Below, piece after piece: positions 1-64,000 of a stretch of 64,000 nucleotides of DNA (positions are counted from its first letter, which is position 1; the number at the start of each line of letters is the position of its first letter). The position numbers were made by a program, and so were the translations under genes. Below the pieces are notes generated by a model. The model ran no database searches. It had not been told where the DNA came from and saw only the letters and a program-made list of their open reading frames with translations. The stretch is from positions 32,415 through 96,414 of the forward strand of contig JANXBJ010000009.1 of assembly GCA_025057645.1 (NCBI GenBank), read 5' to 3'. Source of the DNA: Anaerolineales bacterium (GTDB lineage: Bacteria; Chloroflexota; Anaerolineae; Anaerolineales; UBA4823).

Positions 1-922
1 TTGTCTGATTGAAGGGGACGAAGACCAAAAAAGAGATTTTTCCATTTGTACCGGTTGTGCCGCTGCCGATCAGGTTGTTCTGGTTGTCGTATAGCTTAAA
101 AGTCCAGCCGGGAAGGTAGGGTTCCCCTTCGTCTTTGTCTCCGTCACCGTTTAAATCCTCGAATTTATAGACGCAGATTTCGGCGAGTTTGGCATTGCCG
201 AATTTTATCTCTTTCGTTTGGTCATAACCCAAAACGACCGACTGGCTGACCCCGGTTGTGGATAAATACCCGGATTGAACAGTTTCTGTAACGGTATACG
301 TACCGCTGGTCAAATTTCCAAAAGTCAGCGTGCCGGCATTGCTATCACTACCGCTCGTTGAATCACTGCCAATTTGGTTGCCACTGCTGTTATAGAGGGT
401 AAACGTCCAGCCGTTTAACCATCCCTCACCGCTATCTTTGCTTCCGTTGCCATTCTTGTCCTCGAATTTTCGGACGGTGATCTTGGAATACTTGGCGTTG
501 CCGAAATTTGCGGTCCAAGATTTTGATTGTTGTCCACCAGAGTATGTCCATTGCTGGCTGAGCGGGGTTGTGTTATACCAGCCGCTTTGCAGGGTCTCTG
601 TCAGGGTATAGGTACCGGTGCTGCAACTGGTCGAAAAAACTGCTTTCCCTTGCGAATTTGTCATCTTTGTTGCCGTAGTATTATTGGGGCGGGTTAGGGT
701 AAAGGTCCAGTCCTTTAGCGCACCCTCACCGTCATCTTGAATACCATCACCATCCTTGTCTTCGAATTTGAAAGCGGTAATCGTAAGGGTACATCCAGTG
801 TCTGTTTCAGCCTGAACGGGGCTTACCCACAGCGTTGCCAAGACAAACACCACAATCAGCGCAAACCCGATGATCTTCCGCAACGAGGGGCGCCCGGAGA
901 ATACAGAACTCTCTCCTCTCAT
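1..922 (-). CDS. Secreted SdrD/Cna-B-like repeat surface protein, C-terminus beyond window (partial)
   Basis: Manual minus-strand translation from ATG at 922, with GGAGG just upstream: MRGESSVFSGRPSLRKIIGFALIVVFVLATLWVSPVQAETDTGCTLTITAFKFEDKDGDGIQDDGEGALKDWTFTL..., open to the window edge. Three repeats of (F/Y)KFED-NGDG-D-GE--L-GWTF-LY. Not in the ORF track because there is no stop in the window. Confidence 0.9.
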   Translation of the reverse strand, partial: MRGESSVFSGRPSLRKIIGFALIVVFVLATLWVSPVQAETDTGCTLTITAFKFEDKDGDGIQDDGEGALKDWTFTLTRPNNTTATKMTNSQGKAVFSTSCSTGTYTLTETLQSGWYNTTPLSQQWTYSGGQQSKSWTANFGNAKYSKITVRKFEDKNGNGSKDSGEGWLNGWTFTLYNSSGNQIGSDSTSGSDSNAGTLTFGNLTSGTYTVTETVQSGYLSTTGVSQSVVLGYDQTKEIKFGNAKLAEICVYKFEDLNGDGDKDEGEPYLPGWTFKLYDNQNNLIGSGTTGTNGKISFLVFVPFNQT

Positions 923-961
923 CGCAACACCTCCTAGTGGCTAAAATCAAATTGTGAGATT

Positions 962-1050
962 CTCCTTTTCGGCAGCCAGACCGTCTGATCGTCCCCTTAA
1001 GACTCTTGGCTTTGCGTCCCCGTCTCGCGGCGGGTTTGCCTTTATCGGTC
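962..1050 (-). ncRNA. Cyclic di-GMP-I (GEMM-I) riboswitch candidate
   Basis: Minus strand: GAUAAAGGCAAACCCGCCGCGAGACGGGGACGCAAAGCCAAGAGUCUUAAGGGGACGAUCAGACGGUCUGGCUGCCGA. Contains GGCAAACC, a GCGA (GNRA) tetraloop, GGGACGCAAAGCC, a P2-like stem (CCA..GUCU/AGAC..UGG) and a GG-U-GCCGA 3' element. Lies in the 5' leader of the repeat-protein gene. Confidence 0.85.
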
Positions 1051-1059
1051 AGAGGAAAT

Positions 1060-1078
1060 CCGGACTTATAAGGTCCGG
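1060..1078. other. Inverted repeat CCGGAC-TTATAAG-GTCCGG upstream of the riboswitch
   Basis: Perfect 6-bp stem with 7-nt loop, read directly. Confidence 0.5.
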
Positions 1079-1165
1079 TTTTATAATAACAGGTCGACAC
1101 GCAAAAGGCAATAGGAAAAACGGACTATTTTTATCGCTTTTTATCGCTCGAATCGGACGGTGCCG

Positions 1166-2089
1166 CTAGCGTCTTCGCCCGACACAATCCAGTTGATGGA
1201 CGATTAGACTTAACTCTCCCCTTTGCAGTTGATCCCTTCGCGCCCCGAACCAGGCCTCGAGCCGGGATGGATCGATTGCGTTATGCCCTCTTAGGGCTTC
1301 TTCAACCATCTGGAGAAAGAACTGCAGAAAACGCTCCTCACCCGCAGGGTATTGCCCTTCGACAGAATGCACCACCCAATCCGAAGCCCCGGCGCGCAGC
1401 AGTGTTCCCCCGGCACGTTCAAGTGCGCGCAACAGGCGGCGGCCGCTCAAGGCCCCCGCCGAGGGTTTCTCTCCGGCCCTGCGCTCTTCCATGGTGCGAT
1501 GGTAGAACGAAAGGATGCCTTCGTCTAGGGTTTCCTCGATCGGAGGTTCGAGCAGCGTAAGCCCATCAAAGTTGAGAGTGAAGTAGAACAATCCATCCTT
1601 CTTTAAGCAACGCATCAGACCCGGAAGCGTCTCTTCCAAGTTCACTAGATCGAGAAAGGCGTGGGCAATGAGCAGGTCATACCGCTCTTGAGGAGCAGCC
1701 TCTTTCAACCATCGGCTCAACTCTGCGTCCACGAAATTGATGCGGATATCGCGGCTTCGGTCCGAAATTCTCAACCTCTGGCCCTCGCTCAGGGCCTCTA
1801 ACCCCATCGCACGCGCCCAGTTGCTTAACCGGCGACGCCCCTCTTCTAAGAAAGTCGCACAGGCGTCTAACGCAGTATAGTCAGCATACCGGAGAAAATC
1901 CCACTCTATCAGGCGGCGTACCATCGTGCCGATGCCGGCGCCGATTTCTAAAATCTGCCACGGCTGCTCGCAAGTCGCCGGGGGCATTGCGGTGACCAAA
2001 GTCTTCCACACCGCGCAATTGAGCGAACGATCATCGATCGACTTTTTGACCTCTAGATATTCGATAAAGGCCTGTTCGTCCAAGCGCAC
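1166..2089 (-). CDS. Class I SAM-dependent methyltransferase
   Basis: ILEIGAGIGTMVRRL motif I; class I MTase layout. Confidence 0.8.
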   Translation of the reverse strand: MRLDEQAFIEYLEVKKSIDDRSLNCAVWKTLVTAMPPATCEQPWQILEIGAGIGTMVRRLIEWDFLRYADYTALDACATFLEEGRRRLSNWARAMGLEALSEGQRLRISDRSRDIRINFVDAELSRWLKEAAPQERYDLLIAHAFLDLVNLEETLPGLMRCLKKDGLFYFTLNFDGLTLLEPPIEETLDEGILSFYHRTMEERRAGEKPSAGALSGRRLLRALERAGGTLLRAGASDWVVHSVEGQYPAGEERFLQFFLQMVEEALRGHNAIDPSRLEAWFGARRDQLQRGELSLIVHQLDCVGRRR

Positions 2090-2094
2090 TTTCC

Positions 2095-3186
2095 CTAGTT
2101 GAGAAGGCTCAACAAGAACCGGCGAATTTCGGCTGCGCTTTCTCCCCAGGTAGGATGCTGCTCGAAACGCTCCCGAGCTGCAATTCCCATTTGCGCCAAG
2201 CGTCTGCGGTCACTGTGCAATGCTCGCAATTGATCTGCCAAGGCAGCGACATCCCCCGGCTCGACCAGAAAGCCCTCCACTCCTTCGGAGATCAATTCCC
2301 TTGCCCCCCCGCAAGCAGAGCCGATAACCGCTAGACCGTAACGCATTCCGTCCAGGTAGGCAATCCCGAAACCCTCGTGACGTGACGGAATGACCATGAC
2401 ATGAGCCTGCCTCAGCAGGTTTTGCAGAGCGCTTTGCTCCACCGCTCCCCAGAATCGCACCCGAGCCTGCAGAGACCTCTTTGTCACCCATCGCCGCAGG
2501 GAGCGAGCGTAAGCGACATTCCGCCTCTCGTCACCGACAATATCCAGATGGAAAGGGAGGTCTCGCAGGCGGTCCAGGGCACAGAGCAGCCAGTGCACCC
2601 CTTTGCGCGGGATCAAATTGCCGACGAAGATCAAACGCAGCGAAGCACTCCTTTGAGCTCGTTTTTCGATTTCTTCTTTCTCGCACCCTCCCGAGAGGTG
2701 ATCCTTGCCCGGGTAAGCCACCACGCTCGGGATGGAGTGAGCGTTCTTGCGCCAAAGCAGCGCTTGCGCTGTGGAGAGGGTGCTTCGGCTATTGCAGATC
2801 AGGCCATCCAAGCTGTTCAGGAAGAAGCTCTCCAAAGTGCGATAAAGCCATTGCTTCTGCAGACTCTCCGCCTCGCTGCAGCGCAAATGGTGAACCAATC
2901 CACACAGGACAAAGCGGTTGCGGCGGCGCAGAAGCCAATTGATGCCCACTAGGGAGGGATGATTCAATTCGTCTTCGATCAAGAGCTCTACTTTCAGGTT
3001 GGAAAGTTTTCGCAATAGAGACAGGGAGAAGTTATCGCCGAGGTGGGCTACCTGATTGCGCCATGGAAGAGAGAGGACTTCGATTTGATCCCCTTGGGCC
3101 TGAAGGTACTCCACGATCTTGCGATCGTAAAGATACCCGCCGGTCTGCTGGGCTAGAGAACCGTAAATCACCAAGCCAAGGCGCAT
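2095..3186 (-). CDS. Glycosyltransferase family 4
   Basis: FVGNLIPRKGVHWLL..., IPSRHEGFGIAYLDGMRYGLAVIGSACGGARELI: GT-B E-x7-E region. Confidence 0.88.
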   Translation of the reverse strand: MRLGLVIYGSLAQQTGGYLYDRKIVEYLQAQGDQIEVLSLPWRNQVAHLGDNFSLSLLRKLSNLKVELLIEDELNHPSLVGINWLLRRRNRFVLCGLVHHLRCSEAESLQKQWLYRTLESFFLNSLDGLICNSRSTLSTAQALLWRKNAHSIPSVVAYPGKDHLSGGCEKEEIEKRAQRSASLRLIFVGNLIPRKGVHWLLCALDRLRDLPFHLDIVGDERRNVAYARSLRRWVTKRSLQARVRFWGAVEQSALQNLLRQAHVMVIPSRHEGFGIAYLDGMRYGLAVIGSACGGARELISEGVEGFLVEPGDVAALADQLRALHSDRRRLAQMGIAARERFEQHPTWGESAAEIRRFLLSLLN

Positions 3187-3195
3187 GGAGAGAAG

Positions 3196-3573
3196 TTACA
3201 CTTCTAAGGTGTAAGAGGCCCAGGCGATCTCGTTTTCCCAAAGCTTAACGGTAATTTGCTTCAAGTTGGGAAATTGCAAACGGACACATAGCGTCTCACA
3301 CAGCAGCCGAGCGAAGCGTTCCAAGCTGGGATTCAACCCGCGGAAAGGGGGCAGCTCGTTCAACGTGCGGTCACGATATTGCGCCACCGCTTCTTCCAAA
3401 GCTTGCTCTACGGCGACAATATCCACTAGATAGCCATGTTGGTCTAGCTCTTCTCCTTGGAGGAGAAGCTCTAAACGATAATGATGGGAGTGAAGCTGGT
3501 TCTCGGCGCCCCAATCGCCGCCGATCAAATAATGCTGAGCAATGAAGTCCCGTTCCACTCCGAGTTGATACAT
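3196..3573 (-). CDS. 6-pyruvoyl-tetrahydropterin synthase / 6-carboxytetrahydropterin synthase (QueD/PTPS) family
   Basis: FIAQHYLIGG...LHSHHYRLELLLQG...DIVAVEQAL...NPSLERFARLL: PTPS zinc-His and core motifs. Confidence 0.85.
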   Translation of the reverse strand: MYQLGVERDFIAQHYLIGGDWGAENQLHSHHYRLELLLQGEELDQHGYLVDIVAVEQALEEAVAQYRDRTLNELPPFRGLNPSLERFARLLCETLCVRLQFPNLKQITVKLWENEIAWASYTLEV

Positions 3574-3659
3574 AAAAGACCTCCATCGGAAAACTTTTCC
3601 CTTGCCACCGAGAGTCTCTTGGAAGAGGAGGCTTAGGCTGGCTTAGACCCTGCTTAATT

Positions 3660-5084
3660 TTATCCAAGCCAAAGCAAAGGAATACCTAGCCACTCGCACA
3701 GAGTCTCGACTTCACGGCGGTAATCTCCAAAGGTGAGCACAAAGTGTTGGGTGGTGCCAACCTCAGCGCAGCGGCGTAAAAAGGCCTCCACCGTAGCGTC
3801 TAGACGCAGGATGATATGGGGATAGCCCTCAATGCGCGGTGCTCCACCCAAGCTGCTCCCCTGGGCAGCGATGGCTTGCCAACCGCCCGGGGTGCAGCGG
3901 ATTTGCAACAAGGTCACGCGTCCTTTCCTGACAACGAACTGCAGATGCGCTCCCTCGGTCGCATCGGTCTGAGCATACTCGTAATCCTGAGAGATCCACA
4001 GCGAGCCGGGATCGGCCAGTTGAGGGTTTTGTGGGCCAGCGTGTCCCCCGATGATCAGGTTCTCAGCTTCGTCCCAAACCCAAAACTCGGCAAAGAAGAC
4101 TCCTGCGCCGCTCAACCGCTGGAGGATAAAAAGCGCTGTGGCCGCCCCCAAGTCACCTTCCAGACCGATATGGATGTTTCGCTCCCACAGCAAAGGAGGA
4201 TACAGAGCCGGTCGTAACCCAAGACGCTGATGCGTTTCTTCAGCTATATCATTGAAGGAAAGCACATCGATTTTGCGCTTGAGCGCCAGGTGAGCCAGCC
4301 CCAGAGAAGCGCGCGCTGCTCGTCTCAGCGTTGGCTCCGAGACTCCTCGAATGGGAATATTTTGACGCAAGTAGGTGAGAAACTGCTCAACCTCAGTTTC
4401 TTCGACGGCCTCGGCAGCTTCGGTAAGCTGATAGACGGAAAGGGCTTCCACTTGAGGGCCGATCTCGTGGAGCAGGCGAAATTCATCGACAAACGTGCTC
4501 TGCATTTGCTCATTGCGGTAGGGCAAAAGGCCGAACCGCGCCTTCCGCAAACCCTGGTACACCCCGACCACTCGGGCGAACTGGCTCAGCTCCGCCAGCA
4601 CTCTTTCCTGAGTAGGCGAACCATAGGTGAAAAAGAAGGCTTTCTTGAGGTTGCGCAGAGTGCCAAGCCCTTCAAACGTGCCAACCCACCCCGAGCCACG
4701 CAAAACTTCTAGGAAGGAAAGGGAGAGAGGCAGCTTCTGCCAAGGCTGAAAACACCAAATGGCTAGGGGACGGTTGCCCAAAGCGGAAAGGAAGGGTGCC
4801 AGATAGTAATCTTCAGCCCAGACCTGAAAGACCAGAATCACCCCTTCAACCTCGCTGTTGCGCAACTGCCGGCAAGCCGCTTCAAGGCTTTCCTGCGAGT
4901 TCACCGTCCAAATCTGGCTGAGGTTCACACAAGTCCCTAGAGCATTGCGGATCTGATTTGCATCTGCTTCTACCGCTTCTCCGAGGGCCGGCAGAGCGAC
5001 AACCGAGTCAAACCATTCTGCACGCAGGAGTACTAAGCCAAGTGGAGCATTGGAACAGGAGACCCGACTCATTGTTAGCCTCAA
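3660..5084 (-). CDS. L-arabinose/L-fucose isomerase-like sugar isomerase
   Basis: Overall resemblance to the fucose/arabinose isomerase-like family (GVILVFQVWAEDYYLAPFLSAL; ...IHIGLEGDLGAATALFILQRLSG). Confidence 0.65.
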   Translation of the reverse strand: MRLTMSRVSCSNAPLGLVLLRAEWFDSVVALPALGEAVEADANQIRNALGTCVNLSQIWTVNSQESLEAACRQLRNSEVEGVILVFQVWAEDYYLAPFLSALGNRPLAIWCFQPWQKLPLSLSFLEVLRGSGWVGTFEGLGTLRNLKKAFFFTYGSPTQERVLAELSQFARVVGVYQGLRKARFGLLPYRNEQMQSTFVDEFRLLHEIGPQVEALSVYQLTEAAEAVEETEVEQFLTYLRQNIPIRGVSEPTLRRAARASLGLAHLALKRKIDVLSFNDIAEETHQRLGLRPALYPPLLWERNIHIGLEGDLGAATALFILQRLSGAGVFFAEFWVWDEAENLIIGGHAGPQNPQLADPGSLWISQDYEYAQTDATEGAHLQFVVRKGRVTLLQIRCTPGGWQAIAAQGSSLGGAPRIEGYPHIILRLDATVEAFLRRCAEVGTTQHFVLTFGDYRREVETLCEWLGIPLLWLG

Positions 5085-5230
5085 CCGACGAGAAAAATCT
5101 TCCTGAGATGGATGCTCTCACACACTCCCAAAACCGATCTTAGCAAGACCTTTAGGGCTTAGGATACTTGACTCCATCGTTCAGCTTACATCCAAAGCTT
5201 GGCTTAAAACCAAAGGGCTTGACCGATGAA

Positions 5231-6064
5231 TCACTTAATTGCCCCGCGCGAGAGGCCGCGCACCAGATAGCGCTGAGCCAACAAGGCAAAGGCTAAAACC
5301 GGGACCAACACCATTGAGCCAGAGGCAGCAATGCGGCCCCAAAGAATAGCTCGATTAGTCATAAAACTGGTGATCGTCACCGGCAAAGTGCGCGCTTCTC
5401 GACCAGTTAGGATCACCGCATAGAGAAACTCATTCCAACAATATAAAAAGGCGAGAATAGCCGTGGCAGCTAATCCCGGGGCCACCAGAGGCAAGCTGAT
5501 CCTAACCAGCGCCCCTAATCGTGTGCATCCGTCGATCATGGCCGCCTCCTCCAGCTCGACCGGCACATCATCAAAGAAACCGATCATCATCCACAGAGCC
5601 AGAGGAATGGTGAAAGTCAAGTAAGAAATGATCAATGCCCAACGGGTATCTAGAAGCCTCAGGCCGTTGAACAAAACGTAAAGAGGCACAATAATGGTGA
5701 TGGGCGGTAACATCTGCGGCACCAGCGCGCTCATGCGCAACCAGAATGCGCCGCGAAAGCGAAAGCGCGAAAACCCGTAAGCGGCTAGGCCTCCCAGGAG
5801 CAAAGCGATGGCCGTCGTGCTCAGGGCTACCACTAAACTGTTGAGGAAATATTTCTCAAACTGCCCACCGGCAAGCACCTCACGATAATTCTGCAAGGTA
5901 GGCTCGAAGACCCACACCGGCGGCAAAGTGAAAGTAAGGTTGGGGTCCTTGAAAGAGGTGATGAATAAATACACCAAAGGCGCCAAAGAAAGGATCACGG
6001 CCAGCATGACTAGCACATAAATGCCAATGCGGGTGAGGTAACGCAGCAAACGGTAAGGCGACAT
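5231..6064 (-). CDS. Carbohydrate ABC transporter permease (MalG/UgpE-like)
   Basis: Multiple TM; EEAAMIDGCTRLGALVRISLPLVAPGL EAA loop. Confidence 0.92.
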   Translation of the reverse strand: MSPYRLLRYLTRIGIYVLVMLAVILSLAPLVYLFITSFKDPNLTFTLPPVWVFEPTLQNYREVLAGGQFEKYFLNSLVVALSTTAIALLLGGLAAYGFSRFRFRGAFWLRMSALVPQMLPPITIIVPLYVLFNGLRLLDTRWALIISYLTFTIPLALWMMIGFFDDVPVELEEAAMIDGCTRLGALVRISLPLVAPGLAATAILAFLYCWNEFLYAVILTGREARTLPVTITSFMTNRAILWGRIAASGSMVLVPVLAFALLAQRYLVRGLSRGAIK

Positions 6065-6080
6065 TCCTTATGCCCACCTC

Positions 6081-6998
6081 CTAGTAGACCGTCTCAGCTC
6101 TGCCGATCGCCCGAGCCATGAGAGCGGCAATGGCCAGCATGATCAGGATCATAACATAGGAGGCCGCCGAGGCAAAACCGAGATTGAACGATTGAAATCC
6201 ATAGCGATAGATATAAATGCTGACCGTTTCGGTGGCTCGGGCTGGTCCTCCTGCAGTGAGCAAGTAGACTACATCAAAAATACGAAAAGTGTCGATCAAG
6301 CGCCAGAGCAAAGCGACCAGAATGGTCTGGCGCAGCAGAGGCAAAGTGAGGTAGAAAAACGTCTGTATTGAGTTTGCGCCGTCAATCCGAGCGGCTTCGA
6401 AAGGCTCTTCGGGAAGGGATTGTAGGCCAGCCAGCAACATCAAGGCAACAAAGGAAGTCGTGTTCCAAACGTCTACTACGATCACCGACCAAAGAGCGAT
6501 CTTGGGCGAGCTCAACCATTCCACGGAGGCAAAACCCAGTTGGTTCAGATAATAGTTGACGATTCCAAACTCATAGTTGAACAGCAGCCGCCAAGTCAGG
6601 CCGATCACTACATTAGTGCACATCATCGGCAACAGGATCAGGGAACGGATAAGTCCTTTGGCCTTGAGATCGTGATTGAGTAGTAAGGCTAGTCCCATAC
6701 CGAGGACGAACTCGATGGCGACTGCTAGGAAGACAAAGGTGAAAGTGATACGCAGCGAGTTCCAGAATTCAGGACTGCTAAAGAGCTGCTGATAATTCTC
6801 AAGACCGATAAAGGGAATTCCCTGCTTGAAAGTGCGCAGTGTCCAGCGATGAAAGCTCAGCCACAGGGAATAGGCCAATGGATAGACAAGAATAATTGTC
6901 ATAACTAAGAAAGAGGGGGCAATGTAGAAGCCGGGCTCAACCCGGCGGAGGAACTTGCGGAGGGTTAGTGAACGTAAGGGTTGAGAAACCGGGAGCAT
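6081..6998 (-). CDS. Carbohydrate ABC transporter permease (MalF/UgpA-like)
   Basis: Multiple TM; EAARIDGANSIQTFFYLTLPLLRQTI EAA loop. Confidence 0.92.
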   Translation of the reverse strand: MLPVSQPLRSLTLRKFLRRVEPGFYIAPSFLVMTIILVYPLAYSLWLSFHRWTLRTFKQGIPFIGLENYQQLFSSPEFWNSLRITFTFVFLAVAIEFVLGMGLALLLNHDLKAKGLIRSLILLPMMCTNVVIGLTWRLLFNYEFGIVNYYLNQLGFASVEWLSSPKIALWSVIVVDVWNTTSFVALMLLAGLQSLPEEPFEAARIDGANSIQTFFYLTLPLLRQTILVALLWRLIDTFRIFDVVYLLTAGGPARATETVSIYIYRYGFQSFNLGFASAASYVMILIMLAIAALMARAIGRAETVY

Positions 6999-7020
6999 GG
7001 CGAAGTATTCCGAGGGGAGT

Positions 7021-7055
7021 GGGGGCTAGACGGGTGGAAAATCCGTCAGCCCCCC
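7021..7055 (-). other. Intercistronic stem-loop 3' of the solute-binding-protein gene
   Basis: Minus strand GGGGGCTGACGGATTTTCCACCCGTCTAGCCCCC: GGGGGCT/AGCCCCC plus GACGG/CCGTC. Confidence 0.7.
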
Positions 7056-7074
7056 TCAAAGCCGGGAAGGAATT

Positions 7075-8481
7075 CTACTTCAGGTAACCACCACTCTTGA
7101 GAATTTCGGCGAGTTTAGCGGCCATTTCATCAGCAGCGCTCTTCGGATCTTTGACACCGCTCACGACGGCCACCACCCCATCTTGGACTACAGTCAACAT
7201 TTCGGGCGAGACCGTGAGGACCGGGAAGAGCGCTCGATAGGGCATGACCTCGGCCAAGAGGGCAAATTGCGGCACGGCCTCAACCACTTTGGGATCGGTG
7301 AGAGCTTCGATGTTGCTGGGGATGCCACCGTTGAGAGCCCACATTGTGGCGCCCTCTTTGCTGGTCAACCACTCAATGAACTTATAAGCCGCCTCTTGAT
7401 TCTTGGACCCACTGGGGATCGCCCAACCCCACTGAGAGCCACCCGTCTTGCGCACCAGCGTGCCATCGGCCTGGCGCACACCGGGCACTAAAGTATAGCC
7501 GAGCAGCGGTTGGCCATCTTTGCACACCTTGGGGCTCTGGTTGCAATCGGTGAGGGTTTGGGTAGCCGCCATCCATTGGATACCCATGGCGGCTTTCCCT
7601 TCTTGCAAGGCAGTCAGGATCTCGTTATAGCCGTAATTGACCACATCCGGGCTGACGACCTTGTGCTTGAGCAACAAATCGGAGTAGAAGGTCAACGCCT
7701 GAACGCCGATCTCGTTGTTGATGATCGGGTTGTAGTTTTCATCCAAGAGGTCGCCACCCATCCCGAAGAGATAATACATGAAGTCCCACCATACCTCATC
7801 GCGCTTGGCGCCGATGACCGTGCCGTAAATCTCGGGAGGATTGTTCAGCGCCAAAGCTGCTTCAAGGTATTCATCCCACGTCTCGGGCACCTTTAGGCCC
7901 TTTGCTTCAAAGAGGTCTTTACGGTACCAGAGCCAAGCTGTGTCCCCTTCGGAGGGGAAGACATAGAGTTTGCCGTCAAAAGTAAAGTATTCGAGAGTTT
8001 TGCCAAAGACTGCCAAGTCCAAGCCAGGCATTGCGACTTTGGGATCCTCAATGAAGGAGGTCAAGTCCTTAAGTGCGCCTGCTTCGACCCAGCTAGGGAT
8101 CCAATCGGAGGAAACGTAAGCGACGTCGTAGTCCGACCCGCCACCGACAAAGGTGGTGGTCAGCTTATCATAGTAAGCTTCGCGGGCGATCTCCTCGACA
8201 ATCACTTTGTTGCCGGTTTTCTTCTCGTATTCAGCGGCCACTTTGACAAGGTTCTCATGCTCAGGTCCACTCCAACAAGCGACAACGATCGGTTCATAGG
8301 CTGCAGCTGGAGCCTTGGTCGGGGCTGGGGCTTCCGTGGCCGCCGGGGGCTGAGGGGCTTCGGTGGCAGGAGCCTCCGTGACAGCCGGAGGCTGCGGAGC
8401 CTGAGTGGGTTGGGGCGCGCAGCCAATTATCAGCCCGAGCAGCACGAATCCGCCGATGAGTTGATAGACCAGCTTGCTCAT
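7075..8481 (-). CDS. Family 1 extracellular sugar-binding lipoprotein
   Basis: Lipobox LIIGCAP; Pro/Ala/Thr linker; SBP family 1 body (YDVAYVSSDWIPSWVEAGAL, WLWYRKDLFEAKGLKVPETWDE). Confidence 0.92.
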   Translation of the reverse strand: MSKLVYQLIGGFVLLGLIIGCAPQPTQAPQPPAVTEAPATEAPQPPAATEAPAPTKAPAAAYEPIVVACWSGPEHENLVKVAAEYEKKTGNKVIVEEIAREAYYDKLTTTFVGGGSDYDVAYVSSDWIPSWVEAGALKDLTSFIEDPKVAMPGLDLAVFGKTLEYFTFDGKLYVFPSEGDTAWLWYRKDLFEAKGLKVPETWDEYLEAALALNNPPEIYGTVIGAKRDEVWWDFMYYLFGMGGDLLDENYNPIINNEIGVQALTFYSDLLLKHKVVSPDVVNYGYNEILTALQEGKAAMGIQWMAATQTLTDCNQSPKVCKDGQPLLGYTLVPGVRQADGTLVRKTGGSQWGWAIPSGSKNQEAAYKFIEWLTSKEGATMWALNGGIPSNIEALTDPKVVEAVPQFALLAEVMPYRALFPVLTVSPEMLTVVQDGVVAVVSGVKDPKSAADEMAAKLAEILKSGGYLK

Positions 8482-8604
8482 TTGTTCTTCTCCTTTCCTC
8501 TCAAGAATTTGGTGCCAATCTTATGGAAAACGGCCTAGGCCTGCAAAGCGATTGATGCCGGTAACCACCTCCTTTCGCTGCCAACGACTTCGATTAGACA
8601 GGGC

Positions 8605-8637
8605 GTCCAAATTATACATAGACTCAGTGCACTGCAG
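8605..8637 (-). promoter_or_regulatory. Candidate -10 (TATAAT) and palindrome CAGTGCACTG upstream of the ABC operon
   Basis: attata at 8611-8616 (TATAAT on minus strand); perfect 10-nt palindrome at 8625-8634. Confidence 0.4.
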
Positions 8638-8666
8638 AGGGGCAAAGCTCATTAAAGTTGGAACCC

Positions 8667-9896
8667 TCACTGTCTCAGCTCCTCTGCAAAACGCTGGATT
8701 TTACGAATCGCCTCGACCACGATTTCCATCTCTTCTTCGCTGCCCAACATCACTGGGTTAGGCAGCCATACGGTCTCCCAAGCGGCTTTGAGGGTGTTGG
8801 GGAAACCGCTGCGCAAGAAAGGATGTTCGGCCCGGGCATGGGGTTCGCCCAGCCGTTTGCGGTAGGCGCCGCTCTTGAAGACATCCAATTCATGCAGCGG
8901 GGGGTAGCTGGCTTGGGTGGGAATGCCCTCGGCGTTGAAAGCAGCGATGAACCGTTCTGTGGAGATACCCGCGAAAGCGCGCCGATCGACATGGAAGATA
9001 TAGGCATAGTAACCGTGGCGGGTCGCGCGCGGGTCGAGCTTTTGCGGAGTGATGCCCTCGATCTTGGGCAATTCGCGGTCGAGGAAGGCCGCGTTGCGGG
9101 AGCGAACGGCTGCTTGCTCATCCAGACGTTTCAATTGCTGGCGCAAAACGGCGCCCTGCCATTCACTAAGACGGTAGTTCGAACCGTAGATGAAGTGGGC
9201 GTAAAACCACTCGCCGGGCATACGACCACAATCGTGCACCGAACGCGCCTTGCGCTCAAGCTCGGGGGAATTGGTGAGGATCATCCCGCCTTCACCGGCG
9301 GTCATCAGCTTAGACGATTGAAAGCTGAAAGTGCCGATATCCCCAATGGCGCCGATTTTGTGCCCTTTCCACTCTGCGCCGTGAGCATGCGAGCTATCTT
9401 CAATTAAGTATAGCCCATAGCGATGGGCAAGTTCTCGCAGGGCATCCAAGTCGGCCGGGTGGCCGCCCATATGGACGGCGATGATGGCCTTGGTGCGGGG
9501 GGTGATGGCCGCTTCCACTTGAGCAGGGTCGATGCAAAAGGTATCGGGGGTGACATCCACTAGCACCGGCAGGGCGCCGGTGAACAGCACGGCGCTGGCT
9601 GTGGCCACAAAGGTGAAATCGGGTACAATGACTTCATCGCCAGGCCCGATCTCCAGCGCGCTGAGGGCCACTTCGAGGGCTGCAGTGCCGTTGGTCACCG
9701 CAACGCCAAATTTCGCCTGATGATAGGCAGCAAACTCCTGTTCAAAAGCGAGGGTCTGCGTGCCGGGAGTGCGCCACCACACCCGGCTCTCGAGGACCTG
9801 GTTGAGCGCTTGGCGTTCATGCTCGTCGTAAACCGGCCAAGCCGGAAACGGGGTTTTCTTCAGCGGTTCACCACCAAGCAAAGCCAGTTTGCTCAT
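8667..9896 (-). CDS. DegT/DnrJ/EryC1/StrS-family PLP aminotransferase
   Basis: EVIVPDFTFVATASAVLFTGALPVLVDVTPDTFCIDP...EDSSHAHGAEWKGHKIGAIGDIGTFSFQSSKLMTAGEGG. Start placed at MSKLALLGG, which has an AAGGAGT RBS. Confidence 0.92.
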   Translation of the reverse strand: MSKLALLGGEPLKKTPFPAWPVYDEHERQALNQVLESRVWWRTPGTQTLAFEQEFAAYHQAKFGVAVTNGTAALEVALSALEIGPGDEVIVPDFTFVATASAVLFTGALPVLVDVTPDTFCIDPAQVEAAITPRTKAIIAVHMGGHPADLDALRELAHRYGLYLIEDSSHAHGAEWKGHKIGAIGDIGTFSFQSSKLMTAGEGGMILTNSPELERKARSVHDCGRMPGEWFYAHFIYGSNYRLSEWQGAVLRQQLKRLDEQAAVRSRNAAFLDRELPKIEGITPQKLDPRATRHGYYAYIFHVDRRAFAGISTERFIAAFNAEGIPTQASYPPLHELDVFKSGAYRKRLGEPHARAEHPFLRSGFPNTLKAAWETVWLPNPVMLGSEEEMEIVVEAIRKIQRFAEELRQ

Positions 9897-9939
9897 CGGA
9901 TCACTCCTTTCTTCCAAATTTTTCCTGCTTGCCCCTGAA

Positions 9940-10941
9940 TTAGCCCAGAATCTGTGCCAAATCGAGCTGCTTGATTTTTTCCTCCGTAATCTCGTGAGCA
10001 ATGCCATAGGGCAGAGCGTGTCTACGCACATACTCAGGGAGTTCACGCAAAACCACCTGAATCACATTCGGGTCTAGGGAATTGAGCGGCACATGGCACT
10101 GGCGCATCGCTTGCCTCAGGATGGCTACATCTTGGCCTTGCAAGGCTGCCATCAGCAAGATGCCTGGGCAAACCAATTCTGCGTGCGATCGTCCTTTCCC
10201 GACATAGTTTTCTGCGAGATAAGCAAAGTAATGCTCGCTGCCCTCTTCGGGGCGAGCATGGCCAATTTGATTGAGCAACTGGGTTTCTAAAGCCAGACAA
10301 TCTAACAATTGCTTCAATCCCTGAGGATCCCCCTTGCCGGCACTGGGAGCGCAATCGATTGTGGCTTCCAAGATTGAGTGAGCGATCTTCTCGATTGCGG
10401 CATGATAGGTCATTGAGGGAGGGTTTTGACCGCGCAGGTCCGCCAGCCTCCAATCCGAGCAGCCGGTGGCGATCGAAAGAAGGTCACAAATCCCGGCTGC
10501 CCTCAGGTGGGGAGGTGCAGAAGCGATGAACTCCAAATCCACGATTAAGAGATCGGCCGTTTTGGTTTCGATATATCGCACGCAGCCTTCCTCACGGATT
10601 GCGGAGGACCAAGCGAAAATCGCATCCACCGAAAGCGCAGTGGGAATCCCGACTAAAGGAAGCCCTTGCTTGACGGCAAGGTATTTCGCAGCATCAAAAG
10701 CCAACCCGCCGCCGACAGCGTAAATCACTTCGCTGGGCTGAGAGAGCGCTAACAGCGCATCCCAGTGTTGACGTGTGGCCTCACGCACCTCCAAGACCGA
10801 AGTAACCGGAATCTGAATTTTCTTGCCGACCAACTCGAAAGCCGGAGGCGTCGTCACGACCGTTGCCGGTCGCCGATCTTCCACTTCGGTAAGGGAGAGA
10901 AGGGAAACTGGAGGCAAAGACCAAATTTTATCCATCGACAT
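9940..10941 (-). CDS. sn-glycerol-1-phosphate dehydrogenase-like (AraM/EgsA family)
   Basis: YAVGGGLAFDAAKYLAVKQGLPLVGIPTALSVDAIFAWSSAIREEG. Confidence 0.75.
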   Translation of the reverse strand: MSMDKIWSLPPVSLLSLTEVEDRRPATVVTTPPAFELVGKKIQIPVTSVLEVREATRQHWDALLALSQPSEVIYAVGGGLAFDAAKYLAVKQGLPLVGIPTALSVDAIFAWSSAIREEGCVRYIETKTADLLIVDLEFIASAPPHLRAAGICDLLSIATGCSDWRLADLRGQNPPSMTYHAAIEKIAHSILEATIDCAPSAGKGDPQGLKQLLDCLALETQLLNQIGHARPEEGSEHYFAYLAENYVGKGRSHAELVCPGILLMAALQGQDVAILRQAMRQCHVPLNSLDPNVIQVVLRELPEYVRRHALPYGIAHEITEEKIKQLDLAQILG

Positions 10942-10951
10942 TCAACCTCAA

Positions 10952-12166
10952 TTAAGTGGACCTTAGGTTAATGTGTTCAAACGAAGTGTCCAGCACGAGC
11001 ATGATTGCGCCCATCACGGCGGCGCGGTAGCCCAGGTTGGAGACAACCAATCGCACTGGCGCAGGCAGACATCCTTGCAGGCGGTTGAGAATGGGTTCGA
11101 CTAAAACATCCGCTGAGCGCGAGACCCCTCCCCCGAGCACGATCACCTCCGGGTCCAAGACCACACTGATGGCAGCAATGACCAAGGCGAGGTAATCGAC
11201 AGTCTCGTCCACGAGAGCTTGCGCCCAATCTACCCCGCTGCGCGCCAAGTCAAACACTTTCTCTGCCGTGAGGGATTCGAGTTCGACGGCCAGACCGCGC
11301 GCACGGATCAGCTCTTGGGCGCGCTGGACCACTCCCGTACCCGAGGCCAAGCTCTCCAGAGCACCGAAGTGTTCGTATCGCTTACCCAAGGCCTCTCTGC
11401 AAGGCAATAAATACCCCACCTCGCCTGCCGATTGATGATAGCCGCGGTAAATCTTACGATCCAGTACAATCCCGCTGCCGATACCAGTGCCTACGGCAAG
11501 GCAAACCAAGCTGGAAGCCCCCTTGGCGACCCCGAAGCCATATTCCCCCAAAGCTGCCAGATTGACATCGTTTTCTACCACCACCTCCAAGCCAAAGCGT
11601 TGGGCTAAAAGATCGCGCAGGGGGAGATCCCGCCAACCCAAGCTGGGTGCCCAAATGACAATCCCTTCATCGAAGAGCGTCACACCCGGGGCGCCCACGC
11701 CGATGCCAAGCACCTTTTGACCTTCGCGACGGGGCACTTGGAGAAGTTCCTCAATCATCTCGATCGTCAAGTTCAAGTTCTCATCCGGGTGCGATGGGAC
11801 AGAAGCCCGATAGACTTCGGCTTGGATTGTGCCACATAGGTCGGCAACCGTGCCATACATTTTTGTGCCGCCGAGATCGAGTCCAATAACCGCGTGCGAA
11901 GTGCCGTTGAAAGAGACTAAAGAACGCGGTCTGCCACCGCTATACTGTTGTTCCTCCAAACGCAGCACCAATCCGTGGCGGGCAAGTTCCTCCAAGATAC
12001 GCATCACGGTAGGTAAGCTCAGGTTCAGGCGAGAAGCGATTTCAGTCGGGGAGATGGGAGAAGCTTGGCGCAGTAAGTCTAAAACACTAGAACGGTTCAG
12101 CCGCCGCATCAGGGCAGCATTGCCGCTATTGGTTGGGGAAAAATCGTCAAGAGAATGGGGGGTCAC
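10952..12166 (-). CDS. ROK-family transcriptional regulator
   Basis: N-terminal HTH (SPTEIASRLNLSLPTVMRILEEL) plus ROK domain (VIGLDLGGTKMYGTVADL; ENDVNLAALGEYGFG). Confidence 0.92.
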   Translation of the reverse strand: MTPHSLDDFSPTNSGNAALMRRLNRSSVLDLLRQASPISPTEIASRLNLSLPTVMRILEELARHGLVLRLEEQQYSGGRPRSLVSFNGTSHAVIGLDLGGTKMYGTVADLCGTIQAEVYRASVPSHPDENLNLTIEMIEELLQVPRREGQKVLGIGVGAPGVTLFDEGIVIWAPSLGWRDLPLRDLLAQRFGLEVVVENDVNLAALGEYGFGVAKGASSLVCLAVGTGIGSGIVLDRKIYRGYHQSAGEVGYLLPCREALGKRYEHFGALESLASGTGVVQRAQELIRARGLAVELESLTAEKVFDLARSGVDWAQALVDETVDYLALVIAAISVVLDPEVIVLGGGVSRSADVLVEPILNRLQGCLPAPVRLVVSNLGYRAAVMGAIMLVLDTSFEHINLRST

Positions 12167-12194
12167 GGTCGATCTCTTTATCGGATGGCGCCAC

Positions 12195-12245
12195 TAACTT
12201 ACTTACGTTATGTAAGTATTATACCCGATTGAACCCTTGAGTCAA
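12195..12245 (-). promoter_or_regulatory. Promoter and operator of the ROK regulator gene
   Basis: Minus strand TTGACT (12245-12240), 16-nt spacer, TATAAT (12223-12218), then inverted repeat ACTTAC-gttat-GTAAGT (12201-12217). Confidence 0.65.
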
Positions 12246-12422
12246 GGAAAATACCCAGAGATTGAGATGCAGACCAATCCCAACAGGGTTCTAATCCCTT
12301 TTGGTAAAAAAGTTAAGGCTAAGAGTCTTGCCAAAATTTCTAATCTATACTTTCTAAAGATAAGAAAATAAATAAGTTGGAACTTTAATATCCTGCGAGA
12401 GAAGACTCAATGGGACTCGAAA

Positions 12423-13233
12423 ATGGCGAAATTGCTTGAGAAAAGCCTTCCCGAACCAAAACCCCGGATCAGCCAACAGACTTCTAACCGCATGATCAGC
12501 ATTGCCACGATTTCGGCACTGATCCTGACATGGGTTATCATCACCCAAAACCGCCTCGTGGAGCCGCTCTTTGCTCCTTCCCCAACCGATTTGTGGCAAG
12601 CGTTTCAAAATCTCTTGCCAAACTTACCCGGCGATCTGGTTGCTAGCATTCTCCGCCGCATCGTGCCTGGCTTTACCATTGGGGTAACCGTTGTTACCTT
12701 ACTAGGCATTTACATGGCGATGAACCAAGTTGGGCGAGCCATTTTTTATCCGATCGTCGAAATCCTACGCCCCCTACCTCCGTTGGCACTGATACCTTTG
12801 CTAATACTCTGGTTTGGAATTGGCTACATCACCCAAATTCTGCTCATCGCCTACGGCATTTTCATTATCATGGTGATCAACTCCTTTGAAGCAGTGCGCA
12901 ACGTCCCACCTATTTATATCCATGCCGCCACCACTTTAGGCGCCAATCGGCGGCAAATCTTCCAGCGGGTGATTTTGCCTTCAATTGTGCCAGATATTGT
13001 TGCCGGTATCCGCGTCTCCGCTGCTGCTGCATTTGGCTATGACGTGGCAGCAGAATTAATGGGAGCCATGACCGGCTTAGGTTACCGTTTGGTTTTAGCT
13101 CGCCGTTATCTACTCACTCAATATTGTCGTTATCTTGATCATTATTGCCATCCTTTCTTTCACCATCGATTTTCTGATCAAACGGGTAGATGCCAAAGTT
13201 ACGAATTGGAAAGCGCGCGTGGAACAAAAGTAA
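12423..13233 (+). pseudogene. ABC transporter permease (SsuC/TauC-like), +1 frameshift near 13110-13125
   Basis: Open to ...GLGYRLVLARRYLLTQ; the expected C-terminus IVVILIIIAILSFTIDFLIKRVDAKVTNWKARVEQK* is in another frame. Span is 811 nt (remainder 1 mod 3). Confidence 0.85.
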
Positions 13234-13320
13234 GGCATGGAGTAGGTCAGCTTTTGCTTGGGGTCCGTCAAGGCATTCGCCTTGCTATCTATCAGAAGTT
13301 AGTTTCTAAGGAGGTCCAAA

Positions 13321-14495
13321 ATGAAAATCACCCGTCTCCTTTCTGTTCTGTTCGTGCTCGTCCTCTTCATCGCCGCCTGTCAACCAGCGACTCCACCACC
13401 GGCTGAAGCCCCTGCAACAGAAGCTCCAACCCAACCGCCAGCTCAACCTATCCAAACGGAACCGCCCGCAGCTCCAGCTCCAACCCCAACACCTGCTCCA
13501 GAGGTAATAACCATCCGCTTCGGCAATCTGCCGTATTTGGATTATGGGCCGTGGATCGTCGCCGAAAAAAATGGGCTATTTGGAGGAACAGGGCATCAAG
13601 CTCGAGACCACCATGTTCGAAGTCGAACAACCCTTGATTGAAGCCATGTTGGGAGGATCCATCGATGCCGGGGCTGGAGCCGACTCGCCTTTCATTATGC
13701 TCGCGCCAAAATCAAAAGATAAATTGCTCATGGTTTCTGTGCACAGCTTGTTCACAGGCTACTCGATTATGGGTCGGCCCGGACAAGTAAAAAACCTACG
13801 ATGATTTCGTCAAAGAAGGCAAATCTCACAATGAGGCGTTAGCAGAAGCTTGCAAGCAACTTCGGGGAAAGACCATTATCCTACCCGGCGGAGCCTCTTT
13901 CTATCCTGTCTTGAACACGGCTTTGGGATATGCCGGACTTACGCAGGCGGATGTCCAAGTGATCGATATGGATCCAGTGGAAGGCGCCGCGGCCTTCTTG
14001 CAAGGCACGGCTGATTTCTACAGCGATGGTCTTCCCCAGCGCTTCAGGCTGGAAAAGGAAGGCATGATCAATGTAGTCACCGGTGTTCAACTCGGCGGTG
14101 GCGCAATGGACACCGCGGGTTTGTATGTGACAAAAGAATTCTTCGATAAAAACCCCGAAGTCGTTTACGGTCTCTTGAAGGCTTGGTATAAGGCCGTTGA
14201 TTACATCAAAGCCGAACCCGATAAAGCCATTCCCATGATGATCGACTGGATCAATGAGATGTCTGGGGCGGGTATGACCGTTGACGACGGGAAGCGCTTC
14301 CTGCAAGATTTGGTGCTCTTCCCCGCCTATCAGGAAGTGGGCGAATGGTTCTTCACAGAAGGCAGCCCATACTACTGGAAGAATCGCCTGCAATTCGTCA
14401 AGGAATACAACGAGGGCGAAGGCGTGGACTTCAGCGGCGTTGATTTGAACGCAATGATGCCTGTCGAGACCATTTATCCTCTCGTCCAGCCCTAA
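13321..14495 (+). pseudogene. NMT1/SsuA-type solute-binding lipoprotein with two +1 frameshifts
   Basis: Fragments read through as WIVAEKMGYLEEQGIKLETTMF... and IMGRPGQVKTYDDFVKEGKSHNEALAEACKQLRGKTIILPGG if one A is removed at each of 13565-13571 (A7) and 13789-13794 (A6). Span is 1175 nt (remainder 2 mod 3). Confidence 0.88.
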
Positions 14496-14589
14496 GGGTT
14501 GAGCACGGCTTGATTTTTGGGTTGTTCAACTGTGCGGTGAAAGACAGACAAGTTCCCGCAGGGTTGAACAACCCTATCTAGAAAGCAGT

Positions 14590-15786
14590 ATGATCACCAT
14601 TCAATATTTAGAACCTGCCCCTGAGACCGCTTCTCTCCAACCGGATGAAGTTATCTTGAAGCTGCAACAAGCCCTGGATCGCCTGCCATTTACTCATCTC
14701 CTCATCGGTTGGGAAATTCCTGAGCGCATCCTCGAAGCCTGTAAAAAATTTACCGAACAGTACGCCATCAAATTCTTGCGGTGGCATCCGCTGCTTACTT
14801 ACAATCAAGAACCGATTGACCCAGCCCTTCGGGTTATTAACCTTTATAATCAGCCAATTTCGGGGTTTCAAAACCTTCCCGAATTCACCTTTTTCTGCCC
14901 AAACCATCCTGAAGCGCGGGAGCGGATTCTTGCTAATTTATCGGTTCAGATTCAAACCGGTCTCTACGACGGCTTCTTTTTAGATCGCATCCGCTACCCA
15001 TCCCCTAGCACCGACCCTTACCGCTATTTGGGCTGCTTTTGCCTCTCCTGCCAGGAAATTGCTCGGGATTTTAACCTCGATTTTGTAAACGTTCGCAGCG
15101 AACTTTTACAAGCCGAGCACAAGGCACAATTTCTTCCCTCTTTTCTCCGTTACCTTGCCGCAGCGCAACCGCATCATCCCGCCGTCCAACCCCTCCCTGA
15201 GTTCCAACGTTTTATGCGCTTTCGCTCCCAAAGCATCACGGCAATCCTGAAAGAGGTGATCGCTGAAATCAAGGGGAAAAATCTAGAAGTTGGCCTGGAT
15301 GCCTTTTCACCCTCTCTCGCCTACATGGTCGGACAAAACCTCGATGAGATTACCCCTTTGGCGGATTGGACAAAGGTGATGAGTTATGCTCATACAATGG
15401 GTCCAGCCGGTATTCCTTACGAACTTTCTCAATTAGCTCAATTCATCAAACAGTCCACTCTTTGGGATGAAAGAGAAATTCTGACTGCTCTCTCCCATGC
15501 CTTCGATTTGGAAATCCCCGATATGTTCGAGAAGCTCATCCGGGCTGGGCTTTCTCCATCAAGCTTAGCCAAAGAAGTTGAACGCGCAGTTCAACGCTCA
15601 CCCAAACCAATTTTAGCAGGAATTGAGCTGGTCGAAATTCCCGGCGTTGCAACCTTGGATAACATCCAGATAGAGCAAGACCTTCAGGCAGTAAAAGCAG
15701 TACACCCTGACGGGATCGCCATCTCTTGGGATCTATGGCATATCCCGCTAGAAAGGTTGGAGCTCTTCCGAAGGATTTGGTCCTAA
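14590..15786 (+). CDS. Putative TIM-barrel glycoside-hydrolase-like protein
   Basis: 397-codon intact ORF; GLYDGFFLDRIRYPSPSTDPYRYLGCFCLSCQ and VGLDAFSPSLAYMVGQNLDEITPLADWTKVMSYAHTMGP patterns. Confidence 0.6.
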   Translation: MITIQYLEPAPETASLQPDEVILKLQQALDRLPFTHLLIGWEIPERILEACKKFTEQYAIKFLRWHPLLTYNQEPIDPALRVINLYNQPISGFQNLPEFTFFCPNHPEARERILANLSVQIQTGLYDGFFLDRIRYPSPSTDPYRYLGCFCLSCQEIARDFNLDFVNVRSELLQAEHKAQFLPSFLRYLAAAQPHHPAVQPLPEFQRFMRFRSQSITAILKEVIAEIKGKNLEVGLDAFSPSLAYMVGQNLDEITPLADWTKVMSYAHTMGPAGIPYELSQLAQFIKQSTLWDEREILTALSHAFDLEIPDMFEKLIRAGLSPSSLAKEVERAVQRSPKPILAGIELVEIPGVATLDNIQIEQDLQAVKAVHPDGIAISWDLWHIPLERLELFRRIWS

Positions 15787-15809
15787 ATCTCTTTGTAATA
15801 AGGTTAGCA

Positions 15810-16577
15810 ATGGAACAGGAAAAAATCAAACTTCAACGGGTCAGTCGAGTTTATGAGATCGGAAAAGGCAGCACCATCATCGCTGTCGAAGATGTCTCCT
15901 TCGCCGTTTCTGCGGAAGAGTTCGTTTGTATCGTCGGACCTTCTGGCTGTGGAAAATCCACCTTGTTATACTTAATTGCTTGTCTCGAAAAACCCTCGGC
16001 AGGGGAAATTCTAATTGATGGCAAGCCGGTCACCGAACCAAACCCGAAAGTGGGGATGGTCTTCCAACCTGATTCCGTGTTTCCCTGGCTCACCGTTAGA
16101 GAAAATATCGAATTTGGACCTGCCTTAAGGGGAATTCCTCCATCTCAACGCCAGCGGATTGCGGAATATTACGTGCACTTAGTGGGTTTAGAAGGATTTG
16201 AAAACACGCTGCCTCGCCAACTATCAGGTGGAATGAAAAAGCGCGTCGATATCGCCCGCGCTTTTGCCAATAATCCCGAAATCCTGCTCATGGATGAGCC
16301 TTTTGGCGCCCTAGACGCAATGACGAAAGAGAAATTGCAAATGGAGTTGCTGCAGATCTGGGAAAACGAGCGCAAAACGATCCTTTTCGTCACCCACGAT
16401 CTTGAAGAAGCCCTGATGTTGGGGACGCGCGTCATCGTCATGAGCCGGCAACCAAATACGATCCAGACCATTTTAGATATTCCCTTTCCCCATCCCCGAT
16501 CGATGATCTTGAAAACAAGTTCACAATTCCAAGAGTACCGCAAAAAGTTGTGGGAGTTGCTGCATTTGAACGTATGA
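15810..16577 (+). CDS. ABC transporter ATP-binding protein (SsuB/TauB/NitD-like)
   Basis: GPSGCGKST Walker A; LSGGMKKRVDIARAF; LLMDEPFGALD Walker B; start at MEQEKIKLQ. Confidence 0.93.
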   Translation: MEQEKIKLQRVSRVYEIGKGSTIIAVEDVSFAVSAEEFVCIVGPSGCGKSTLLYLIACLEKPSAGEILIDGKPVTEPNPKVGMVFQPDSVFPWLTVRENIEFGPALRGIPPSQRQRIAEYYVHLVGLEGFENTLPRQLSGGMKKRVDIARAFANNPEILLMDEPFGALDAMTKEKLQMELLQIWENERKTILFVTHDLEEALMLGTRVIVMSRQPNTIQTILDIPFPHPRSMILKTSSQFQEYRKKLWELLHLNV

Positions 16578-16783
16578 GGTGAGAATCCAATCTGCTGGCA
16601 ATCTCCATCCTGGACGGATGCGGATATACGGCGTGTCCCGATTTATCCCTCATTCTCGAGACCCAATCTCCTGAATCAAGCTCCGCAGGCTATAATAACA
16701 AACAGAGGCTTGGGCTTTGGTTTGTCTGCCATCCCGCCAATCTACAACAATTGCATTCCTGAGAAAGATTTCAGCAGGTAGAG

Positions 16784-17310
16784 ATGACTCACAGAGCAGA
16801 GAACTTTCGCATTGAGCACGATTCGTTGGGTGAATTAGCGGTGCCTGCTCAGGCACTGTATGGCATTCAGACTCGGCGGGCTGTAACTAACTTCCCCATC
16901 AGCGGCCGCCGTCCCTATCGGGCGTTTATCTGGTCGATGGCGTTGATTAAAGCCTGCGCCGCTCTAAGTCAATCACGAATTGGGTTTGCTCGATGAAATG
17001 CGCGCCGTGGCGATCCAACAGGCTGCCCAGGAAGTAATGGACGGCACATGGGATGAACACTCTGCATTCGATCCCTCTCAAGCAGAGGCAGACACGAGCC
17101 ACAACACGAATTTTAACGAGGTGATTGCCAACTGCGCCACGCAATTGCTTGGCGGCGCATTGGGCGAGTATCAGGAGCGGCTAATCCAACCTCATTCAGA
17201 CCATCTTGGATATTCCCCTTCCCCCATCTGCAAACAAACGACACCGAAACCTGTCAAAGAGTTCTAGGAATACCGCAGGGAACTCGGGATTTGCCACATT
17301 TGAATATCTA
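16784..17310 (+). pseudogene. Decayed aspartase/fumarase N-terminus joined to a decayed ABC-ATPase C-terminus
   Basis: FRIEHDSLGELAVPAQALYGIQTRRAVTNFPISGR + frameshift + GLLDEMRAVAIQQAAQEVMDGTWD...TSHNTNFNEVIANCATQLLGG, then degenerate FQTILDIPLP...EYRREL...HLNI-like sequence matching the 3' end of the adjacent ATPase gene. Confidence 0.75.
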
Positions 17311-17707
17311 TACAACCTCCAAAGAGAGCAGAGCACAAGGGAAAGCTATACCTCCCGGCTTTACTAACTTTTTCGCAGTCTACAGAGGCCCCTGAGAACC
17401 AGACCCATATAAAGGCAAAGGACCAGCGTAAGAGTTGCGCCAATTACATTATAGAAAAAGATGATCCACCTGGTAAATGGCAGCTACAGAAACCAAGCGG
17501 GGCAACTCTAAAAGATTTTTGTCAGAAACTCATCCCCGCAATTGACGGTACTTAGGTTGCGTCGAGGCAAATGTATAAGAAGTCAACCCCCTTCTCTTCC
17601 ACTCTCCGCCCGTGTCTTAGGCCATATTTGCAAAATTCCAGGGAGTGAGAAGGAGACCGTCCCCGATGGTCCAGAGAACACAAGCTCCGCTGGTCCAAAG
17701 AACTCAT

Positions 17708-18547
17708 CTACGAAACCACCTCCTCCGCATCGCTATAAACTTCTATGCCCAGCTCTCGAGCAAGCTCTTTATCCTTCTCGAGGATCATGGGTGAAATCAA
17801 AAGCATTCGGTCTACTTTGCGCCCTGTCCGCTTTTCATATGAACGCACCTTCCGCTCAAAGGTGTAAATCTCCGAGCGGCTCGCTGCAGACTTGATCTCA
17901 CACACAAGCACCTGTCCGTTGCGGATAATCACATCCAACTCTACTTGATCAGGGCGCCCAAAGACTTCACCGCTCTCGTCTCGATATTCCACCCACTCCA
18001 CTTTGACCCCAAAAGACTCCTCTAGAATCGCCCTAAGAGCGTTGCGGAAGGAAGCCTCAGTAGACACTCCCCAACGAGCGCCGAGAGCACCAATTGTGCG
18101 ATCGATGCGGCGGTCGACACGGTCAATCCGCTCAAGAAGTTCCCAAATAAGCCGCTGATTTTCTTGCCACCTGAGCTGACTCTCTTCCCATTTGCGTTGA
18201 TTCTCTTCCCACTTCCGTTGATTCTCTTCCCATTTGCGCTCGCTCTCCTCGCGCATGGCGCGCATTTCCCGCTGGAACTCTTCCCGCATAGCCTCCAAGC
18301 GGCGCTGATTCTCTTCCCATCTGCGCTGATTCTCTTCCCACTTCCGTTGATTCTCTTCCCATTTGCGCTCGCTCTCCTCACGCATAGCCCGAATCTCTGC
18401 CAGCATCTGCTCAAAGCGGCTCTCGGATTCGGCGCGACTGGGTGCATACTCATGAATCAAGTGCCACACCCAATCCCGAATTTGCGGGTCTTTCATCACC
18501 AATGCAGGAAGTTCTCTTTGGATAATCTCACGAATATTCTCTTCCAC
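17708..18547 (-). CDS. DUF3782-type coiled-coil protein with C-terminal PD-(D/E)XK nuclease-like domain
   Basis: WEENQRK heptads; C-terminal DQVELDVIIRNGQVLVCEIKSAASR (D...ExK). Confidence 0.75.
   Translation of the reverse strand: MEENIREIIQRELPALVMKDPQIRDWVWHLIHEYAPSRAESESRFEQMLAEIRAMREESERKWEENQRKWEENQRRWEENQRRLEAMREEFQREMRAMREESERKWEENQRKWEENQRKWEESQLRWQENQRLIWELLERIDRVDRRIDRTIGALGARWGVSTEASFRNALRAILEESFGVKVEWVEYRDESGEVFGRPDQVELDVIIRNGQVLVCEIKSAASRSEIYTFERKVRSYEKRTGRKVDRMLLISPMILEKDKELARELGIEVYSDAEEVVS
18160..18410. repeat. Coding tandem repeats: ~21-nt heptad units within a ~129-nt (43-aa) duplication
   Basis: cttccgttgattctcttcccatttgcgctcgctctcctc occurs at ~18212 and ~18341, 129 nt apart. 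Confidence 0.85.
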
Positions 18548-18679
18548 TTTAGGCCTCTCGCTTTAGTATAACACACCACAAACCCTCCTTTGGAAAAAGC
18601 TGATTAGCAATTTCTCTTCAGAAACCAAACGATCACAAGAGAAAAGCTATAAAAGTCAGGCCTATCCCCTTGCGGTTCT

Positions 18680-19267
18680 TTAGCTCGCTTTTCCCACTCC
18701 ACCTGCTGAGTGCCTCCGATAAAAGTGCAAGGGGAGCGGAATGCCCGCTACCATCAAGAACACTTCATCCGCAACGGCGGCAACGCGCTGATTGACAACC
18801 CCCAAAATATCCCGGTAGAGTCGCCCAAGCGGGTAAGGCGGCACTACCCCCATACCTACCTCATTCGAGATGACGATCCAATGGGCCGAGCTACCTCGGA
18901 TCACCTCAAGCAAAGCGTCCAATTCGCAGTCCACTGCTGCCATTGCCCTTTCCGGGTCAATGGACTCTGGAGGACATGTAGCTAAAATGACGTTGCTCAC
19001 CAGCAGGGTGAGGCAGTCCAATAAAACCACGGCCGCGTCCAAACCGCTCTCCCGGTATCCCCGTGCCACCCCATAGGGCAGCTCTAAGGTCTTCCAATGC
19101 TCCGGGCGTTCGCGTCGGTGCTGCGCCACCCGCCGTTCCATCTCTGAGTCTAGGGCCTGGGCCGTGGCGATGTATACCACCAATCCCTCTTGGAGGCTGG
19201 CTAACTCTTGAGCAAAACAGGACTTGCCGCTGCGCACTCCTCCGAGCAACAGGGTTAATTTTGCCAA
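18680..19267 (-). CDS. cobU: CobU/CobP-type adenosylcobinamide kinase / guanylyltransferase-like
   Basis: LTLLLGGVRSGKSCFAQELA; YIATAQALDSEMERRVAQHRRERPEHWKTLE; ISNEVGMGVVPPYPLGRLYRDILG. TTG start with RBS. Confidence 0.85.
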   Translation of the reverse strand: MAKLTLLLGGVRSGKSCFAQELASLQEGLVVYIATAQALDSEMERRVAQHRRERPEHWKTLELPYGVARGYRESGLDAAVVLLDCLTLLVSNVILATCPPESIDPERAMAAVDCELDALLEVIRGSSAHWIVISNEVGMGVVPPYPLGRLYRDILGVVNQRVAAVADEVFLMVAGIPLPLHFYRRHSAGGVGKAS

Positions 19268-19317
19268 GCGGCTTCCTCCGTAACCTTCATAGTACGAACC
19301 TCCAGCCGAGAGGGACG

Positions 19318-19947
19318 TCAAAAATATCCCGGCAGAGGAGAATCGGGAGAGAGAAGTGTCCCCGCCAACTCCCAATCCTCCGCATCGTCTAAATCAAAAG
19401 CCAGTTCTGGCACATCAATCACTGCGCAGCGCCGGCACAGTTGCATAGCCAGCTCACAATGCGCTTGAAAGGAGTTCTCCCCGAAGCAGAACCGAGGGAG
19501 GTTGGGAGGTACGAGGTAGAGGGCATTCGTGCCCCGGCGGTGGCGATCAGGGGCGATGGCAACCAACGGCTGTGCCGATTGTGCGGCAGAGAGGAAGGTT
19601 TCGAGCGCTGCCCTACTCAACAGGGGCAAGTCGGTCGGCAGAATCAGAGCTGCATCCGCACGGCTGCGCTGAGCCAACAAAGTGCCCAACAGCACCGCCT
19701 GATTCAAGCCCTCGGATCGGCTTTCCAACAAAGTGCGCGCCCCTAGCGAGCGTGCCAAGGCCAGGGCTTCGGGATCGCGACTGACAACCAACACTACCCC
19801 TATCTGGGATAAACCCTTGAGCACGGTCACCGTCCGGCACAACAGATACCGATTAAGCTCCCGGCGCTGCTCTCGGCCTAACACTGGAGAGAGACGGGAC
19901 TTGCCATAGCCCAAGGGCTTAACCGGCACAACGGCCCACAAGGTCAT
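19318..19947 (-). CDS. cofC: 2-phospho-L-lactate/phosphoenolpyruvate guanylyltransferase (CofC/FbiD)
   Basis: LWAVVPVKPLGYGKSRLSPVL...ILPTDLPLLSRAALETFL; 4-nt overlap with cofD. Confidence 0.87.
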   Translation of the reverse strand: MTLWAVVPVKPLGYGKSRLSPVLGREQRRELNRYLLCRTVTVLKGLSQIGVVLVVSRDPEALALARSLGARTLLESRSEGLNQAVLLGTLLAQRSRADAALILPTDLPLLSRAALETFLSAAQSAQPLVAIAPDRHRRGTNALYLVPPNLPRFCFGENSFQAHCELAMQLCRRCAVIDVPELAFDLDDAEDWELAGTLLSPDSPLPGYF

Positions 19948-20879
19948 GGGATCAACTCCCGCCGGGCAAAGTCAAGGATTTCTTCCGCCAACCTCCGACG
20001 ATCGGCGGGGCTTCTCATCACCGTGTCGGTGACCAAGGTGCGCAATCCTAGGGAGCGAACGGCTGGTTCTTCGGCCACATCAGCCCGGTCGTAAACAAAC
20101 CCCTTGAGCAACGAGCCATAATGCAAGGCCACCGCCTGGGCAGAGGGGGGAATGCCGATCTCAGCAAACATTTTGGCCGCTGGGCCCTTAAGGGCTCTGC
20201 CCCCGACAATGGGCGACACGGCCACCACCCGAGCGCGCAACAAAGCCTCTCGCACCCCCGGCACAGCGAGAATCGGATCGATCGAGACCCAGGGGTTGGA
20301 AGGACAAAAGATCACCACATCGCAATCTGCAAGTGCCTCTAGCACACCCGGTGCTGCCGTGGCTTGAGCGATGCCCTCGAAGCGAAAGCCGCGCACGCTA
20401 GGCTCAAAACGATACTTCACAAAGTATTCCTGAAACGGCAAGTCTCCGATGTCGGTTTCGACGATGGTGCGGACCGGTTGATCGCTCATCGGCAAAACAC
20501 GGTGTCGGATGCCCCACTGCTGGCAAAAAAAGCGGGTCACCTCGCTCAGCGTCTCTCCCTCTGCGAGACGGCGCGTGCGCTCCAGGTGGGTGGCGAGGTC
20601 CTGGTCACCCAATTGAAACCAAGTAGGAGCTCCTAGGGCTTCCAAGGCGCGCAGGGTATTCCAAGTTTCCCCCGCCCTTCCCCAGCCGGTCTCTGGGTTT
20701 GCCAAGCCAGCCAAGGTGTAACACACGGTATCGAGATCGGGACAGATTTTCAGCCCAAAATGAAGGAAATCATCGCCGGTGTTAACCACAAGGGTCAACT
20801 CCTGAGGGGCAAGGCAACGCGCCAGCCCATCAGCAAGCTTTGCCCCGCCAACTCCCCCGGCCAAAGCCACTACTTTCAT
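19944..20879 (-). CDS. cofD: 2-phospho-L-lactate transferase (CofD/FbiA)
   Basis: MKVVALAGGVGGAKLADGLARCL...VNTGDDFLHFGLKICPDLDTVCYTLAG; CPSNPWVSIDPILAVPGVREAL. Confidence 0.95.
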   Translation of the reverse strand: MKVVALAGGVGGAKLADGLARCLAPQELTLVVNTGDDFLHFGLKICPDLDTVCYTLAGLANPETGWGRAGETWNTLRALEALGAPTWFQLGDQDLATHLERTRRLAEGETLSEVTRFFCQQWGIRHRVLPMSDQPVRTIVETDIGDLPFQEYFVKYRFEPSVRGFRFEGIAQATAAPGVLEALADCDVVIFCPSNPWVSIDPILAVPGVREALLRARVVAVSPIVGGRALKGPAAKMFAEIGIPPSAQAVALHYGSLLKGFVYDRADVAEEPAVRSLGLRTLVTDTVMRSPADRRRLAEEILDFARRELIP

Positions 20880-21826
20880 AGATAAAGCATCACCTCAGCC
20901 AGGGATTTACGCAATGGAGGCCCCGGCTGCTCTGCAGCATAGCCGACCAAGATCAATGCCTGGGCTTGCCATGAAGGGGGATAGTTTAAGGCGTTCTGCG
21001 CCGCCTCAGGGGCAAACAGTGGAGCGCAAATCCAGACCGTGGCTAGGCCCAAAGCATGAGCAGCCAGTTGGAACTGTCCACCCGCCAGGGCCACGCTCTG
21101 CACCGCCATCTCCCACTCCCCCCTGCGCTGACGTTCGGTCTTCCCGGCCGGGAGGTCCTCTTCAGCCAGACACAGCAGAACCGCTACAGGAGCAGCCAGC
21201 ATCCTCTGGCGCGAACGTTCCAGGCGTTGATGGATTTCTTCCGGACCAATCCCTTGGGCCAAAAGATCTTGGCGGAAAACCTCGCCTAAGGCGTGAGCTA
21301 AACGCTCCCTCGCCGCAGCGTCGCTGATCACCACAAAGCGCCAAGGCTGCTCGTTATGTGCCGAAGGCGCCCAACAGGCCAATTCAATCGCTCGTTCGAT
21401 GAGGGCCCGCTCAACCGGGCGATCTAAAAAGCGGCGTACTGATCGCCGTTCGGTGAGCAAACGCAAACTTTCCGGTGTGCGGTGGATGGGGATAGCGTTC
21501 AAGCCGATCTGCGAGTAAAAAGCGACCACGCTTTCTATCTCACTTGCGCTCAGCCCTATTCCCAAGCTACGCTGGAGCTCTAGGTTATGCTCGTCCACCG
21601 CCAAGAAGAGAGCAGAGGCCTGGCGGACCGGTTCGCTTCCCATCCACACTTCCATTTCTTCGCCTGCTTCGCTCTGGGGTGAGGCGAGGTAACCGCAGTC
21701 CAGCGGATAACGAACCTGTGGAAAGCAACCGTGGAGGCTCTCCCGTGGGCGATCGATCACCACCTCCCCCTCCTCAAGCAAGCGATCCAAAGCTTCCCAA
21801 AACGCCTCCCAGCGCCTTTCGCTCAT
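20876..21826 (-). CDS. Fusion: N-terminal inorganic-pyrophosphatase-like domain plus C-terminal FbiB-type nitroreductase
   Basis: N-term VVIDRPRESLHGCFPQVRYPLDCGYLASPQSEAGEEMEVWMGS resembles the PPase-like family; C-term RRSVRRFLDRPVERALIERAIELACWAPSAHNEQPWRFVVI is nitroreductase. Start MSERRWEAFW placed after the cofE stop. Confidence 0.75.
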   Translation of the reverse strand: MSERRWEAFWEALDRLLEEGEVVIDRPRESLHGCFPQVRYPLDCGYLASPQSEAGEEMEVWMGSEPVRQASALFLAVDEHNLELQRSLGIGLSASEIESVVAFYSQIGLNAIPIHRTPESLRLLTERRSVRRFLDRPVERALIERAIELACWAPSAHNEQPWRFVVISDAAARERLAHALGEVFRQDLLAQGIGPEEIHQRLERSRQRMLAAPVAVLLCLAEEDLPAGKTERQRRGEWEMAVQSVALAGGQFQLAAHALGLATVWICAPLFAPEAAQNALNYPPSWQAQALILVGYAAEQPGPPLRKSLAEVMLYL

Positions 21827-21833
21827 CTTCACC

Positions 21834-22601
21834 TTATCGAAACAGATCTTGTTCAATCGGTCGGATCAACTCGCCCAGCCTGGATTGGCGCAGCGGATAG
21901 GGGAAGCCGTGCACATGCACCACCGGCGTACCCTCGGCGGCCTGTCCCATCACCAGCGAGGCCGCTGCAGCCAGTTCATCACCGACACCGACCTGCGTGA
22001 TGCGCAAGCGGTAACCGAAAAGATCGGGCTGGCCGCGCAAATCCACCAAGCCCGGCACGCCGGCCAAGCCGATCGCCACCCCCACTGTGCCCAGACGCCA
22101 AGCACGCCCGTGCGAATCGACGATCATCACCCCAATTGAAACCCCAAAGTGAGCCTGAAGTCCTTCGCGCAGCCGTCTCGCCGAAGCATCCGGGTCTTCG
22201 GGCAAGAGCAAAACCCACTCTTCCTCAGCAGTTCCTGGGCCAGCCACGTTAGAGTGATCAATACCGGCGTTTGCACAGACAAAACCGAGACGGTGCTCCA
22301 CAACAATGGTTCCTGGTCGGGTGCGTAAAACGGCGCGGCTCTCTCTGAGGATCAACTCCACCAACCGTGGGTCTTTCTCGATCTCTTGCGCCAGTTCTGC
22401 GGCGCGGGGAGAAGGAGTGACAGCCGCTAAATTTACTTGGCGACCTTCGGCTTTGGAGACGATCTTTTGGGCAAAGACTAGAATGTCGCCTTCTGACAGC
22501 ACGATATCACTCTCCGCTAAGGCGCGGATGGTCAGCTCCACTAAATCGTCACCTCTCTTGACCAGCGGAAATCCCTTCAGAGGGGTGAGAATCATCGCCA
22601 T
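21834..22601 (-). CDS. cofE: Coenzyme F420-0:L-glutamate ligase (CofE)
   Basis: [24 protein letters not shown]...[18 protein letters not shown]...[14 protein letters not shown]...ADSHGR-like VDSHGRAWR. Confidence 0.94.
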
Positions 22602-22688
22602 CGGAGCAGCTTTCGTCCACGAAAGAACCTCTTAACCGCAGAAGACGTACTCGGACAGGCGAGTGAGAACACAGCATATTGCTCCCGA

Positions 22689-23345
22689 TCAGTCCAATCC
22701 CGCCACGTGAATGCTGGCCGTCTTGCTCTTATAGTGCTTATTCAAGCTGATTAACAGTGCAGTCAAGCCTTCGACTACAATCGCATTGTCCAAACCCCCG
22801 GCATAATAGGCGTTCATGCCACCATCTCGGGCAAGCTGCATGACCGCCTCGGCAGCTTCAAGGTCATCGGCACATATTAGGACATCGCCGTGCACCGGCT
22901 GATCCAGCTTGCGCAAGGCCGCAGCAGGGACGTTTTGAAAAGCTGCCACTACGCGCACCCCCTCCCCTAGGATTTCCTGCGCAATCCGAGCCGCAGCCGG
23001 CGGTTCGGGAGGTTTAGGATTACGGAAATCGACGCGCGCCGTGGCATCTACTAGGATTTTGCCCTGAAGGACCTCTTTTAGGCTGGTGAGAGCTTCTTGA
23101 TGCGCAGTCTGCACTACGGTGAGCACGCAAATCTCGGCCCGGCGCGCCGCCTCGGCATTTTCGTAGCCCTTCACGGTTTGGATGCCCAAGGTCTGGTTGA
23201 TCTCCTGAGCCGTGTTCTGGGCCTTTTCGGCTTGACGTGACCCGATCAAAATCGTGTATCCGGCGTTTGCCCAGCGCAAGGCCAATCCCGGCCCCTCTTT
23301 CCCGGTTCCCCCAAGGATTGCGATGACTGGCTTGGTCTGATTCAT
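22689..23345 (-). CDS. npdG: F420-dependent NADP reductase (NpdG-like)
   Basis: IAILGGTGKEGPGLALRWANAGYTILIGSRQAEKAQNTAQEIN...VVAAFQNVPA. Confidence 0.88.
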   Translation of the reverse strand: MNQTKPVIAILGGTGKEGPGLALRWANAGYTILIGSRQAEKAQNTAQEINQTLGIQTVKGYENAEAARRAEICVLTVVQTAHQEALTSLKEVLQGKILVDATARVDFRNPKPPEPPAAARIAQEILGEGVRVVAAFQNVPAAALRKLDQPVHGDVLICADDLEAAEAVMQLARDGGMNAYYAGGLDNAIVVEGLTALLISLNKHYKSKTASIHVAGLD

Positions 23346-23354
23346 GCTATACTC

Positions 23355-24722
23355 CTAAAGTTCGGATGATTCCTCGTTGCCGAGGACATGAGCCTGATAG
23401 CGTTGCCAAGTGCGCGGGGCAAACTCGCGCGCCCTGGCGGCCACCGCTGCTTCATCGAGGGTCAGGATTCGGCGGTCCTTCATCAACACTCGTCCGTTGA
23501 CGATCGTGGTCGTCACCATGCTCTCGTGGAAGCCGAAGACAATGTGCCATGGCAGATTCTCTGCGGTTAGCGGGGTATGGGGATGGTAATCAACCAGGAT
23601 TAAGTCTGCGAAAGCTCCTTCCTGAAGAACGCCCAGCGGGGCTTCAGTGAAAAAGCGCCCCGCCAGTGCAGCGTTGTTGTAGATCGCCATGTCGGCAATG
23701 AGATTTGCCGGCATTCGTCTGGGGTCGCGATGCCACACCTTCTGAACGAGATAGGCGAACTTCCATTCCACCCACATCGTAGAAGGAAAGCCATCGGTTC
23801 CCAAACATACCGGCACACCAATGCGCAGCAAGGACTCCACCGGAGCGACGCCCACGGCATTGTTCATGTTCGAACGAGGTTGGTGAGTGACCCACGAGCC
23901 GCTCTCGGCAAGAATTTCCATCTCCCGGGCGTCGACATGCACGCAGTGGGCTAAGATCGTATTGCGTCCGAGAATGCCGTGGCGATGGAGACGGTCAACC
24001 ACGCGCAGCCCCCATTTCGCCAAACTGTCGTATTCATCGGCTTCGGACTCGGCAACGTGGAGGTGAAACCCCACTCCTTCGGGCACGGCTGCACGACAGC
24101 GCTCAAGAGTCCGATCCGAGAGCGTCAGGCTTGCATGAAGGCCGAAGCTCGCCCGCACCAAAGGGCGTTTTCCACCCTCACAAGCCTTCAAAAAGCGCAG
24201 ATTCTCTTCGATCCCCGCTTGGGTTTTCTCGGGACCATCGCGGTCGCTGACCTCGTAACACAAAACTGCCCGTAAACCGGCTTTCTCCACCTCTTCTGCA
24301 ATCACATCCAGAGAGCCTTCAATGGCATTCGGAGAGGCATGGTGGTCGATGAGCATAGTTGTCCCGTGACGAATAGCATCGGCTAACATCACCTGGGTGG
24401 ACAAGCGCACGTCCTCCAGGGTGAGAGAGCGGTCCAGCGGCCACCACAGCTTCTGCAGAATCTGGGGAAAATCTTTCGGAGCTGCACCGGGGATCGCCAT
24501 GCCCCGAGCAAAGGCGCCGTAAAAATGGGTATGGGCACAAAGGTTGCCCGGCATCACATACTGTCCCTCGGCATCCAGCCTTTCCTCTTGGGGGTAACGG
24601 TCCAACAGTTCCCTCTGAGGAGCGATCTCGACAATGCGTCCATCGGCGATCCGCATTGCCATTCCCTCAAGGATCAGGTTTTCCATTTGCCAAGTAATTA
24701 GGGTGCCGTTGGTGATAATCAT
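23355..24722 (-). CDS. Amidohydrolase (TRZ/ATZ/SsnA-like deaminase)
   Basis: MPGNLCAHTHFYGAFARG; GFHLHVAESEADEY; TILAHCVHVDAREMEILAESGSWVTHQPRSNMNNAVG; CLGTDGFPSTMW. Start MIITNGTLI with RBS. Confidence 0.9.
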   Translation of the reverse strand: MIITNGTLITWQMENLILEGMAMRIADGRIVEIAPQRELLDRYPQEERLDAEGQYVMPGNLCAHTHFYGAFARGMAIPGAAPKDFPQILQKLWWPLDRSLTLEDVRLSTQVMLADAIRHGTTMLIDHHASPNAIEGSLDVIAEEVEKAGLRAVLCYEVSDRDGPEKTQAGIEENLRFLKACEGGKRPLVRASFGLHASLTLSDRTLERCRAAVPEGVGFHLHVAESEADEYDSLAKWGLRVVDRLHRHGILGRNTILAHCVHVDAREMEILAESGSWVTHQPRSNMNNAVGVAPVESLLRIGVPVCLGTDGFPSTMWVEWKFAYLVQKVWHRDPRRMPANLIADMAIYNNAALAGRFFTEAPLGVLQEGAFADLILVDYHPHTPLTAENLPWHIVFGFHESMVTTTIVNGRVLMKDRRILTLDEAAVAARAREFAPRTWQRYQAHVLGNEESSEL

Positions 24723-24989
24723 CCTCTCCTCACTCTGCGGTATCCTGAGCGAACACGGGGCTGACTCCGAGTTTGCCCTTATCGAGATGCCCTGGAAACT
24801 CGGCACAGCCCAATTATATCCAAATTGCATCTGAAATGCTCAGGATGCTCGCCTTCTCCCTCGAGGAAGCGGAAACATGGAGGGGACCGCCTTGTTTTCG
24901 ACCCGTTTTGCTTTGGCTTCCACCAAGCCCTCATCTGGACTTGTCCCATAGGCTTTGTTCCGAATCCCCCAGGACTCCTGCTAGGATGC

Positions 24990-25034
24990 AAAAACTTGGA
25001 GAGAAGCTTTGCACCGGCTCGGCTTCCCTCCAAG
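24990..25034 (-). terminator. Rho-independent terminator of the YceI-family gene
   Basis: Minus strand CTTGGAGGGAAGCC...GGCTTCTCTCCAAG-type stem (CTTGGAG/CTCCAAG, GAAGC/GCTTC) followed by TTTTT. Confidence 0.75.
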
Positions 25035-25049
25035 AGAGACCTGACCACT

Positions 25050-25592
25050 TCAGGCAACCGCTTGGGTCTGCTCCTCTTTGATCATCTCGATCTCAATGTT
25101 GATGTGCACGGTCTCACCCACAAGCCAACCTCCGGCTTCCAGAGGCACATTCCACTGCAACCCCCAATCCTTGCGGTTGATCGTGGTGGTGGCAGAAAAA
25201 CCTGCAGACGTGTGCCCAAAGGGGCTTTTCACCGTGCCGTTGTATTCGACCTCTAGCGTCACCTCTTTAGTCACATCTCGGATCGTTAAGTCGCCGACGA
25301 TCCGGCCACGGTTAGAGTCGAGCACTTCAATCCGCTTGCTCTTGAAGGTGATATAAGGGAATTTCTCAACGTCCAGAAAGTCGGGCGACCGCAGGTGAGC
25401 ATCGCGCTGGGGCTCACGGGTGTTAATGCTCGCCGCTTCGATTTTGACTTCGACACTGGAACGGGTCGGATTTTGCTCATCGAATTCCACCGTCCCTTCA
25501 AAGCGTTCGAATCGCCCTCGCACGTTCGAGATCATCATATGACGGACGGTAAAGTTAATCTCTGAGTGTGCCGGGTCAATTTTCCAAGCCAT
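25050..25592 (-). CDS. YceI-family protein
   Basis: WKIDPAHSEINFTVRHMMISNVRGRFERFEGTVEFDEQNP...DVEKFPYITFKSKRIE. Confidence 0.95.
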   Translation of the reverse strand: MAWKIDPAHSEINFTVRHMMISNVRGRFERFEGTVEFDEQNPTRSSVEVKIEAASINTREPQRDAHLRSPDFLDVEKFPYITFKSKRIEVLDSNRGRIVGDLTIRDVTKEVTLEVEYNGTVKSPFGHTSAGFSATTTINRKDWGLQWNVPLEAGGWLVGETVHINIEIEMIKEEQTQAVA

Positions 25593-25695
25593 AGCAACTA
25601 CCTCCTCGACTTAGGGTGTGGTGAAAAATCTCTGGGCCTCTAGCCCAGCTCGAGACCAAGCCGCAAAGGAAAAAAAACGCTCCAGCTCTGTTGGT

Positions 25696-26169
25696 TCACT
25701 TCTTCTCCCCCTCTTTTAGGACTCGCTCCCTTTTTCCGAGCTTCTTACACAACCGCCCCAAGGTCTCTTGCTCCTCGGGGGTTAGGACCGCAAATTCGTC
25801 AACGATCGCCTTCACTTGACATGGCAAAACGCTTTCGACTTTGCGCCGTCCTGCATCGGTCAAGTGGACGGTGATGAAACGACGGTCATTGGGATCGCGC
25901 TTGCGCACAACGTAGCCCTGCCGCTCGAGATTATCGATCACCAACGTGAGATTGCCACTGCTCTTGAGAATCTTGTGCGCTAGCTCGCTCTGGCACATGC
26001 TCCCCAGGTGGTAGAGCGCCTCCATTACCCCGAACTGGCTTGGGGTGAGCTCTGCCAGACAGCCGCGCTGTGCCAGCCTGCTCTCTAACGACTCGGCTGC
26101 GCGCATCAGCTTAATGAAGGCGTTCAGGGCGCGGATTTCCTCTTCAGTGCCGTTATAGTGCGTCGGCAT
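25696..26169 (-). CDS. MarR-family transcriptional regulator
   Basis: LTPSQFGVMEALYHLG...NLTLVIDNLERQGYVVRKRDPNDRRFITVHLTDAGR. Confidence 0.93.
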   Translation of the reverse strand: MPTHYNGTEEEIRALNAFIKLMRAAESLESRLAQRGCLAELTPSQFGVMEALYHLGSMCQSELAHKILKSSGNLTLVIDNLERQGYVVRKRDPNDRRFITVHLTDAGRRKVESVLPCQVKAIVDEFAVLTPEEQETLGRLCKKLGKRERVLKEGEKK

Positions 26170-26476
26170 GTCCGTTTGAGTCTAAATCATTTGATGTTGA
26201 ATACTTCAACGTATTAATACATAAATCATCAAAATTGTCAAGATTATGTTCGAGTTTGGAGAGAGCTTCTCGACCAACCCTTGTCCTCCTCAAGAGAGTG
26301 GGATAAGACCCGCACCTTTGTCCGCGTCGAGCTTTCACGTTGCTACCGCCCTTTAGAGCGAGGCTGACAGAAGGTTGCCCCGCTTCGTGCAGAAGTGGAC
26401 CTCTTGCAGGGAAGCCTACCCTGCGTTCCTCTCCGACTCGAGAGGAGTGCCGGTCAAGCTGGCTTCTATCCCTCGT

Positions 26477-27358
26477 TCAGCGGAAGATATAAATCCCACG
26501 ACGAATTTCCCAGCTTTGGGCGCAATTCAAGCAAATCATTTGCATAGGCAGGGCTTCGAACTTTGTCCCCCGACAGGCCGGGCAGGCGAAAAAGCCATCT
26601 GGCGCAGAAGTTGTGGGGGTGCCGCTGGCTTGTGCCAAGACGAACACGCTGGGACTTAACTGCCACCAATCCCCGGTATACTGCAAAAGGCTGTCCATAG
26701 CCACCAAAAGCTTGAGCGGGACTGTGCGCTTGAGAAACCCGAGTCGAAAATGGGAGACGGTGAGCTGACGCCGGAGACGAAAGCCGGCCTCCTCCAACCA
26801 GCGACGGATGGCGCGAGGATGAAAATCAAAATTCAGCTCGGCAAACTCGATCGGGCTGAGGTCAAACGGACTCCAGCGCTGCCGCCCGGCCAAGTAGCGC
26901 AGGATCGCCTTGAGGTTTTGTTTGTTGGCATACTCCAAGAGGAAAATCCCGCCCGGTTTTAGCACATGCCGCACCTGCTGGAGCGCCAGCTTCGGCTCGG
27001 AGAGATGGTGGAGGGTGCGGATCATTGTCGCAGCATCGAACAATCCGGCGACGAAAGGCAGGCGATATGCATCAGCAGCCACGTAAAGGAAGCGATCCCC
27101 CTCCCCTAAGCGATGCCGAGCTTGCTCCAACTGGCTAATCGAATAATCGAGCAATACAATGCGCCGATAGGTGGCATAACGCAGGGTATTGCGTCCGGCG
27201 CCAGCGCCGATTTCAAGCAGCAACTCGCCGGGCTGGGTGAGCAGACGTCGGATGGCAATTGCTTCGACTTGGTCCTCGTAGTCTCTTTCCCCCTTCTCCC
27301 AGAAGCTCTGCTGGTAGTCCGAGCCTTCGTAATCGCAAATTGGAAGACGAGGCCTCAT
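26477..27358 (-). CDS. SAM-dependent methyltransferase with C-terminal zinc ribbon
   Basis: [16 protein letters not shown]-terminal [28 protein letters not shown]. Confidence 0.85.
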
Positions 27359-28665
27359 CGCTCGTTATAATATCCCCTTCCAAGGCCTCGGTAACGGAAT
27401 CCCAACTCGCGCATCATCTTGGGGTCGTAAATGTTACGCCCGTCGAGGAGAACCGGTTGCCTCATCACACTCTTAATGCGTTCGAGATCCAACTGCTTGA
27501 ACTCGTTCCATTCCGTGACCACGATCAGGGCATCACACCCCTCGGCCAGTTCGTACGGGTCTTTACACATCTCCACTTGGGGAAGGATCGTACGGGCCAC
27601 CGGCATGGCTACTGGATCGTATGCCCGCACTCGGGCACCCGCTTTGGTTAGCAGGTCGGCGATAGTAACCGAGGGTGCCTCGCGCATGTCATCCGTGTTG
27701 GGCTTGAACGAAAGCCCCAGCAATCCGACCACAGCCCCCTGAAGGTCGCCCAGCATCTCGCGCACACGCCTCACCGCCAAGCGACGACGGTCGTCGTTGA
27801 TTTCCATTACGGCGCGCAACAATTGAGGATGACGGCCCTTTTCCTCCGCCATAAAGGCCAACGCCTTGACGTCCTTGGGGAAGCACGAACCACCATACCC
27901 CAAACCGGCATCTAAGAACATCGGCCCGATACGTTGATCGTAGCCCATCCCGATCGCCACCTCCTTCACGTCCGCTCCAAGCGCCTCGCAAATGTTGGCG
28001 ATTTCGTTAATAAAAGAGATTTTGGTTGCCAAAAAGGCGTTCGAGGCGTATTTGATCATCTCAGCAGTGCGCAAATCGGTGATCATGATCGGAGCGCGCA
28101 GCGGTAAGTGCAGTTGGGCGACCTTCTCTGCTGCCTCGCGATCGGTTGAACCTAACACCGTACGATAGGGTTGCATAAAGTCCGCTATGGCCGAACCTTC
28201 GCGCAGGAACTCCGGGCAGGAAACCACCCAGAAGGGGATGGGCTGCTTCTGATGTTGGCGGATAATGTCGGCTGTCCAGTCGCCGGTGCCCACGGGGACG
28301 GTAGATTTGTTAACCACAATCAGGGGAGCGGTCATATTCTCGGCAATGCTGCGCGCGGCTTGGGCAACGTAGCGCAAGTCGGCCTCGCCATCTACCCCTG
28401 AAGGAGTGCCGACAGCGATGAAGACGAACTCGGTGCCATCGAGGGCCTCGGCATAGGAGGTGGTGAAGCTGAGCCTTCCCGCCCTGACATTGCGCTCAAC
28501 CAGCTCCTTGAGGCCGGGTTCGTAAATCGGCATGATCCCCTTTTTCAACCCTTCAATTTTTTCCTCATTGATGTCCAGGGCAATCACTCGATTGCCCAGA
28601 TCGGCAAAGCATGCCGCAGTGACTAGCCCCACATAGCCTACCCCGATGACGCAGATCTGCTTCAT
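27355..28665 (-). CDS. UDP-glucose 6-dehydrogenase
   Basis: [37 protein letters not shown]...[16 protein letters not shown]. Confidence 0.96.
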
Positions 28666-28860
28666 AAGCCCCAACTCCTCGGTGTGAGATTGTGACTTCC
28701 GAATCTTATCACAATCCGCACCATCCCTTAGCCAATCTTGGCTCACTTCGGGATGAGCGTCACGGTTTGCGAATGACCTCTGTCACTTGCAAATTCCCCA
28801 AAAAAACTCTAATATATATGAGATAAATTCTACCTGTATAACCTGAAAGGGAGCGGTGAA

Positions 28861-29295
28861 ATGCAGATCACGCGTCAAGCCGATTACGCGGTCCGAGCGG
28901 TCACGTTCTTGGCACGCCTGGGCGCTGACCATCGTGCAGCCACGAGCACGATCGCCCAAGAACAGCAGATTCCGCCTTCCTTTTTGGCCAAGATCGTCTC
29001 ACAGCTCTCGGTGGCCGGCTTGTTGAGCACATCGCGCGGTGCGCGCGGGGGAGTCTCTTTGGCGAAGCCCCCCGGAGAGATTTCCCTCTTAGAAGTGGTG
29101 GAAGCGATCGACGGTCCGATTGTACTCAATGAGTGCGTTGGGGATCGTGGGGCCTGCAAATTTGTCGAGGAGTGCCCGGTACACCCGATTTGGTGCGAAG
29201 TGCAGTACGAGCTGGTACAAAAGCTAAAGAATACCACCTTCGATCAGTTGGCGAACCCCAAAAAGGGAAACAATTCTCCTTGCGAAGAAGGTTAA
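28861..29295 (+). CDS. Rrf2-family regulator with three C-terminal Cys
   Basis: QADYAVRAVTFLARLG...RGARGGVSLAKPPGEISLLEVVEAIDG...CVGDRGACKFVEECPVHPIW. Confidence 0.93.
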   Translation: MQITRQADYAVRAVTFLARLGADHRAATSTIAQEQQIPPSFLAKIVSQLSVAGLLSTSRGARGGVSLAKPPGEISLLEVVEAIDGPIVLNECVGDRGACKFVEECPVHPIWCEVQYELVQKLKNTTFDQLANPKKGNNSPCEEG

Positions 29296-29354
29296 GGAGT
29301 CGGGCGAGAAACAGATAGTTCTTGCGGTGAAGGACCCTTTCTTGTGGGGGGAAT

Positions 29355-29395
29355 GCGACCGGCGCAAGGAGCGCGCTGGTCGCTCTTGTTCTTCT
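29355..29395 (+). terminator. Terminator-like hairpin downstream of the Rrf2 gene
   Basis: GCGACCGGCGC-AAGGA-GCGCGCTGGTCGC then tcttgttctt. Confidence 0.6.
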
Positions 29396-31233
29396 CAAGG
29401 AGTGTATTCCTCGCTACGGTAAACCTCTTTGCCCTCGAAGAAGGTCAATAAGACTTTGGTACGATGAATCTCTGTGGCGGGCACTTGGAGAATGTTCTGA
29501 CTCAGGACGATGAAGTCGGCCTTTTTGCCCACCTCGATGGAACCGATTTGCTTTTCCATAAATGCGGCATACGCTCCGTTGATGGTAAAGCTGGCGATCA
29601 TTTGCTCAACGCTCACCCGCTCTTGAGGGTTCAGGGGCGTCTTGAAATCGGCGCCAACATAAATGTCCCCCAAGTCGGCGGGGACTGTACGGGTGACGCC
29701 AATCTCAATCGCATAGAATGGGTTCGGCGGCCAGGAAACCGGATAGTCTGAGGAGGAGGCGACTACAATCCCTCGGTCGAAGAAACTCTTCATCGGGTAT
29801 TGGCGGTCCGCACGTTCCCGGCCCACGTATTCGACCGCTTGGGTGTAGTAGGTATCTACAACAAACCAATAGGGTTGAGGCACAGCCACTACATCCAACT
29901 GGGCCATGCGGTCAAGATCCGCCGGGTTGACCAATTGCAAGTGGGTGATCATATTGCGCGAATCGCGGCGGCCATTTTGTTGACGGGCATAGGCAAAACC
30001 ATCCAAGGTGATGCGCGTGGCAGCATCCCCGATCGAATGCACATGGATTTGGATTCCAGCGCGGTCGAGGGCGGCACACACCTCGTTGTACTTTTGAGGC
30101 TCCCAGAGCAGCTCGCCGCGCGAGTCCGGCATATGAAGGTAGGGCTCTTCCAGGTAAGCGGTGCTTCCCTCTAAGACGCCATCCATGAAGATTTTTGCGC
30201 CGACGATCTCATAATATCCACCCTTTTCTTCCTCGATCATTTGCCTAAGCTCATCCACTCGGGTCAAGGAGTCTTCGGGATTGATCCCTATTGCCATCGG
30301 AAAGCGAATTCTCATCTTACCCGAGGCCTCGAACTTGCGCAGGGCTTCGAGCGCTTCGCCCAGCCCTCCGGGCAAGGATGGAATATACACTGTGGTAATC
30401 CCCAACGAGTGGGCAAACCCCTGGAAGTATTCCAACCCCTCGAGATACTGCTCGGCAGTATAAGGTGGGATCACCTCGGCTACTAAATCCATAGCGGTCT
30501 CGCGCAACGTGCCGCTGGGATTGCCAGCGGAGTCGCGTTCGATCACACCGCCCTCCGGATCCGGAGTCTGCTTGGTAATGCCGGCTAATTCGAGGGCTTT
30601 GCTGTTTGCCCATACGCTGTGGTAGTCCTCAGAGTAGAGGACGGCCGGGATGTCGGGTGCGACCTCATCCAACATCGCCGCTGTCGGCCCCTTCGGCCCG
30701 AACACTTGATTCACCCAACCGGCGCCCCGCAGCGCTTCGAGGTCGGGATGCTCTGCGAGAAATTCCCGGATGGCCTGCTGATAACCTACAACTGAGTCAA
30801 TCCCGTATAGCGAGACCTCATAGAGGTCTGAGACTCCGGAAGTGGCGTGGGCATGGCTGTCCACGAACGCCGGCAAAACCATGCGACCCCCCAGGTCGAA
30901 CACTTGGGTTGCGCTGCCGATATAGGCTTGCACCCCCCGATAATCCCCCACGTAGACGAACCGGTCGCCCTTTAGGGCGAAAGCCTCAACAATTAGGCGG
31001 TTAGGGTCGACCGTGTACACAAAGCCATTGTGGAAGACGAAGTCGGCAGCTTCGGAGAAGAGAGCTCCCTCAGCGGGAGTCGGGCTCACAGTGGCTCGGG
31101 GGAGGCCTGGCGAAGCGGAGGTGGGAGAGGGCTCAGAGGGGAGGGGGGCAGGTGAAGGTGAGGTGGTAGGTCGGCAGGAGACGCCGAGAAGATAAAACAC
31201 AAGAAGAAAGGACAATAGGCGGGACAGTTTCAT
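29395..31233 (-). CDS. YtcJ-like amidohydrolase with lipoprotein signal
   Basis: Lipobox LLGVSC; VLPAFVDSHAHATSG; IQIHVHSIGDAATRITLDGF; VASSSDYPVSWPPNPF. Confidence 0.92.
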   Translation of the reverse strand: MKLSRLLSFLLVFYLLGVSCRPTTSPSPAPLPSEPSPTSASPGLPRATVSPTPAEGALFSEAADFVFHNGFVYTVDPNRLIVEAFALKGDRFVYVGDYRGVQAYIGSATQVFDLGGRMVLPAFVDSHAHATSGVSDLYEVSLYGIDSVVGYQQAIREFLAEHPDLEALRGAGWVNQVFGPKGPTAAMLDEVAPDIPAVLYSEDYHSVWANSKALELAGITKQTPDPEGGVIERDSAGNPSGTLRETAMDLVAEVIPPYTAEQYLEGLEYFQGFAHSLGITTVYIPSLPGGLGEALEALRKFEASGKMRIRFPMAIGINPEDSLTRVDELRQMIEEEKGGYYEIVGAKIFMDGVLEGSTAYLEEPYLHMPDSRGELLWEPQKYNEVCAALDRAGIQIHVHSIGDAATRITLDGFAYARQQNGRRDSRNMITHLQLVNPADLDRMAQLDVVAVPQPYWFVVDTYYTQAVEYVGRERADRQYPMKSFFDRGIVVASSSDYPVSWPPNPFYAIEIGVTRTVPADLGDIYVGADFKTPLNPQERVSVEQMIASFTINGAYAAFMEKQIGSIEVGKKADFIVLSQNILQVPATEIHRTKVLLTFFEGKEVYRSEEYTP

Positions 31234-31402
31234 TTGGACCTCCTCTGGTGTTAACGGTTGCGGCAGCTTCCCCAGTTAGTTACCAATGCTGCGCTCTAGT
31301 ATTATTTTATTTCAATCAAGAGTTTGGGGGGTCGTCTACGGATTCAAGTTGGAGAGAAAATTAGAAAGGGGGTTCCGGGAGCAGAAATCGCCGAGCCTAG
31401 GG

Positions 31403-31615
31403 TTATGGGGCTAACACCCCAAGTGCCTTTGTGGGGCAGGCCGTGATGCAAATTGCACAGCCCAGACACAGGGCTGGATCAAGTTGGGGTGGCTCAAAGG
31501 GCTGTTCCTGGTTGATCACCTTTCGCTTGCACAGCATCGCGGCACGGCAAATTCCCTGCTCACACTGATCGGGGTCGCAACGTTGGTAATCGAGGATGAC
31601 CGCTGTTTTAGGCAT
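31403..31615 (-). CDS. Small ferredoxin-like 4Fe-4S protein
   Basis: CLGCAICITACPTKAL plus CDPDQCEQGICRAAMLC. Confidence 0.8.
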   Translation of the reverse strand: MPKTAVILDYQRCDPDQCEQGICRAAMLCKRKVINQEQPFEPPQLDPALCLGCAICITACPTKALGVLAP

Positions 31616-31861
31616 GGATAGGTAACAAAACCAAAAGCCCCTTAGAAGTTTAGGCGTGTGAGGACTCCCTTCACTGTATTGATGCAATTGCCTGTCGAAA
31701 GGTTACCGGGTTACTCAGTCAGCTGGCGGCGGCCCTTTGGCTCGAGGAAAATTCCGAGTAAGAAGTCTCTTTGAGTTCATCCACAGAGAACCCCCGTTCG
31801 GGGATTGCTGTGCTCACCGGATTGACTTGACTTTTCATGTCATTGTTCTATAATCCAAAGA

Positions 31862-33025
31862 GTGGACGCCTTTGAAACCCTGTGCCACCTCTCGAGCGAG
31901 ATGGATTGGGAGGTTGATGAAGAGCACACCTCCTCGCAGTGTTCCATTCCGTCCCGCAAAGAGAAACACCTTATGGTCTACCACGCCCAAACACCTCAGG
32001 GCAAGCCCATTCGCCTGTTAAAAACCCTGCTCTCCTCCGCCTGCGAACGGGATTGTTTCTACTGCCCCTTCCGCGCCGGACGAGATCAAGCGCGCGCCAC
32101 CTTCCATCCGGAGGAATTTGCCCGTCTGTTCCTCCAGCTCTACCGGGCCGGGATTGCCGACGGCCTGTTCCTCTCCAGCGGTATAGTGGGAGGGGGCGTG
32201 CGCACCCAAGACAAGCTTCTCGATACAGCCGAAATCTTGCGCCTCAAATTCGGCTTCAGGGGCTATCTGCACTTGAAGTTCATGCCCGGCGCCGAGAGAG
32301 ACCAAGTGCTGCGTGCCATGCAACTGGCTAACCGCGTCTCGATCAATCTCGAAGCACCCAACGCGGCGCGGTTAGCGCAGCTTGCCCCGCACAAGGGCTT
32401 TTTTGATGAGTTGCTGCAACCCTTGCAATGGGCCGAACAGATTCGGCGCAGCCAGCCAGCGCATCAGGCATGGCAGGGACAGTGGCCTTCCACAGCGACC
32501 CAATTCGTCCTAGGAGCGGCAGGGGAGAGTGATCGCGAACTTCTGCAAACCACAGAGTGGCTGTTCCACTCGCTCAAACTTTCGCGCGTCTATTATTCGC
32601 CCTTCCGCCCCATTCCCGACACCCCTCTGGAGAACGCTCCCCCCGCAAATTTGTTGCGCCAGCGGCGGCTCTACCAGGCGTCCTTTCTGCTGCGCGACTA
32701 TGGCTTTCGGCTCTCCGAGTTGCTCTTCGGTCCGGAGGCCAATCTGCCCCTAGAGATTGACCCCAAAAAGGCCTATGCCGATCAGCACTTGCGCGAAGCC
32801 CCCCTCGAGATCAACCGCGCTTCGTTGGACCAATTGCTGCGCGTGCCCGGCATCGGACCGAAAGGAGCACGGCGCATCCTGCAAGCCTGCCGTGAGCGCT
32901 CTCTGAACGACCTTTCCCAACTCCAAAAGTTGGGGATCGAAGTCCGGCGTGCCGCCCCATATGTGTTGCTTAACGGGCGTCGCCCGCTGCGCCAGCTCAG
33001 CTTTTGGGGGTTGAGCCCCGCCTGA
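31862..33025 (+). CDS. Radical-SAM protein with C-terminal helix-hairpin-helix (putative DNA modification/repair rSAM family)
   Basis: SSACERDCFYCPFRAGRD (CX3CX2C); C-terminal LDQLLRVPGIGPKGARRILQACRE HhH; GTG start. Confidence 0.85.
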   Translation: MDAFETLCHLSSEMDWEVDEEHTSSQCSIPSRKEKHLMVYHAQTPQGKPIRLLKTLLSSACERDCFYCPFRAGRDQARATFHPEEFARLFLQLYRAGIADGLFLSSGIVGGGVRTQDKLLDTAEILRLKFGFRGYLHLKFMPGAERDQVLRAMQLANRVSINLEAPNAARLAQLAPHKGFFDELLQPLQWAEQIRRSQPAHQAWQGQWPSTATQFVLGAAGESDRELLQTTEWLFHSLKLSRVYYSPFRPIPDTPLENAPPANLLRQRRLYQASFLLRDYGFRLSELLFGPEANLPLEIDPKKAYADQHLREAPLEINRASLDQLLRVPGIGPKGARRILQACRERSLNDLSQLQKLGIEVRRAAPYVLLNGRRPLRQLSFWGLSPA

Positions 33026-33059
33026 CGAGCACAACACCCTTCTGAGAGGAAAGAGCCTT

Positions 33060-33932
33060 ATGAAGCGGAGATCACTGCACCTTTTTTCCCCTTTGCACCG
33101 AGCTTGGTCTCTTCGCCTTGTGCTAACTCTAGCCTTGCTCGGCGGGATTGTGCTCGCCTGTAATTTCTCCCAATTTCTCCCCGCTGCAACGCCCCAACCC
33201 GGCGCAATCGAAGCGACAGATAGCGCTACCGAGCTCCCGACAAGCCTGCTATCCCCTGCAGAACTCCTATCAACGCTCTCCCCCAGTCCCGAGCCTACAC
33301 TCATGCCGGATACAGAAACTACCCCTCAACACCGGCAATACTTGCCCCTTCTTTCAGGTGACGGCGCAATCCCAACAGCCGAAGTTCTTGCGCCTTCGCC
33401 CACTCTCACGCCCGCTAGCGCACCGCACGGTTTACAGCCAACTTCGACTTCCTCACCGACCCTGACTGCACAAGCCACCCCCACTTCAATCCCCCTTTCC
33501 TACCTGTGCATTCCGCCTCAAACCCCACAAATCGGCCTAGTGACCAAGGTAATTGACGGAGATACCCTTCGCGTGCTGATCGACGGGAGAGAAGAGAAAG
33601 TGCGCTACATTGGGGTCGATGCCCCTGAAAGCACAACCACGCAAGAGCCTTTTGGCAAGGAGGCAGCTCGGTTCAATGCCCAACTGGTGCGCAACCAAAT
33701 TGTCGAGCTTTACCGCGATGTCTCCGAAACCGACCGCTACGGACGGCTGTTGCGCTATGTGGTAACCCCTTCAGTGTTTGTTAATCTTGAACTCATCGAA
33801 GAGGGCTATGCCACCGCGGTGACCTATCCGCCCGACGTGGCTTGTGCGCAAATCTTCCAACAAGCGGAGCGCACCGCTCGGATGTTGGGCAAGGGGCTGT
33901 GGGCGCTTCTCACCCCAACCGCTTCTCCTTGA
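33060..33932 (+). CDS. Exported thermonuclease (SNase) family protein
   Basis: TKVIDGDTLRVLIDGREEKVRYIGVDAPESTTTQEPFGKEAARFNAQLV...SETDRYGRLLRYV. Confidence 0.95.
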   Translation: MKRRSLHLFSPLHRAWSLRLVLTLALLGGIVLACNFSQFLPAATPQPGAIEATDSATELPTSLLSPAELLSTLSPSPEPTLMPDTETTPQHRQYLPLLSGDGAIPTAEVLAPSPTLTPASAPHGLQPTSTSSPTLTAQATPTSIPLSYLCIPPQTPQIGLVTKVIDGDTLRVLIDGREEKVRYIGVDAPESTTTQEPFGKEAARFNAQLVRNQIVELYRDVSETDRYGRLLRYVVTPSVFVNLELIEEGYATAVTYPPDVACAQIFQQAERTARMLGKGLWALLTPTASP

Positions 33933-34010
33933 CGCACATCAGAGGCACAGGTAGAACCGCCAAGGCGGAGATAGCGCTATAGGACTCGTCCCAAAGAGCG
34001 GGAAGGTCCT

Positions 34011-34035
34011 AGAGGGCTTGCTCTAAGCGCCCTCT
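34011..34035. other. Hairpin between convergent thermonuclease and DtxR genes
   Basis: AGAGGGC-ttgctctaagc-GCCCTCT perfect 7-bp stem; no U-tract. Confidence 0.45.
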
Positions 34036-34103
34036 GATTGGGGCAACTTGCTGTCACCCCTGCCCACACAGTTTCCAAGCAACTTCGAGCAGGCCTAGGG
34101 GAA

Positions 34104-34787
34104 TTAGGCGGGTTCAGCAAAGATATAACGCGCCACGATATAGCCCAAGGTAACCGCTTGGCCCTCGATCTGCAAAGTGATGGTCTCATTGAAAGGCAAA
34201 ATCTCGGTTATCAGCGCCGCTTTGCCCGGCATTACCTGATGTTCCTCCAAAAAAGCCAGCAGCTCGGGGTTCTGCTCGGCCAGCTCGTGCACCCGGCGGA
34301 TGATTACAGTAGCCCCTGAGCTAAAGCTGAGCAAGGGTTGCCAGCCGACAACCACATGTTCGTAACCGGGCAGGGGGTTACCGTGTGGGCAGAGTTGCGG
34401 GTTTTCGAGGTTGTTCCGCAAAGCCTCTTCAAGCTCTACCGAGACCGTATGTTCGATCGTGTGCGCCTGGGAGTGAGTCTTTGACCAGTCCAACATGCGC
34501 AAAAGCAACCACTCGGTGAGCATGTGACGACGCATTACCGACTGGGCCGCTTGCCGCCCCTGTTCGGTTAGGCAGAAGCCTTTTTCTTGATCCACTGCGA
34601 TCAATCCGTTGCGCATCATACGCTTGAGCGTGTTCGTCACAGTTGGGGGGGTGACACCTAGGATTTCCGCCAGACGCGCTCCGATCACTGGTTCGCCATC
34701 GCGCTCCAAAACCCATAGGATGCTCAGATAGTCCTCAACTGTCGGGGTGAGTTTCGTTTGCATTCCGTCCGCTTGACTTTGTAACAT
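34104..34787 (-). CDS. DtxR/MntR-family metal-dependent regulator
   Basis: TPTVEDYLSILWVLERDGEPVIGARLAEILGVTPPTVTNTLKRMMRNGLI; C-terminal FeoA/SH3-like region. Confidence 0.93.
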   Translation of the reverse strand: MLQSQADGMQTKLTPTVEDYLSILWVLERDGEPVIGARLAEILGVTPPTVTNTLKRMMRNGLIAVDQEKGFCLTEQGRQAAQSVMRRHMLTEWLLLRMLDWSKTHSQAHTIEHTVSVELEEALRNNLENPQLCPHGNPLPGYEHVVVGWQPLLSFSSGATVIIRRVHELAEQNPELLAFLEEHQVMPGKAALITEILPFNETITLQIEGQAVTLGYIVARYIFAEPA

Positions 34788-34878
34788 TTATCATAGTTGA
34801 CAAGGATCAGTCTTTATTCTATCATAAGGTCAAGTATTAGATGATGCTAACTTTTATTCTTAGTATAGGCAAACAAAC

Positions 34879-35175
34879 ATGGTTACTTCTTCCCCAAAAA
34901 GCTGGCTTTTCAAACGAAACCGGCCGGGTCGAGAACCTCCGTCCGGTGCGCTCCTGCCTCTCAGCGAATTGGCGAGCGGAGAAAGGGCGACCTTTGTGGA
35001 GCTGCGCGGCGGCCGAGGAGTGAAGGGGCGGTTGACTGCGCTCGGCTTCACTCCCGGAGTGGCGATCCTGATGGTGCAAAATTATGGCTGGGGTCCGCTG
35101 ATTGTCGAGGTGCGCGACACGCGGGTAGCTCTAGGGCGACATGAAGCAGAACACATCCTCGTCCGAAGGAGTTAG
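34879..35175 (+). CDS. feoA: FeoA-family protein
   Basis: LSELASGERATFVELRGGRGVKGRLTALGFTPGVAILMVQNYGWGPLIVEVRDTRVALGRHEAEHILV. Confidence 0.9.
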   Translation: MVTSSPKSWLFKRNRPGREPPSGALLPLSELASGERATFVELRGGRGVKGRLTALGFTPGVAILMVQNYGWGPLIVEVRDTRVALGRHEAEHILVRRS

Positions 35176-35177
35176 CG

Positions 35178-37220
35178 ATGAGTGAGCCCTATCCGATTGG
35201 TATTGCAAATTTACGAGAGGGAACCAAACTTAAACGCGAGATCCCTCTTGTTGCTCTTGCCGGTCAACCGAATACTGGAAAATCGACTTTGTTCAACCTG
35301 CTTACCGGCCTGAATCAACATGTAGGCAACTGGCCAGGCAAGACCATCGAGCGCCGCGAGGGTACCTTTCAACACAACAGCCGTTCGTTTCGGTTGATCG
35401 ATCTGCCTGGCACCTATAGTCTGACGGCTAACTCGCCTGAGGAATTGATCGCTCGCGAATTTATCTTGCGTGAGCAGCCCGATTTGGTGATCGCCCTGGT
35501 CAGCGCTGCCAACCTCGAACGCAGTCTCTATTTGGTAGCGGAATTGATCAGCTTGCCCACCCCTTTGGTTGTGGCGCTGAATATGATGGATGTGGCCGAA
35601 TTGGAGGGCTATCGCATTGATGTGGAGCTTCTTCAAGCGGCGTTAGGCGTTCCGGTCGTGCCGGTGGTGGCAACCCGCGCCCAAGGGGTGCGTGAACTTC
35701 TTCAAGTAGTCGAGCAGGTGTTGAACAAGGAACGGGTGTTGATGCCCCGCCTGCCCGAAATTCGTGCCGATCACCGGCAGGCGTTGAAGGAAATCCAAAA
35801 CCTCATCCACGGTTACATCCCTGCGCCCTACCCCCTCGAATGGGCTGCCTTGAAGTTGCTGGAAGGCGATGCCGAACTCACCCGTTTGGTGCGCGAGTCT
35901 CTGCCGCCGGAGCGCTGGGAGGCAGTGCATGAGGTCCTGCGCGCCCATGATGATGCCTTGATGGCCGTCGCTTCGGGGCGCTATGAGTGGATCAACCGCA
36001 TTCTGCGTGCTGCAGTTACCCGCCCGCCTATAGGACAGATCGGCCTCACCGAACGCATCGACCGCTTTGCCACCCATCCTATCCTTGGCTTGGTCATCCT
36101 CGCTTTGGTTTTAGGAGGGGTGTTCTGGGTCACCTTTACCCTCGGTTCCCCGCTGCAAGAATGGCTGGAGATCCAAGTGGTAGAACGGCTAGCCGAGTTT
36201 GCGGCGACCTCCCTCGCCGCTGCTCCAACTTGGCTGCAGGGCTTGGTGGTGGATGGGATCATCGGCGGCGTGGGGTCGGTAATCACCTTTCTCCCCATCT
36301 TGGTGATTTTCTTTGCCGCTTTTGGGTTGCTGGAAGACATCGGCTATATGGCGCGCGCGGCTTACGTGATGGACAATTTTATGCACCTGATGGGCTTGCA
36401 CGGCAAGTCCTTCTTGCCGCTTTTCCTAGGCTTTGGCTGCAATGTACCGGCGGTGATGGGCACACGGGTGATCGACTCGTGGTCGGCGCGTTTGGTGACG
36501 ATCCTAATTGCCCCCTTTGTCCCTTGCACAGCGCGTATGGCAGTGGTTGCCTTCCTGGCCGGGGCTTTCTTTGAGCGCTATGCCACGTTGGTCTCGTGGG
36601 GCCTGGCCTTGCTGGCTCTGTCAATGCTGGTGGTCAGTGGGGTGCTACTCAACGCTTTACTCTTCCGAGGCAAGCGCTCGGCGTTTATTATGGAAATGCC
36701 CCTCTATCACATCCCGAACAGTCGCACCATCGCTTTACTGGTCTGGCAACGCACCGTTGCCTTTGTTAAGAAAGCCGGCACGGTCATTTTAGCCTTTTCA
36801 GTGTTGGTTTGGGTTCTTTCTGTCTTGCCTGGCGGAGAGTTGGAGGGCAGTTTTTTGGCAAGGTTTGGCAAGCTAGTCGAACCGGTGGGGCGTTGGATGG
36901 GCTTCGACTGGCGCTTGACGGTGGCGCTGTTGACCAGCTTTCTAGCCAAAGAGAATGCTGTCGCTACTTTGGGTGTCGTTTTCGGCGCAGCCGAGGAGGG
37001 CGGGCTTTCTCAGATGCTGTTGACGACATATTCCCCGGCCGTTGCGCTGGCCTTTCTGACTGCGACCATGCTCTTTATCCCTTGCGCGGCCACACTGGCT
37101 GTGATCAAGCAGGAAGCTGGCTCGTGGCGCTGGGCCTTGGTGAACCTAGCCTTGATGCTGGCCCTCTCGGTGAGCGTGAGCAGCCTCGTCTATTGGCTGG
37201 CGAGAAGCTGGGGGTGGTAA
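35178..37220 (+). CDS. feoB: Ferrous iron transporter FeoB
   Basis: VALAGQPNTGKSTLFNLLTGLNQHVGNWPGKTIERREG; GFGCNVPAVMGTR; multiple TM. Confidence 0.97.
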   Translation: MSEPYPIGIANLREGTKLKREIPLVALAGQPNTGKSTLFNLLTGLNQHVGNWPGKTIERREGTFQHNSRSFRLIDLPGTYSLTANSPEELIAREFILREQPDLVIALVSAANLERSLYLVAELISLPTPLVVALNMMDVAELEGYRIDVELLQAALGVPVVPVVATRAQGVRELLQVVEQVLNKERVLMPRLPEIRADHRQALKEIQNLIHGYIPAPYPLEWAALKLLEGDAELTRLVRESLPPERWEAVHEVLRAHDDALMAVASGRYEWINRILRAAVTRPPIGQIGLTERIDRFATHPILGLVILALVLGGVFWVTFTLGSPLQEWLEIQVVERLAEFAATSLAAAPTWLQGLVVDGIIGGVGSVITFLPILVIFFAAFGLLEDIGYMARAAYVMDNFMHLMGLHGKSFLPLFLGFGCNVPAVMGTRVIDSWSARLVTILIAPFVPCTARMAVVAFLAGAFFERYATLVSWGLALLALSMLVVSGVLLNALLFRGKRSAFIMEMPLYHIPNSRTIALLVWQRTVAFVKKAGTVILAFSVLVWVLSVLPGGELEGSFLARFGKLVEPVGRWMGFDWRLTVALLTSFLAKENAVATLGVVFGAAEEGGLSQMLLTTYSPAVALAFLTATMLFIPCAATLAVIKQEAGSWRWALVNLALMLALSVSVSSLVYWLARSWGW

Positions 37221-37221
37221 A

Positions 37222-37482
37222 ATGCTTGAGCGATTGTTAGCCGAATTGGATCGGGGACAGACTCTGAGTGTGGAGAAACTGGCGCTACAGTTGGAGACAA
37301 CGCCGGCGATGGTCAAGGCGATGTTGGAACATCTGGAGCGTCAGGGTCAGGTCGCAACGGTCGATTTCTGCCAAGAGATGTGTGCCGAATGTCCGCTCGG
37401 CTCGATCTGTGCCAGGGAAAAACGCCAGCGATTGTGGCAACTTAAGCTCGACTGCGTGGCGGTCGCTTCGCGACCAGCCTAG
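37222..37482 (+). CDS. FeoC-like winged-helix protein with Cys motif
   Basis: HTH plus FCQEMCAECPLGSICAREK; follows feoB. Confidence 0.75.
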   Translation: MLERLLAELDRGQTLSVEKLALQLETTPAMVKAMLEHLERQGQVATVDFCQEMCAECPLGSICAREKRQRLWQLKLDCVAVASRPA

Positions 37483-38804
37483 GGGGCTTCTACCCACTCG
37501 ATCGGAGCAACCGCAACTTCTCCGGAAGTGAGCGTTGCTGCCCAGGGCCATCCGGCGGTAGTGATATACCAACGTCCGGTCGTGGGATGATACACCCATT
37601 CCGGGGCGTGGGCTTCCAAACGGGTGAGTAGAGTGGAGGAGCGGGTGAGTCCGCGATAAACGCCGAAATCATATGGGTTATCGGCGTGAAACACCAACGT
37701 GTCGTTATAACTTGGCTTATTGAGCCAAATTTTGAACATCAGCAGGATGCCGTGCCAGAAGAAAGAGTCGTTGTTGTAAGTCAGCGATAGATAATAGTGA
37801 TTCTGATAGCGCACGACAAAGGGCGATTCCATCGAAGCAAACGGTGAGTTACGCTCACTCCCCCAAGCGCTGCGCAAGGCGGTGCGAATGTATTGCCAGT
37901 GAGTCAGGTCGAAGGACTGATACAAATCGATCTGAGAGAAATACGGGCCTCGGGCAGTGGTATAGAGCAGCCATTGGTTTTGGGCTACTTGCAACACCAT
38001 TGCATCGCGGAAGAATTTATGATAGGGCGCAGTGAGAGTGATGCGATGATTCTCCCAATCGATTCCATTGCGGGAGTTCATCTGGTGCAACTTGTGGGGC
38101 GACCAGAACATATGATACTCTCCTTCGCTCCGGATGACGTGCGGCGCCCAGGCTAGCTCACCGAAATCGGCAATGGGGGGCTGTTCGATCATCCCTTTGA
38201 CGGGTGGGAAGTCTTGGCTCATCCCCACAGCAAAGTACTTCTCCTCGTTAAAGTCCCCATTTGTCAAGGAGGTGATGCCCACAAGGCGCCAATTGCCTTG
38301 GGCGTCCTGATAGATCGTGTGATCGTTGATGTACCAACCATATTGCCGGGGGCGAAATAATTCTCGCCATTCGCCGCCGATGCGAGGGAGATAAATAGGC
38401 GAAGGCTCGAACGTCGGCTGCACAGTCACCTCGCCGAGCAGGGCATGGGGAGAGCGGTCCTTGGGAACTCGCCATACCCGATAAGTCCCTCCCGAGCCCC
38501 GATCGAGAAACGATCCGAATTGGGTCTGCCCGACCTCTCGCCAACCTTCGGGGGTGCGGAGTTCAATGCGATAGGTCTCCTTTTCCGGGTCGGCGATCCA
38601 ACCCAAATGCACCCATTGCGATCCACTGAGCGTTTGCACCCCGACCTGTGCTTGCAATGCGCCGACCGCTTGGCGAGCGATCGAGCCGTAGAAGTCGGTC
38701 TCCAAAGGGGCCTCCACATAGATACGGACGCCGATTTCCAGCACGAGGGCGAACCCCAAGAGCACCAAAAGGAGCAGTCCGAGCCATCTTAGGGGTTTTC
38801 TCAT
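37479..38804 (-). CDS. Membrane-anchored GH43/GH32-like beta-propeller protein
   Basis: N-terminal TM; LAWAPHVIRSEGEYHMFWSPHK, FFRDAMVLQVAQNQWLLYTTARG, MESPFVVRYQNHYYLSLTYN blades. Confidence 0.6.
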   Translation of the reverse strand: MRKPLRWLGLLLLVLLGFALVLEIGVRIYVEAPLETDFYGSIARQAVGALQAQVGVQTLSGSQWVHLGWIADPEKETYRIELRTPEGWREVGQTQFGSFLDRGSGGTYRVWRVPKDRSPHALLGEVTVQPTFEPSPIYLPRIGGEWRELFRPRQYGWYINDHTIYQDAQGNWRLVGITSLTNGDFNEEKYFAVGMSQDFPPVKGMIEQPPIADFGELAWAPHVIRSEGEYHMFWSPHKLHQMNSRNGIDWENHRITLTAPYHKFFRDAMVLQVAQNQWLLYTTARGPYFSQIDLYQSFDLTHWQYIRTALRSAWGSERNSPFASMESPFVVRYQNHYYLSLTYNNDSFFWHGILLMFKIWLNKPSYNDTLVFHADNPYDFGVYRGLTRSSTLLTRLEAHAPEWVYHPTTGRWYITTAGWPWAATLTSGEVAVAPIEWVEAP

Positions 38805-39006
38805 CTCTCAATCCGAGCAGCAGAACTCCATTTTCAACCGAATGATGGGGAGTGGGTCATAGCAAGGTCGAGAATCAATAATATTTTATCTTTGCTCGAT
38901 TTTCCCTTCAAGGTCTATGCACACCTTACCCAGCGGGCGCAGGCTCGGCAGGCCGATCTAGGCCTCGGAAAAGCCTTTGCAGAGAGGGTTCGGCTAACCA
39001 AAAGCC

Positions 39007-39045
39007 GAAACGAAAACCGGCGAGGATTGATCGCCGGTTTTCGTT
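39007..39045 (-). terminator. Terminator of serC
   Basis: ACGAAAACCGGCGA-GGATTGA-TCGCCGGTTTTCGT, near-perfect long stem ending in T-rich sequence. Confidence 0.85.
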
Positions 39046-39057
39046 CAGCTTCCTCAA

Positions 39058-40140
39058 TCAGCCGTACTGCTGTTGGAAATCTTTCATAAAGCTAACCAAC
39101 GCTTGGGCAGCTTCCAACGGCACGGCGTTATACAAAGAAGCGCGAATGCCGCCCACCGAGCGATGCCCCTTCAAGCCCACCAGCCCCTGCCGCTTAGCCT
39201 CGCTGGCAAATCGTTCCTCAAGTTCTTCAGAGGGCAAGCGAAAGGTCACGTTCATCAGAGAGCGATTGGCTTTAGCATGGCCACGATAGAAGCCACAACT
39301 TTCGTCAATTGCTTGATACACCAAGGCAGCTTTTTGTTGGTTGAGCTTGTACATTTCCTCAAGTCCGCCCAATTTCTTCAGCCATTTGAGCACCAAGCCC
39401 ACGATATAGATGTTCCAGCACGGAGGCGTGTTAAGCAGCGAATTCTCCTTGGCGAGCACGCGATAGTTGAGCAAGTCGGGCAAGTTTTCGGGCACGCGCT
39501 CGAGTAAATCATCCCGGATAATACAGATCACCACTCCGGCCGGCCCGGCGTTCTTTTGGGCGCCGGCATAAATCATGCCGTATTTGGACACATCCACCGG
39601 GCGGCTAATGAAGTCTGAAGAAGCGTCGCAGATCAGCGGCACCCCTGGCGGGGGCAGGGGTTCTTCGAAGTATTCCACGCCGTGAATAGTTTCATTCGAG
39701 GTAAAGTGCAGATAGGCCGCCTGCGGGTCGAGATCGAGTTCAGATTGAGAAGGCAGGCGGGTAAAGTTTTCACTCTCCAAGTTGGCGGCCACATGGGTCT
39801 TGCCCATCTTTTGGGCTTCTTTGTGAGCCTTTTTACTCCAGGTGCCAGTGATAATGTAGTCGGCCGAAGCACCCTCAGGACGGAAGTTCATTGCCAGCAT
39901 GGCGAAGTGCAGCGAAGCTCCACCCTGAAGAAAGAGGATTTTGTAATGCTCAGGGATGTTAAGCAAATCCCGCAAATCCCTTTGGGCTTCGGTGAGGATT
40001 GCCTCAAAATCTTTGGAACGGTGGCTGATCTCCATCACCGACATTCCCGTGCCGCGAAAATCCAGCATTTCCGCTTGGGCCTGTTGGAGGACTTCCAAAG
40101 GTAAGGCAGCCGGACCAGGGTTGAAATTATACACGCGCAT
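39058..40140 (-). CDS. serC: Phosphoserine aminotransferase
   Basis: MRVYNFNPGPAALPLEVLQQAQAEMLDFRGTGMSVMEISHRSKDFEAI; YAGAQKNAGPAG. Start with AAGGAG RBS. Confidence 0.97.
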   Translation of the reverse strand: MRVYNFNPGPAALPLEVLQQAQAEMLDFRGTGMSVMEISHRSKDFEAILTEAQRDLRDLLNIPEHYKILFLQGGASLHFAMLAMNFRPEGASADYIITGTWSKKAHKEAQKMGKTHVAANLESENFTRLPSQSELDLDPQAAYLHFTSNETIHGVEYFEEPLPPPGVPLICDASSDFISRPVDVSKYGMIYAGAQKNAGPAGVVICIIRDDLLERVPENLPDLLNYRVLAKENSLLNTPPCWNIYIVGLVLKWLKKLGGLEEMYKLNQQKAALVYQAIDESCGFYRGHAKANRSLMNVTFRLPSEELEERFASEAKRQGLVGLKGHRSVGGIRASLYNAVPLEAAQALVSFMKDFQQQYG

Positions 40141-40492
40141 GGAATTGCACTCCTTGCTAGAGGATATCAGGATGCAGAAAAAATTATACTCCCGATCTGA
40201 ATGCTTGCCCGTCCGCAGTTCCCTTCTCAATGCTACTCCGAAAAGCGAGATTGGAGTGGCGAGCTCCGCCAATCAAGGCGACCGGATTGCACTCTCTTCC
40301 TAAATTTACCGAAATTTACCGAGCGCAGTTCGGCATTCAGACTGCGTCGCTGGCGATTCCGAGCGGGATCGTAAGGGCGATTTCTATGGAACAGTTGACA
40401 AACCACACAAGGCTGCGATATATTCGAGGCCGTTACGACCTTCTCGCCCAGTTTGGGCAGGGCTTGCCACCGCTACGGAAAGGAGTCCAATA

Positions 40493-41818
40493 ATGAAAAC
40501 AAAAGCTTCCATCGGAGTCCAATCCCCTCAAGTCTATTTACCCTGTCGAGGCATCGACCTAAAGAAGTGGGCGGTTGTGGCCTGCGATCAGTTCACCTCT
40601 CAGCCAGAATATTGGGAGCGAGTGGCCGAGTTCGTCGGGGATGCCCCTTCAACCCTGAAATTGATCTTCCCCGAAGTGTATCTGAATGCACCGGATGTCC
40701 CTCAACGAATTACCGCTATTCAAAGCACGATGCGGGATTACCTAGACAAGGGCATTCTTGAGCCTCATGAAGGGATGATCTACGTAGAACGCAGTGTGGA
40801 TGGCAAAACGCGCCGCGGTCTGATGCTATGCCTAGATTTGGAGCGCTACGACTATCACCGCGGCAGTACGAGCCTCATCCGGCCAACCGAAGGGACGATC
40901 CTCGAGCGGATCGCCCCGCGCGTCCAAATCCGGCAGAACGCCGTGCTAGAATTGCCCCATATTCTGGTGCTGATCGACGACCCCGAACAGACCGTCATCG
41001 AGCCGATCGTGCAGCAGAAACACTCCTTGAAGCCCCTTTACGAGACTGAGCTGATGTTCGGCGGCGGTTTTCTCGTAGGATATGCGCTCACTTCGGAGGA
41101 GGAAGAACGGGTCTTTTCAGCGCTGGAAGCCTTAGCCCAGCCTAGCGCTTTTGCGCGGCGTTACGGGGTCGGAGAGGAGACACCCGTGCTGCTCTTCGCC
41201 GTGGGCGACGGCAACCACTCTCTGGCGACAGCTAAAGCGGTGTGGGAACAACTAAAGCCCCAAGCGAGCGAGGATCACCCTGCCCGCTATGCTTTGGTAG
41301 AGATCGAGAACGTACACGATCCGGGGATCATTTTTGAACCCATTCATCGGTTGTTGTTCGGGGTCAAGAAGGATCTCACGCAAGCGCTTCGTGAGGGTTT
41401 CGGCGAGAGCGTTTCTCTTGAGCCCGTCCAAAGTTTAGCAGAGTTGACGAGTCGGGTGCACGCTGGACAAACGGGGCGGCAGACAGTAGGGCTGATCTTT
41501 GGCGGAGAGCCGCAGCGCTTTGCTGTGGCAGAGTTTCTCAACCCCACCTCCAACCTTGCAGTCGGCACCCTTCAGACCTTTTTAGACCGGTTTCTCACCC
41601 AAGAGGGCGCAGAAAGCATCGACTACATCCACGGTGAAGAGGCCCTGCTCCAGTTGAGCACTCCTCCCGACCGGGTGGGTTTTTATCTGCCGGCGATGTC
41701 CAAACACGCCCTTTTCGAGACCGTGATTCGCGACGGGGTGCTGCCGCGCAAGACCTTCTCGATGGGCGAAGCGCACGAGAAACGTTATTACTTCGAAGCC
41801 CGCCGCATTCTGCCCTGA
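40493..41818 (+). CDS. DUF1015-family protein
   Basis: GVQSPQVYLPCRGIDLKKWAVVACDQFTSQPEYWERV...LFAVGDGNHSLATAKAVWE. Confidence 0.9.
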   Translation: MKTKASIGVQSPQVYLPCRGIDLKKWAVVACDQFTSQPEYWERVAEFVGDAPSTLKLIFPEVYLNAPDVPQRITAIQSTMRDYLDKGILEPHEGMIYVERSVDGKTRRGLMLCLDLERYDYHRGSTSLIRPTEGTILERIAPRVQIRQNAVLELPHILVLIDDPEQTVIEPIVQQKHSLKPLYETELMFGGGFLVGYALTSEEEERVFSALEALAQPSAFARRYGVGEETPVLLFAVGDGNHSLATAKAVWEQLKPQASEDHPARYALVEIENVHDPGIIFEPIHRLLFGVKKDLTQALREGFGESVSLEPVQSLAELTSRVHAGQTGRQTVGLIFGGEPQRFAVAEFLNPTSNLAVGTLQTFLDRFLTQEGAESIDYIHGEEALLQLSTPPDRVGFYLPAMSKHALFETVIRDGVLPRKTFSMGEAHEKRYYFEARRILP

Positions 41819-41847
41819 GAGAAGAGGGCACATCCACTAACCCGCAA

Positions 41848-41917
41848 GCGAGGACCTCGGGGGCGGAGGGGCGGACGTCCTCGCCTACTGGTGGGGAGGC
41901 GAACGTCCCCGCCCTCT
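41848..41917. repeat. REP-like short GC-rich repeat pair between convergent genes
   Basis: GGCGGACGTCCTCGCC (41870-41885) and GGCGAACGTCCCCGCC (41898-41913), near-palindromic around ACGT; GCGAGGAC/GTCCTCGC inverted arm upstream. Confidence 0.55.
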
Positions 41918-42062
41918 GCATAGTCAAGGACGCCTGTGGTCTCCGCACAATTGTCGGGGAGGACACGAGTGTTTATAACTTGTATTCCCTTCCTGCGTTT
42001 GGGGGAAGAGATAGAGATAAAAGCAGCCGAGGGACAATCCCTGCCCGCAAGCCCCGTTAGCT

Positions 42063-43685
42063 TTATATCACTTCTGCAATCCACACCTCGTGTGGTGCAA
42101 GCGGGATCGTTTTTCCGAGCCAAACCTCTTCGTCCGGCTGCCGATGAGTTCCCATCAAGGTCCTCCATCTTCTGCCGGGGAGAGAATAATCTGGTGTCAG
42201 GGATGCCGGCAAGGCAAAGAAATTGAGAGCAACCAAAACTGTTTGTGCCTCGGTGCGGCGCAGGTAAATCCATCCATTGCGCGGACGCTTCTGGAGCGGT
42301 TCGAAAGCGCCGCGCCGCAAGGCAAGAGACCTCTTACGCAACCAGATAAGCTTGCGGTAAAAGCTGAGCACCGAGCTGGGGTCCTCCCGCTGAGCCGCCA
42401 CGTTAATCCGGCGATAGTCGGGATTTAGGGGCAACCAAGGTGTTCCAGTGGTAAAACCGCCCCCCGGTGAACCGTCCCATGGGATAGGAGTACGCGCTGG
42501 GTCGCGTCCCTTGTAAAAGGGGTAGTAGCGCTTACCCGGCGGGTCTTGGATTTGGGAGTAGGCAACCTTTCCATCTCTCATACCGATTTCTTCCCCCTGG
42601 TAGAGAAAGGGAGTGCCACGCAGGGTGAGCAACATTGCTGCCGCCACCTTTGCCCGCTCTTCGGGGTAGCGCCCCCCGTAGCGCGAGACATGCCGAGAGA
42701 GGTCATGGTTGCTCAGGGTGTAGCAAGGCCAAGCACTGGGGGGAAGGCTTTTCTCGGTGCGCAGCACGGCGCGCTGAAAGGCAGCCGGATGCCAAGGCTG
42801 ATGGGTGAAGTTGAAATCGAAGACGAGATGCAACTTCCCTTCGCCGCAATAGCGGGCGTAGGTTTCCGGATCGCCGTCCAGCATTTCACCAACGCACATT
42901 CGCTCCCCGTAACTCTCGAGGATTTGGCGCATCTGGGCGTAAACTTCCAAAAGCTCGGGTTGGTCTTTGTCGTAAACATGCCTCTGACGGTCGTAGCCTC
43001 GCAACCCAAGGCGCGGCGGGTTGTCCCGAAAGAGGGCATCCTTGAAGTAGGCGTTAGCGACATCGAGGCGAAAGCCATCCACGCCGCGTTGCAGCCAAAA
43101 GTGCATCACCTCATAGAGGGCCTCGCGCACGGCAGGGTTGCGCCAATTGAGATCGGGTTGCTGAGGCAGAAACATGTGGTAGTAGTATTGTTGGGTGTGC
43201 TCATCCCACTCCCAAGCCCGCCCGCCGAACACCGATTGCCAATTGTTCGGCGGCCCACCCCGGGGTGAAGGGTCTCTCCAGAGGTACCAATCGCGTTTAG
43301 GGTTATTGCGCGAGCTGCGCGACTCCCGGAACCAGGGGTGTTGGTCGGAAGTGTGATTGAAGACCAAATCCATCAACACCCGTATCCCACGCTGGTGGGC
43401 TGCTTGAAGCAGTTGGTCAAAATCGGCCAGCGTCCCGTACATGGGGTGGATGTCGCAGTATTCGGCCACATCGTAGCCCATATCGTGAAGCGGCGAAGGA
43501 TAGACCGGGGAGAGCCAGAGGGCATCGATGCCCAGCGAGGCAGGAGTGCCGTCGTTCAGATGATCGAGATGGGCAAGAATGCCTTGGAGATCGCCATTGC
43601 CATCCCCGTTGCTATCAGCAAAGCTGCGCGGGTAGATTTGGTAGAAGACCCCTTCTCGCCACCAAGGGAAAGAGGGATATCCCAT
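42063..43685 (-). CDS. GH13 alpha-glucosidase / oligo-1,6-glucosidase
   Basis: WWREGVFYQIYPRSFADSNGDGNGDLQGI; DLVFNHTSDQHPWF; GFRLDVANAYFKD; YTLSNHDLSRH. Confidence 0.96.
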   Translation of the reverse strand: MGYPSFPWWREGVFYQIYPRSFADSNGDGNGDLQGILAHLDHLNDGTPASLGIDALWLSPVYPSPLHDMGYDVAEYCDIHPMYGTLADFDQLLQAAHQRGIRVLMDLVFNHTSDQHPWFRESRSSRNNPKRDWYLWRDPSPRGGPPNNWQSVFGGRAWEWDEHTQQYYYHMFLPQQPDLNWRNPAVREALYEVMHFWLQRGVDGFRLDVANAYFKDALFRDNPPRLGLRGYDRQRHVYDKDQPELLEVYAQMRQILESYGERMCVGEMLDGDPETYARYCGEGKLHLVFDFNFTHQPWHPAAFQRAVLRTEKSLPPSAWPCYTLSNHDLSRHVSRYGGRYPEERAKVAAAMLLTLRGTPFLYQGEEIGMRDGKVAYSQIQDPPGKRYYPFYKGRDPARTPIPWDGSPGGGFTTGTPWLPLNPDYRRINVAAQREDPSSVLSFYRKLIWLRKRSLALRRGAFEPLQKRPRNGWIYLRRTEAQTVLVALNFFALPASLTPDYSLPGRRWRTLMGTHRQPDEEVWLGKTIPLAPHEVWIAEVI

Positions 43686-44111
43686 ACGAGTCTCCTCGAT
43701 TCACTATCTCAGCGTCCGATTGTGGCTCTGGAAAAAGCGCAAAAAGCCCCAGCAGAACATAGGCGACCCCAACATACCCTCTCAATATTATAAGCCCGAC
43801 TCTGTTCTACTAAAGACGATTCAAGAGAAACTCTACCGGTCATCCGAAGAAAGAAGCCCCACAATGCTCCACCGCTGGCGAGCGGCCTGGGGGTCTTATC
43901 TGCTCGGACGCTATCCGGAGATGCCTAAAATCGGAGAACCAAGGGAGCAAAGAGTTTAGCCCCAGACCGGGGCAGTCGCAGAGCTTAACGACCGACAATC
44001 CAACATCGGCAATCGAGAGATAATCGGGCTTGAAAGACAGGGGCTTGCTGCAATAACACGGTGCTGAGCGGTGATAGAGGCTCGAGACCTACTTCGAAAG
44101 CGGAGATTTTG

Positions 44112-44756
44112 CTAGCTTCCTCGCTGGTTTGCGATCCGGATCGCCTCACATGCAAGCTTGGAGATAACCTCCTGCTCCCGCTTTCGGATAAGCTCGGGTG
44201 TGACCATCCAAGTTCCTCCAACCGCAATCACATTTGATAGAGCCAAGTAGTCCGCAGCGTTTTGCGGATTGATCCCACCGGTGGGGAGGAACTTCACTTG
44301 AGGAAAAGGACCTCTCAAAGCACTCAGCGCCTTTATCCCCCCATAGGACTCGGCCGGGAAGAACTTCATCAAGGTAATGTTCTGGTGGAGAGCACTCAAG
44401 ATCTCGGTCGGAGTGATTACCCCGGGGATCACCAGAAGATCTCGCTCCTGAGCCCATCGGACAATGTTTAGGTCCAAACCTGGGGAAACCAAAAACGAGG
44501 CACCGGCTTGATAGGCCTTTGAGGCCTGATCCTGAGTGAGCACAGTGCCCGCCCCCACAATGAGTTCGGGAAGATGAGCTTTTACGATCTCAATGCTTTG
44601 AGCCGCTGCTTGGGTTCGAAACGTGATTTCAACGATTTGCATCCCAGCACTGTGCAATATCTTGCAAACCCACTCGGCATCTTGCGCATCCTCTAGAGTG
44701 ACGATAGGAATAATACCCTGTTGCTCCAGCCGGCTTAGCATTTCTCTAGCTTCCAT
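44112..44756 (-). CDS. 2-keto-3-deoxy-6-phosphogluconate aldolase family
   Basis: IIPIVTLEDAQDAEWVCKILHSAGMQIVEITFRTQAAAQSI...VGAGTVLTQDQASKAYQAGASFLVSPGLD...MKFFPAESYGGIKAL. Confidence 0.92.
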   Translation of the reverse strand: MEAREMLSRLEQQGIIPIVTLEDAQDAEWVCKILHSAGMQIVEITFRTQAAAQSIEIVKAHLPELIVGAGTVLTQDQASKAYQAGASFLVSPGLDLNIVRWAQERDLLVIPGVITPTEILSALHQNITLMKFFPAESYGGIKALSALRGPFPQVKFLPTGGINPQNAADYLALSNVIAVGGTWMVTPELIRKREQEVISKLACEAIRIANQRGS

Positions 44757-45735
44757 CACTGCTTCTCCCAAACACTTGAGGATTGACAACGTGCTCAGGT
44801 CTTCCTCCCCTTAGAGCGATTAATGCATTTTGTGTGGCTAGCCACCCCATCCTCAGGGCAGTTTGGTAAGTGGCCGAGCCGATGTGGGGGGTGGAAATAA
44901 AGTGATCAAGATCGGCGAACTGCGAAGGATCGGTCGGCTCTACTTCGAAGGTATCAATCGCAGCCCCTGCAATTCTCCCGCTTCTCAGGAACTCAAACAA
45001 AGCCTTTTCATCAACTAATCCGCCTCGGGCAGTGTTTATCAGGAAAGCCGTCGGTTTCATCAGGCTAAGGCGGTTTGCGTCTAGCAGGTGCTGCGTTCCC
45101 TCATTCAGAGGTGCGTGGAGCGTGACAATGTCGCTCTCCGATAACAACTCCTCGAGCGAAACAGATTTGGCTTGGGTGGCCCGTATCCATTCTTCAGGGG
45201 GTGGGAGCGGATCGGTGAAGAGGATCTCCATACCAAAAGCGCGCGCCCGAATCCCCACTTCCTGACCGATCCGGCCTGCGCCGATGATCCCCAGAGTTCC
45301 ACCCATAATCTCGACACCCTCCAAACGGTTCCACTTGCCACTGCGGACGATCCGATCGTGAGCGGGAATTTTGCGCGCAAGAGCCAGAATGAGCGCCATT
45401 GTCAGCTCGGCCACTGCAACGCTGTTAGCTCCAGGAGTTACCGTGACGATAACACCCAGCTCTGTGGCCGCCTCAAGGTCGATGTTATCTACTCCGACTC
45501 CGTAGCGAGAGATTACCCTCAGCCGCGAAGCCTTTAGCAGCACCTCCCGGCTCACTTTATCCAGTCCAAGGATCGCTGCGTCCACATCTTGAATGTATTC
45601 AACTAATTCCTGGGCTTCTAGCGGCCGGTCATAAGGAGGAAACAGGATCTCATATCCCTCTCTCACCCATTCGTCAATATGGGGACCGGGAATTTTACGA
45701 AACGATCGCGCAGTAATGAGCACTTTACCCTTCAC
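44746..45735 (-). CDS. D-isomer 2-hydroxyacid dehydrogenase (phosphoglycerate dehydrogenase-like)
   Basis: LGIIGAGRIGQEVGIRARAFGMEILFTDP; FLINTARGGLVDEKALFEFLRSG. Confidence 0.93.
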   Translation of the reverse strand: MKGKVLITARSFRKIPGPHIDEWVREGYEILFPPYDRPLEAQELVEYIQDVDAAILGLDKVSREVLLKASRLRVISRYGVGVDNIDLEAATELGVIVTVTPGANSVAVAELTMALILALARKIPAHDRIVRSGKWNRLEGVEIMGGTLGIIGAGRIGQEVGIRARAFGMEILFTDPLPPPEEWIRATQAKSVSLEELLSESDIVTLHAPLNEGTQHLLDANRLSLMKPTAFLINTARGGLVDEKALFEFLRSGRIAGAAIDTFEVEPTDPSQFADLDHFISTPHIGSATYQTALRMGWLATQNALIALRGGRPEHVVNPQVFGRSSDGS

Positions 45736-47288
45736 GTGGACTCCGTTTCCACAAATGCGGCCAAGTCATCGAACAAAGGTTTAGAGCTATTCAGCAGTCG
45801 CTTGTATAGGGCGATATAAGGGAGATACCTTTGATGGAATTCGGGTCGGGGCTCTATGCGCTCAACCGGGCTAACAAAGGATTGGGCAGTTTTTGCCATA
45901 TCCTCAAACACTCCCACGGCAAAACCGGCAAGAATTGCCGAACCCAAAACGGCGAACTCCTGACGGTTCAAGGTAAGATAGGGTACGTTCAAGACATCGG
46001 CCTTGATTTGATTCCACACCGGACTTCCGGCGCCCCCGCCGATCACCCTTGTCTCGATAAACTCAAGCTCGGGCAGTAACTGCTTGACAATCTCTTGATA
46101 CACTGCGTATTCGAAGGCAACCCCTTCCAACATCGCTCGGTAGAGATGGGCCTTGGAGTGCGACCAATGCAAACCAAAGTACACGCCCCGCAAGCTGGGT
46201 TCACTCGGACAAACTCTTCCCCCCAAGTGAGGGAGAAAGATCAAGGAGTCGCTTCCGGGGGGTATTTGAGCCGCTTCCCTGTCAAAAGATGCATAAAATC
46301 CCACTCCTTTTTCGGCACTTTCGCGCTTTTCGTGCTTTGCAATCTCATCCCGAAACCAACGTAAGTTCAACCCCCCGCCGTTGATATAAGCCAGAACATA
46401 GTACAACCCTTCTAACGGGAGATGAGCGGTGAACAAGGTGCGGTTTGCACGATCGGTCGCAAAGCGATCAATACAAGCGGCGAAGACCGAGGCTGTCCCG
46501 GCGACGTCGAAGATCATACCCGGCTTGACCATCCCAGCCCCAAGCATGCCCGCAGCTTGGTCGCCACAACCCGCAGCAACGGGTGTGCCTTCAAGGAGTC
46601 CGGTCGCTTGCGCCGCCTCTTTAGTGACCCGACCGATAATTTCCCAGGGGTTGACGATCCGGGGCATCTTCTCTATGGGCACATCGAAGCTTTCCAACAG
46701 CTCTGTCGACCAAGTGCGGTTAGCGGTATCGCTGAAACAACTGAAATGCAAATAAGTATAGTCAATAAAGGCTTCTTCTCCTTTTAGACCGGCTATCCGG
46801 CCAGCCACATACCCCCCGGGCACGACGAATTTAGCGATCCGTCGGAATGTCTCAGGCTGTTCATGCTTCCACCAAAGAATTTTCGCCCCATGAGAGATAC
46901 TCGGTGGACCTCCTGTGAGAGCGATGATCAAGTCTTCTTTTGTTCTCAGGAGATCGATATATGCTCGACAACGAGTATCAAGCCACGAGTCATAGGGGGT
47001 TGGAGTTCCCCATTCACTATCGACACTCCCGATCCCGGCCATTTGGCCATCAAATGAGAGGGCGGCAATAGAGGCCGGATCGACTTGGCTCTTGTCCAAG
47101 CATTCTCGGATTGTCCGAGTTGCCGAACCGTAAATGTCCTCTGGGTCTTGGGTGACCCAGCCCGGTTTGGGATAAAAGAGCTTTGACTCCTCGTAGGCAT
47201 CGGCGACCAAGGTGCCGCATTCATCGAAAATAGCCGCCTTTGTTCCCGTAGTTCCAAGGTCTACGCCGAGGAGGTAGACTTTACCCAT
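45732..47288 (-). CDS. FGGY-family carbohydrate kinase
   Basis: YLLGVDLGTTGTKAAIFDECGTLVADAYEESKLFYPKPGWVTQDPEDIY; AAGCGDQAAGMLGAG. Confidence 0.94.
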   Translation of the reverse strand: MGKVYLLGVDLGTTGTKAAIFDECGTLVADAYEESKLFYPKPGWVTQDPEDIYGSATRTIRECLDKSQVDPASIAALSFDGQMAGIGSVDSEWGTPTPYDSWLDTRCRAYIDLLRTKEDLIIALTGGPPSISHGAKILWWKHEQPETFRRIAKFVVPGGYVAGRIAGLKGEEAFIDYTYLHFSCFSDTANRTWSTELLESFDVPIEKMPRIVNPWEIIGRVTKEAAQATGLLEGTPVAAGCGDQAAGMLGAGMVKPGMIFDVAGTASVFAACIDRFATDRANRTLFTAHLPLEGLYYVLAYINGGGLNLRWFRDEIAKHEKRESAEKGVGFYASFDREAAQIPPGSDSLIFLPHLGGRVCPSEPSLRGVYFGLHWSHSKAHLYRAMLEGVAFEYAVYQEIVKQLLPELEFIETRVIGGGAGSPVWNQIKADVLNVPYLTLNRQEFAVLGSAILAGFAVGVFEDMAKTAQSFVSPVERIEPRPEFHQRYLPYIALYKRLLNSSKPLFDDLAAFVETEST

Positions 47289-47315
47289 GCTTCTCCTCCT
47301 TAGGGAAAGCGGATT

Positions 47316-47894
47316 CTACTTTCGCCAGTTAGGACTCTCCACTAGCCGGGGGCCATGTTGGTCCTTGAATAACCTACGTGCAAATCCCTGCTCCTCGATC
47401 GTTTTATAATCGTGACCTGCATCCCCAGGGTATACGGCAAAAAAGATGAAAGGTTCTTCGCCTGTGTTAACGGTGCGATGCGCCCAGCCGGGGGGCACAT
47501 AGCCAATTGTTCCCTTTTCCATCTCGATCATTCTGACCTCTCCCTCCTCATTTTGGATCAGCAGCGCCCCCTTGCCTGATAGCCCCAGATAAATCTCTGC
47601 TCTCTGGCGTTGCGAGTGGAAGTGCCCTTTGGTCATGTGATACTCCTCCCCAACGCAACCGGGATAGATAATCGTGGTGCAGAAGGGAAGATGTTCTATG
47701 GATTCGGGTATTTCGGTGACATGGACTTCATAGATCAGACGATCCCCTTCCGCCTGCAAGATGCTTTTTGCTGCCTCTTGATCCCAGAAGATCGGAGCTA
47801 TCTCGCGAAGGGTGCGCCGTAGCACCCGATAGGAGGGTGAAATAACACCGGTCGAAAAATCTACACTTCGAATCGTCACTTCGTGGTTATCCAT
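47316..47894 (-). CDS. Cupin-type (archaeal-type) glucose-6-phosphate isomerase family
   Basis: EEYHMTKGHFHSQRQRAEIYLGLSGKGALLIQNE...VPPGWAHRTVNTGEEPFIFFAVYPGDAGHDY. Confidence 0.9.
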   Translation of the reverse strand: MDNHEVTIRSVDFSTGVISPSYRVLRRTLREIAPIFWDQEAAKSILQAEGDRLIYEVHVTEIPESIEHLPFCTTIIYPGCVGEEYHMTKGHFHSQRQRAEIYLGLSGKGALLIQNEEGEVRMIEMEKGTIGYVPPGWAHRTVNTGEEPFIFFAVYPGDAGHDYKTIEEQGFARRLFKDQHGPRLVESPNWRK

Positions 47895-47912
47895 AGGCTC
47901 GTCCTTTTCTGA

Positions 47913-49352
47913 TTACAGTTCAATTCGGATGTGTTTCAGTTGAAGATACTGTTCAGTACAATAATGAGAGTTCTCTACACCCAAACCGCTTTCCTTCCAT
48001 CCTCCGTAGGGATAAGGGAATTCGCCTCCGGCAACGTTATTGATTCCCACTGTACCACACTGGAGTTCCTCACTGACTCTTAGGATGGTGCGGAAGTCAT
48101 TGGTATAGACATAGGAGACGAGACCAAAGGGACTGTCGTTGGCGAGTGCAATGGCTTCCTCGACGGTCTCAAACCCCATGATCGGAGCAACCGGTCCAAA
48201 GGTCTCCTCCCGCATCACGAGCATGCTATGATTGACATCGGTGAGCACAGTAGGTTCAAAGAAGAATCCCTTTTGGAATTTCTCGCCCTCCGGTGCTTTT
48301 CCGCCCGTGAGCAATTTAGCCCCCTTGGACAACGCATCTTGGATATGCTGACGGGTCTTTTCAATTCCTCCTCTCGTACACATAGAGCCTAGATCGGGGT
48401 TGTTCAGACCATGATCGATCGTGAGCTTCCTAGTAACCTCGACAAACTCCTCAACAAAAGAGGGCAAGATGGATTTGTGCACATAGATGCGATTAACCGC
48501 ATTGCAGATTTGTCCCATGTTGCGGAAGGAGCGGAGAACTCCGTCCTTTACCGCTTTCTCGATGTCGGCATCTCGGAAAACAATAAACGGGGTATGACCG
48601 CCAAGCTCTAGTGAGACTTTCTTGATGCCCTCGGCAGCCATGCTCATAACCTTACGTCCCGTATCGGTTTGCCCCGTAATAGCGATCTTCGCTGTCAGTG
48701 GGTGGCGAACCAAGGCAGGGCCGAGAACGCTCCCTTTGCCTGTCACGATATTAATCACTCCGGGGGGAATGCCCGCCTCGGATAAAAGCGCTATGAACTG
48801 AGTTAGTGCCAAGGGGGTCTCGCTGGGAGGTTTTGCCACCACCGTGTTGCCGGTGACCAGAGCCGGCCCCAATTTCCAAGCCATCAGTAAAATAGGGTAG
48901 TTCCAGGGGCTTATTGCGACGACCACTCCTAAAGGTTGCTTGATCACAAAACTGCGGCGATTCGGCTTGTTTGGAGGCAAAATATCGCCCTGAATTCGCC
49001 AACCTTCTTCTCCGAAAAATTCTAATGCATCTGCGGAGGCATTGATTTCCCCAACCGCCTCACCGAGGGGCTTTCCTTGCTCAAGGGTCAAGAGACGACC
49101 CAGATCGTTAGCGCGTTCACGTGCCAACTGGGCTGCCTTTTTCAGGATTTTTCCCCGTTCAGGCGGTGGCAGCTTCGCCCACTCCGGAAAAGCCCGATGA
49201 GCGGCCTCAACAGCTTTGGACGCATCTGCACTCGTGGCAGAAGCTGCCTTACCGACCAATTCACCCGTAGCTGGATCGAAAACGTCAAAAGTCTCTCCAG
49301 ATGAGGACTCAACCCACTTTCCCTCAATGTAGAGTCGAATTTCGTGAATCAT
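47913..49352 (-). CDS. Aldehyde dehydrogenase (succinate-semialdehyde/lactaldehyde DH-like)
   Basis: GVVVAISPWNYPILLMAWKLGPAL; KVSLELGGHTPFIVF; MGQICNAVNRIYV. Confidence 0.94.
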   Translation of the reverse strand: MIHEIRLYIEGKWVESSSGETFDVFDPATGELVGKAASATSADASKAVEAAHRAFPEWAKLPPPERGKILKKAAQLARERANDLGRLLTLEQGKPLGEAVGEINASADALEFFGEEGWRIQGDILPPNKPNRRSFVIKQPLGVVVAISPWNYPILLMAWKLGPALVTGNTVVAKPPSETPLALTQFIALLSEAGIPPGVINIVTGKGSVLGPALVRHPLTAKIAITGQTDTGRKVMSMAAEGIKKVSLELGGHTPFIVFRDADIEKAVKDGVLRSFRNMGQICNAVNRIYVHKSILPSFVEEFVEVTRKLTIDHGLNNPDLGSMCTRGGIEKTRQHIQDALSKGAKLLTGGKAPEGEKFQKGFFFEPTVLTDVNHSMLVMREETFGPVAPIMGFETVEEAIALANDSPFGLVSYVYTNDFRTILRVSEELQCGTVGINNVAGGEFPYPYGGWKESGLGVENSHYCTEQYLQLKHIRIEL

Positions 49353-50431
49353 TTTTGTCTATCCTCCGATCTAGTGTTTGGGGTGACCAAGATCCTCATT
49401 TCTTGAGCCTGTTTTGTGCGTTCAAAGCCCTCAAGGACCTGGTCCAAGGGAAGACAAGCCCCGACAAGCCCCTCTAAAGAGAGACGGGAGTGCACTAGAA
49501 GTTTGACCGCAGTGCGGAACTGGCGCACATTGGCACCGGTCGAACCGGTCACGGTTATCTGGCGATAATGAATTAAGTTGGTATTCAACGTAGCAGTGGG
49601 GTTGTTCTTGGGAAGCCCTCCGAAAAAGTTCACGCGCCCGCGACGGGCAGTCACCTCAATCGCCTGAGCCTGAAGCGCTGCGGAAGAGGCGGCTACGATC
49701 ACAACATCTGCGCCTCTGCCTCCAGAGAGCGACCAGATCACTTCCTTCAAGTCCTCTCTTTGGGGGTTGACCCAAACATCTGCACCAAAGCGAAGAGCTT
49801 GTTCGGCGCGCAAGGGGTTAATCTCACTGACCACCACGTAACTAGCTCCGTAAAGCTTGGATAATAAAAGGTGCATGATGCCGATCGGGCCGCTTCCGAT
49901 AATCAGGACAAAGTCGCCCGGCCGTGTCCCCACTGCCTCTTGACCGTTTATACAACAGGATAAGGGTTCGGCCAAAGCAGCGACTTCATAAGGTAGCGTA
50001 GAAGGGATAGGAATGATATTTCCCTGTTCGATCGCCGGGGAGGTTACAAGCATATACTCTGCGAAAGCTCCGTCAAGAGTGATGCCAAAGGCTTGATAAT
50101 TTTCGCAGAGATTCGTCCACCCTGCCACACACTCGTCGCACGTTCCACATCCAATATTCGGGGCAATGGCCACGCGCGTTCCCACTTTGATCCCGGCTAC
50201 ATTTCTGCCTACCTCAACCACCTCACCGCTGAATTCGTGTCCCAAGACTCTGGGCGTGCCGCTGGGTATGCGATGATGGCCGTTGCTTAGAATCCGGAGA
50301 TCAGTACCACAAATTCCCGCTGCCCCGATCTTGATCAGAAGTTGATCGGGACCGGGAACGGGAGTGGGCACTTCCTCGACTCTCAGGTCACCGATGTTGT
50401 GGAATACGGCCGCTTTCATCGATCGCTTCAC
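49349..50431 (-). CDS. Zinc-dependent medium-chain dehydrogenase
   Basis: AGICGTDLRILSNGHHRIPSGTPRVLGHEFSGEVVEVG; CGTCDECVAGWTNLCENY. Confidence 0.95.
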   Translation of the reverse strand: MKRSMKAAVFHNIGDLRVEEVPTPVPGPDQLLIKIGAAGICGTDLRILSNGHHRIPSGTPRVLGHEFSGEVVEVGRNVAGIKVGTRVAIAPNIGCGTCDECVAGWTNLCENYQAFGITLDGAFAEYMLVTSPAIEQGNIIPIPSTLPYEVAALAEPLSCCINGQEAVGTRPGDFVLIIGSGPIGIMHLLLSKLYGASYVVVSEINPLRAEQALRFGADVWVNPQREDLKEVIWSLSGGRGADVVIVAASSAALQAQAIEVTARRGRVNFFGGLPKNNPTATLNTNLIHYRQITVTGSTGANVRQFRTAVKLLVHSRLSLEGLVGACLPLDQVLEGFERTKQAQEMRILVTPNTRSEDRQK

Positions 50432-51456
50432 CCAAGGGGGAGTGATACCGGGTTGCCGGTGCGAATTGACTCATTGGCGGCAATGACCCCTTCTAGGGCT
50501 TTACGCCCGTCCATTCCTGTCACTTGCGGCTGCTTGCCGTTCAGTATGCATTCAACGAAATGCTGCGCCTCTGCTTGATAAGCGGTCGCAAAGCGGACAG
50601 GCCAGGAGGGGATGCGCGGCTCGAACACATCAGCCGATTTGGTTACCCGGCGGAGAGGGACTGAATGAAGCTCTCCAATAACCAGTACTCCCTCCGTTCC
50701 GACCACCTCGGCACGAGCATCATAGCCGTAATCCGCCGGGCACACGCCGTCCAATAAGCCAAAGGTGCCATTGCTCAAGGAGAAGCTCACCACTGCTGTG
50801 TCGTAAAAATCGGGATACGTCTGCTGAACCTCGAAGGCTTTGTTTACCGTAGCCCGAGCGAAGACATTGACGAACTCCCCACCCCCCAGCCAGCGAATCG
50901 TATCGAAATCATGGCTGTTCACTTCGGCAAGCATCCCATTACTCCGCCTAATGTCATGTGCCCAGGGAGGGGGCAAGCCCGGACCGCGGGTTAGGGTGCG
51001 GACAATTAGAGGCTTGCCGATCATTCCTTCGTCGATTTGCTTCTTGGCCTGCACGAACGGAGGATCAAATCGCCGCATAAAACCGATTTGCAAGAGCACA
51101 TTTGAGTTTTTGGCGGCTTCTATCATCCGGTCGCACTCTTCCAAGGTAAGCGCCATAGGTTTTTCGCAAAAGATGTGCTTGCCATGGTTCGCAGCGGTGA
51201 TGGCCAAATCGGCATGGGTGAAGGTTGGCGTTGTGATCATCACCGCATCGAACTCCGAGTTTTCTAACGCACTCTCCAAATCCGGGAAAAAGCGTTTTTC
51301 CAGTTCCAGCTCTTCGGCTGCGTTTCTGGCCCGCTCTAGGTCCGCATCAACGATGGCAACTAATTCTGCTCGAGGAACGTGCCACCGCACGTTTCGAGCA
51401 TGGACCATCCCTGCTCTGCCTGCACCGATGACGCAAACACGCACGCTCTCACTCAT
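50428..51456 (-). CDS. Gfo/Idh/MocA-family oxidoreductase
   Basis: RVCVIGAGRAGMVHARNV; IFCEKPMALTLEECDRMIEAA. Confidence 0.95.
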   Translation of the reverse strand: MSESVRVCVIGAGRAGMVHARNVRWHVPRAELVAIVDADLERARNAAEELELEKRFFPDLESALENSEFDAVMITTPTFTHADLAITAANHGKHIFCEKPMALTLEECDRMIEAAKNSNVLLQIGFMRRFDPPFVQAKKQIDEGMIGKPLIVRTLTRGPGLPPPWAHDIRRSNGMLAEVNSHDFDTIRWLGGGEFVNVFARATVNKAFEVQQTYPDFYDTAVVSFSLSNGTFGLLDGVCPADYGYDARAEVVGTEGVLVIGELHSVPLRRVTKSADVFEPRIPSWPVRFATAYQAEAQHFVECILNGKQPQVTGMDGRKALEGVIAANESIRTGNPVSLPLG

Positions 51457-52333
51457 AGGCTTCCCTTCTCAGTTCCTCAGCGATTTCACGTAGGCGGTTG
51501 ATCGATTCTTGAGCAAAGACATCCCTCAGGTGACTAAAACGCTTGAGGCGAATTGCAATATACGGGTCCGGCACTGGGGGGAGCGGTTCAAGGGCTAGCG
51601 CTCCCGGGTAGTTAATCTCGAGCAAAGCCTTGAGAATGGCTTTGAAGTCGATATGACCTCTTCCCACACTCTGCCGGTTGCTATCGGCAATATGCACGTT
51701 CAGCAGTTTTTCTCCGGCCATTCGGATTGCCCCGGGCGGATCGGGTTCTTCTATGTTCATATGAAAAGTATCTAAGTGAATGCCGACAAATTTATTATTC
51801 ACCTCTGCGACAAACCTCAATGCCTGTTCACAAGTATTGATGAGGTAGCTCTCATAACGATTGATAGGTTCGATTGCCAGAGATATTCCCTTTTGCGCCG
51901 CATACGCTGCCGCCTCGCCCACCGAGTCCACAGCCCATTTCCATTCCCTTTCGGAAGCTGCTATCCACTCCTCTTCGTCCTTAGGGTCACCCACCGGACT
52001 GGTCTTCGCAACTGCTGACGGCACGACAATAATCACAGGCGCTTCGACTGCTTCGGCAAAGTCGACACACTCCTTTAGATAGTTGACAGCTCGCGCTCTG
52101 ACTCCGGGGTCAGGGTTAGCCAGATCTCTCTCCTGAGTCGGCCAAGGATACATCCCGGCAATAGAAAGAACCCGCAGGTTATATTTTTGGCAATGCCGTT
52201 TAACCTCGGCTGGGTCATAAAGCCGAGGCTCGCCCATCAGCTCGATGCCATCGTATCCGAAGCGGCTCAAGCGCTCAAACGTCTTTTCAAGGGGCTCATC
52301 ACCGTAAATCCAATTGCTGACCGAGTATTTCAC
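51449..52333 (-). CDS. Sugar phosphate isomerase/epimerase (AP-endonuclease family 2 fold)
   Basis: FGYDGIELMGEP...LAIEPINRYESYLINT...VGIHLDTFHMNIEE...HIADSNRQSVGRGHIDF. Confidence 0.93.
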   Translation of the reverse strand: MKYSVSNWIYGDEPLEKTFERLSRFGYDGIELMGEPRLYDPAEVKRHCQKYNLRVLSIAGMYPWPTQERDLANPDPGVRARAVNYLKECVDFAEAVEAPVIIVVPSAVAKTSPVGDPKDEEEWIAASEREWKWAVDSVGEAAAYAAQKGISLAIEPINRYESYLINTCEQALRFVAEVNNKFVGIHLDTFHMNIEEPDPPGAIRMAGEKLLNVHIADSNRQSVGRGHIDFKAILKALLEINYPGALALEPLPPVPDPYIAIRLKRFSHLRDVFAQESINRLREIAEELRREAYE

Positions 52334-53190
52334 TTCTCAATCCCCTTCAGGTATTGGATCGCCTCTTGAGCATAGAGGTCGCGCAAGGGTCTGTTCTCTG
52401 GCATTTTCACCATCAACAAGGGATCGGAACCCGGCGGAACGGGTTCGAGCACCAAGTAACCCCGGTAACCGATGTCCTCCAAAGCCTGGAGTAGGGAGGG
52501 AAAGTCCGTATGTCCTCTGCCCGGTGGCTGTCGGTTTGAGTCGGAGACATGCATATTGACCAACAAATCCCCCGCTCGTCGGATCGCTTGAGGCAAGTTC
52601 GTCTCCTCAATGTTCATATGAAAGGTATCCAAGTGGATTTTAAGGTTTGGCGCTCCCACGTCGCTGAGAAATTTCAGAGCAGTGTCAAGATCGGTCACGA
52701 GATAGCTCTCGTAGCGGTTGATCGGTTCGAGAGCGAGGATGATTTCCAGAGAACGAGCGTATTCGGCCAATCTCTGGATGGTCTCAACGGCGAACTTCCA
52801 CTCCGTCTCCTTGGCTTTCTTCCAGTCCTCGGGGTCACTTGGCTGACCGATGGGGGCTGTCCGACCGGCGGGAGCGGGCAGTACGACCACAATCGGCGCA
52901 CCCAACTCCTTAGCCAAATCCACACACCGTTTCCCGTAGGTAAGGGCAGCTTCACGTTCCTTGCCATCCGGGCTAGCCATATCACGACCGGCAATGCCCC
53001 AAATGCACCATGTGAGCACCGAAGACACCTGCAAGTTCGTGTCATCCAAGAGAGGGCGAAGTTCTTTGGTGGAGAGTTTTTCGGGTTCCCCCACCAACTC
53101 GACCGCGTCGTATCCGAAGCGAGTGAGCCTCCCGAAAATCTCGGTAAAGGGTTCGTCGGGATAAATCCAACTGCTGATTGCGTAACGCAT
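52330..53190 (-). CDS. Sugar phosphate isomerase/epimerase, tandem paralog
   Basis: FGYDAVELVGEP...LALEPINRYESYLVTD...KIHLDTFHMNIEE...HVSDSNRQPPGRGHTDF; overlaps neighbour by 4 nt. Confidence 0.93.
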   Translation of the reverse strand: MRYAISSWIYPDEPFTEIFGRLTRFGYDAVELVGEPEKLSTKELRPLLDDTNLQVSSVLTWCIWGIAGRDMASPDGKEREAALTYGKRCVDLAKELGAPIVVVLPAPAGRTAPIGQPSDPEDWKKAKETEWKFAVETIQRLAEYARSLEIILALEPINRYESYLVTDLDTALKFLSDVGAPNLKIHLDTFHMNIEETNLPQAIRRAGDLLVNMHVSDSNRQPPGRGHTDFPSLLQALEDIGYRGYLVLEPVPPGSDPLLMVKMPENRPLRDLYAQEAIQYLKGIEK

Positions 53191-53203
53191 AACCGCCTCC
53201 CAA

Positions 53204-54292
53204 TTAGGATCCGAATCGCCGCCGTCTCCACTGATCGAGAACTACGACCAGAATAATCACCAAACCCTGGATCACTCTTTGCCAGAATGCACTTACGTTC
53301 AACAGGTTCAGCCCATTCCCCAGCACCCCCATGATCATTGCCCCAATGAGGGTGCCAAGTACACTTCCCTCTCCCCCAAACAAGTTCGTCCCGCCGATCA
53401 CAGTAGCGGCAATAGAACGCAGTTCTTCGCCTTCCCCCATCAGAGCATTGGCCGAGTTCAACCGTCCCGTCAAAACGAGACCAGCGATCGCCGCCATAAG
53501 TCCCGAGAAAGTGTAGACCAAAATTTTGGTTCGATGAATGTTGATGCCCGAAATGCGAGCCGCCTCTCGGTTACCTCCCACAGCGTAAATCGAGCGGCCG
53601 AAAGCGGTATAGCGTAAAATAAACCACCCTAAGCCGACAATAATCAGAGCAATCAAGCCGGGCACCGGAAATCCCAAAATATCTCCCGCTCCCAGCCAAA
53701 TCAGTGCCTCAGGGAGGTAGCCTTTCAACTCTGTCGCTGTCAGGTGCGAAGGAACCGGCAACCCCCCGGTAACCAAAAGAGCAATTCCTCGATAAACCCC
53801 GAGCATTCCAAGGGTGGCGATGAAGTCGGGAATGCGTCCTTTGGTAATGATCAAGCCGTTCAGGAAGCCTGCAAGCATCCCTACCGCAAGGGCAACCAAA
53901 ACGCCCCAGACAAAAGGCAGAGGTCCGATCGCAAGTCCTAAAACGGTTACTTGAGAGGTCATGAGCACGGCCGATACAGAGGCGGACAGACCGGCGATAG
54001 CTGCCACCGAAAGATCGATCCCAGCGCTCAGGATCACCATCGTTTGTCCGACAGCCAAAATGGCCGTAACAGCCGTTTGACGGGCAACATTGGCAATATT
54101 GCTCGGGGTCAGAAAATGGGGGGTGGCAAAAGACAGATAGAGAGAAAGCAACAGCAGGGCAAGAAGGGCACCGGCTTGGACCAACCATCTGCGCAGTGTC
54201 TCAAGCCGAACTTGGAGGGAAGGGGATACTGAAGGAGCGGCTAATTCAGGGGTCGAATCGATCTTGGTGTCCAGAGGGATTTTTTCGGTCAC
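53204..54292 (-). CDS. Sugar ABC transporter permease (RbsC-like)
   Basis: ILAVGQTMVILSAGIDLSVAAIAGLSASVSA; AVGGNREAARISGINI; IGGTNLFGGEGSVLGTLIGAMIMGVLGNGLNL. Confidence 0.95.
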   Translation of the reverse strand: MTEKIPLDTKIDSTPELAAPSVSPSLQVRLETLRRWLVQAGALLALLLLSLYLSFATPHFLTPSNIANVARQTAVTAILAVGQTMVILSAGIDLSVAAIAGLSASVSAVLMTSQVTVLGLAIGPLPFVWGVLVALAVGMLAGFLNGLIITKGRIPDFIATLGMLGVYRGIALLVTGGLPVPSHLTATELKGYLPEALIWLGAGDILGFPVPGLIALIIVGLGWFILRYTAFGRSIYAVGGNREAARISGINIHRTKILVYTFSGLMAAIAGLVLTGRLNSANALMGEGEELRSIAATVIGGTNLFGGEGSVLGTLIGAMIMGVLGNGLNLLNVSAFWQRVIQGLVIILVVVLDQWRRRRFGS

Positions 54293-54313
54293 ATCAATCT
54301 CTCCTAAAGTAGT

Positions 54314-55810
54314 TCAACTAGCACTTCTAAGTAAGTCTTCTTGATCCACTTCGCCTCGCTGAAAAATGCTGGCGATCCTTCCACGGCGAAGAACGAGAAT
54401 TCGATCCGCCATGGCAAGTAGTTCTTGCATCTCTGAGGAGATAAACACAATCCCGATCCCTCTTCTGGAGAGCGAATCCATAATGGAAAACACTTCCGCC
54501 TTGGCGCCAACGTCAATCCCTCTTGTGGGATCGTCTAAAACGAGAATTTGGGTATCACCATATAACCAACGCGCTAAAACGACCTTCTGCTGATTTCCAC
54601 CGCTCAGGTAGAGAACAGGACGGTCCAGAATAGGCGGTTGGATGCGGAGTTCTTTGATATACCTTTGAGCAACCTGCTTCTCCTTCTGTAGGCTGAGCAC
54701 TCGGTGAGGAGAGTATTGGCTAACTTGGCCAAGGGTGATATTCGGGGGGATGGACAACATCGGAATCAAGCCCTCGCGACGATCGCGAGGGATCAAGCCG
54801 ATCCCGACACGGATAGCCCCTTCGGAGTTTCTAATCGGGGTCAGCCTCTCACGAATATATATCCTGCCAGTATATGCAGGCTCTAGTCCGAACAAAGCCC
54901 TAGCGAGCTCGTTTTGCCCTGCACCCATTAGGCCGAAAACGCCGAGAATTTCCCCTGCATAAACTTCAAAGGAGATGTTCTCCAGCTTTCCGGGCACAGA
55001 CAGATTTTCAACCCTCAGGAGAACCTCCCCCTTTTCTACACCATGTTTAGGATACTGCTCAGTAAGCTTGCGTCCCACGACCATCTGAATCAGTTGATCC
55101 TCGGTGACTTCCGAGGTCGGAAACGTGCCAATTTTCTGACCGTCGCGAAGCACAGTCACGCGGTCCCCAATGAGTGGCACCTCTGCTAGGCGGTGGGAAA
55201 TGTAAATGATCCCCACTCCCTTTTCCCGCAAGCGGCGAATGATCTCAAACAATCGCGTTCTTTCCGTGTCAGAAAGAGCCGAAGTGGGTTCATCCAAAAC
55301 TAATATACGAGGCTGACTCGCTAGGACGCGAGCAATCTCCGTCAATTGCTGTTCGGCTACACTCAGCGAGCCAGTGATCGCATGAGTATCGAGATCAATC
55401 CCAAGGGTATTCAGACTGGCTTTAGCATCCCCGTGCACTCTTTTCCAATCGATCAAGCCGAAGCGATTCCGAGGCAATCGTCCCAAGAAGATATTTTCAG
55501 CTACCGATAAAGTGGGTACAAGGCTCAATTCCTGATAGACCATCCCGATACCCAGCGCTTGGGCATGTTCGGGACTCATATGGGCGATCTCTTGCATCTC
55601 ATGGTTACGAATGAAGATGCGCCCGCTATCGCGAGGGAGAGAGCCGCTCAAAATCTTCATCAAGGTGGACTTTCCCGCCCCGTTCTCTCCCAGCAGCACG
55701 TGAACCTCCCCCTCATACAAATCGAAGTCGACATGGTCTAGGGCATGGACCCCCGGAAAGCGCTTGTCGATTTTCTCCATCAGGAGCAGAAGCCGGCGTT
55801 CCTGTTTCAT
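54314..55810 (-). CDS. Sugar ABC transporter ATPase (RbsA/MglA-like, duplicated)
   Basis: VHVLLGENGAGKSTLMKILSG; LDEPTSALSDTE; LSGGNQQKVVLARWL; DDPTRGIDVGAKAEV. Confidence 0.96.
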   Translation of the reverse strand: MKQERRLLLLMEKIDKRFPGVHALDHVDFDLYEGEVHVLLGENGAGKSTLMKILSGSLPRDSGRIFIRNHEMQEIAHMSPEHAQALGIGMVYQELSLVPTLSVAENIFLGRLPRNRFGLIDWKRVHGDAKASLNTLGIDLDTHAITGSLSVAEQQLTEIARVLASQPRILVLDEPTSALSDTERTRLFEIIRRLREKGVGIIYISHRLAEVPLIGDRVTVLRDGQKIGTFPTSEVTEDQLIQMVVGRKLTEQYPKHGVEKGEVLLRVENLSVPGKLENISFEVYAGEILGVFGLMGAGQNELARALFGLEPAYTGRIYIRERLTPIRNSEGAIRVGIGLIPRDRREGLIPMLSIPPNITLGQVSQYSPHRVLSLQKEKQVAQRYIKELRIQPPILDRPVLYLSGGNQQKVVLARWLYGDTQILVLDDPTRGIDVGAKAEVFSIMDSLSRRGIGIVFISSEMQELLAMADRILVLRRGRIASIFQRGEVDQEDLLRSAS

Positions 55811-55824
55811 CGCTTCACCTTAGC

Positions 55825-56583
55825 TCATTGAGCCGTGTACCCACCATCGATTGAGAACACCGCTCCGGTTGCGTAGCCCAGACGCTCGCTTGCAAGAGCC
55901 ACAATGGCTGCGGCGATTTCTTCCGGCTTGCCCAAACGGTTGAGTGGACGGATTTCCTCCAGATGCCTTCGGGCGGCAGCGGGATCAGGAGAGCGATTGA
56001 CCGCTTCTCGGACCAAGGGAGTATCCGTCGTGCCGGGACAGACGCAATTGAAGCGCACCCCTTTAGAGGCATAGTCAACTGCGCAACTGCGCGTGAAAGC
56101 GATCACTGCACCTTTCGAGACATTATAGACAACTTGACCTTTTATTCCTACCAGCCCTGCTTCTGAGGCTACATTGACCACTACCCCGCCATTTTTGAGC
56201 AGAGCAGGGATGGCATATTTTGTGCATAGGAACATCCCCGTAATATTGACATCCAAAACCCGTTGCCATTGTTCCAAAGAGGTCTGCTCAACGTCTCCCT
56301 GTAAATAGATCCCCGCGTTGTTAACTAAAACGTCCAAGCGCCCCCATTCATCCAGCACCTTTTGGATCATCGATTGAACTTGGGCTTCCTTGGTTATGTC
56401 AGTCTCAACGAACAACGCTTGGTAGCCTTTATCCCGCATTTTGCGAGAGAGCTCTTCCCCACTTCCCCGATCGGTGTCAACGATTGCAACTGCTGCACCT
56501 TGTTCTGCAAACGCCCAAGCGGTAGCTTCTCCAATCCCCTTCGATCCACCGGTTACGATGACAACTTTATCTTGAAATTCCAT
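55825..56583 (-). CDS. Short-chain dehydrogenase/reductase
   Basis: VVIVTGGSKGIGEATAWAFAEQG; LVNNAGIY; VYNVSKGAV; ATGAVFSIDGGYTAQ. Confidence 0.95.
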   Translation of the reverse strand: MEFQDKVVIVTGGSKGIGEATAWAFAEQGAAVAIVDTDRGSGEELSRKMRDKGYQALFVETDITKEAQVQSMIQKVLDEWGRLDVLVNNAGIYLQGDVEQTSLEQWQRVLDVNITGMFLCTKYAIPALLKNGGVVVNVASEAGLVGIKGQVVYNVSKGAVIAFTRSCAVDYASKGVRFNCVCPGTTDTPLVREAVNRSPDPAAARRHLEEIRPLNRLGKPEEIAAAIVALASERLGYATGAVFSIDGGYTAQ

Positions 56584-56611
56584 AAGCTATCCCTCCATTC
56601 GAGCGGCATAC

Positions 56612-56650
56612 TCAGGGGCGAAAGGGGGGAGGCGAACGCCTCCTCCCCTG
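56612..56650 (-). other. Intercistronic stem-loop 3' of the solute-binding-protein gene
   Basis: GGGGAGGCG-AA-CGCCTCC(T)CCCC; outer arms CAGGGG/CCCCTG. Confidence 0.7.
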
Positions 56651-56659
56651 ATGTAAATC

Positions 56660-57940
56660 CTACTTACACTGGGCCTTGACTTCCTCCCAGTCTAGAGAAG
56701 GCAGGACTGGATCGGGATAGAATAGGCGAGCGTTATCCATATAAGCAATGCGGGGGCGGATATCGTAAATCTGAGGCACATCCAGCCCACAGGCCAAGCG
56801 AACCGCAAAGTAGGTGCCGAACCAACCCCAGTCAGCGAAGCCGTGGGTGGTCTCGGCAACAATCTTGCCTTCCGCAATGCGATCCACCGATTCAGGGGTC
56901 ACGTCGTTAGTAAAGATGGCGACTTTTTCATCCCCGAGGACAGGACCCTGGTTAGCCAGCTCTAACCGCCCGACCGCCTCTGAGGCCAACATGGCGCCTA
57001 GACCCATCTCATTAGAGGCAGCCCAGATGAAGTCCAGATTGGTAGGATTAGCGGTCAGGAAGTCCTCGGCGCACTTGATACCTTTCTCGCGGTTCCAGTC
57101 TGCTGCGCAAGGCACGCCGAGAATCTCAATGCCCGGGAACTGACTGACCACGTTGTTGAATCCATTCAGACGGGCGGTAGAGAAGAAACCTCCCGCAACG
57201 CCTTCGATAATTACCCCTCGGGCTTTGATCTGGGCCTTCTCCTCTTCGGGCAGATCTTTATACAAATTGCGCCAGAACTCAATGTCGAGGTATTGGTCCT
57301 TGGCCACATCCACTTTGCGCCCCGTGCCTAAGACTCCGGGTCCGCCGAAGTAATCCAGAACCGAGTACGCCGTTACCTCTGCGGCAACCGTGTTGTCAAA
57401 CCCGATATACGAGGCGATCTCTAATCCGGCAATGGGTTCCAAAAGATTGACGATGATCACCGGGATGCCCTTTTCGTTAGCCTTGACCACCGCCGGCTTG
57501 ATCACCTCGACCTCGATGGGGGAAATGGCAATGACGTCGACCTCGCGCTGAACGTAGTCCTCAATGATCGCTACTTGATCGGCAAAGGCTACGTGAGTGG
57601 CTGGAGACTGAGCGATGACTTGCACATTGAACCCTTTAGCATTGGCATCTTCAGCGGATTTCTCAAAAAAGTCCGTGGCTGTCTTGAAAACTCCGGTGAT
57701 GTCTGGTGGGGTCCAGCCGATAACGATCGGTTCTTGCCATCGTTGCGCTGCGGGGGCTTCGGGTTGTGCGGGAGGAGTGGTAGCAGTTGGGGCTTGAGCA
57801 GGCTGCTCTGGGGCAGGCTGTTCTTGAGCAGGCGGCTCAGTTGGAGGCGGAGGAGTAGCAGCGGGCTGACATGCTCCTACAGTTAGAGCCAAGATCAGGA
57901 GAAAACCTAGCGCAGAAACAAGGCGTATTCTCGTAAACAT
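56660..57940 (-). CDS. Periplasmic-type sugar-binding lipoprotein (RbsB-like)
   Basis: Lipobox LTVGACQ; PI-WTPPDITGVFKTATDFFEKSAEDANAKGFNVQVI...IEDYVQREVDVIAISPIEVEVI. Confidence 0.92.
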   Translation of the reverse strand: MFTRIRLVSALGFLLILALTVGACQPAATPPPPTEPPAQEQPAPEQPAQAPTATTPPAQPEAPAAQRWQEPIVIGWTPPDITGVFKTATDFFEKSAEDANAKGFNVQVIAQSPATHVAFADQVAIIEDYVQREVDVIAISPIEVEVIKPAVVKANEKGIPVIIVNLLEPIAGLEIASYIGFDNTVAAEVTAYSVLDYFGGPGVLGTGRKVDVAKDQYLDIEFWRNLYKDLPEEEKAQIKARGVIIEGVAGGFFSTARLNGFNNVVSQFPGIEILGVPCAADWNREKGIKCAEDFLTANPTNLDFIWAASNEMGLGAMLASEAVGRLELANQGPVLGDEKVAIFTNDVTPESVDRIAEGKIVAETTHGFADWGWFGTYFAVRLACGLDVPQIYDIRPRIAYMDNARLFYPDPVLPSLDWEEVKAQCK

Positions 57941-58074
57941 TCGTTCCTCCTCTGTAATTAGAAATTTGTTGTAAATTAGTGGGCCGGATGGGGTGAGTTT
58001 TTAGCTCCTTTTCTGGTGTCTTTTGACCTCCTTTCTATGCGAGTAGCTATCGGTTTCGCAACCGGCTGTCTGAT

Positions 58075-58908
58075 CTACTCGATCAATAAATTGCCGGTTG
58101 GCAATTCGATTTTCTCCAGTTGTTCTTTATTGCGCACCAATTCGACCTCGAAACGGGATCGATCTCCTCGGTGAAGAGCAATGTAATACTCAATCGGAGT
58201 ACCATCCTCCAAGAAGCTTACGCTCTCAAGCTTGATCAGAGGAGCTCCCTTGTCAATCTGAAGCAGGAGGGCCTCGTATTCATTCGCCGGGACCGCTTCG
58301 ATCACACGCCTTCCTCGCGCTAAGTACAAGCCACACTCCTTTTCCAAGAAGGAGTACAAAGATTGATTTGCCAACTGAGCCTTGAGAACGGACGGACAGA
58401 GGGAGTAAGGCAAATAAGTGGTCACAAGGACGATGGGCTCATTGTTGATAAAGCGCAAGCGATCGATCTGAATCACCCATGCACCGGTTTCGACCTGAAG
58501 ATTGGTAGCGATCTTGTGATTGGCCGGAACGAGTTCCTGTTTGAGCACTTTGGTCACCGGGGTATGTCCCAGAGCTACCATATCCTGGTAAAAGCCCGTC
58601 AGGCGCTGTACTAGGCTTTCGCTGATCTTTGGCGCGGCAACGAATGTACCCTTACCACGCTGACGAACAATGAGGCCTTCATATTCGAGCTCAAGCAAGG
58701 CTTGTCTGACCACTGTGCGACTCACATTAAATAAACTGCATAGTTCAGGCTCGCTGGGTAGCAAATCTCCCTGCCGCCAATAACCCCCCTCAATCTGTTC
58801 GCGAATGGCTTCCTTGAGTTGGATGTAATACGGCAGCGGACTGGAACGGTCTATCTTGTTCCAGCTCGGATTAGGAAAGGACACTTCTCCACCGCTCATA
58901 CTTATCAC
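58075..58908 (-). CDS. GntR-family (HutC/UTRA) regulator
   Basis: PLPYYIQLKEAIREQIEGGYWRQGDLLPSEPELCSLFNVSRTVVRQALLELEYEGLIVRQRGKGTFVA plus UTRA domain. Confidence 0.95.
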   Translation of the reverse strand: MISMSGGEVSFPNPSWNKIDRSSPLPYYIQLKEAIREQIEGGYWRQGDLLPSEPELCSLFNVSRTVVRQALLELEYEGLIVRQRGKGTFVAAPKISESLVQRLTGFYQDMVALGHTPVTKVLKQELVPANHKIATNLQVETGAWVIQIDRLRFINNEPIVLVTTYLPYSLCPSVLKAQLANQSLYSFLEKECGLYLARGRRVIEAVPANEYEALLLQIDKGAPLIKLESVSFLEDGTPIEYYIALHRGDRSRFEVELVRNKEQLEKIELPTGNLLIE

Positions 58909-58924
58909 TAGGTAATTATATAAT

Positions 58925-58975
58925 TATGTTATCCTGTTATAACAACATTATAACTTGATGAGCGTGCCTTGTCAA
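58925..58975 (-). promoter_or_regulatory. Consensus sigma-70 promoter with GTTATAAC operator-like repeats for the gntR-led sugar operon
   Basis: Minus strand TTGACA (58975-58970), 17-nt spacer, TATAAT (58952-58947), then GTTATAAC / GTTAT half sites in the downstream 25 nt. Confidence 0.75.
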
Positions 58976-59710
58976 GAGTTTAAGCCAAAAAAGATATAGT
59001 TTTGCGGAAAAGGGGGTAAGATGGGGGAAAGGCAGCGGATGATGGATGCAGGAAGTGAACTCGAACAAGCAGTACAACAGATTGTGGCAGCCGGACAAGC
59101 TTATAGGGCAGAGCCGTGCGGAGACGCAGCGGGCGAGCGCACAACGACTACATCGACTCACGCAGGGGGCAAGGAGTAGGTCTCGAGCGACGATGGTTGC
59201 CGGAGGAATGCTCGCAAGTGGATAGTGAGAGAGAACTTGGCATATTTGGAGAAACGCCACCCCATGTTTCGAGCGCAGCTCGATCGACAGAGAGCGGCTT
59301 AGTGGAAAGCGCTGAACAGAGCAGACTGCCAAAATACGTCTGAAAGGGCTGGATGTGTCGGTGTCAGGAGGATGTCAATCTACTCCTCGCTTGGCATAAC
59401 ATTGTGTGTAGCGACCGCCGGCAGAGCGAATGGCCGCAGATTGGGCGAGCACTGCACCGCACAGCCCGGGAAGGACAACACAAAAGACCTCAGCAGAAGT
59501 CGCCAACACCGACTACAGAAGAGAGGTATGAGCTGCGATCAAAAGCAAATCTCAGCAGCGCCGGAGAGTACCCAAACATCCGCTGCCAAAACTAACCCTT
59601 CAAGGACCCTACGCTAAAGCTGCTGAAAAATTATCGAGGAGCTTCCTTAGGGCTCAAACCACAGGTCTCCCTTTGCACCAATTCTCAGAACCCAAACAAC
59701 CTAGAGGTGG

Positions 59711-60808
59711 CTACGGAGGAAGAATGGTAAAGCTAGTGTAATGATAGGCAATCTTATCCTGATAGATTGCTAGGGTATCACTCCCATTCTCCACCCGTCC
59801 GTGCGGTGAAACAGCACGCCAGCTAAACCAGCGCGCACTGCCCCGGCCGTTATAGCCAAGATGAGTGAAGGTAGCATTGGGCAAAAGCTGCGTCAGCAAA
59901 CTTTCATACCATGCGCGCAAAGCAATTGCCCCTTGAATCGTGCGTGCGGCGTTGACATGCACCGCATCGGGTAGGTAGAAGGCGAGAACCGAGTCCGGAT
60001 TGCGGGTATTCAGAGCCTCAACCAATTGTTCGGTGATATCTACAGCGGGAGATGCCAATGCCCAGGGGTAGTCGTGAACCATCTGCCATACTTGGGGCAA
60101 GTGCTTGCGCGTGTTCGACCACTCCCAAAAGCTGACAGCGCTCAGTCCCAACGCCTGAGCAGTAAGCAGAAAATCCAACACCTCGCTAGGGCTGGGCGCC
60201 CAGTCGCCGCTGCGGTAAGCAGAGCCCACCGGGAGAACAGGACGGAAGGGACTCAATGCCTGAAATTCCATCACTGAACGCCGTAACTGGTCAGCAGGGT
60301 TGTGCGCCCGCTCCCAATAGACCTGGGGCATGTTATAGTCGCATTGTTCTAGAAACTCTCTCCAAGGCACTTGAGGGTGATAGCTCGGGTAGCGATAAGA
60401 GCACAGGGCTATCGGCAGAGAGGGATAAGCGCTGCGCAGGCGCCTCATGAAAGTGCGGGCTGCTGTATCCTTGCCCGGCTGTTTGAACTCTCTCTCAACG
60501 TCAAGAGCATACCCATCTAGGTCGAGCTGTCCGATGCGTTGGATAGCTCTATCCGCCTCGCTGACCGGCTCGTTTCCATAGAGGTAATGCCACCCCCAAA
60601 CTAAAATTCCCTTTTGACGCAAAGCATCAACCAAAGGGGGCACTAGGTCTACATTGTTGATGAAGTTATAACTCTGCGTACCGTCAGCAACCTTGACTAG
60701 CACATAGGTTAAGTTCGCCTTCTGAGCCAATCCCGCAATGGCGTTTACGTCACCCCCCTCACAAGTCCAAATTTTCCAGATGAAATACCCTTTGCCTTGT
60801 AAATTCAC
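59711..60808 (-). CDS. Glycoside-hydrolase-like TIM barrel fused to a C-terminal NTF2/SnoaL-like domain
   Basis: GTG start with GGGAG RBS; VNLQGKGYFIWKIW...YALDVEREFKQPGKDTAARTFMRRLRSAYPSLPIALCSYRYPSYHPQVPWREFLEQCDYNMPQVYW; C-term EQLVEALNTRNPDSVLAFYLPDAVHVNAARTIQGAIALRAWYESLL. Confidence 0.65.
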   Translation of the reverse strand: MNLQGKGYFIWKIWTCEGGDVNAIAGLAQKANLTYVLVKVADGTQSYNFINNVDLVPPLVDALRQKGILVWGWHYLYGNEPVSEADRAIQRIGQLDLDGYALDVEREFKQPGKDTAARTFMRRLRSAYPSLPIALCSYRYPSYHPQVPWREFLEQCDYNMPQVYWERAHNPADQLRRSVMEFQALSPFRPVLPVGSAYRSGDWAPSPSEVLDFLLTAQALGLSAVSFWEWSNTRKHLPQVWQMVHDYPWALASPAVDITEQLVEALNTRNPDSVLAFYLPDAVHVNAARTIQGAIALRAWYESLLTQLLPNATFTHLGYNGRGSARWFSWRAVSPHGRVENGSDTLAIYQDKIAYHYTSFTILPP

Positions 60809-60824
60809 CGCTCCCTTTCCGGTC

Positions 60825-61913
60825 TCAGCGTTCGCCCGCTCCCACCACCTGTCTGACCAGCTTGCGGATGGCAGCTTCATTGGGAAGCAAAACCATCGCT
60901 CCGCCCGGGGTAATGTAGTCATATGCCATTTCCGAAGTAATGTAGTAGTGCTTGATTCGCGAGCGATCAAGGGCAACCTGAGCGACAACGGGCAGAAGAG
61001 CTAGCCCATCCTCTAAGGTAAGGTTGGTGACAACAGCTTTTCTATAGGCTCTGTAGAATTCCGGAGCCCGAGTTAGGGCATCCAAACTGATCAGCCGATC
61101 GAATAAGGCCATCAAAACCTCCTGCTGACGTCGGTTGCGGGCGAAGTCATTGGAAGTTTTACGCGAACGCACATACCACAACGCCATGTCTGCGTCCATG
61201 TGAACCTTTCCCTTAGGAATAGTGATCCATCCCTTGCCGGGATATTTATCATAGAGGGGTTGCCCAACCTTCACTTCCAAGCCACCTAAATCGTCTACAA
61301 TGCGCTTGAAAGAGCGAAAATTAATGAGCGCATAGTGAGTTGGCCTAACCCCAAAGTTGTGCTCCATCGTGGCAGCTAATCCTTCAAACCCCCCGTGCTG
61401 CCATGCCACATTGATCCGATCCTGAGTCCAACCCGGAATGTAGACATACAAATCGCGCGGAAAAGACAAAATGTGAACCCTTCCCTTTTGGGTGTCAATG
61501 CTGACAAGGATAATCGTGTCTGTGCGGAACAAGCTCCCACCTGGGCGACGATCGGAACCGAGCAAGAGGATGTTCAAGCGTTTGGGGAGATTGACCACGG
61601 CTTGCGCAGGAGCAGGAACACTCGGTGGTGGCGGAGCAGGGGTCTCCGGCGGTGGAAGCAGCGTAGCGCTAGGTTCCGGAGTCCAAGTCGGGATTTCAGT
61701 AGGAGTGATCACGGGCGTGGGAGGCAGGGGCTGAAAAGGTGTTGGGGTAGCTGTAACATAAACACTATTTTTCTCAACCTGCTCAGCCGGCATTTCCTGC
61801 CAAGCTGGGCTTTCGACAAAAGGCACCAGCAAAGCAAGGTCAGGCAGTGTACAACCAGCGAAGATAAGAAATGAGAGAAGAAAAAGAAGCAGCGGGTGTC
61901 CTGGCTTTTTCAT
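60825..61913 (-). CDS. LytR-CpsA-Psr (LCP) family protein
   Basis: LNILLLGSDRRPGGSLFRTDTIILVSIDTQKGRVHILSFPRDLYVYIPGW; INFRSFKRIVDDLGGLEV. Confidence 0.95.
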   Translation of the reverse strand: MKKPGHPLLLFLLSFLIFAGCTLPDLALLVPFVESPAWQEMPAEQVEKNSVYVTATPTPFQPLPPTPVITPTEIPTWTPEPSATLLPPPETPAPPPPSVPAPAQAVVNLPKRLNILLLGSDRRPGGSLFRTDTIILVSIDTQKGRVHILSFPRDLYVYIPGWTQDRINVAWQHGGFEGLAATMEHNFGVRPTHYALINFRSFKRIVDDLGGLEVKVGQPLYDKYPGKGWITIPKGKVHMDADMALWYVRSRKTSNDFARNRRQQEVLMALFDRLISLDALTRAPEFYRAYRKAVVTNLTLEDGLALLPVVAQVALDRSRIKHYYITSEMAYDYITPGGAMVLLPNEAAIRKLVRQVVGAGER

Positions 61914-61994
61914 CAACAGAACCAAAAGTGCAAGAAGGATACCATCTTCGACATTTTAGGAAGAGTTTGTCGATCCCGATAGATTTCTTTACGC

Positions 61995-62780
61995 TTACGG
62001 GGCCTCGGTGGTCTTGGGCGTAACTACGATGGGTGTTACTGCAGGTTCGGAAGTCGCTGGGGGCTCGGTCGGCTTCGGCGGTTTAGGAGGCTTTTGAGTT
62101 GGCACTGATCGGCCTCCCTGCGGTAAGCGGGGCACATGCAACCTCTGCCCCACACGGAGGGTGGTAGAAGCTCCAAGGCAGTTTGCGAATTGTAATTCCG
62201 CAACTGTTGCGCCAGTTCGTAAGCCGATGTTATACAGGGTATCTCCCCTCTGCACAGTATAGACTACCCAGTGCCCCGGAGGCCCGCATTTCGGCCCGTT
62301 GACTTCTGTCGTTGCCTTGGGTTTGCCGGGCTTTTCGCTTCTCGGTTGTGTAGGCGTAACCGTAGCGGGCGGAAGATAGAGGAAGGTCTCAACAACGTAC
62401 TCCACTTCCCCGAGACAATTTGCTCGGAGAATTTCCTCGACGGAGATACCATACCTGCGAGCAAGTTCATCGAGCAGAATCTGCCCCTGCAGGTGCGTTC
62501 TCACCCACCCCAAAGGATAGGCGCAGGTCGGAGTGGGGGCTGGAGTCTCGGTCAACGTAGCTGTAGGGGTTAGTGAAGGTGTGAGGGTTGGTGATGGGCT
62601 ACGTTTCGGAATTTGGTATGTTTCTGGCGCAGGAACCAAGGGCGAGCCAAAAGTTTGTGATACGTCGTTACGAATTGGTCTTCCCCCTTCGACCAGCGAA
62701 AGCAACAAGCTCCCCGAGACAATGCCCAAAGAAGCTAACCACAGACCAGCACCAACCAGCCAGCCGGATCTTCCCTTCAC
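61995..62780 (-). CDS. Membrane-anchored double-LysM-like protein
   Basis: CGPPGHWVVYTVQRGDTLYNIGLRTGATVAELQFANCLGASTTLRVGQRLHVP; divergent first LysM. Confidence 0.88.
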   Translation of the reverse strand: MKGRSGWLVGAGLWLASLGIVSGSLLLSLVEGGRPIRNDVSQTFGSPLVPAPETYQIPKRSPSPTLTPSLTPTATLTETPAPTPTCAYPLGWVRTHLQGQILLDELARRYGISVEEILRANCLGEVEYVVETFLYLPPATVTPTQPRSEKPGKPKATTEVNGPKCGPPGHWVVYTVQRGDTLYNIGLRTGATVAELQFANCLGASTTLRVGQRLHVPRLPQGGRSVPTQKPPKPPKPTEPPATSEPAVTPIVVTPKTTEAP

Positions 62781-64000
62781 AGTTCGATCTCCTCTAGCAA
62801 TCCGTCCTCGAGGTTCGGGGTAGCCAGATTAAGAAGGAGGCTAAAGGTGGTTCCTTCTCCCGGTTGGCTGTCTACCCATATTCGTCCGTTGAGTGCTTCC
62901 ACCAAGGTTTTCACGAGATACAGAGCAGCTCCGCTCTCGGCAACCCCTTTGAGCTCCGTATGTCGTTCGCGCGCAAAAATATCGGGTATATCCTCGGGAG
63001 CAACGCCATTTCCGCAATCCTGAATCTGCAGTAGCAAGTATCCTGGAATATTATTCTCTTTCTCGCCCCGTACGCGGACACGCACGGTGCTCCCTGCAGG
63101 AGAGACTTTGAGGGCATTCTGGAGCAATCTGACCAGTATCTGTTCTAAAGCTCCAGAGTCCCCCAAGACCGGAGGAAGGTCTACCGGAATCTCGCTTTGG
63201 AGGTCCACCTGACGGATTTTCTTCAGTTCTTGCACCTCTGCAATGGCGTTCTGGAGCACTGAGGAGAGAGGAACCGCTCCCAGACTAAGTCGCACTTGTC
63301 CTCCCTTAGGGTCGGTGACCGGAGCATAGTCATTTAGAATGGCGGTCATGCGCTGAGAGGCAATGCGAATTCGCTCCAAAAACTTGCGTTGTAAGGTACC
63401 GAGGATACCCACAGACTCGCTAAGGAGAAAATCGGTATAGCCGACAATGGAGGCTAAAGGTTGTCGCAGCTCGGTTGTAAGATTGATGAGGAGCTCACTG
63501 CCCTCAGCGCTACCATTCTCTAGTTGAGCTTGCCGCAATTGACGCCGGCTCTCTTCGAGCTCAGTCCGTAAATGTGCAATTTCCTCGAGGGCAAGACGTA
63601 ATTCCCCTTCTAGGCTGGTCGCTCTGTTAGTGGTGGAGAGCGGCACCACAGGACTTCCCTCTTGGGCCATTTTGGTCTCTGGAGCGGAGTTTACTCTCAG
63701 GGCAGTTAGCTCAGCTTGAAGAGCGCCTAGTTGCTCCTTCGCCTCTGCGAGGGCCTTTTGGGCCTCGGCTAACTCGGCCCCGGTTTGGGCCTGGAGCTGT
63801 AATGGACGCAGCAGCCTGCCAACCAGACGGCACAGATTTACCAGCTGGATTTGCTCCTCCCCAGTCCACAGGTGGTTAGAGTAAGGGGAGAGCAAGATAA
63901 CCCCAAACAGGGGCGCTTGATCCTCGGAAAGAATAACTCCCATAAGCAGGTTGCCGCTGCGCTCCAGTTTTAGTGCGGAAGCCAAATAACTTAAGTCGGG
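62777..64000 (-). CDS. Sensor histidine kinase (GAF-like region, coiled coil, HATPase), 5' end beyond window (partial)
   Basis: ELLINLTTELRQPLASIVGYTDFLLSE; LLQIQDCGNGVAPEDIPDIF; ALYLVKTLVEALNGRIWVDSQPGEGTTFSLLL. Frame is open to the window edge; the TTG at 63985 is probably not the true start. Confidence 0.9.
   Translation of the reverse strand, partial: PDLSYLASALKLERSGNLLMGVILSEDQAPLFGVILLSPYSNHLWTGEEQIQLVNLCRLVGRLLRPLQLQAQTGAELAEAQKALAEAKEQLGALQAELTALRVNSAPETKMAQEGSPVVPLSTTNRATSLEGELRLALEEIAHLRTELEESRRQLRQAQLENGSAEGSELLINLTTELRQPLASIVGYTDFLLSESVGILGTLQRKFLERIRIASQRMTAILNDYAPVTDPKGGQVRLSLGAVPLSSVLQNAIAEVQELKKIRQVDLQSEIPVDLPPVLGDSGALEQILVRLLQNALKVSPAGSTVRVRVRGEKENNIPGYLLLQIQDCGNGVAPEDIPDIFARERHTELKGVAESGAALYLVKTLVEALNGRIWVDSQPGEGTTFSLLLNLATPNLEDGLLEEIEL

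Follow-up and report, generated by a model that had tools for sequence, protein, structure and literature searches.

The c-di-GMP-I (GEMM-I) riboswitch class and a c-di-GMP-to-adhesin circuit are already known from Bacillota. In B. thuringiensis, a collagen adhesion protein is switched ON through the GEMM-I riboswitch Bc2 (PMC4933901), and in C. difficile some c-di-GMP riboswitches are OFF and others ON switches (PMC6366702). The riboswitch of Geobacter pilM is an ON switch where ligand binding and termination exclude each other (PMC9262584). G20, A47 and C92 are named as c-di-GMP contact residues in PMC4744006. What is new at the present locus is the genus-wide coupling of the aptamer to one protein tail, together with two expression platforms. 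A search of the available literature found no paper combining c-di-GMP, riboswitch and Anaerolineae, and the available portions of the Chloroflexi literature matches describe no such regulon.

The window, which is the whole 64-kb stretch of DNA analysed, had been proposed in a first-pass annotation to carry a GEMM-I candidate. The strings quoted there as the GEMM-I core were found in order on the minus strand (1050-961), and the candidate was borne out by cmscan. The c-di-GMP-I-GGC model RF03167 matched 967-1049(-) over its full length (1-80/80) with 72.0 bits and an E-value of 4.2e-15, and the parent family RF01051 matched the same aptamer with 65.4 bits. Both scores exceed the curated Rfam thresholds of 59 bits (RF03167) and 35 bits (RF01051), and 967-1049(-) was the sole match in the whole window at gathering thresholds. 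The match is far above chance level, and the element almost certainly belongs to the c-di-GMP-I class. The 3' end of the aptamer lies 44 nt upstream of the ATG at 922, for which a distance of ~40 nt had been estimated. The gene and its leader contain the following features.

1083..1111, minus strand: promoter-like TTGCCT (1111-1106), 17-nt spacer and TATTAT (1088-1083), with TG before the -10
1060..1078, minus strand: 5' leader hairpin CCGGAC-cuuauaa-GUCCGG, at the same place in six orthologs
1053..1058, minus strand: UUUCCU, 5' strand of the P1 extension and candidate anti-Shine-Dalgarno strand, pairing with AGGAGA at 966-961
967..1049, minus strand: c-di-GMP-I (GEMM-I) riboswitch aptamer, from the RF03167 and RF01051 covariance-model matches
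961..966, minus strand: AGGAGA right after the aptamer, 3' strand of the P1 extension, from the pairing test
930..935, minus strand: Shine-Dalgarno (SD) AGGAGG of the surface protein gene, read directly and aligned in six orthologs
1..922, minus strand: 5' part of the surface protein gene, which continues beyond the window

The full gene (L013:8835-10922(-)) encodes 695 aa, arranged as a signal peptide, four SdrD_B repeats, a GEVEDY region, GPTAVELK, a C-terminal membrane segment and GRRR. The SdrB/Cna-B-like product suspected earlier was recognized in the SdrD_B repeats (PF17210, 106.3 bits in four stretches, over the curated cut-off), and SpaA (PF17802) matched with 94.2 bits. An LPXTG-type motif is absent before the C-terminal membrane segment, where the tail reads GPTAVELKKMSAASPQPG-TM-GRRR. 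As judged from its predicted segments, the protein is secreted and membrane-anchored, and its domains suggest an adhesin function. Since it is followed by convergent genes, the surface gene is probably alone in its transcription unit. The closest named relatives of the protein come from Anaerolineae MAGs such as Nak19 (phylum Chloroflexota), in agreement with the suspected origin of the genome.

Conservation in orthologous leaders, on which the first-pass annotation had let its proposal depend, was found in 5/5 same-genus genomes. All of them carry the same aptamer before the same gene, and the encoded proteins are 67-91% identical to the window protein. The six leaders share the promoter, the 5' hairpin, the aptamer, the AGGAG after it and an AGGAGG-type SD before the ATG. 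The promoter search found one candidate where 0.2 were expected, which aligned at the same place in the six orthologs as ATTG...CTGcTATAaT, and we infer a transcription start at about 1078-1074. The 5' hairpin is present in 6/6 orthologs at -3.3 to -9.7 kcal/mol with stem sequences that differ between them; that of the window scored terminator-like on both strands. The AGGAG right after the aptamer is invariant in the six orthologs. Because the register of the P1 extension slips by one base between orthologs, it was tested by a duplex-energy shuffle instead of column-wise pair counting. The summed duplex energy over the six orthologs was -46.0 against a shuffle mean of -26.4, and 0/2000 shuffles were as good. 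The complementarity of the 5' pyrimidine strand to the true SD stayed within that given by composition (187/2000 shuffles). No terminator was found in any of the six SdrB leaders; the 'overlap' terminator called by the script for the window copy was rejected as a weak hairpin (-7.3 kcal/mol) without a proper U-run. Within the first codons, at the coding start (922-880(-)) and in the orthologs, there are a purine stretch of the GGAGAGA type and a stretch reading UUCUC(C). In most orthologs these can base-pair with the SD or fold into a hairpin, and they may belong to the expression platform.

A search of 41 genomes with the C-terminal 250 residues of the protein revealed that 15/15 tail places in the genus are in genes directly behind a GEMM-I aptamer. 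These places are in G000 and G002-G005 and include two fragments at contig ends; the contigs of G001 stop before the tail. One further tail gene behind a GEMM-I aptamer was found in G012 (G012:C45). The loci of the tail proteins are L013, L046, L049, L056, L084, L088, L092, L095, L101, L102, L104, L105 and L106, and the tail follows SdrD_B, thioester-domain (TED) with Big_1, SpaA-type and small proteins. No GEMM-I match was listed near the remoter tail homologs in other genera. Among the 41 genomes searched, GEMM-I itself was present in 23, and in none of the 14 controls.

The leaders of the other tail-type genes contain a terminator of the CUGCCG...CGGCAG-U type, the 5' arm of which is the aptamer 3' end CUGCC(G) containing C92 (13/13). 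They comprise 11 leaders in the genus, including G001:C184 with its tail cut off, and two in G012, where G012:C317 is cut off by the contig end and was assigned to the tail group by its leader. The terminator of G005:C157 was called by eye where the script had chosen another hairpin. Since the terminator arm holds C92, ligand binding and termination would be mutually exclusive in these sister leaders, which by this layout appear to be of an ON design like pilM.

The lack of a terminator in the six SdrB leaders, together with their 5' hairpin, P1 extension and true SD, suggests that their control is probably translational and ON; the direction is assigned because the sister leaders are ON-type and Bc2-Cap is ON. 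It is thus fairly likely that the window element is a c-di-GMP riboswitch that raises expression of the surface protein. At high c-di-GMP the aptamer would close, and P1 and the UCUCC-type:AGGAG extension would lock together. The locked extension would keep the pyrimidine strand off the true SD and off the AUG-proximal purine stretch, and ribosomes would load on the freed SD so that the surface protein is made. The same signal would turn on the other tail proteins by blocking a terminator that needs the aptamer 3' strand. When the six leaders were folded at equilibrium with and without the aptamer enforced, no consistent release of the SD was obtained. For the free RNA, strong predicted pairing of the SD with the 5' strand was limited to G003 (0.76), with at most 0.02 elsewhere. 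Since folding did not reproduce the anti-SD step, we propose the translational anti-SD mechanism tentatively and give it slightly less than an even chance.

The ON-type terminators of sister genes with the same tail make it unlikely that the element is an OFF switch, or that it acts on message stability or Rho-dependent termination instead of the SD, and the ligand-closed fold does not obviously cover the SD in all six leaders. Such modes would agree with the six leaders having neither a terminator nor a clear ligand-released SD, and with the separate OFF-type terminators of same-family GEMM-I leaders such as G000:C14. They would also agree with Vc1, reported in PMC4744006 as a GEMM-I element without a visible terminator or anti-SD.

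The main ligand of the presumed ON switch is very probably c-di-GMP, as judged from the binding pocket. In Vc2 numbering, the ligand-contact bases are canonical (G20 = 1040, A47 = 1013, C92 = 972). The first-pass annotation had favoured c-di-GMP over the A20 cGAMP variant from the G before CAAACC. The preference stands with the G20/A47/C92 pocket, and the cGAMP-type A20 is absent from the window aptamer, which has G at 1040. The numbering does not stand, as the base before CAAACC lies in G21-C22 territory, whereas the discriminating G20 precedes G21 by one base; since G20 and G21 are both G, the earlier conclusion holds despite this slip.

Sensing of another ligand, as the c-di-GMP-I-GGC name or the A20 form would imply, might be suspected from RF03167 being the best model, 6.6 bits above RF01051, and from the A20 of the G001 ortholog. 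We derived base 47 as the middle letter of 'GGC' from the RF03167 consensus and Vc2 numbering. The consensus GACGCGAAG has G at this position and the window, GACGCAAAG, has A. The GGC-variant reading was therefore rejected, because A is at 1013 without the A47G change. Since A47G is lacking and the contacts are canonical, the ligand is expected to be c-di-GMP. A47 (1013), G20 and C92, all present in the window, are the c-di-GMP contacts given in PMC4744006, and all six copies in the genome have A47 and are over both the RF03167 and RF01051 cut-offs, so that another ligand is very unlikely. Automatic reading of 97 aptamers from the genome and its relatives, with a few unclear ends, gave G20/A47/C92 in 77, A47G in none (0/97) and A20 in eight, the G001 ortholog among them. 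Among the six orthologs of the window aptamer, A20 instead of G20 was observed in G001 only (L096, G001:C234:675-757), which would be of the cGAMP or promiscuous type. This A20 is natural variation or an assembly error; unless it is the latter, the ligand assignment is weaker for the G001 species.

The survey of the same genome for other copies, as suggested in the first-pass annotation, yielded six GEMM-I aptamers in total: two on C11, a tandem pair on C4, one on C14 and the window copy. In this genome GGDEF was matched ten times, HD_5 six times and PilZ once, which makes c-di-GMP turnover in the source organism plausible; EAL was without a match. A decayed or non-functional relic is highly improbable. 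In favour of this explanation we counted the report that, of the 16 c-di-GMP riboswitches in C. difficile 630, only 11 work (Tamayo 2019, PMC6366702), but the aptamer core is near-invariant in six species whose surrounding leader has diverged, and the P1 extension is conserved.

As every detected tail protein of the genus lies behind an aptamer, one internal signal probably sets the whole surface-protein family. We further consider, at somewhat less than even odds, that the tail (GEVEDY...GPTAVELK...AAPQQ...TM...RRRRK) and GEMM-I may form a unit, in which every detected tail protein would be under direct c-di-GMP control through two platforms and a sortase-like protein would possibly be part of the programme. 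If true, Chloroflexota would have a regulon dedicated to cell-surface display and gated by c-di-GMP. The circuit appears to be genus-wide in an Anaerolineae lineage, where an aptamer of its own precedes each surface protein found with the tail. It allows the surface proteins that an uncultured Chloroflexota displays at high c-di-GMP to be predicted from sequence, and connects a hitherto unexplained C-terminal tail with signalling.

Other genes were also observed behind GEMM-I. A secreted sortase-like protein is encoded at L014:11842-12579(-), with relatives at L045, L055, L058 and L069. Its TLQTC, His and Arg are invariant in five relatives, hence the designation sortase-like; assignment as a true sortase was rejected, with PF04203 at 20.5 bits, under the Pfam cut-off, and no match in solved structures. 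Among the scanned ORFs downstream of GEMM-I, S8 subtilases (16/68) and SdrD_B proteins (12/68) were found. The S8 subtilases are the commonest GEMM-I-controlled class in the family (e.g. L047, L053, L054, L066, L068) and mostly have separate OFF-type terminators. The 97 aptamers fall into two groups, one with a GAAA P2 loop and a long P3, and the other with a GYGA-type P2 loop and a short P3, which is used by the tail genes. A separate terminator with a 5' arm complementary to the aptamer P3 strand, an OFF-type layout, accompanies many of the aptamers in which P2 is capped by GAAA. A terminator and P3 strand of this layout are seen, for example, at G000:C14 (AGCCTGGC/GCCAGGCT). As a lead only, proteases and surface proteins may be controlled in opposite directions, resembling the mix in C. 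difficile. GEMM-I aptamers also occur in abutting arrays of two or three, among them members with A20 or C20 (L076:588-850(+), L097 at about 3460-3724(-), L073:625-796(+)), and in L076 a TPP riboswitch comes after the array, at 1028-1139.

The locus can be compared with several known systems. Vc1-gbpA of V. cholerae is likewise a GEMM-I element before a colonisation gene, with no visible terminator (PMC4744006); the gene is different, an anti-SD was not detected in it, and the available part of that paper describes no P1 extension/SD pair. RF03167 is the best-scoring model over its cut-off, whereas the window aptamer does not have its consensus G at position 47. With Vc2 of V. cholerae (RF01051) the window copy shares the full aptamer, G20/A47/C92, a GNRA-capped P2 and a position upstream of a surface gene. 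It differs from RF01051 members such as Vc2 in its GCGA P2 loop, GAAA being found in the other aptamer group here, and in a short P1 that is continued by the UCUCC-type:AGGAG helix across an internal loop. The sister leaders resemble pilM of Geobacter (PMC9262584) in that the 3' strand of the aptamer, with the ligand-pairing C, doubles as a terminator arm, whereas pilM senses cGAMP and its platform differs from that of the window copy. Bc2-Cap (PMC4933901) is similar in that the leader of a surface adhesin gene contains a GEMM-I element; the logic is ON in that system and predicted to be so here. Bc2 works by antitermination, whereas the window leader is without a terminator and the sister leaders possess one.
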